In this document: in pieces, positions 1 through 24,828 of the stretch
How the letters are laid out: each line of letters begins with the position of its first letter
Position numbering within the stretch: position 1 is the first letter of the stretch
Source: a virus
Strand: one strand, 5' to 3'
IMG/VR virus record: IMGVR_UViG_3300031334_000450
Coordinates: 1-24,828 of that record
Length of the DNA: 24,828 nucleotides
Notes under the pieces: model-generated
Database searches by the model: none
Told to the model about the DNA's origin: nothing
The model's input: the letters and a program-made list of their open reading frames with translations, nothing else
Program-made: the position numbers and the translations under genes

Positions 1-134
1 TGCTCATGCGCGGCCCCGCGATCGTGTCGCGCGCGGCACTCGCTTACGACGGCACCGTCGATGACGCGACCAAGATCACCACCAAGATCAGCCAGCTGGC
101 CGCCCTCGGGATCATCGTGCGCGACACCGCCTGA
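1..134 (+). CDS. Head decoration protein, C-terminal fragment (lambda gpD-like)
   Basis: The window opens inside this gene. The frame starting at base 3 reads through LMRGPAIVSRAALAYDGTVD to a TGA at 132-134, about 43 residues. The segment around RGPAIVSRAAL resembles the C-terminus of lambda gpD-type head decoration (stabilising) proteins, which sit as trimers on the outside of the expanded capsid. Its position directly upstream of a lambda gpE-type major capsid gene matches the D-E order of lambda. Only the C-terminus is present, so length and start cannot be judged. The call rests on this short motif and on gene order. Confidence 0.7.
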   Translation, partial: LMRGPAIVSRAALAYDGTVDDATKITTKISQLAALGIIVRDTA

Positions 135-199
135 TCGGGCCGCAAGCGCCGCCTCACGCTTCTACCCTGTTTCCCGCCCTCTTTCTCCGGAGATCCCCC

Positions 200-1222
200 A
201 TGACCCTTACCCGCAACCCGTTCGATGCGGGCGGCTATTCGCTCGCCGAGATGACGCAGGCCATCAACATCCTGCCCAATCTCTATACCCGCCTGGGCCA
301 GATCGGCCTCTTCCGCTTCGAGGGCGTTACGCAACCCTCCATCGTGATCGAGCAGCGCGAGGGCGTCCTCAGCCTGCTGCCCTCGGTCCCGCTCGGTGCG
401 CCCGCCACTGTCGGCAATCGCGAGCAGCGCTCCATGCGCAGCTTCGCGCTCCCGTGGATCCCGCATGACGATGTGATCCTGCCCTCGGATATTCAGGGCA
501 TGCCGGCACTCGGCGTCTCGGACGCGGCCGATCCGCTCGTGGAGGTGATGAACCGCAAGCTCACGCTGATGCGCCGCAAGCATGCCCAGACCCGTGAATA
601 CATGGAGATGAACGCGCTGCGCGGTATCGTGAAGGATGGCGCGGGGACCACGCTCTACGACTACTTCACCGAGTTCGGACTCACTCAGATCCCGGTCGAC
701 TTCGTCTTCGGGACCGCCGGCACGAACATCCAGGGCAAGGTGCGCAGCACCCTGCGCGCCATCGAGGACAATCTTCTGGGCGAGACCATGACCACGGCAC
801 ATGCGCTGGTCAGCTCGGAATTCTTCGACAAGCTGATCAGCCACCCCAAGACCGAGGACGCCTACAAGTTCTACTCGGCCACCGGCGGCCAGCCCCTGCG
901 CGAGGACATGCGCCGCGCCTTTCCCTTCGCAGGCATCCTCTTCGAGGAATATAACGGCTCGGTGACGCTCTCGAACGGCACATCGGAGCGGCTGATCCCC
1001 GCGGGGGAAGGCATCGCCTTTCCACTGGGGACATTCGAGACCTTCACCACCTATGGCGGACCCGCGAACCTGCTGGAGACCGCCAATACCGTGGGTATGC
1101 CGCTCTATGCCCGGCAGATGATCGATGCCAAGGGGCGCTGGATCGACCTGATGACGGAAGGATCGATCCTGCCGGTCAACAAGCGCCCGCGGCTGGCGAT
1201 CCGCCTGCACAGCTCGAACTGA
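200..1222 (+). CDS. Phage major capsid protein E
   Basis: A 340-residue protein of the lambda gpE major capsid family, whose copies form the icosahedral shell around the phage DNA. The N-terminal part (NPFDAGGYSLAEMTQAINIL, then a beta-rich stretch with GLFRFEGV and the IEQREGVLSLLPS segment), the overall length and the ending ILPVNKRPRLAIRLHSSN fit the family (lambda gpE is 341 aa). The ATG at 200 has a CGGAG ribosome site 7 nt upstream. It follows the decoration gene by 65 nt and precedes the head-tail joining gene by 11 nt, in one late operon. It is not an HK97/GTA-type capsid gene, so the head differs in origin from the GTA-like tail tip further on. Confidence 0.93.
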   Translation: MTLTRNPFDAGGYSLAEMTQAINILPNLYTRLGQIGLFRFEGVTQPSIVIEQREGVLSLLPSVPLGAPATVGNREQRSMRSFALPWIPHDDVILPSDIQGMPALGVSDAADPLVEVMNRKLTLMRRKHAQTREYMEMNALRGIVKDGAGTTLYDYFTEFGLTQIPVDFVFGTAGTNIQGKVRSTLRAIEDNLLGETMTTAHALVSSEFFDKLISHPKTEDAYKFYSATGGQPLREDMRRAFPFAGILFEEYNGSVTLSNGTSERLIPAGEGIAFPLGTFETFTTYGGPANLLETANTVGMPLYARQMIDAKGRWIDLMTEGSILPVNKRPRLAIRLHSSN

Positions 1223-1233
1223 CCGGTAAGGCC

Positions 1234-1545
1234 ATGTCGATCTTCGCCCTCGCCATGGACACGCTCTTCGGTGATCCCAACATCGCCCGCGATGCGATCT
1301 ACATCCCGGACGCGGGTGCGCCCGTCCTCGTCCGCGTGGTCACCCGCCGGGCGGACGACATCTCCAACTTCGGCGACGCGCGGATCTGGTCGGAGACCAC
1401 GCGCATCGATCTGCGCGTGGCCGAGGTGGTGCAACCGCGCCCCGGCGACCGTGTCGAGATGGATGGCGAGGCGTTTCTCATTCAGGGCGAGCCGGTCCGG
1501 GATCGCGAGCGGCTCGTCTGGACCATTGATCTCAGGCCCACGTGA
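1234..1545 (+). CDS. Head-tail joining protein (lambda gpFII-like)
   Basis: A 103-residue protein with a short N-terminal helix (SIFALAMDTLFGDPNIARDA) followed by a compact beta-rich domain (VLVRVVTRRADDI, TTRIDLRVAEV, RPGDRVEMDGEAFLIQGEP). This matches the small head-tail attachment proteins that finish the head opening so the tail can dock. Length and place directly after the capsid gene agree with lambda FII (117 aa). The ATG at 1234 is preceded by GGTAAGG. The TGA at 1543-1545 overlaps the GTG that begins the next gene, suggesting translational coupling. Confidence 0.75.
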   Translation: MSIFALAMDTLFGDPNIARDAIYIPDAGAPVLVRVVTRRADDISNFGDARIWSETTRIDLRVAEVVQPRPGDRVEMDGEAFLIQGEPVRDRERLVWTIDLRPT

Positions 1546-2183
1546 TCCCCATGAAGCTCAAACTCGACATCACCCCCGACCTTGCTACCATGATGGCGGC
1601 GGAAATCCAGGCGGGCGAGAAGGCTGTCACGGCGGCCACGCGCGAGGCCGGGACCAGCCTCAAGACCGCCTGGCGCAACCAGATCACCGGCGCGGGTCTG
1701 GGCACGCGGCTGGCCCGCACGATCCGGTCCGAACAGTATCCGAAGGGTCAGCCCAGCCTGAATGCGGCAGCGCTGGTCTGGTCGAAGGCGCCCGACATCG
1801 TCAGCGCCCATGATACCGGGCCGCTGATCCGCTCGCGCAACGGGTTCTGGCTGACGATCCCGACGGCAGCCGCCGGCAAGTCCCGCCGCGGCGGCCGGAT
1901 CAGCCCGGTCGAGTGGGAACGCCGCACGGGCCTGCGCCTGCGCTTTGTCTATCGCCGCTCCGGCCCGAGCCTGCTTGTCGCCGAGGGGCGGCTCAACAAG
2001 GGTGGCCGTGCGGTTGCCTCGCGCTCGAAGACTGGTCGCGGCCTGACCACCGTGCCGATCTTCCTGCTGGTCCCGCAGGTCAAGCTGCCGAAACGGCTGG
2101 ATCTGGCACGGGATGCTGAGCGCGCGCATGATGCCCTGCCCGGGCTGATCGTGGCGAACTGGGTCGAGGGGCGTTTCGGATGA
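1542..2183 (+). CDS. DUF6441 phage protein (putative tail completion)
   Basis: A 213-residue basic protein that I recognise as the DUF6441 family, found in structural clusters of alphaproteobacterial prophages. From its place between the head-tail joining protein and the tail terminator it probably acts in neck or tail completion, like lambda gpZ; that role is inferred. It has an N-terminal helical part (IQAGEKAVTAATREAGTSLK) and a basic central segment (AAGKSRRGGRISPVEWERR). Translation can start at GTG 1542, overlapping the previous stop, or at ATG 1551. The gene ends only 8 nt before the converging permease gene, where phage synteny is interrupted by the first accessory cassette. Confidence 0.65.
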   Translation: MIPMKLKLDITPDLATMMAAEIQAGEKAVTAATREAGTSLKTAWRNQITGAGLGTRLARTIRSEQYPKGQPSLNAAALVWSKAPDIVSAHDTGPLIRSRNGFWLTIPTAAAGKSRRGGRISPVEWERRTGLRLRFVYRRSGPSLLVAEGRLNKGGRAVASRSKTGRGLTTVPIFLLVPQVKLPKRLDLARDAERAHDALPGLIVANWVEGRFG

Positions 2184-2191
2184 TCCGTCGA

Positions 2192-3223
2192 TCAGGGCCC
2201 ACTGGTCCATGCTTCGAACGCCCATCCCGAAAGCATGGATCCAACGCTGGCGAGCAAGAGATAGAGAAGGAATGGGCGAATTCGGAGCACCGGCGCGATA
2301 GCCATGGCACCCCATATGCTCACCACCCCGCCCGAGACGAGGAAGGCCATGGCGGCGCCCGGGGCCATGCCAGCCTCCATCAGCGCACGCGTCAACGGCA
2401 GCGCCGCGTAGCCGTCGATATAGGCTGGCGCTCCGACCAGGACGGCGAGCGGCACCGCGAAGGCGTTGCCGGCCCCGACGTAAGATGACAACGCATCGGG
2501 TGCCAGTGTTTCATTGAGCGCATACTCGGCGGCAAAGGCAGGAATCAGAACGATCAGAATTAAGCGGGTAACCGACCACGCCTCGCGTCCGAAGCGGGCG
2601 CGGCGCGCAGGTTCGGTCCAGATTGCGGCGTGGAAGCTCGCGTTTTCGATGCCGCATGGCTGTCCCAGAGATCCGGTAATGCGGTTGCGCCGCAGCGGGT
2701 CGCGCGTCCACCCGGTCCTCTCCAAGGCCGCCGTTGCAAGTCCACCGAAGATCCCCAGGCCGATGGCCGCGATCATCTTTCCCACAGCGAATTCCCAGCC
2801 CAGTGTCGCGGCGGTCGCCGCAAACATTGGCGGGCCGGTGACAGGCGATGACAGCCAGAACGCCATCACCGGCGCGAGCGGTACACCCGCGGCTAGCAGA
2901 CCGGCCATCAACGGCAGAACGGTGATGCCGCAGACCGGGATCAGAGCACCGACACCAGCCGCCAGAAAGACGGCCAATATCCTCTGTCCCTCAATGATAT
3001 CGGCAACACGGTCGCTTGCGCCGCTCGCCGCGATCCACGCCGCGAGCAGAATGCCGGGGATCACGATCGGGGTCACATTGATCAGACCGGCAAAGACAAA
3101 GCGCGCTGTCGCCAAAGCATGATCGGGCGCCAGAAAGACGGCTGCTCCGAGACCCGAAATCAGAGCGAGATAGGCGAGCCGCACCCAAGGCGAGCCACCA
3201 TGAACTGCTTGCGAAATATTCAT
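2192..3223 (-). CDS. Permease of the ArsP/YraQ type (COG0701-like)
   Basis: A 343-residue integral membrane protein with about eight hydrophobic segments. Two family-like inverted elements are visible: GALIPVCGITVLPLMAGLLA followed by FWLSSPVTGPPMFAATAATL in the first half, and GAPAYIDGYAALPLTRALME followed by FLVSGGVVSIWGAMA in the second. Members of this permease family (PF03773) include ArsP, which exports organoarsenicals, and metal-related exporters; the substrate here cannot be read from sequence. I chose the ATG at 3223 because the longer frame upstream runs through the DUF1127 gene region and lacks membrane-protein character. It lies 82 nt downstream of the DUF1127 gene on the same strand, in a bacterial cassette inside the phage late operon, and converges on DUF6441. 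Confidence 0.8.
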   Translation of the reverse strand: MNISQAVHGGSPWVRLAYLALISGLGAAVFLAPDHALATARFVFAGLINVTPIVIPGILLAAWIAASGASDRVADIIEGQRILAVFLAAGVGALIPVCGITVLPLMAGLLAAGVPLAPVMAFWLSSPVTGPPMFAATAATLGWEFAVGKMIAAIGLGIFGGLATAALERTGWTRDPLRRNRITGSLGQPCGIENASFHAAIWTEPARRARFGREAWSVTRLILIVLIPAFAAEYALNETLAPDALSSYVGAGNAFAVPLAVLVGAPAYIDGYAALPLTRALMEAGMAPGAAMAFLVSGGVVSIWGAMAIAPVLRIRPFLLYLLLASVGSMLSGWAFEAWTSGP

Positions 3224-3305
3224 CTTGTCTGTCTCCGTTCCAGTTAGATGATGAGGCGAGACGGTCGAGGGATGCCGCCACCCACGGCAGGACCGGTAAC
3301 GCGCT

Positions 3306-3605
3306 TCATCGTCCAAGCCGCTGATACCGATCCAAGAAACCCCGTTGCGCTTCGCGTAGAACATCGCGGTCTTGCAGAACGTCGCGGCGTTCGAGACCGA
3401 TATCCGCAAGGAGGTGATCGTTGAGGCCTCGCAGGGCCCTCCGGAGTCGCGCGAGGCGACGCTTCTCGTCAATCTTTTTGAAAAACCCTGCGATGGCGCG
3501 GCGCACGGGCTCCGGGGAGTTGGGGACATCGTGATGATCGATATGCGGTTCGATGGCCGGCACCCGGCAGGCTGTCCTGTGATCATGGCTGTGGATAGAG
3601 AGCAT
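3306..3605 (-). CDS. DUF1127 domain small protein
   Basis: A 99-residue basic protein. Residues about 48-75 (RRLARLRRALRGLNDHLLAD, then IGLERRDV) match the short DUF1127/YjiS-like domain, an arginine-rich helix pair ending in a D-IGL-R-D/E motif. Alphaproteobacterial members of this family have been linked to RNA binding and to stress or phosphate responses; nothing here fixes the role. The N-terminus is His-rich (HSHDHRTA and HIDHHD), which is unusual and could bind metal. The ATG at 3605 has a strong GAGGAGG site 8 nt upstream. It is the first gene of a minus-strand pair with the permease and is divergent from the LysR gene. Confidence 0.72.
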   Translation of the reverse strand: MLSIHSHDHRTACRVPAIEPHIDHHDVPNSPEPVRRAIAGFFKKIDEKRRLARLRRALRGLNDHLLADIGLERRDVLQDRDVLREAQRGFLDRYQRLGR

Positions 3606-3707
3606 GACAAAGCCTCCTCAAGATGTTGCTGATGTCTGACTGTAAGATGCAACCTTGAAAGGAATTTGAGAAACGGGCAGTTTAGAAATCAGCAATCGGT
3701 ATTTCAA
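3606..3707. promoter_or_regulatory. Divergent promoter region between DUF1127/permease and lysR
   Basis: This 102-nt gap separates a LysR-type regulator (plus) from the DUF1127-permease pair (minus), the classic arrangement in which the regulator binds the shared region and controls its divergent target. It is visibly more AT-rich than its surroundings (for example the stretch 3655-3710 with TTGAAAGGAATTTGAGAAAC). I see no convincing T-N11-A operator or paired -35/-10 boxes by eye, so the regulatory role is inferred from layout. Confidence 0.45.
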
Positions 3708-4571
3708 ATGGCTCAGCTTGACAGCGACCTTCTCAGAACATTCCTCGCTATCGTGGAGACCGGCAGCGTCACGGGCGGCGCGGAACGCATCCACCGCTCC
3801 CAATCGGCGACGAGCCTGCAACTGAAGCAGCTCGAAGAGGTAGTCGGCGAGCCGCTCGTCGCGCGGCACGGCCGGGGCGTGGTCCCGACGCCGGCGGGAG
3901 ACCGCCTCCTGCCAGTCGCGCGGCAGGTCACCGGAATGCTCGACGCGGCTCTGGCCAGCTTCCGCACCGATGATCTGATCGGCCGGCTTCGTATCGGGAT
4001 CGCGGAAGATGCAGCGCGAGAGGTGCTTGCCAACGTTCTGGCCGCCTTCTGCCGCGACCATCCGCGGATGGAGCTGGAGGTGCATTGCGCTCTCGGGGAT
4101 GGGTTCGGCGACTCGCTGGCGCGCGGCAAACTGGATATGGCTGTCTACGAGAGTTCGGCGATCGGCCCCGGTCAGGAACGGCTGCGCACGGGGCGCCTTC
4201 AATGGACTGCGTCACGCCACCATGATGCGGCGCGCCGCGACCCGCTGCCGGTGGCTGTTTTCGACCGCTCATGCTGGTGGCGGGACGTCGCGCTCGCCGA
4301 TCTTTCGGCTGCAGACCGTGCGTATCGTACGGTGTTCACCAGCGAGAACGCATCGGGTGTGCGCGCCGCCGTCGTGTCCGGCATGGCGGTCGCGCTGATG
4401 AGCGAAAGCGAGGCAGACGAAGACTTGGTTGCACTTACGGACATTGCACCGCCACGACCTTCCTATCTGGTCCTCGTTGTGGCGCCGCGGGCGCGCGGAG
4501 CGGCTATGGAGGCGCTGTCCGAAGCTATTCGAAATGCGTTGAAGGAAGAAAACAGGCCCGTCGGCTTCTGA
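3708..4571 (+). CDS. LysR family transcriptional regulator
   Basis: A 287-residue LysR-type regulator. The N-terminal winged helix-turn-helix (residues about 4-62) is clear: LDSDLLRTFLAIVETGSVTG, SQSATSLQLKQLEEVVGEPL, and PTPAGDRLLPVAR. The rest is a periplasmic-binding-protein-like effector domain (LRIGIAEDAAREVLANVLAA, MELEVHCALGDGFGDSLARG). I chose the ATG at 3708 (MAQLDSDLL) over the upstream TTG at 3666 because it gives the usual LysR N-terminus. It probably controls the divergent DUF1127-permease pair, sensing a small ligand that cannot be identified here. Its TGA is followed after one base by the ATG of a broken tail-gene copy, so the cassette joins the phage DNA with almost no spacer. 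Confidence 0.9.
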   Translation: MAQLDSDLLRTFLAIVETGSVTGGAERIHRSQSATSLQLKQLEEVVGEPLVARHGRGVVPTPAGDRLLPVARQVTGMLDAALASFRTDDLIGRLRIGIAEDAAREVLANVLAAFCRDHPRMELEVHCALGDGFGDSLARGKLDMAVYESSAIGPGQERLRTGRLQWTASRHHDAARRDPLPVAVFDRSCWWRDVALADLSAADRAYRTVFTSENASGVRAAVVSGMAVALMSESEADEDLVALTDIAPPRPSYLVLVVAPRARGAAMEALSEAIRNALKEENRPVGF

Positions 4572-4572
4572 A

Positions 4573-4887
4573 ATGCCCACACCACGCGAAACCATCCTAA
4601 CCGCGCTGCACGCGCGGCTCTCGGCACTTCCGGCGACCACTTTGCGCGGCGAAGTCCTGCCCGAGCGTGTGCCGGCTGCTGGCTTGCTGATTCTGCGCGA
4701 CGGCGAGTCGGGGGAGCCCGAAGAGACGCTTTCGCCGATCATTTACCACACCGGCCCTTCGCCGAGAAAGAGGCGGTTGTGCAGGGCCCCGCCCGACGCC
4801 GCTTTCGACACTCTAACCGGGAGCATCAACGCATCTCGGTCGGGACCGGCGCGTGCGACACTTCATCGTTCGCAACCGCGCCCGTAA
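4573..4887 (+). pseudogene. Broken second copy of the tail-terminator-like gene
   Basis: The first 55 residues (beginning MPTPRETILTALHARLSA) align with the intact gene at 4919: by eye about 33 of 55 positions are identical, including RETIL, LPER, ILRDG and TLSP. After TLSP (about 4737) the similarity moves to another frame (AEKEAVVQGP, matching VEIEAFMPPG), then returns to the first frame at PDAAFDTL and fades near 4830. This indicates two compensating indels plus loss of the C-terminal half, so the gene is decayed. The divergence from the intact copy is too high for a recent tandem duplication. It starts immediately after lysR and may mark the recombination event that brought in the cassette. 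Confidence 0.75.
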
Positions 4888-4918
4888 CCCTCGTGCGCCC
4901 AGCCACCGGAGCCCCTCC

Positions 4919-5344
4919 ATGCCCTCGACTCGCGAGACGATCCTTGCTGCGCTGACAGCGCAGCTGACCGCGCGCGCCGGCGCCGAGGTGCGGCGCAACG
5001 CGACGCTGCCCGAACGGGCGCCGGCGGAAGGACTGGTGATCCTGCGCGACGGCACTCCGGGCGAACCGGATGTGACGCTGAGCCCGTGGCGGGCCTATTA
5101 CCGCCACCGCGTGGAGATCGAGGCGTTCATGCCGCCGGGCGCGGCGGAGGCGGCGCTCGACGCGCTCATCGCCCGGATCGGGGCCGCGCTGGCGCATGAC
5201 GACAGCCTCGGCGGGCGCGTCGAGCTGATGACGGTTTCCGCGCCTGAACTGCAGCCCGTCCCGGTGGAGGGCGGCGCGCCGTTTCTGGCGGCGGCACTTG
5301 CGGTCACGCTGGAATACGAGGTCAGCGATCCGCTGAGCGGCTGA
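4919..5344 (+). CDS. Tail terminator-like protein (lambda gpU position)
   Basis: A 141-residue protein placed between the neck genes and the tail tube gene, where lambda gpU/HK97 tail terminator proteins are encoded. It has an N-terminal helix (RETILAALTAQLTARAG), a beta strand pair (GLVILRDGTPGEPDVTLSPW, then YYRHRVEIEAF), a second helix (AEAALDALIARIGAALA) and a final strand (PFLAAALAVTLEYEV). This alpha/beta order fits the gpU fold, which caps the tube and fixes tail length. The call is by position and secondary structure rather than a recognised family signature. The ATG at 4919 has GGAG 7 nt upstream; the longer frame from 4853 has no such site. A decayed homologue lies just upstream. 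Confidence 0.6.
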   Translation: MPSTRETILAALTAQLTARAGAEVRRNATLPERAPAEGLVILRDGTPGEPDVTLSPWRAYYRHRVEIEAFMPPGAAEAALDALIARIGAALAHDDSLGGRVELMTVSAPELQPVPVEGGAPFLAAALAVTLEYEVSDPLSG

Positions 5345-5404
5345 GCGCGCCCGACGGCGCGGCCATCTCGAGACATCACATCTGCACATCACAGGAGATA
5401 TGAC

Positions 5405-6676
5405 ATGGGCAAGCAACGCGCCTATGGCGCCGATGCCACACTCAGGGCGGTGCGCGAGACGCAGTATGGCGGGGCCACCACGGGCCCGGTGCGGGCGCTC
5501 GATTTCAAGACGGCGGATCTGTCGGCGAGTATTCCGCTTGGCGACGACCCGCTTCTGGGGCGCGGGCGCAATGCGCAGGACCCGTATCGCGGGCTGGTCA
5601 CCGATGAGGGCCAGCTGGAGATCCCGTTCGATCTGCAGGGTACCGGCTGGTGGATGACCGCGCTCTTCGGCGATCCCGAGACCACGCCGCAGGCGGCCAC
5701 GGGGCAAATCACCTTTGCGGATAATCCCGCGCCGGGCGACACGCTCACGCTGAACGGGGTGATGTGGACCTTTATGGCAGCGTCTGCTGCGGGCGACGAG
5801 ACGGAAATCGGCGCCACGCTGGCAGATACGCTTGCCGCACTTGCCGCGGATCTCAACGCCGCCACCGATCCCGTCATCGCCGTGGCGACCTATGCCGTGG
5901 AAGACGACACGGCGCTGCTGATCACCCATGACACCCCCGGCCCGGACGGCAACGCGTTCGCGATTGCCGCCTCGGCCGCGCAGCGTTCCGCCCCCACGCT
6001 CACCGGCGGCGGGTACCGCCATGTCTGGCGCAGCGGGGCCGACAGCATCCCGTCCTTCCTGATCGAGATCGGCCATCCCAAGCTCACCACCCCGGTCTTC
6101 TTTCGCCATGCGGGGGCGGTGCTGGAAGAGCTGTCGTTCCAGATGGGCCAGGAGGGGCCGGCCAATGCCACCGTCTCGGTGGTCGCCCAAGGCGAAGAGA
6201 CCGCGAATGCCACGCTGGACGCAAACCCCGCCGCCTTTGCGCTGCGCCGCTTCAGCCAGGGGCGCGGGCGCATCGTGCGCGCGGGAGCGCCGCTGGCGGG
6301 GGTCACCGCAGGCTCTCTGACCTTCTCCAACGGCATCGAACGGGTGCGGTCCATTCGCGAGGATGGCCGCATCGATGGCGCGGATCCCACCCTCGCCACC
6401 TGCGAGGGCTCGCTGAACGTGCGCTTCGATGGGGAGACGCTGATGGCCGAGGCCGCGAGCGGCGATCCGGTGGCGCTGGTCTACGGCTTTGCGATGCATG
6501 AGGGCTACGCGCTCAGCTTCACCCTGCCGCGGGTCTACCTGCCCAAGCCCAAATATTCGATCACCGGCCCCGCCGGGGTCGAGGCAAGCTTCGACTGGCG
6601 CGCCGCCGCCGATGCGACCGGCGTGATGCTCGAGGTCGCCCTTCTCAACGATATCCCGACCCATGGAGACCCCTGA
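5405..6676 (+). CDS. Phage tail tube protein with an inserted extra domain
   Basis: A 423-residue major tail subunit, which polymerises into the tube for DNA passage. The N-terminus (GKQRAYGADATLRAVRETQY, FKTADLSASIPLGDDPLLGR) and the later segments (IPFDLQGTGWWMTALFGDPE, YRHVWRSGADSIPSFLIEIG, EELSFQMGQEGPANATVSVV) are typical of Phage_tube_2-type tail tubes. Residues about 95-198 form a separate alpha/beta module (GDTLTLNGVMWTFMAA, IGATLADTLAALAADLNAAT, PDGNAFAIAASA) that interrupts the tube domain and is probably displayed outside. The ATG at 5405 follows AGGAGA with good spacing. The stop TGA overlaps the next start (TGATG). Confidence 0.85.
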   Translation: MGKQRAYGADATLRAVRETQYGGATTGPVRALDFKTADLSASIPLGDDPLLGRGRNAQDPYRGLVTDEGQLEIPFDLQGTGWWMTALFGDPETTPQAATGQITFADNPAPGDTLTLNGVMWTFMAASAAGDETEIGATLADTLAALAADLNAATDPVIAVATYAVEDDTALLITHDTPGPDGNAFAIAASAAQRSAPTLTGGGYRHVWRSGADSIPSFLIEIGHPKLTTPVFFRHAGAVLEELSFQMGQEGPANATVSVVAQGEETANATLDANPAAFALRRFSQGRGRIVRAGAPLAGVTAGSLTFSNGIERVRSIREDGRIDGADPTLATCEGSLNVRFDGETLMAEAASGDPVALVYGFAMHEGYALSFTLPRVYLPKPKYSITGPAGVEASFDWRAAADATGVMLEVALLNDIPTHGDP

Positions 6677-7125
6677 TGATCCGCCTCGACCTGAACGCGT
6701 CCCCCGACTGGCTCGATCTCGGCCACGGCGTGCAGCTGCGCGTCGCGCCCATAACCACCTCCCTGATGAACCGTGCCCGCGAGGAGCCGATCCTCGCCGA
6801 CCTGCCGGAGGAGGCCAGCGCCAACCGGCGCGGCATCGCGCTCGCGAAGGCGCTGGCCCGTGTGGCTGTCGATGACTGGGCGGGCGTGCATGACGAGACC
6901 GACGCGCCGGCCGAACTTTCGCCCGAAGGGCTCGACGCGCTGCTGGAGATCGTACCGATCTTCGAGGCGTTCCAGCTGCGTTACGTGGCGCCGGGCCTGC
7001 ATCTGGAACAGGAAAAAAACGCCTCAGCGCCCTTGCCGAGTGGCACTTCGGCGGGGGCGACGGGTACTGCAAAAACTGCACCCAAATCTGCGACGCCTGC
7101 CCGGCGCGGCAAAACGCGCCGCTGA
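6676..7125 (+). CDS. Tail assembly chaperone, frame-0 product (lambda gpG-like)
   Basis: A 149-residue protein encoded between the tail tube and the tape measure, where siphophages encode the G/GT tail assembly chaperones. These bind the tape measure and recruit tube subunits and are absent from the virion. Residues 1-115 look like a genuine folded domain (MIRLDLNASPDWLDLGHGVQ, LAKALARVAVDDWAGV, LLEIVPIFEAFQLRYVAPGL). The last 34 residues after the slippery site (ASAPLPSGTSAGATGTAKTA and onward) are low-complexity. The start overlaps the tube gene stop (TGATG). No family name is certain; the call rests on position and on the frameshift signal at 7014-7059. Confidence 0.7.
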   Translation: MIRLDLNASPDWLDLGHGVQLRVAPITTSLMNRAREEPILADLPEEASANRRGIALAKALARVAVDDWAGVHDETDAPAELSPEGLDALLEIVPIFEAFQLRYVAPGLHLEQEKNASAPLPSGTSAGATGTAKTAPKSATPARRGKTRR

Positions 7126-7343
7126 CGCGCGAGGGCGCGATGGCCTGGGATATCGCATGCCGGGCCACAGGCCAGCTGCGGGTCGCGGACGGCGCAGTGC
7201 TCGGCTGGGATATGGGCGCGGTGCTGGCCATGGCTGCGGCCGGCGGACTCGACCCGAGGGCGGCGGTGGAGCTTCTGCCGGTGATCGAGGCGGCGATGGT
7301 GCGCGCGGTGAACGCCCAGATCCGGGCGCAGCGCCCGCAATAG
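6676..7343 (+). CDS. Tail assembly chaperone, -1 frameshift fusion (lambda gpGT-like)
   Basis: Joined reading of 6676-7020 in frame 0 and 7020-7343 in frame -1, about 222 residues. The ribosome would slip at A AAA AAC (7014-7020) and continue with CGC at 7020. The -1 frame is open from 6876 to the TAG at 7341-7343, and reads as a sensible protein from the slip point: RLSALAEWHFGGGDGYC, a CX2CX3CX2C cluster, then MAWDIACRATGQLRVADGAV and a helical end. The only ATG in this frame near the ORF (7140) has no good ribosome site and would leave out the conserved-looking segment before it. In lambda the same arrangement makes gpG and gpGT in a fixed ratio. Whether the Cys cluster binds zinc is unknown. 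Confidence 0.7.
7014..7059 (+). promoter_or_regulatory. Programmed -1 ribosomal frameshift signal
   Basis: The codons GAA AAA AAC (7012-7020) contain the heptamer A AAA AAC in the correct X XXY YYZ phase. Seven nucleotides later a stem begins: 7028-7040 pairs with 7047-7059 without a bulge (13 pairs, three of them G-U) around a 6-nt loop at 7041-7046. Slippery heptamer, spacer of about 5-9 nt and stable hairpin are the three elements of known -1 frameshift sites. The run of seven As (7013-7019) might also allow transcriptional slippage. Confidence 0.75.
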
Positions 7344-7413
7344 GCGGGCACGCTGTGACAGCCCGCGCGGCAAAGGCACAAACCCGTAAAAGTTAGATTG
7401 ATCGAGGGCCTCA

Positions 7414-9966
7414 ATGACCAGCGCGTCCAAACAGGTGACGGTGCGGCTGGCGGCAGAAGGCGGCCGGCAGGTGCGCGCCGAGCTCAGGGGGATCGGCACC
7501 GACGGCGCCACCGCCTTCCAGCGTCTGGGCTCGGAGATGGAGGCCGCCAATGCGCGTGCCGACCGGTTCTTCCGCCGGCTGCGGATTGCGGCGGCGGCTG
7601 GAGCTGCAGCCGTGGGCGCGGCGGCCACGGCGATGATCCGCAGCGGGCTGCAGGTCGTCGACAGCCAGGCCAAGCTGGCGCAGTCGCTGGGCACCACCGT
7701 CGCCTCGATCCAGACGCTGGAGCGCGCGGGCGAACTGGCGGGCGTGTCGATGTCGGGCATCGAGCAGGCCACCAAGGATCTCACGCGCCGTCTCAGCCAG
7801 GCCGCGGCCGGGACCGGCCCCGCCGCCGACGCGCTGGACCGGCTGGGGCTGTCGGTCACCGACCTGATCGCGCTGCCGCTCGATGAGCGCGTCGGGGCCA
7901 TCAACGCCGCCATCGAGAAGTTCGTGCCGGCGGCCGAGCGTGCGGCCGTGGCGGGCCAGCTTTTCGGCGAGGAAGGCTCGATCGCCATGGGTCGGATCGA
8001 CAGCGCCACGCTGCGCCAGGCGACGAAGGACGTGCGCGCCTTCGGCGTCGTGGTGTCCGCGCAGGACGCGGCACAGATCGAACGGACCAACGATGCGATC
8101 TCACGGCTGGGGCTCATCTGGCGCGGTCTGGCCAACCAGCTGGCGGTGGCCGTGGCCCCCGCTCTGGAGGCCGTGGCCGACGCAATGGCCGCGCTCGCGG
8201 AACGCAGCGGTCCGATGGGCCGCGCCATCGAGCTGGTGCTGGGCAATCTCGACCGGCTGGCCGCCACGCTCGCGGCGGTTGCCGGTCTGGTGGCCGGGCG
8301 CTTTGTGGCCGGGCTGGCAGTGGCAGCTGTCAGCGTGCGCGGGCTGGCCACGGCGTTGGCGCTGTTGCGCGGGGCGCTGATCCGGCTGCCGTTTGTGGCG
8401 CTCGTGATCGGCGCGCAGGAGCTGATCCTGCGCTTCGGCCGGCTGGTCGCGGCGGCAGGAAGTTTCTCCGACGCCCTCGATCTCATGCGCGGCGTGGCCG
8501 CAGAGGTCTGGGACCGGATGGGCACAGGCGCACGGGCGCTCGGCGCGACGATCGCCGCAGCCTGGGCCGGGATCCAGGCCAGCGTGGCCGGCGGCGTGCA
8601 GGCCAGCCTGGACGCTGTCGCGCGCGGCGCCTCGCTTATCGTCAACACCTGGCGCGGGGCTTTTGCAGCAACACGCGCGATCTGGTCCGATCTGCCGGCA
8701 GTGCTGGGCGAGGTCGTGACCGGTGCGGCCAATGCCATGGTGCGCGGCGTGGAGCGAATGCTGAACGCGGTGATCGGGCGCGTGAACCGCTTCATCGCGG
8801 GGATCAACACGGTGCTTGGCGCATTGCCGGCATGGGCCGTGGGCGATGGCGGGCTGCGCATCGGCGCGCTGGACGATGTCAGCCTTGGCGGTATCGAGGC
8901 CCGGTTCGCAGGCGCGGCGCGTGATGCCGGCGGCCGGGCGGCGGAGGCGTTCACGCGAGGATTCGAGCGGGAGTACCGCATCCCCGATCTCGGGCTCGGC
9001 GCCTATGCCGAGGAGGCCCGCGCGACGCAGGACGCGCTCCAAGGCGTGGCCGACGAACTGCGCGCCGCGGCGACCGGCCCACTGGAGTCGGTCGAGGCGA
9101 TCCGCGAGGTGCTGGCGCGGACCTCGAAGGTGGCCGATGCGTCAGCGGACTCCGTGGCCGGGATCGGGGACGCCTTCGACGGGATCGCCGGCGGGGAGGA
9201 TGGGAGCTTCGGCACAAGTTCCGGCAGCGGGGGCGCGGCGGGGCGCGCAACCAACGCGGCCACGGAGGCCGGCAACGCGATCGCGGCGGCCGGCGAGACG
9301 GCGGCGCGGGGCTGGGATGCGGTCGCCGACAGCCTGCAGGACTATGCCGACAGCGCGATGGAGACCGGCCGGCAGATCGGCGAGGCGCTGGTCAGCGCGT
9401 TTCGCGGGGCCGAGGACGCGCTTCTGACGCTGGTCACGAAGGGCAAGGTGGATTTCCGCGATCTGGCGAACTCGATCCTGGAGGACATCACCCGCATCGC
9501 GCTGCGCTCGGCGGTGCTCGGGCCGCTCGCCAACTGGCTGGGCGGCGCGCTCGGCGGGATCGGAGGCGGGCTTGGAGGCAGCTTGGGCGGCAGCCTCACC
9601 GCGGCGGTGGCGCATTCCGGCGGCGTGATCGGCGTCTCGGCACTGCCGCATCGCGAGGTGCCGGCCATGGCCTTCGCCGGAGCACCCCGACTGCATGCGG
9701 GTGGCATGGTCGGGCTCCAACGCAGTTCTGGCGTTGCGGGCCTGCGGCCCGACGAGGTCCCCGCGATCCTGCAACTCGGCGAGCGGGTGCTGTCGCGCCG
9801 CGAGGTCGCCGAGGGGCAGCGCGGCGGCGGTGGCAGCGGCCGTGACGGCGGTGTCACAATCAACATGAGCATCTCCACGCCGGATGCCGACAGCTTCCGC
9901 CGGTCGCAGGGCCAGATCACCGCCGAGATGAGCCGCGCCATCGCGCGGGCGCGGCGCAATCGGTAG
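7414..9966 (+). CDS. Phage tail tape measure protein
   Basis: An 850-residue tape measure protein that sets tail length and leaves the tube ahead of the DNA. The N-terminus (TSASKQVTVRLAAEGGRQVR, then a coiled-coil region and AAAAGAAAVGAAATAM) is typical. The middle has hydrophobic segments (residues about 280-345, TLAAVAGLVAGRFVAGLAVA) that could insert in the host membrane. Residues about 642-710 match the lambda gpH C-terminal domain (DYADSAMETGRQIGEALVSA, LVTKGKVDFRDLANSILEDI, RIALRSAVLGPLANWLGGAL). At roughly 1.5 angstrom per residue the tail would be near 125 nm, an estimate from the general rule. The ATG at 7414 follows GAGGG. It is the last phage gene before the second accessory cassette. 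Confidence 0.93.
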   Translation: MTSASKQVTVRLAAEGGRQVRAELRGIGTDGATAFQRLGSEMEAANARADRFFRRLRIAAAAGAAAVGAAATAMIRSGLQVVDSQAKLAQSLGTTVASIQTLERAGELAGVSMSGIEQATKDLTRRLSQAAAGTGPAADALDRLGLSVTDLIALPLDERVGAINAAIEKFVPAAERAAVAGQLFGEEGSIAMGRIDSATLRQATKDVRAFGVVVSAQDAAQIERTNDAISRLGLIWRGLANQLAVAVAPALEAVADAMAALAERSGPMGRAIELVLGNLDRLAATLAAVAGLVAGRFVAGLAVAAVSVRGLATALALLRGALIRLPFVALVIGAQELILRFGRLVAAAGSFSDALDLMRGVAAEVWDRMGTGARALGATIAAAWAGIQASVAGGVQASLDAVARGASLIVNTWRGAFAATRAIWSDLPAVLGEVVTGAANAMVRGVERMLNAVIGRVNRFIAGINTVLGALPAWAVGDGGLRIGALDDVSLGGIEARFAGAARDAGGRAAEAFTRGFEREYRIPDLGLGAYAEEARATQDALQGVADELRAAATGPLESVEAIREVLARTSKVADASADSVAGIGDAFDGIAGGEDGSFGTSSGSGGAAGRATNAATEAGNAIAAAGETAARGWDAVADSLQDYADSAMETGRQIGEALVSAFRGAEDALLTLVTKGKVDFRDLANSILEDITRIALRSAVLGPLANWLGGALGGIGGGLGGSLGGSLTAAVAHSGGVIGVSALPHREVPAMAFAGAPRLHAGGMVGLQRSSGVAGLRPDEVPAILQLGERVLSRREVAEGQRGGGGSGRDGGVTINMSISTPDADSFRRSQGQITAEMSRAIARARRNR

Positions 9967-10091
9967 TGCTTGCCACCTGACAAAAGATACCCGGCACGCC
10001 TCCTCGTGCACCCCGGTTGCTCGTGCAAAGGTTCGAAGGACAGCTATGCGGACAATCCGGTCATTGACCTATCCAGAGACGTCAGTAAGTT

Positions 10092-10104
10092 AATTTGGCA
10101 AATT
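10092..10104. repeat. AT-rich palindrome upstream of the two-TM protein gene
   Basis: AATTTG-G-CAAATT is a perfect 6-bp inverted repeat around one base, in a clearly AT-rich patch of otherwise GC-rich DNA, 55 nt before the start of the small membrane protein gene. It could be an operator or part of a promoter; no -10/-35 pair is convincing. It may be chance. Confidence 0.35.
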
Positions 10105-10158
10105 CCATGTCAGCCAGCATTCGCGCGCCAGCATCACTTCCATTCTTCGGAGGGCAAT

Positions 10159-10386
10159 ATGCTTCACGAAAAGCTGCAGAAGTTAAAAGGACCGACCTTA
10201 TTCGGCGCCACGCAAGCCGCTGTGATTATTTCAGTTTGCCTATTTCTTCCGGTTCCGGAAAGATACTCGGGGAGTGCCGAGATCGAACGCGGTGTCAGCT
10301 GGTTGGGAATAGGCTTGGTCTGGGTGTGTACCACCATCGTGATCGGGGCACTGCACTACTTACTTGATTCCCGAGACCGTTCTTAG
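10159..10386 (+). CDS. Small two-TM membrane protein, unknown function
   Basis: A 75-residue protein with a charged N-terminus (MLHEKLQKLKG), a first membrane segment (residues about 17-32, ATQAAVIISVCLFLPV), a short loop (PERYSGSAEIERG) and a second membrane segment (about 47-66, WLGIGLVWVCTTIVIGALHY), then LLDSRDRS. Both ends are probably cytoplasmic. I chose the ATG at 10159 because GGAGGG lies 4-5 nt upstream; the frame extends further upstream to 9970 but that part has no protein character. I do not recognise a family. Its place after the tape measure gene and its different base composition suggest a transferred accessory gene; superinfection exclusion is possible but unsupported. Confidence 0.6.
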   Translation: MLHEKLQKLKGPTLFGATQAAVIISVCLFLPVPERYSGSAEIERGVSWLGIGLVWVCTTIVIGALHYLLDSRDRS

Positions 10387-10504
10387 TTTGGGCTCGGAAG
10401 GGCCTTGCGGCGGTGCGGCAGGCTGATTGCCGACCGACAGCACTGCGGACAGAACGGCCGTTCTTATAGTCATGTTGAGCCTCACCGCCGGGGATCTGGC
10501 TGGC

Positions 10505-10969
10505 CTACCTCGATCGCATCCCGTAGGTTTCTCGGCTGCGCCTTATGTGTTCATCGGCATCCCGTTCAGGGAAGAACCGCCAGCTTGGAGCGAGTATGGG
10601 CACGGTCTTTTCGACGCGGACCTCTATCACGTTCCTGATCGGAAAATCGGGACCGGCCTTCTCCCGCAGAGGAGGGACAAGAGCTTCGAACCTCGATGCC
10701 CCGTCCTCGATTATTTCGGCTGCTCCGATTAGCTTGTGCCCTCGCTCCCGAAAGACGTCTATCAAACTGACGCAGACGCGCGGATGCGTCTGGATCGCCC
10801 GGATCGAACCGGCCGAGGCGATGTCGGCGATCACGAAGCTGTCCCCTTCGTGATGCCATATCTCCTTTGGAGAAACGCTTGGCTGTCCCTTCCGATCTAC
10901 GGTCGCCAACCAGCAGAGCACGGCATGGCGGCAGGTGTCCGCGACGGTCCATTCCGCGTCTTCGCTCAT
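10505..10969 (-). CDS. Pyridoxamine 5'-phosphate oxidase family flavoprotein
   Basis: A 154-residue protein of the PNPOx-like split-barrel family, which usually binds FMN or a related cofactor (F420, heme). The core is visible: HAVLCWLATVDRKGQPSVSP then KEIWHHEGDSFVIADIAS, SAGSIRAIQTHPRVCVSLID, and GHKLIGAAEIIEDG. Proteins of this size are generally not true PdxH enzymes; the substrate is unknown. The C-terminus (APSWRFFPERDADEHIRRSR) is typical of short members. The start lies 12 nt after the LysE stop, so the two are very likely one minus-strand operon. A weak AGGA/GAGGA element precedes the ATG. Confidence 0.8.
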   Translation of the reverse strand: MSEDAEWTVADTCRHAVLCWLATVDRKGQPSVSPKEIWHHEGDSFVIADIASAGSIRAIQTHPRVCVSLIDVFRERGHKLIGAAEIIEDGASRFEALVPPLREKAGPDFPIRNVIEVRVEKTVPILAPSWRFFPERDADEHIRRSRETYGMRSR

Positions 10970-10981
10970 TTCCTACTATCC

Positions 10982-11623
10982 TCAGTTTCGGGCCATTGCC
11001 AGCTTGGTGCCGAAGACCACCAGAACGACGCCTATCACACGCTCGATCCACGCGCCCGCACGAACGTAGACGGCTCGTGCCGGGACGCTCGACAGAAGCG
11101 AGACAACGAGACCATACCAAACAACCTCGACAGCGAAGGACGCTGCAAGGATCGTAGTCTTCGTGAGCAAGGCTGCATCCGGCGGGACAGCAACGGCATA
11201 AAGACCAACGAAAAACATGATCCCCTTGGGGTTGGAAAGATTTACTATGCCGCCGATCCTGAAACCGCGCAGGAAGGCTAAAGTCCGGTGCTGGTCGGTT
11301 CCGTTAGCATCTGTTCCCTCGTTCTGAGCGGCCGTCCCGGCATGACGCCACGATTGAATGCCGAGCCATACCAGATACAGGCCGCCAGCGATTTGAACGG
11401 CGCGCGTTAGCCAACCGATGCGTTCGAGTATGACCGACAGTCCGGCTATCGCCAGCACCGCACAAAACGTCGCCGCACAGGCCAGGCCAAGCGTTGCTCC
11501 CCACGCCGTAGTCTTCTCTCCGCGCAGGGCCAACTTCGAGATCAGAGCGAAGTTGGGACCGGGGCTGACCACAATAGCGATGTAGAGAACCAGAACGGTC
11601 AGAACGATGTGGGGATCAAACAT
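10982..11623 (-). CDS. LysE/RhtB family exporter
   Basis: A 213-residue membrane protein of the LysE translocator family, which exports amino acids and related metabolites. The family signature SPGPNFALISKLALRGEKTT (residues about 20-39) follows the first membrane segment, and there are about six hydrophobic segments, with the conserved NLSNPKGIMFFVGLYAVAVP near residue 130. The ATG at 11623 has GGAGG 8 nt upstream; that ribosome site lies in a possible hairpin. It is first in a two-gene operon with the PNPOx-like gene, antisense to the phage late operon. Substrate cannot be assigned. Confidence 0.88.
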   Translation of the reverse strand: MFDPHIVLTVLVLYIAIVVSPGPNFALISKLALRGEKTTAWGATLGLACAATFCAVLAIAGLSVILERIGWLTRAVQIAGGLYLVWLGIQSWRHAGTAAQNEGTDANGTDQHRTLAFLRGFRIGGIVNLSNPKGIMFFVGLYAVAVPPDAALLTKTTILAASFAVEVVWYGLVVSLLSSVPARAVYVRAGAWIERVIGVVLVVFGTKLAMARN

Positions 11624-11630
11624 GTGTGGA

Positions 11631-11670
11631 ACCTCCGACTACCTCGTCAGCCTATCGGATTATCGGAGGT
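11631..11670 (-). promoter_or_regulatory. Possible anti-Shine-Dalgarno hairpin in the lysE leader
   Basis: On the minus strand ACCTCCGA (11670-11663) can pair perfectly with TCGGAGGT (11638-11631), leaving a 24-nt loop. The second arm contains the GGAGG ribosome site used by the exporter gene, so pairing would block translation. It does not look like a known lysine riboswitch, which is far longer. The pairing is seen; a regulatory role is inferred. Confidence 0.4.
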
Positions 11671-11806
11671 CCTGAAAGGCGGATTAGGGCTCCTGGCGGT
11701 CATCTGATAGTTTCGCTCAGGGATTTTAGAATAGTGTCCGAAACCCGGCTTCCATCGGGAACCTTGTGTCGGGCGGCGAACACCGAGGGCCAATGAAAGG
11801 CAATCC

Positions 11807-12409
11807 ATGACCGACTTTCACGATGTGCAGTTCCCTGCCACCATCGCGTACGGGGCCAGTGGCGGGCCGCGGTTCCTGACGGCGATCACCGCCACGCAGA
11901 GCGGCCGCGAGCAGCGCGTGGCGCAGTGGCAGCGCTCCCGCGGCGAATGGAACGTCTCCACGGGCATCCGCTCGCGTGCCGATGTCGCCGCATTCCTCGC
12001 CTTTTTCTACGCCCGCCGCGGCCGCGCACACGGGTTCCGCTTCCGGGACTGGACGGATTTCCGCGCCAGCGATCAACATCTCGGCACTGGCGACGGCGAA
12101 GAGACTGCCTTCCAGTTGTTGCGGCGCTATGACAGCGGCGGTGCGGTGCATGAGCGGCGGATCACGCGCCCGGTCGAGGGCACTGTGACGGTTTATCGCG
12201 ATGGCGTCAAAGCAACGTCCGGGGTGTCGATCGATCACACGGCGGGCCAAGTGACGTTCTCAAGCGCCCCTGACGCGGGAACCGAGATCTCCGCGGATTT
12301 CGAGTTCGACGTCCCCGCACGGTTCGACACCGATGCCGCCGATCTCACCGTGGAGACCTACGAGATGCAGCAATGGGGCCGCATTACCGTGGTGGAGATC
12401 CGCGAATGA
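11807..12409 (+). CDS. DUF2460 distal tail protein (RcGTA gp12-like)
   Basis: A 200-residue protein of the DUF2460/TIGR02217 family, homologous to RcGTA gp12, the distal tail protein that joins the tube to the baseplate. Visible family features: FHDVQFPATIAYGASGGPRF at the N-terminus, the W-S/RGEWNVSTGIRS region, the aromatic FLAFFYARRGRAHGFRFRDW block, and a beta-rich C-terminus (PVEGTVTVYRDGV, GQVTFSSAPDAGTEISADFE). A GAAAGG element precedes the ATG at 11807. Its stop overlaps the start of the next gene (ATGA). It restarts the phage operon after the second accessory cassette. Confidence 0.9.
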   Translation: MTDFHDVQFPATIAYGASGGPRFLTAITATQSGREQRVAQWQRSRGEWNVSTGIRSRADVAAFLAFFYARRGRAHGFRFRDWTDFRASDQHLGTGDGEETAFQLLRRYDSGGAVHERRITRPVEGTVTVYRDGVKATSGVSIDHTAGQVTFSSAPDAGTEISADFEFDVPARFDTDAADLTVETYEMQQWGRITVVEIRE

Positions 12410-13269
12410 AGACGGTATCCCCCGAACTTGCTGCGCATCTCGAGGGCGATGTGCTCACGCTGGCCACCTGCTGGCGCCTCGCGCGCCGCGACGGGGTGGT
12501 GTTTCGCGCGACCGATCACGATGGCGATCTCGCGGTCGACGGCGAGGTCTACCGCGCCCGTGCAGGGTATTCGCGCACCGCCGTGGCCTCCGAGGCCGGG
12601 CTCGCGGTCGGCAATGTCGATCTCGAGGGCGTGCTCGACGATGCCGGGCTCGAGGCGGACGCGCTGCGCGCCGGTCTCTATGACGGCGCCGAGGTGCGGA
12701 TCTTCGTGGTCAACTGGCAGGACCCGTCGCAGGGCACGCTCCGGCTGCGCCGCGGCTGGCTGGGCGAGGTCACGCTGTCGAGCGAGGGCCGGTGGCGCAC
12801 CGAGCTGCGCGGTATGTCCCAGGTGCTCGCACAGCGGCTGATCGAGCCCTACACGCCCGACTGCCGCGCCGATCTCGGCGATGCGCGCTGCGGGGTGGCG
12901 ATCACGGATCCGGAGTGGACGCGACCGGGCCTCGTCACCGCACCGCTGGACGCGCTGTCGTTTACCGCGGCGATCGACGTTGAGGGCAAGCCCGACGACT
13001 GGTTCGCCGGCGGGGTGATCATCTTCACGTCGGGGCAGAACAGCGGCCGGGCCATCGAGGTGCGCGGCTCGGATCTGGCGACGGGCGATCTCGTGCTCTC
13101 CTTCCCGCCGCCCTTCCCGGTCGGGACGGGCGACGCGTTCGAGATCTATCCGGGCTGCGACAAGCGGCTCTCCACCTGCATCGATCGCTTCGACAATGTG
13201 CTCAATTTCCGGGGCGATCCCTTCGTGCCCGGCGCCGACAAGCTGACGGAGACACCCAATGCCCGGTGA
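12406..13269 (+). CDS. DUF2163 baseplate hub protein (RcGTA gp13-like)
   Basis: A 287-residue protein of the DUF2163/BR0599 family, equivalent to the RcGTA hub protein gp13 and functionally to lambda gpL. The N-terminus (LEGDVLTLATCWRLARRDGV, FRATDHDGDLAVDG) and the YSRTAVASEAGLAVGNVD segment are characteristic. Four cysteines, C153, C162, C251 and C258, are spaced like the ligands of the [4Fe-4S] cluster reported for hub proteins of this class; cluster binding here is inferred. I chose the ATG at 12406 because it overlaps the preceding stop, giving the usual N-terminus; an upstream start at 12373 would add residues that overlap gp12. It overlaps the peptidase gene by 11 nt. Confidence 0.9.
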   Translation: MKTVSPELAAHLEGDVLTLATCWRLARRDGVVFRATDHDGDLAVDGEVYRARAGYSRTAVASEAGLAVGNVDLEGVLDDAGLEADALRAGLYDGAEVRIFVVNWQDPSQGTLRLRRGWLGEVTLSSEGRWRTELRGMSQVLAQRLIEPYTPDCRADLGDARCGVAITDPEWTRPGLVTAPLDALSFTAAIDVEGKPDDWFAGGVIIFTSGQNSGRAIEVRGSDLATGDLVLSFPPPFPVGTGDAFEIYPGCDKRLSTCIDRFDNVLNFRGDPFVPGADKLTETPNAR

Positions 13270-13690
13270 GCCAGTCCGCGCTGAGGAGATCGTTACCGAG
13301 GCGCGCCGCTGGATCGGGGCGCGCTGGCGCCATCAGGGCCGCGGGCCGGCCGGCGTGGATTGCATCGGGTTGCTGATCGTGGTCGCCGATGCGCTCGGCG
13401 TGCCGCATCACGATGTGCAGGGCTACGACCGGCGCGCGACCGGCACGAGGTTGCTGGAGAAATTTGCGGTCGATCTCGATCCGGTTGCGATTGCGGACGC
13501 GCGCCCCGGCGATATCCTGGTCTTTGCCGAGACCAGCTATCCCTGCCATGCGGGGTTCCTGACCGCGCGGCACGGTGTCCCGCATCTTTTGCACGCGCAT
13601 GCGCTGCGGCGCTGCGTGCTCGAGGAGCCGCTGATCGAGCCATGGCTGTCGCGCCGTCGTGCCGCCTGGCGCATCCCAGAGGTGGTCTGA
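13259..13690 (+). CDS. NlpC/P60 tail peptidase (RcGTA gp14-like)
   Basis: A 143-residue cysteine peptidase of the NlpC/P60 superfamily, which would cut peptide bonds in peptidoglycan when the tail penetrates the wall. The catalytic Cys is C35 in GVDCIGLLIVVADALG, the His is H97 in YPCHAGFL, and the third polar residue is probably H112 or H114 in LLHAHALRRC. Length and position between the hub and the large tail-tip gene match RcGTA gp14 and the N-terminal part of lambda gpK. The start at 13259 overlaps the DUF2163 stop, and its own TGA overlaps the next ATG (TGATG). Confidence 0.9.
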   Translation: MPGEPVRAEEIVTEARRWIGARWRHQGRGPAGVDCIGLLIVVADALGVPHHDVQGYDRRATGTRLLEKFAVDLDPVAIADARPGDILVFAETSYPCHAGFLTARHGVPHLLHAHALRRCVLEEPLIEPWLSRRRAAWRIPEVV

Positions 13691-16600
13691 TGGCGGTGCT
13701 GGCCATCGCCGGCGCGGGCGCGCTCGGCAGCTCCGCGCTCGGGCTGGGCTGGCAGGCCGGCTGGCTGATCGGCTCGACCGTCGGCTCGCTCCTGTTCGGG
13801 CCCGACCAGCCCGATATCGAAGGCCCGCGGCTGCGAGATCTGTCGGTTACCTCCTCGGCCTGGGGCGCGCCGATCCCGCTGATTTACGGCACGATGCGCG
13901 CCTCCGGCAACGTGATCTGGGCGCCCGGGATCCGTGAGGAGCGCCAGACCCGCAAGGTGGGCGGCAAGGGCGGCGGCGGTGGTCAGCGCCAGACCACCTA
14001 TGGCTACTACGCCTCCTTCGCGCTCGGCCTCGCCGAAGGCCCGGCCGGCGACCTCATCCGGATCTGGGCCGATGGCAAGCTCATCCATGACGCGCGCGGC
14101 ACCAATCCGGATGTGTCGATCCCCGGGCTGGAGTTCCGGTTTCACGAGGGCAGCGAGGACCAGCTGCCCGATCCGCTGATCGAGGCCACCGAAGGCCATG
14201 GCCGGACCCCGGCCTTTCGCGGGCTGGCCTACCTTGTGTTCGAAGATCTGCCGCTGGAAAACTTCGGCAACCGCATCCCCAACATCACCGCCGAGGTGAC
14301 CTTCAACGCGCAGGAGGCCTTCCCCGCGCTCAAGAGCACCAACCTGCCGGGTGGTCCGCTCGACAGCGTGCTGACGAGCTACGGGGCCACCGACTTTCAG
14401 CGCCAGCGGCAGCTCATGCTGACCCCGGACGGTCTTCGGCTGTTCGATCTGCGCACGCTGGAGGAGCTGGCGCAGGCCCGGCCCGAGGATCTGATTTCCG
14501 ACGCGCTGGCCGAGGCGTTGAACCTCTACAGGAATAATTACGGGTTCGATCACTGCTTCATCGGCGGCGACGGGTATGCCTATACTCAAGTCGGCATCAG
14601 CAACACCAAGCCGGTCGTGAAGATCGATCTCGACGCGATGGCGGTCGTGGACAGCTTCGGGCGCCGCAGCAACAGCCTGAGCAACAATTCCGGCGGTTTC
14701 GTATCACTCACGACACTGGGCTGGATGCGCGCGCTCAGCCTGACCGGGCCTGTCGATGTCCTGATCGCTTCGGGCCGGTTCGGCGGCGGCCATGGCTGCG
14801 TGCGGGCCGACACCATGGAGTTCCTCGCCAACCTGCCGCGCATGGGACCGGGGCCGACGAATGTCGAGAATATCGTGCAGGGGCGCGTGGGCGACGGCCT
14901 CGGCGAGGCGTGGATCCTGCGCACGTCGAACACCGGCACGGCCAGCACCATTCCCATCGAGCGGCTGCGCGTACGCCCGGGCGCGCCTCAGCCGGTCGTC
15001 GAGAATGCTGGGCACTGGCAGCTGTCTGCGGCCGACATCCATTCCGAGGCGACAGGATTCACCTACGAGCCGGCCGGCGCGGTGTATGATCCAGTGGATG
15101 ATGCGCTGGTCTGGATCAGCGCGCTCGCCTTTCCGGACGCGCTCAGTGATCTGGAGGGGCGGTATGCGGTCAAATGGCGCCCCGATGACGGGGTGATCTG
15201 GGCGACGCGGCTGTCGCTCTTCGCGTTTTCCACCACGCGCAAGGAGAACATGGCGATAGCCAAATCCCGCACCGAGGGCCGGCGCATGGCGTGGCATCGC
15301 GAGCCGCAGGTCAGCCAGGTCGATCTGCGCACCGGCGCGGAGATCCTGTTCACCGAAGGCTTCGCCGCGGGCAGCATCTTCGGCGGCGGTGAGGCCGCGG
15401 GGTATGATGCGCGCTCGGACACGCTCACGGGCTATGTGCAGACCGGGTCGGCCGCAACCCGGCTGTTTCTCAACCGCACCGCCGGCGACGGGGTGACACC
15501 GGGCGCGATCGTCGCGGATATTTGCGCCCGCGTCGGGCTGGGGCCGGACGATATCGATGTGTCCGAGATCAATGCGCCGGTATTCCGGGGCTATGCCATC
15601 GGGCGGCAGGGATCGGCGCGGTCAGGGATAGAGCCGGTGGCGCAGGCCTTCTCGTTCGATGCGGTCGAGTCCGATGATCGGATCCGCTTCATCCCGCGCG
15701 CGCGGGAGGCTGTCGAGGCGCCGCGTCTGACCGCGGACGATCTCGTACCGGCCCGTGAGACGGGGCGCGTCGTGCAGCTCCAGCGCGTGCAGGAAACCGA
15801 TCTGCCCGAGCGCATCACCGTCACCTACCAGGAGGCCGGCCAGGGGACCGGTCAGGAAACGGGCGGCGACTACAATCAGGGCGCCCAGTCCGCCACGCGG
15901 GTCTCCCAGCCGGTCGCCACCATGGGCTCGCGCGACAAGCGCGACGTGGAGCTGCCCATGGCGCTCGAGGCCACCGAGGCAAGGCGCATCGCCGAACGGC
16001 TCATGGCCTCGGCCTGGATCGAGCGCGATGGGGTCGAGTTCGCGCTGCGGCCGGGGTTTCTGCGCCTCGATCCGACGGACCTGCTGCGCGTGGCCGCCCC
16101 GGGCGGAGCCGAGATCGCGGTTCGGCTGACGCAAATTGAGACCGGCGCCGACTGGGAGCTGCGCGTCAAGGGCGTGCGCCATATCGGGTCGGCTTATCTG
16201 TCGGACGCTATCGGCGCGACCGGTTCCGGGGTCCAAACCTCGGGCGTGCTGGGCGATGTGCCCTCGAAGTGGGTCGTCCCGCAGGTGCCGCTGCTGCGCG
16301 ATCGCCACGACACAGGCGGCGTCGCCTCGCGGCAGTATCTCTTTGCCGCCCCGCGTGTCGCGGGGCCATGGACCGGCCTGTCGCTCTTTCGTTCGCGCGA
16401 CGGGGCGGACTGGGACATTCCGGCGCGCGCAGGCGATCCCGCGCTGATCGGGGTGCTGCGCGCAGCCCTTGGCCCGCCGCGGTCGGTCTGGACATGGGAC
16501 GAGGTCAACACGCTCGAGCTGCGCCTGCGCGATCCCGACGGCCAGCTCGAGACGGTCTCGGACCTGCAGCTGCTCAATGGCCGCAACGCAGCCCTCGTGG

Positions 16601-17217
16601 TCGACGCAGATGGCGGCGCCGAACTGATCCAGTTCCGCGATGTCACACCGCTCGGCAACGACCTCTACCGCCTCTCGACACTGCTGCGCGGGCGGCGCGG
16701 TTCCGAGGCCCGGCTCGCGCATGCGGCCGGGGCGGTGATTGTGGTGCTGGAAGACGAAGGCGCGCTGTTTACGGAACCGCTCGGGCTAGTCGGTCAGCAA
16801 CTGCGCTATCGCGGCGTCGGTCGGGGCGAGGCGTTCGACGAGGCGGACACGGTCACGCAAACCCTGCGCGGCACCGATCTCAAGCCCTACGCCCCGGCGC
16901 ATGTCTCGGGCGCGTGGACGGCGGCCGGCATCACCCTGTCCTGGCGGCGGCGCACCCGGATCGGCGGCGACTGGCGCGACGGCACCGGGACCGTGCCCCT
17001 CGCCGAGGCGGCGGAGGCCTATGAGGTGGATATTCTGGACAGTGCCGGGGATGTCGTGCGGGTGCTGGAGGCCCCCACGCCGCAGGTGCTCTATGCCGCG
17101 GCCGACGCGCAGGCGGACTTCGGGTCCGTGCCGGCCACGCTCACCCTGCGCGTCCATCAGATCAGCGCGGCGGTCGGGCGCGGCTTTCCCGCCACGGCTA
17201 CAGTGCAGGAGACATGA
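13690..17217 (+). CDS. Large tail-tip / host-specificity protein (RcGTA gp15-like)
   Basis: An 1175-residue baseplate protein, equivalent in position to RcGTA gp15 and lambda gpJ. Residues 1-210 carry the N-terminal hub-binding part (AIAGAGALGSSALGLGWQAG, GAPIPLIYGTMRASGNVIWA, YGYYASFALGLAEGPAGDLI). Residues about 215-590 are repetitive beta-rich sequence that looks like a propeller rather than the TIM barrel of RcGTA gp15. Residues about 600-770 match a Phage-tail_3 domain (GDGVTPGAIVADICARVGLG, YAIGRQGSARSGIEPVAQAF). Near 993 is YRLSTLLRGRRGSEARLAHA, typical of the gp15 C-terminal region, and 1065-1175 resembles a fibronectin III domain. I chose ATG 13690 because it overlaps the previous stop; the open frame upstream is a shadow of the peptidase gene. 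Confidence 0.85.
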   Translation: MAVLAIAGAGALGSSALGLGWQAGWLIGSTVGSLLFGPDQPDIEGPRLRDLSVTSSAWGAPIPLIYGTMRASGNVIWAPGIREERQTRKVGGKGGGGGQRQTTYGYYASFALGLAEGPAGDLIRIWADGKLIHDARGTNPDVSIPGLEFRFHEGSEDQLPDPLIEATEGHGRTPAFRGLAYLVFEDLPLENFGNRIPNITAEVTFNAQEAFPALKSTNLPGGPLDSVLTSYGATDFQRQRQLMLTPDGLRLFDLRTLEELAQARPEDLISDALAEALNLYRNNYGFDHCFIGGDGYAYTQVGISNTKPVVKIDLDAMAVVDSFGRRSNSLSNNSGGFVSLTTLGWMRALSLTGPVDVLIASGRFGGGHGCVRADTMEFLANLPRMGPGPTNVENIVQGRVGDGLGEAWILRTSNTGTASTIPIERLRVRPGAPQPVVENAGHWQLSAADIHSEATGFTYEPAGAVYDPVDDALVWISALAFPDALSDLEGRYAVKWRPDDGVIWATRLSLFAFSTTRKENMAIAKSRTEGRRMAWHREPQVSQVDLRTGAEILFTEGFAAGSIFGGGEAAGYDARSDTLTGYVQTGSAATRLFLNRTAGDGVTPGAIVADICARVGLGPDDIDVSEINAPVFRGYAIGRQGSARSGIEPVAQAFSFDAVESDDRIRFIPRAREAVEAPRLTADDLVPARETGRVVQLQRVQETDLPERITVTYQEAGQGTGQETGGDYNQGAQSATRVSQPVATMGSRDKRDVELPMALEATEARRIAERLMASAWIERDGVEFALRPGFLRLDPTDLLRVAAPGGAEIAVRLTQIETGADWELRVKGVRHIGSAYLSDAIGATGSGVQTSGVLGDVPSKWVVPQVPLLRDRHDTGGVASRQYLFAAPRVAGPWTGLSLFRSRDGADWDIPARAGDPALIGVLRAALGPPRSVWTWDEVNTLELRLRDPDGQLETVSDLQLLNGRNAALVVDADGGAELIQFRDVTPLGNDLYRLSTLLRGRRGSEARLAHAAGAVIVVLEDEGALFTEPLGLVGQQLRYRGVGRGEAFDEADTVTQTLRGTDLKPYAPAHVSGAWTAAGITLSWRRRTRIGGDWRDGTGTVPLAEAAEAYEVDILDSAGDVVRVLEAPTPQVLYAAADAQADFGSVPATLTLRVHQISAAVGRGFPATATVQET

Positions 17218-17952
17218 ATGAGCACGCCCAATCTCGCCATCGCGCATATCCAGGCGTCGCAGGACCAGAAGGAGGTCACCGCGAACGCCGGTTTCGATGC
17301 GCTGGATCTGGCGATGACGGCAAGCCTCTCGGTCGATTGCAGCGCGGGTGGCACGGTCTCTGTCTCAGCAGCCGATCTGCGCCGCCATGTGCGGCTGGTG
17401 CTCCAGGGGAGCCCCGGCGATGCTTTCGTCGTCGAGTTGGCTGATACCCCCCGCCTTCTGGCGCTGCGCAACGCCACCGATGCGGACACTAGCCTCACGA
17501 ACACCGCGGGCAGCGAGACCGTGGACCTGCCCGCCGGCGCGGAGGTGATGATCCATTCCGGGCCGGACGGGATTGCGGGCGTCGGCGCGGCCGGGGGTGG
17601 CGTGTACGACTTTGGCATGGTGGCGTTTCAGGCGCCGCCGCCCGGCGCGGTCATCGGCAAGGTCGTCATCCCGCGCGCCATCATCCTCCCGGCCGATTTC
17701 ACTGGCGCGCGCGGCGATGTCGACACTCCTCCGGCCGCCGACTGGAGCATCGACGTGACCCGCAACGGCCTGAGCATCGGGAGCATCACGGTTTCGACCA
17801 CCGGCGCGTTCGCCTTTGCCACCATCGCCAATTCGGCGGTGCCGATCGCCCCCGGCGATGTCCTGCGCTTCGTCGCGGATCCCAGAGACGATCCGCCCGA
17901 GGCGTCCATTGCAGGCGTCTCGGTCACCCTCGCGGCCGAGCTGGCCTCCTGA
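17218..17952 (+). CDS. DUF2793-like tail fibre-associated protein
   Basis: A 244-residue protein directly after the tail-tip gene (its ATG follows the stop without a gap). The N-terminus (STPNLAIAHIQASQDQKEVT, NAGFDALDLAMTASLSVDC) resembles the DUF2793 motif found in GTA- and prophage-linked proteins of alphaproteobacteria. The middle is beta-rich (VRLVLQGSPGDAFVVELADT) and the C-terminal half (GAVIGKVVIPRAIILPADFT, WSIDVTRNGLSIGSITVSTT) looks like a small beta-sandwich. A role in the fibre or in receptor binding is inferred from place and composition. The stop overlaps the next start (TGATG). Confidence 0.6.
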   Translation: MSTPNLAIAHIQASQDQKEVTANAGFDALDLAMTASLSVDCSAGGTVSVSAADLRRHVRLVLQGSPGDAFVVELADTPRLLALRNATDADTSLTNTAGSETVDLPAGAEVMIHSGPDGIAGVGAAGGGVYDFGMVAFQAPPPGAVIGKVVIPRAIILPADFTGARGDVDTPPAADWSIDVTRNGLSIGSITVSTTGAFAFATIANSAVPIAPGDVLRFVADPRDDPPEASIAGVSVTLAAELAS

Positions 17953-19253
17953 TGGCCCTTCTGTTCACATCGCTCTTAACCGCCGGGACCGGCACCCCGC
18001 CACCGCCGCCCGCGGCGATCGAGACCTTCTTTGCCGACGGTCAGACACGGATCTTCGAGCACGATGTCGGCCTGACCGCGCAGGTGGCGACCTCGAACGT
18101 CCGCAGCTTCCTGTCCTGGGACGTGCCGGGCGCGCATGCGGATGTCGAGATCCTCGCCCGGGTCGCGACGGATGCGCCGCCCGCCAATCGCATTGGCCTC
18201 CTTGCGCGCGGCAGCGGCAGCGCCGGCGCCGAGACCGGCTGGGTGCTTCAGCGCGCGCGTGACGACGAGTCCTTCGAGATGGTTCTCTATGACGCCGGCG
18301 CGTTCACCATCCTGCAGGCTTCCGGCGCGGCGGAGTTCGTCAATACGGACGCGCGGTGGGTCTGGATGCGCTTTCGCGTGCAGGGCACGACCGCCCGGGG
18401 CCGGATCTGGGCCGATGGCGTGCAGGACGAACCGCCAGACTGGCAGATCGAGGCGACCGACAGCACGCTCTCCGCCCCGGGGCGCATCGGGCTATTCGGG
18501 TTCGATGCCAACACGCATCTTGTCTGCGATCACCTGTCGGTCGGCGTGGGCGGTGCGGCCGCCCCGTCGCCCGGCGATCCGGTGGGCGCGGATCAATACC
18601 GCATGGATCCCGCCACGACGGATCCCGCGACCGACTGGACGCCCCGCTGGGCGCCGCTGCAGCAGGCGCTCTCGCAAGCCGGAACAGACGTCACGCAGAT
18701 CATGCCCTGGGGCTGGCAGGGGCTCTGGGGTGAGGCGGGCGCGACCACCACCGCCCTTATCGGGGCCGACCGGCTGTCGCTCGCCGCGGCCGGCAATGCG
18801 CGGCGGGCCTTCGTCTACTGGCCGCTCGGGCCCCTGCGGGACTGCGACATCCGTGCGCGCGTGCTTACGACCTCTGGCACGAACAACCAGGTCCGGTTGC
18901 ATGCGCGGCTTGGCGACTACGCGCTCGGAGCACCGGAACGCGGCTACTTCATCGACTTCGTCTCGGGCGTGGTCGAACTGCGCAAATACGACGCGACGGG
19001 CGCCGCTGTCACGCTGGACGACACGGCCGGCTTCAGCTGGCAGGCGAACACCTGGTACCATGCGCGCCTGAGATGCGAGGGCGATCTGATCCGCGGCAAA
19101 GTCTGGGCCGGCGGCGTGCTCGACGAGCCGGCGGCATGGCTCCTGTCGGCCGAGGACACCGAGTTCGCCGAGGGTTATGCAGGGATCGGTCTCTACACGG
19201 CCTCCGGCACGAAGCGCGTCGATCATGTCCGGATCGAAAGCCTCGACCCGTAG
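17952..19253 (+). CDS. Tandem lectin-like domain protein, putative receptor binding
   Basis: A 433-residue protein made of two similar beta-sandwich domains joined by a Pro/Gly/Asp-rich linker (residues about 200-235). In each copy a segment of type D-V/I-ARV (ADVEILARVATDA; CDIRARVLTTS) is followed by RIGLLARG/VRLHARLG, then RFRVQGTTARGRIWADGVQD / RLRCEGDLIRGKVWAGGVLD, then PGRIGLFGFDANTHLVCDHL / YAGIGLYTASGTKRVDHVRI. This is the layout of LamG/concanavalin-A-like domains. Last gene of the tail module, before lysis genes; binding to a surface glycan is inferred. The N-terminus (MALLFTSLLTAGTGTPPPPP) is short and proline-rich, probably an attachment arm, not a signal peptide. Confidence 0.6.
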   Translation: MALLFTSLLTAGTGTPPPPPAAIETFFADGQTRIFEHDVGLTAQVATSNVRSFLSWDVPGAHADVEILARVATDAPPANRIGLLARGSGSAGAETGWVLQRARDDESFEMVLYDAGAFTILQASGAAEFVNTDARWVWMRFRVQGTTARGRIWADGVQDEPPDWQIEATDSTLSAPGRIGLFGFDANTHLVCDHLSVGVGGAAAPSPGDPVGADQYRMDPATTDPATDWTPRWAPLQQALSQAGTDVTQIMPWGWQGLWGEAGATTTALIGADRLSLAAAGNARRAFVYWPLGPLRDCDIRARVLTTSGTNNQVRLHARLGDYALGAPERGYFIDFVSGVVELRKYDATGAAVTLDDTAGFSWQANTWYHARLRCEGDLIRGKVWAGGVLDEPAAWLLSAEDTEFAEGYAGIGLYTASGTKRVDHVRIESLDP

Positions 19254-19336
19254 CGCGCCGCAGGGCCTATGCGTGCGGGCAGCGATGTCCCCCCACGACC
19301 ATGCACCACCACCACGCCAGCCATCAGGGAGGCAGG

Positions 19337-19645
19337 ATGCCCGACGGCGACAGCATTTCCGATCAGATCCTTAACGCCTTGCGCGATCACGGCCTCGCCG
19401 CGGCCATTGGCGTGTGGTTCAGCCTCATTGCCGGGCTGGCCGCGGCCGTGACGCGCAAGGCGTTCACCAACGAGGCGCTGCTGCACAAGCTCGAGCAGGA
19501 ACTCGAGGCCGAGCGCCTGCGCATCGAGAAGCGCCGCGACGAGGATCGCCGCATCGATCACGACCGGCTCGAACGCATCGAGCGAGACATCCACGACATG
19601 CGCAACCTCATGTTCGCCGCCTTCCAGCGCAAGAGCGACGACTGA
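19337..19645 (+). CDS. Holin-like protein: one TM segment plus coiled coil
   Basis: A 102-residue protein with one membrane segment (residues about 19-39, GLAAAIGVWFSLIAGLAAAV) followed by a highly charged coiled coil (LLHKLEQELEAERLRIEKRR, RIDHDRLERIERDIHDMRNL). It lies directly before the endolysin and spanin genes, where a holin is expected. A single TM with a long cytoplasmic coil differs from classical class I-III holins, so the holin role is inferred from position. I chose ATG 19337 because GGGAGG lies about 8 nt upstream and because the longer frame overlaps the preceding gene out of frame. Confidence 0.5.
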   Translation: MPDGDSISDQILNALRDHGLAAAIGVWFSLIAGLAAAVTRKAFTNEALLHKLEQELEAERLRIEKRRDEDRRIDHDRLERIERDIHDMRNLMFAAFQRKSDD

Positions 19646-19777
19646 CCGCGCGCTCCGTGCACCGCGTCGCAACTTGCCGGTCTCACAACCCCCAACAAAA
19701 ACCGCTCAACGCGCCCCTGTCGCTCCTGCGGGCGGCGGGCCACGCCCCCATGTCCTCAGACCCCAAGGAGACCCATC

Positions 19778-20458
19778 ATGGCCGACCCGATCCGCAGCTT
19801 CCGCCATTTCCGCGATGTGCCCGATACGCTCTGGCGCTGGCCCGACTTCAGCCCCGCCGAAATCGCCTGTCGTGGCACCGGCCAGCTCAAGCTGCATCCG
19901 GCAGCGCTCGACACCCTGCAGGCCCTGCGCGACCGGCTGAGCAAGCCGCTGATCGTCCGCTCCGCCTATCGCTCGCCGGAACACAACAGGGCTGTCGGCG
20001 GGGCCAGGGCCTCCAAGCACATGGACGGCACGGCGTTCGATATCGCCATGACAAACCACGACCCGGCAGCCTTCGAAGCGGCAGCCCGCGAGGTCGGCTT
20101 CCGCGGCTTCGGCTATTACCCCCGCTCGAGCTTCATGCATGTCGATCTGGGACCGGCGCGGTCCTGGGGCGACTCGTTCCCGAAACGCGCGACGCCGTTT
20201 GCCGCCGAAACCCCGCCCGCGCGCGAGGCGCTGGCCCAGAGCCGGACGCTCAAAGGCACCGGTGCGGCGGGTGCGGCCACCGTGGGCGCGGCCGGCGTCG
20301 AGGTCGCGCAGGAGGTTCTGGCCGAGGCGCAGGACGCCGTCCTGCCGCTGGTGCCCTATCTCGACACGCTTCGCTGGGTGTTCATCGCGCTGGCGCTCGG
20401 CGGGATCGGTATCGCCGTCTGGGCGCGCGTGGATGACTGGAAGAAGGGGCGGCGGTGA
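19778..20458 (+). CDS. Peptidase M15 endolysin with C-terminal membrane anchor
   Basis: A 226-residue protein. Residues about 15-130 are a Peptidase_M15_3 domain (zinc D-Ala-D-Ala carboxypeptidase/L,D-endopeptidase type) that cuts peptidoglycan peptides: VRSAYRSPEHNRAVGG, the zinc motif ASKHMDGTAFDIAM (H81, D88) and FMHVDLGP (H121). The C-terminal third has an Ala/Gly/Glu-rich linker and one TM segment (about 199-216, TLRWVFIALALGGIGIAVWA) followed by a basic tail (RVDDWKKGRR). No N-terminal signal is seen. Most phage endolysins of this class end after the catalytic domain, so the anchor is notable. The ATG at 19778 follows AAGGAGA. The stop overlaps the i-spanin start. Confidence 0.85.
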   Translation: MADPIRSFRHFRDVPDTLWRWPDFSPAEIACRGTGQLKLHPAALDTLQALRDRLSKPLIVRSAYRSPEHNRAVGGARASKHMDGTAFDIAMTNHDPAAFEAAAREVGFRGFGYYPRSSFMHVDLGPARSWGDSFPKRATPFAAETPPAREALAQSRTLKGTGAAGAATVGAAGVEVAQEVLAEAQDAVLPLVPYLDTLRWVFIALALGGIGIAVWARVDDWKKGRR

Positions 20459-20715
20459 TGTGGGGCTCCCTGCTGGCCGGGATCCTCGCCCGGCCATGGG
20501 CGCGGCGGGTGGCAGGTTTTGCCCTCGCCGGGCTCACAATCACCCTCTTTCTTCTCAACCTTCGTCGGTCAGGCGAGCGCGCGGGACGCGCTGCCGAGCG
20601 GCTGGACAATCTGGAGCGCACCGATGTCATTCAACGCCACATGCTGGACGCGGCCGCAAACCGGCCTCGCGATCGCGACGCTCTTGTTGAGCGGTTGCGC
20701 GGGGGTTGGTTCTGA
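20458..20715 (+). CDS. Inner-membrane spanin (Rz-like)
   Basis: An 85-residue protein with one N-terminal TM segment (residues about 15-34, RRVAGFALAGLTITLFLLNL) and a short periplasmic helical part (RAGRAAERLDNLERTDVIQR, HMLDAAANRPRDRDALVERL). This is the layout of an i-spanin, which joins with an outer-membrane lipoprotein to fuse the membranes at the end of lysis. It is short for an Rz protein (lambda Rz is 153 aa). The call is supported by the overlapping o-spanin gene that starts inside it in another frame. ATG 20458 overlaps the endolysin stop; a GTG at 20455 is also possible. Confidence 0.7.
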   Translation: MWGSLLAGILARPWARRVAGFALAGLTITLFLLNLRRSGERAGRAAERLDNLERTDVIQRHMLDAAANRPRDRDALVERLRGGWF

Positions 20716-20878
20716 CACCTCGCCCAGCGGCTGTCCGCCGGTGGTGGTGTACAGCCAGGCCGAGCAATCGCGATTGGCAGGCGAGATCGCCGCGCTGCCG
20801 GAAGACGCTCTGATCTTGGACTGGCTGGCGGATTATGCCGTTCTGCGCGACCAGGCGCGGGCCTGCACGGGCCGATGA
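20624..20878 (+). CDS. Outer-membrane spanin lipoprotein (Rz1-like)
   Basis: An 84-residue protein whose gene starts inside the i-spanin gene in the +1 frame (92-nt overlap). It has a signal segment ending in a lipobox, TGLAIATLLLSGC, with C25 as the predicted lipidated residue, then a short mature chain (AGVGSDTSPSGCPPVVVYSQ, EIAALPEDALILDWLADYAV). Nested or overlapping i-/o-spanin genes are typical of phage lysis cassettes. I chose ATG 20624 because GGAG lies 7 nt upstream and gives a normal lipoprotein signal; the frame opens at 20519 but that part lacks signal character. The mature part is longer than lambda Rz1 and not strongly Pro-rich. Confidence 0.75.
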   Translation: MSFNATCWTRPQTGLAIATLLLSGCAGVGSDTSPSGCPPVVVYSQAEQSRLAGEIAALPEDALILDWLADYAVLRDQARACTGR

Positions 20879-21005
20879 GCTGGAGCCGCCGTTCGAAATC
20901 GTGGTGCGGGCATAGGAATGTCGTGTCAGTTCCAGTATCTTCTGCAATCTTGTCGCCATCAGAAACGTGTGCGTGCTGCGTCCAGCGCCGCCGCGGTCCC
21001 GCCGC

Positions 21006-21524
21006 TCAGCGCATGGTGATGGCGCGCGCCTCGGCAAGCAGACGCGTCTGGATTGCATGCAAGTCCTGCAACGGGACAACCTCGGGATAGTGGGCGGCGC
21101 GCAACGCCACCGCCTCGACGCGGACCTGATGCTGCCGTCTCCCCATACCGAGGCAGAGCCATGTCTCCGGCGCGTCGGCCACATGAATCACCGGCTTGCC
21201 AGATTTGATAATTGCCGCATCGATACCGCGATTGGTGATACGAAAGGCACGATGTCTGTCGACAACGAAGTCCATCAATTCTGACAGGCTTTCGCGATCG
21301 AAGTGACTCTCGTCGTGCGCGCGGCTTCCCGGCAGGCGGACGGCTGTCGCACCCGAGGCGCGAATTTCAAGAAACGAACCTGGCCTGGATGGGTCATCTT
21401 GCGGGCCGAGCAGGGAAAAGCTCAGCAACGCCCGGCTGTCGCCGGACTGCCCCGCCGACATGCCGAGTGCCCATGCAACCGGAGCAATCAGAAATGCGCG
21501 ACGCCTGATGCGCGGCCCTGACAT
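21006..21524 (-). CDS. Secreted protein of unknown function with Tat-like signal
   Basis: A 172-residue protein opening with a basic stretch and RRAFLIAPVAWALGMSAGQ: the R8-R9-A-F-L core fits the twin-arginine motif, followed by a hydrophobic segment and probable signal cleavage around residue 25. The mature part (RALLSFSLLGPQDDPSRPGS, LSELMDFVVDRHRAFRITNR, ETWLCLGMGRRQHQVRVEAV) has no motif I recognise. The ATG at 21524 is preceded on its strand by GGGAG about 9 nt upstream. It faces the phage lysis genes across a 127-nt gap (20879-21005) with no strong terminator by eye, and probably marks the end of the prophage, or a late-region accessory gene. Confidence 0.6.
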   Translation of the reverse strand: MSGPRIRRRAFLIAPVAWALGMSAGQSGDSRALLSFSLLGPQDDPSRPGSFLEIRASGATAVRLPGSRAHDESHFDRESLSELMDFVVDRHRAFRITNRGIDAAIIKSGKPVIHVADAPETWLCLGMGRRQHQVRVEAVALRAAHYPEVVPLQDLHAIQTRLLAEARAITMR

Positions 21525-21698
21525 TTCGGGTCTCCCAGCATCATCGTGGCCACTTCGGCCCTTTCAGAAGAATCCTCCCTGTCCGCGCGTCGGTCAAGTG
21601 GTTCCAAACCCGAGCGCGCCGGGTATCGACCCCAAGTTTGCGAAAATTGGCCCAAAATGGTAGGGTTAACGCATTGTCCAAAACATGGGAGGTCAGAA

Positions 21699-22631
21699 AT
21701 GCAACCTTTCGGAGGAGCCGCGTTCCAACGTAAGGCGCGTGCCGGGTTTGCGATCGCGGTGATCGTGGCGGCCAGCGATGCGGCGGCCATCTCAATCAGT
21801 CTGACGGAGAAACCGGAAGGCGAGCCGCTAAATCTGTTCGGGATTCCCGGAAATAATGCCGGGCCCGCCCCGGCATCAGTGACCGGAGGCGGCACGCTCT
21901 CACAGGTCATGTCCGCCGCGGCGAATTACTGGGAAGGAGTCTTTCTCGATTCCGGTCCTGCCCTCGATATCGACTACGGCTGGCGGTCGCTTTCATCCGA
22001 TACCACGCTTGCCACCGCGCTGGATTTCCAGACCCGGGATTTCGGGCCTCCGGATGCCAAGCGGGGGATCATCACCTTCAACAATACAGAGACGGCGTTC
22101 ACCTACTACGCCGATCCAAACCCGACAATGGCCGAGGATTTTGACACCTATTTTCAGACGACGGCGGAGCTCGGCGGCGGCGAGATGAATACGGGGCGAG
22201 TTTTTACCGACAGGACCGGACCCGCAGCAGGCGCATTCGACCTGTTCTCGATCGCCGTTCACGAGATGGGCCACCTCCTTGGACTGGATGACATCGACAC
22301 GGACGCCAATCCGCTGGAAATCACCTCGGGACCTTATGCTGGGGCGAGTATCGCGACGCTATTCGAAACCGAGGGTCATCTGGACGGGTCTGCGTATCCC
22401 TATTCCCTGATGCAACGCGCCGCCAACGGTGATCGTCGCCTGGCGAGCGATGTGGACATAGCCGCAATCGCCGAACTCAGCGGTTTTAACGATGTCGATT
22501 ACGGTGCAGCCAATTTAACCATGGCACCTGTTCCACTGCAGCCTGCGGCGGCGCTGCTGGCCGGCGCTATCGGCCTGATGGTCATGATCAGAGGCAACGC
22601 TGGGCGAGCGCATCGTGAGAGAGCCGCCTGA
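21699..22631 (+). CDS. Secreted matrixin-like zinc metalloprotease with C-terminal sorting segment
   Basis: A 310-residue protein. A signal peptide is likely at residues 1-30 (FQRKARAGFAIAVIVAASDA). The zinc motif IAVHEMGHLLGLDD gives H188, E189 and H192, with D198 where matrixins usually have a third His (HExxHxxGxxD, as in snapalysin-type enzymes). A Met-turn candidate is SLMQRA. The C-terminus (APVPLQPAAALLAGAIGLMV then a basic end) resembles the VPLPA-CTERM sorting signal of Rhodobacteraceae: a V-P-L-P-like motif, a TM segment and basic residues, so the protein may be cell-envelope sorted. I chose ATG 21699 because GGGAGG lies 6 nt upstream; the upstream part of the frame has no protein character. 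Probably host-encoded. Confidence 0.75.
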   Translation: MQPFGGAAFQRKARAGFAIAVIVAASDAAAISISLTEKPEGEPLNLFGIPGNNAGPAPASVTGGGTLSQVMSAAANYWEGVFLDSGPALDIDYGWRSLSSDTTLATALDFQTRDFGPPDAKRGIITFNNTETAFTYYADPNPTMAEDFDTYFQTTAELGGGEMNTGRVFTDRTGPAAGAFDLFSIAVHEMGHLLGLDDIDTDANPLEITSGPYAGASIATLFETEGHLDGSAYPYSLMQRAANGDRRLASDVDIAAIAELSGFNDVDYGAANLTMAPVPLQPAAALLAGAIGLMVMIRGNAGRAHRERAA

Positions 22632-22880
22632 CACGGACGTCCAACCCGCTCGTTCTGCTTGTTGTTCTCCGTTGCAGACCGGAAGCCACGTCGGATGGAA
22701 CCAGCAGCTTGTCATGCAGTCGCGCGAGGAGCGCCTCGATCAAGCCCGGAGGTTGAAGCCGAACCGGCGCAAGTGGCTGCCGCTCGACATTCAGCCATGG
22801 GCAAGAACAAGGTGTGGAAGCGTGAACGCGGATTGTGAATGATGAGTATTTCACCCGCTCACCTGGGGGAAAACGCTACT
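22632..22880. other. Intergenic region, no recognised feature
   Basis: This 249-nt gap lies between the convergent metalloprotease and exonuclease I genes. Open frames cross it on both strands (for example minus 22854-22588), but none has a ribosome site or a motif I recognise. No clear terminator hairpin with a T-run is seen. Confidence 0.4.
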
Positions 22881-24275
22881 TCAGTCCATGGATGATGCGG
22901 AAAGCCGAGAGACATACCCGGCAAGGAAATCCGCCAATTCGGCCGCGCGCGCACCTTCGAGCTCGCGCGATGCCTGAACCTCGTTCAGCGCGCGCTGGGC
23001 CTTGTCTATGGTCATCCATCCGGTCTCTTGCGTATCGGGTGCGGACCAGCGCTCGCACAGCCATGCCTCAAACTGCGTCCGCTCCTCGGGCGAGAGTAGC
23101 TCGGGCGCGTGAAACGCCACCAGGCGGCGGCCAAGCTGGCGTAGGCGGGCATCTTCGAGGGTGTCCAGGATCTCGCTACGGCGCCGCCAGTCCACGCGCT
23201 GAAATTCGGCAAGCAGGGCCTTGTCGGCATGGCTGTAGAACCCGCCGAAGATCTGCTTCTCCACTGGGGGTGTCGGTGCCGCAGGCTCCTCGGGGAACCG
23301 CGCGGCCAGCGCCTGTGCCACGCGCGCGCGGAAGTCGGGTGCGGATGCTATGACCTCCGTGCGCTGAGCCTGCACGACGGTGGGCTCTGGCACCGACAGC
23401 AGCGCAGGGGATTTGTTCACAGCGAGTGTGCGAATGATCTTCGGCGTGGCGTCCGCCGCGGCGAAGATTGTTGCGTCATCGGCGGCCAGATAATCGGCGG
23501 GATCTGCTGCATCCAGATCAAAGAAGGCCGCCTGATTGGGGTTGCCGGCCGAATAGCCACAAAAACAGCCGATCGTTGCACGGGGCATACCGCCGCCAAA
23601 GCGTTCGACCAGCGCCAAGGGCTGGAATGCCTCAAGGCGGGTCTGCACATGCCTCTTGTCGCGATTGCTCTGCAGCTCGGCCCACAGCGCCGGGGCGCGC
23701 TGGGCAATCAGCCGCGCAATATGGATGGTCGCCGCGACATCGCCGAGCGCATCATGCGCATTGTGAGCGGTAAAGCCATTCAGCGGCGCGACCATGTCGA
23801 GCTTGAAGCGCACACGACCGGACGCGTCGACGGGCCAGTGAAACAGGTCCGGGTGGCGGTGCCAGACGGTATAAAGCGCCGTCAGCACATCAAAGCGCGT
23901 ATTCCCGTTGAACTGGGTGGCAAAAACGTCGGGCTGCAGGTTCTGGTAGAAGGCCTGACGCAGCATTTCCTCATCGAAACGAATGCTGTTGAACCCGGTC
24001 CAGACAGCCGGCGACCAGCGGTCGATCAGGGCGCCGATATCCTGCGTGAACTCGAACAGCGTCGGCAGGGCCGGGTCGAACAGCTGTTCCGGGCGAACGC
24101 CAGTCACCGCCAGCGCCCACGGCGACGGGATGATATGCGGCGCAATCCGGCAGCGCAGATCGACCCGCTCGATCTCCCTGAATGCATCATCCGTCAGGAT
24201 GGCCGCGAATTGCAGGGGCTGATCGAAGGCGGGCGAGGTGCCGGTGGTCTCGAGATCGTAGAATGCAAATGCCAT
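22881..24275 (-). CDS. sbcB: Exodeoxyribonuclease I
   Basis: A 464-residue protein of the exonuclease I family, a 3'-5' single-strand DNA exonuclease in recombination and mismatch repair (E. coli ExoI is 475 aa). DEDDh catalytic residues are visible at the expected offsets: D7 and E9 in YDLETTGTSPAFDQ, D101 in GFNSIRFDEEMLRQAFYQN, and H174 and D179 in HNAHDALGDVAATIHIARL. The family-typical GFTAHNAHDAL segment, the SH3-like middle (residues about 200-330) and the C-terminal helical domain (FGGFYSHADKALLAEFQRVD, FHAPELLSPEERTQFEAWLC) are all present, so it looks complete. The ATG at 24275 is the only reasonable start. Likely host gene; it lies next to a RecD2-like helicase gene. Confidence 0.92.
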   Translation of the reverse strand: MAFAFYDLETTGTSPAFDQPLQFAAILTDDAFREIERVDLRCRIAPHIIPSPWALAVTGVRPEQLFDPALPTLFEFTQDIGALIDRWSPAVWTGFNSIRFDEEMLRQAFYQNLQPDVFATQFNGNTRFDVLTALYTVWHRHPDLFHWPVDASGRVRFKLDMVAPLNGFTAHNAHDALGDVAATIHIARLIAQRAPALWAELQSNRDKRHVQTRLEAFQPLALVERFGGGMPRATIGCFCGYSAGNPNQAAFFDLDAADPADYLAADDATIFAAADATPKIIRTLAVNKSPALLSVPEPTVVQAQRTEVIASAPDFRARVAQALAARFPEEPAAPTPPVEKQIFGGFYSHADKALLAEFQRVDWRRRSEILDTLEDARLRQLGRRLVAFHAPELLSPEERTQFEAWLCERWSAPDTQETGWMTIDKAQRALNEVQASRELEGARAAELADFLAGYVSRLSASSMD

Positions 24276-24439
24276 ACGGCAGCATAGCTCACGCTGCCAA
24301 TGTCGTCAGCAGCCATGGCCGGCAATTCTTGCCCCTTCCGCGTCGAAAGGGGAAAGATCAGGTCTCCTTTCGCGACTCGACCAAACTCCATCGGCATGAG
24401 AAAAGATGCATGGCGCGCGCCGCCACTCCTCTTGTCCCG

Positions 24440-24666
24440 ACACGGATGTCTTGTTGCTGCGACCTTCCAGGATCCTCTGCGTGCTCATTGTCCCGCTGCC
24501 GGTGGCCGCGCAGACGATCACGCGCGCAGACAGGGCGACCGACAGTGACACGCGCGCGATCCGGGGTACACACTGCCGACAGCGTGGCATCGATGCTGCG
24601 GAAAGCCACCAGTTCTCCACACAGATCTTTGGTGGGCGTACTCGGCGCGGAAAACGCGGCCCATGA
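24440..24666 (+). pseudogene. Decayed thermonuclease (SNase-like) N-terminal remnant
   Basis: Within the 387-nt stretch between sbcB and the helicase gene (24276-24662), the frame from about 24440 reads a signal-like SRILCVLIVPLPVAAQTITR followed by ATDSDTRAIRGTHCRQRGID and AAESHQ. This parallels the start of secreted staphylococcal-nuclease homologues (DGDT then R-LxGIDAPES). DSDT replaces DGDT, RQRGID replaces RLxGID, the frame ends at a stop at 24664-24666 after some 50 residues of mature protein, and no C-terminal part follows. The region 24276-24439 holds nothing I recognise. The similarity is by eye and could be coincidental. Confidence 0.4.
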
Positions 24667-24828
24667 AACCACACTCCGACAGCACGACCGAGGTTCTGGC
24701 CGGTCTGGTGGAGCGGGTCACCTTCCACAACGCGGAGAACGGCTTCTGCGTGCTGAGGGTGAAGGCCCGGGGGCATCGGGATCTGGTGACCACGATCGGC
24801 CACGCGGCCATGATCTCGGCCGGGGAAT
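24663..24828 (+). CDS. RecD2-like DNA helicase, N-terminal fragment
   Basis: The window ends inside this gene. The ATG at 24663 opens a frame reading MKPHSDSTTEVLAGLVERVT, FHNAENGFCVLRVKARGHRD, LVTTIGHAAMISAGE. This matches the N-terminal domain of RecD2/RecD-like SF1B helicases (VxFHNxENGFxVLR, then VxVGxAxxIxxGE), 5'-3' DNA helicases in repair or, in some families, in plasmid transfer. About 55 residues are visible; the helicase motifs lie outside. The assignment to RecD2 rather than a TraA-type relaxase is not certain from this part. Confidence 0.75.
   Translation, partial: MKPHSDSTTEVLAGLVERVTFHNAENGFCVLRVKARGHRDLVTTIGHAAMISAGE

Follow-up and report, generated by a model that had tools for sequence, protein, structure and literature searches.

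Evidence for a programmed −1 ribosomal frameshift in the tail assembly chaperone gene of an alphaproteobacterial prophage

Introduction

Production of two forms of a tail assembly chaperone by −1 frameshifting is a textbook mechanism, known from lambda and many tailed phages. The locus considered here lies in a 24,828-base virus record (IMGVR_UViG_3300031334_000450, positions 1 to 24,828; ‘the window’), in which a short tail gene is overlapped near its 3′ end by a second open frame in the −1 register. How is this second frame, which we call T, entered by ribosomes: from the upstream frame, G, or from a start of its own? The original prediction, made from the letters alone, was of a complete −1 signal of the lambda G/GT type. 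We compared the locus with its relatives to see how this prediction and its alternatives fare.

Results

The chaperone locus and its setting

The window is a siphovirus-like alphaproteobacterial prophage. Along the + strand, the tail tube gene is followed by the chaperone gene, the two sharing one base of stop and start codon (6676), and then by the gene for the tape measure protein, the expected partner of a G/GT chaperone (Table 1). The interval between the major tail gene and the tape measure gene is where a gene of the G/GT type belongs. The match of G to phrog_313 places the frame-0 product in a tail assembly chaperone family, and a Pfam profile search with G matched no family. Its AlphaFold2 model is confident (pLDDT 89). 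Residues 1–115 precede the slip site and the remaining 34 form a tail rich in A, S, P, T and R.

Table 1. Features of the chaperone locus, and run-length variants among its relatives
Feature	Position in window, or loci	Strand	Basis
Tail tube (major tail) protein gene	5405–6676	+	Pfam Phage_tube_2, E 7e-44
Frame-0 tail assembly chaperone G, 149 aa	6676–7125	+	phrog_313 tail assembly chaperone, E 6e-15
Slippery heptamer A AAA AAC	7014–7020	+	In phase with ORF 6676–7125
Spacer, 7 nt	7021–7027	+	Sequence; equal length in relatives (alignment A2)
Stimulatory hairpin (candidate), 5′ arm	7028–7040	+	Fold; pairing kept; synonymous recoding
Stimulatory hairpin (candidate), 3′ arm	7047–7059	+	As for 5′ arm
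−1 frame T domain, 107 aa + stop	7020–7343	+	DUF7697 and phrog_11212 matches; invariant Cys4 motif; fold
Tape measure protein gene	7414–9966	+	phrog_8462, E 1e-146; Tape_meas_lam_C
A8 variants	L045/L358, L226, L227/L357, L356, L359, L360, L361		
A6 variants with T in the +1 frame	L362–L365, L367, L368		

Several other features of the window were recorded. An ArsP-type permease and a LysR regulator (2192–4571), likely cargo or host DNA, separate a minor tail gene (DUF6441) from the genes preceding the tail tube. Two neighbouring ORFs (4573–4887 and 4853–5344) have similar N-termini (PRETILTAL and TRETILAAL), and the first seems to be a shortened copy of the second. A PNPOx-like protein and a LysE-type exporter are encoded on the minus strand (10505–11623) between the tape measure and distal tail genes. 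At the right end (21546–24275), a Matrixin-like metalloprotease gene and an exonuclease I-like gene suggest the prophage edge in host DNA.

The slip site and the predicted fusion

The heptamer had been predicted to be in the phase required for −1 slippage, and the codons GAA (7012–7014), AAA (7015–7017) and AAC (7018–7020) bear this out; the A run itself covers 7013–7019, with C at 7020. The 7-nt spacer and a T frame open from the slip site to a TAG at 7341–7343 are likewise as predicted. AAAAAAC occurs once in the window, both strands counted, where 0.38 occurrences are expected, and 33 of 100 shuffles contained at least one copy. Its presence by itself is not significant, whereas its phase, place and conservation are, and the case therefore rests on comparison.

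Joining the 115 residues of G to the 107 of T gives the predicted length of 222 residues for the fusion. The junction needed amendment: the original prediction had QEKN/KRLSALAEW, but canonical tandem slippage gives ...LEQEKN|RLSALAEWH..., and under slippage in the P site only, a K before R would take the place of N rather than come after it.

Conservation of the slip site

T relatives are encoded by 563 stretches of IMG/VR and by at least 573 from bacterial genomes. From each set we kept the 80 best, mostly from Rhodobacterales, and combined them with annotated phages to give 128 distinct sequences. In 127 of these a canonical heptamer lies at the same codon and in the same phase (A AAA AAC in 121, G GGA AAC in five and A AAA AAA in one), and the sole exception adjoins masked N bases.

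The first genome scan carried an ascertainment bias, as one search pattern sat on the slip-proximal peptide. This was countered by a second search with the C-terminal DUF7697 model alone, which is independent of the slip region. Among 62 loci chosen in this way (the best matches plus fetched weak ones, a selected rather than random sample), 58 have the canonical in-phase heptamer followed by a T start of the RLxALAEW type, a count that includes two loci with an A8 run (L226 and L227). The remaining four appear to be decayed, rearranged or truncated: the site in L218 is altered and a cysteine is lost, L228 is a fusion produced by rearrangement, and no T sequence can be recognised upstream in L235 and L181. 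A conserved, in-phase X XXY YYZ heptamer near the end of G is thus found, as in G/GT-type genes. No intact homologue lacked the heptamer or kept two independent ORFs, the arrangements that the original prediction had set against itself.

A distant, unannotated human faecal phage contig (MT836000.1; L007) carries A AAA AAC with a shorter hairpin of different stem sequence.

The expected 0.38 occurrences would leave room for a coincidence, in which a chance run of A's and a hairpin imposed by codon choice happen to fall in a high-GC overlap. Conservation in hundreds of relatives, exchange of the heptamer among slippery classes, the change in selected frame and the synonymous recoding controls described below all speak against this. 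We regard the comparative data as refuting it, and the probability left to it as negligible.

Run-length variants and transcriptional slippage

Run lengths in IMG/VR, counted with a fixed downstream pattern, were A7 in at least 120 stretches, A8 in six and A6 in seven. In all six A8 copies G and T are fused in frame, making the −1 shift unneeded, and one genome has two different A8 copies (L226 and L227). Six of the seven A6 copies have T shifted to +1 with respect to G; the seventh retains A AAA AAC owing to a preceding GGA codon. These variants may be homopolymer mutations, dead prophages or sequencing errors.

The A8 copies show how a single added A would join the two frames, and the same could be achieved in the window by transcriptional slippage, some mRNAs gaining one A in the run of seven with no ribosomal shift. 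Seven A's is, however, a short run for polymerase slippage. Relatives with G GGA AAC have the same arrangement with a longest run of three, and a conserved hairpin at a fixed 7-nt spacing suits a ribosomal signal. Because A AAA AAC interchanges with a heptamer that has no long homopolymer, we favour ribosomal over transcriptional slippage, which we consider improbable.

Selection changes frame at the slip site

Across 86 representatives, pN/pS in frame 0 was 0.50 upstream of the slip site and 1.09 downstream of it; for frame −1 the values were 1.44 upstream and 0.42 downstream. Purifying selection therefore acts on frame 0 before the slip site and on frame −1 after it.

T could nevertheless be translated separately, from an internal start codon coupled to the G stop. 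There is an ATG at 7140 of the window, T is given as its own short CDS from residue 41 in Nostoc and Synechococcus phage records, and RcGTA has two overlapping ORFs. Yet none of the 86 representatives has an ATG, GTG or TTG in T codons 0–16, although residues 1–34 hold an invariant motif, and in 68 of the 86 the first 45 T codons include none. In 14 of them a T-frame stop lies no more than 18 codons upstream, with no start between. Few stretches of T are as well conserved as its slip-proximal part, which includes the four-cysteine motif described below; together with the lack of a start, this means that T must be entered from G here. A selected −1 frame with no start of its own is what a G/GT-type gene has, and the comparative data (heptamer conservation, start-codon absence and the DUF7697-selected loci) led us to reject independent initiation as highly improbable.

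The T domain

DUF7697 matches T residues 56–104 (E 8e-22). The Pfam model, which begins near residue 55, leaves the N-terminal half of the real T domain uncovered. In that half, just past the hairpin, lie four cysteines (CxxCxxxCxxC; residues 17, 20, 24 and 27, window 7068–7100) that are invariant in nearly all T domains (alignment A4) and could possibly form a metal site.

The AlphaFold2 model of T is confident (pLDDT 92.7), and its matches in BFVD reach a probability of 1.00 and a TM score of 0.61 (best E 0.007, others weaker). The modelled fold resembles those of phage tape-measure chaperones: predicted chaperones of T1-like phages (F20; TM 0.61, probability 1.00) and, at lower scores, those of Loki and CcrSC. 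The likeness, at modest E-values, is of the kind looked for in the extension of a tape-measure chaperone. Fold searches of the PDB matched neither the G model nor the T model, and sequence searches of the PDB with G and T gave nothing useful.

The downstream hairpin

The predicted 13-bp hairpin is the minimum free energy fold of 7021–7090 (−31.6 kcal/mol, z −2.7, equalled by three of 200 shuffles); it includes every one of the 13 pairs, of which three are G·U. Across 86 sequences, 93.7% of the pair cells hold standard pairs, compared with 42–58% when partners are slid. Native folds are also stronger than those of synonymous recodings that draw on the family's own codon usage (mean z −2.5, p < 0.05 in 83% of sequences), and five control windows in the same gene gave z of +0.2 to −0.5. 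Consistent with this, pS is 0.27 in the hairpin codons and 0.53 in the codons just after. Two checks proposed with the original prediction, conservation of heptamer and hairpin and synonymous constraint, came out in its favour.

Compensatory changes are few, three cells in two pairs, and do not clearly exceed those in shuffles; what supports the hairpin is its pairing and the synonymous constraint, rather than covariation. The U·G pairs of the window's mid-stem are U-A pairs in RcKemmy. Some constraint on this region could come from the overlapping frame 0 itself, but little is expected because its pN/pS is near 1. Judged by eye, no convincing downstream pseudoknot was seen.

Discussion

Gene order, the phrog_313 match, conservation of the site, the switch of selected frame, the absence of an alternative start and the modelled T fold give strong support to a programmed −1 ribosomal frameshift in a tail assembly chaperone gene of the lambda G/GT type, carried by an alphaproteobacterial prophage, a reading to which we assign a probability of about 0.96. 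Published work agrees with it (PMC4882933, PMC8601537, PMC3556154, PMC5009743).

Ribosomes would translate G in frame 0 from 6676 and, in a fraction of passages over A AAA AAC, the Lys and Asn tRNAs would re-pair one base back, presumably aided by the hairpin 7 nt downstream, which may raise the efficiency of the shift. Non-shifted ribosomes would end at 7125, giving abundant G, and shifted ones would reach 7343, giving GT. On E. coli ribosomes A_AAA_AAC is a weaker shift site than A_AAA_AAG (PMC5009743). By analogy with lambda (PMC5009743), G and GT would form a coat on the tape measure protein, with T bringing in tail tube subunits. A speculative extension, which we think rather unlikely, is that in a large alphaproteobacterial prophage lineage the Asn-ending heptamer and strictly placed hairpin together set the G:GT ratio, the rare A8 and A6 members being free of the −1 shift and either reaching the ratio by another route or having a dead tail.

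As regards annotation, DUF7697 appears to represent the C-terminal part of a protein made by frameshifting. Automatic calling from an internal start loses the N-terminal half of T, with its four-cysteine motif. The expectation that gene calling would miss the shift was right for the Nostoc and Synechococcus phage records and wrong for the Rhodobacter phages, whose joined CDS shows that the frameshift is already recognised in this gene's family. The gene offers a clean, conserved test case for downstream RNA structure tuning frameshifting outside E. coli.

The nearest comparison by tail type is RcGTA, whose gp10 and gp10.1 occupy the same place in the tail module. In its distal tail the window has genes of RcGTA-type families, with matches to TIGR02217 and TIGR02218 that pass the cut-off and one to TIGR02219 that does not, and the description of the prophage as GTA-tailed holds for this part of the tail only. 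The RcGTA chaperone genes differ: they belong to PF11836 (Phage_TAC_11) and PF09550 (Phage_TAC_6), neither of which matched G or T of the window in Pfam searches, and form two overlapping ORFs in the GTA locus (L169) with no need of a frameshift.

By slip site, the window resembles the Caulobacter phage phiCbK, with A AAA AAC in the pre-tape-measure chaperone genes gp93/gp94 (Colossus has G GGA AAC; PMC3556154), and Acinetobacter phage Loki gp12/gp13, also with A AAA AAC (PMC5313236). The modelled T fold resembles those of the Loki and CcrSC chaperones, at low scores for CcrSC, and we found no sequence-level match between the phiCbK and Loki chaperones and that of the window. Both heptamers are known g-t shift sites in the archaeal viruses HCTV-1 and HCTV-2 (PMC5009743).

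In lambda, G/GT is made by a −1 shift at G GGA AAG (Levin 1993 and Xu 2004, as reviewed in PMC5009743). The two systems share the interval between tail tube and tape measure genes and a short chaperone with a −1 extended form, but differ in the heptamer, in the sequences of both domains and in the strong, conserved downstream hairpin of the window. Lambda is not known to require such a hairpin.

The closest relatives are phages of the Rhodobacter RcC cluster (RcKemmy gp15/gp16, RcOceanus gp14/gp15 and RcKai), which have a homologous T (∼50% identity) and the same gene order. Most of the R. capsulatus phages described in PMC8601537 are reported to have the chaperone frameshift, RcZahn being an exception. 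RcC phages differ from the window in having a longer T tail, in the G GGA AAC heptamer of RcKemmy and RcOceanus, and in having been isolated by plaque, the window being a prophage contig; they share with it the codon at which the slip occurs and the position of the hairpin, and their GT is annotated as a joined CDS.
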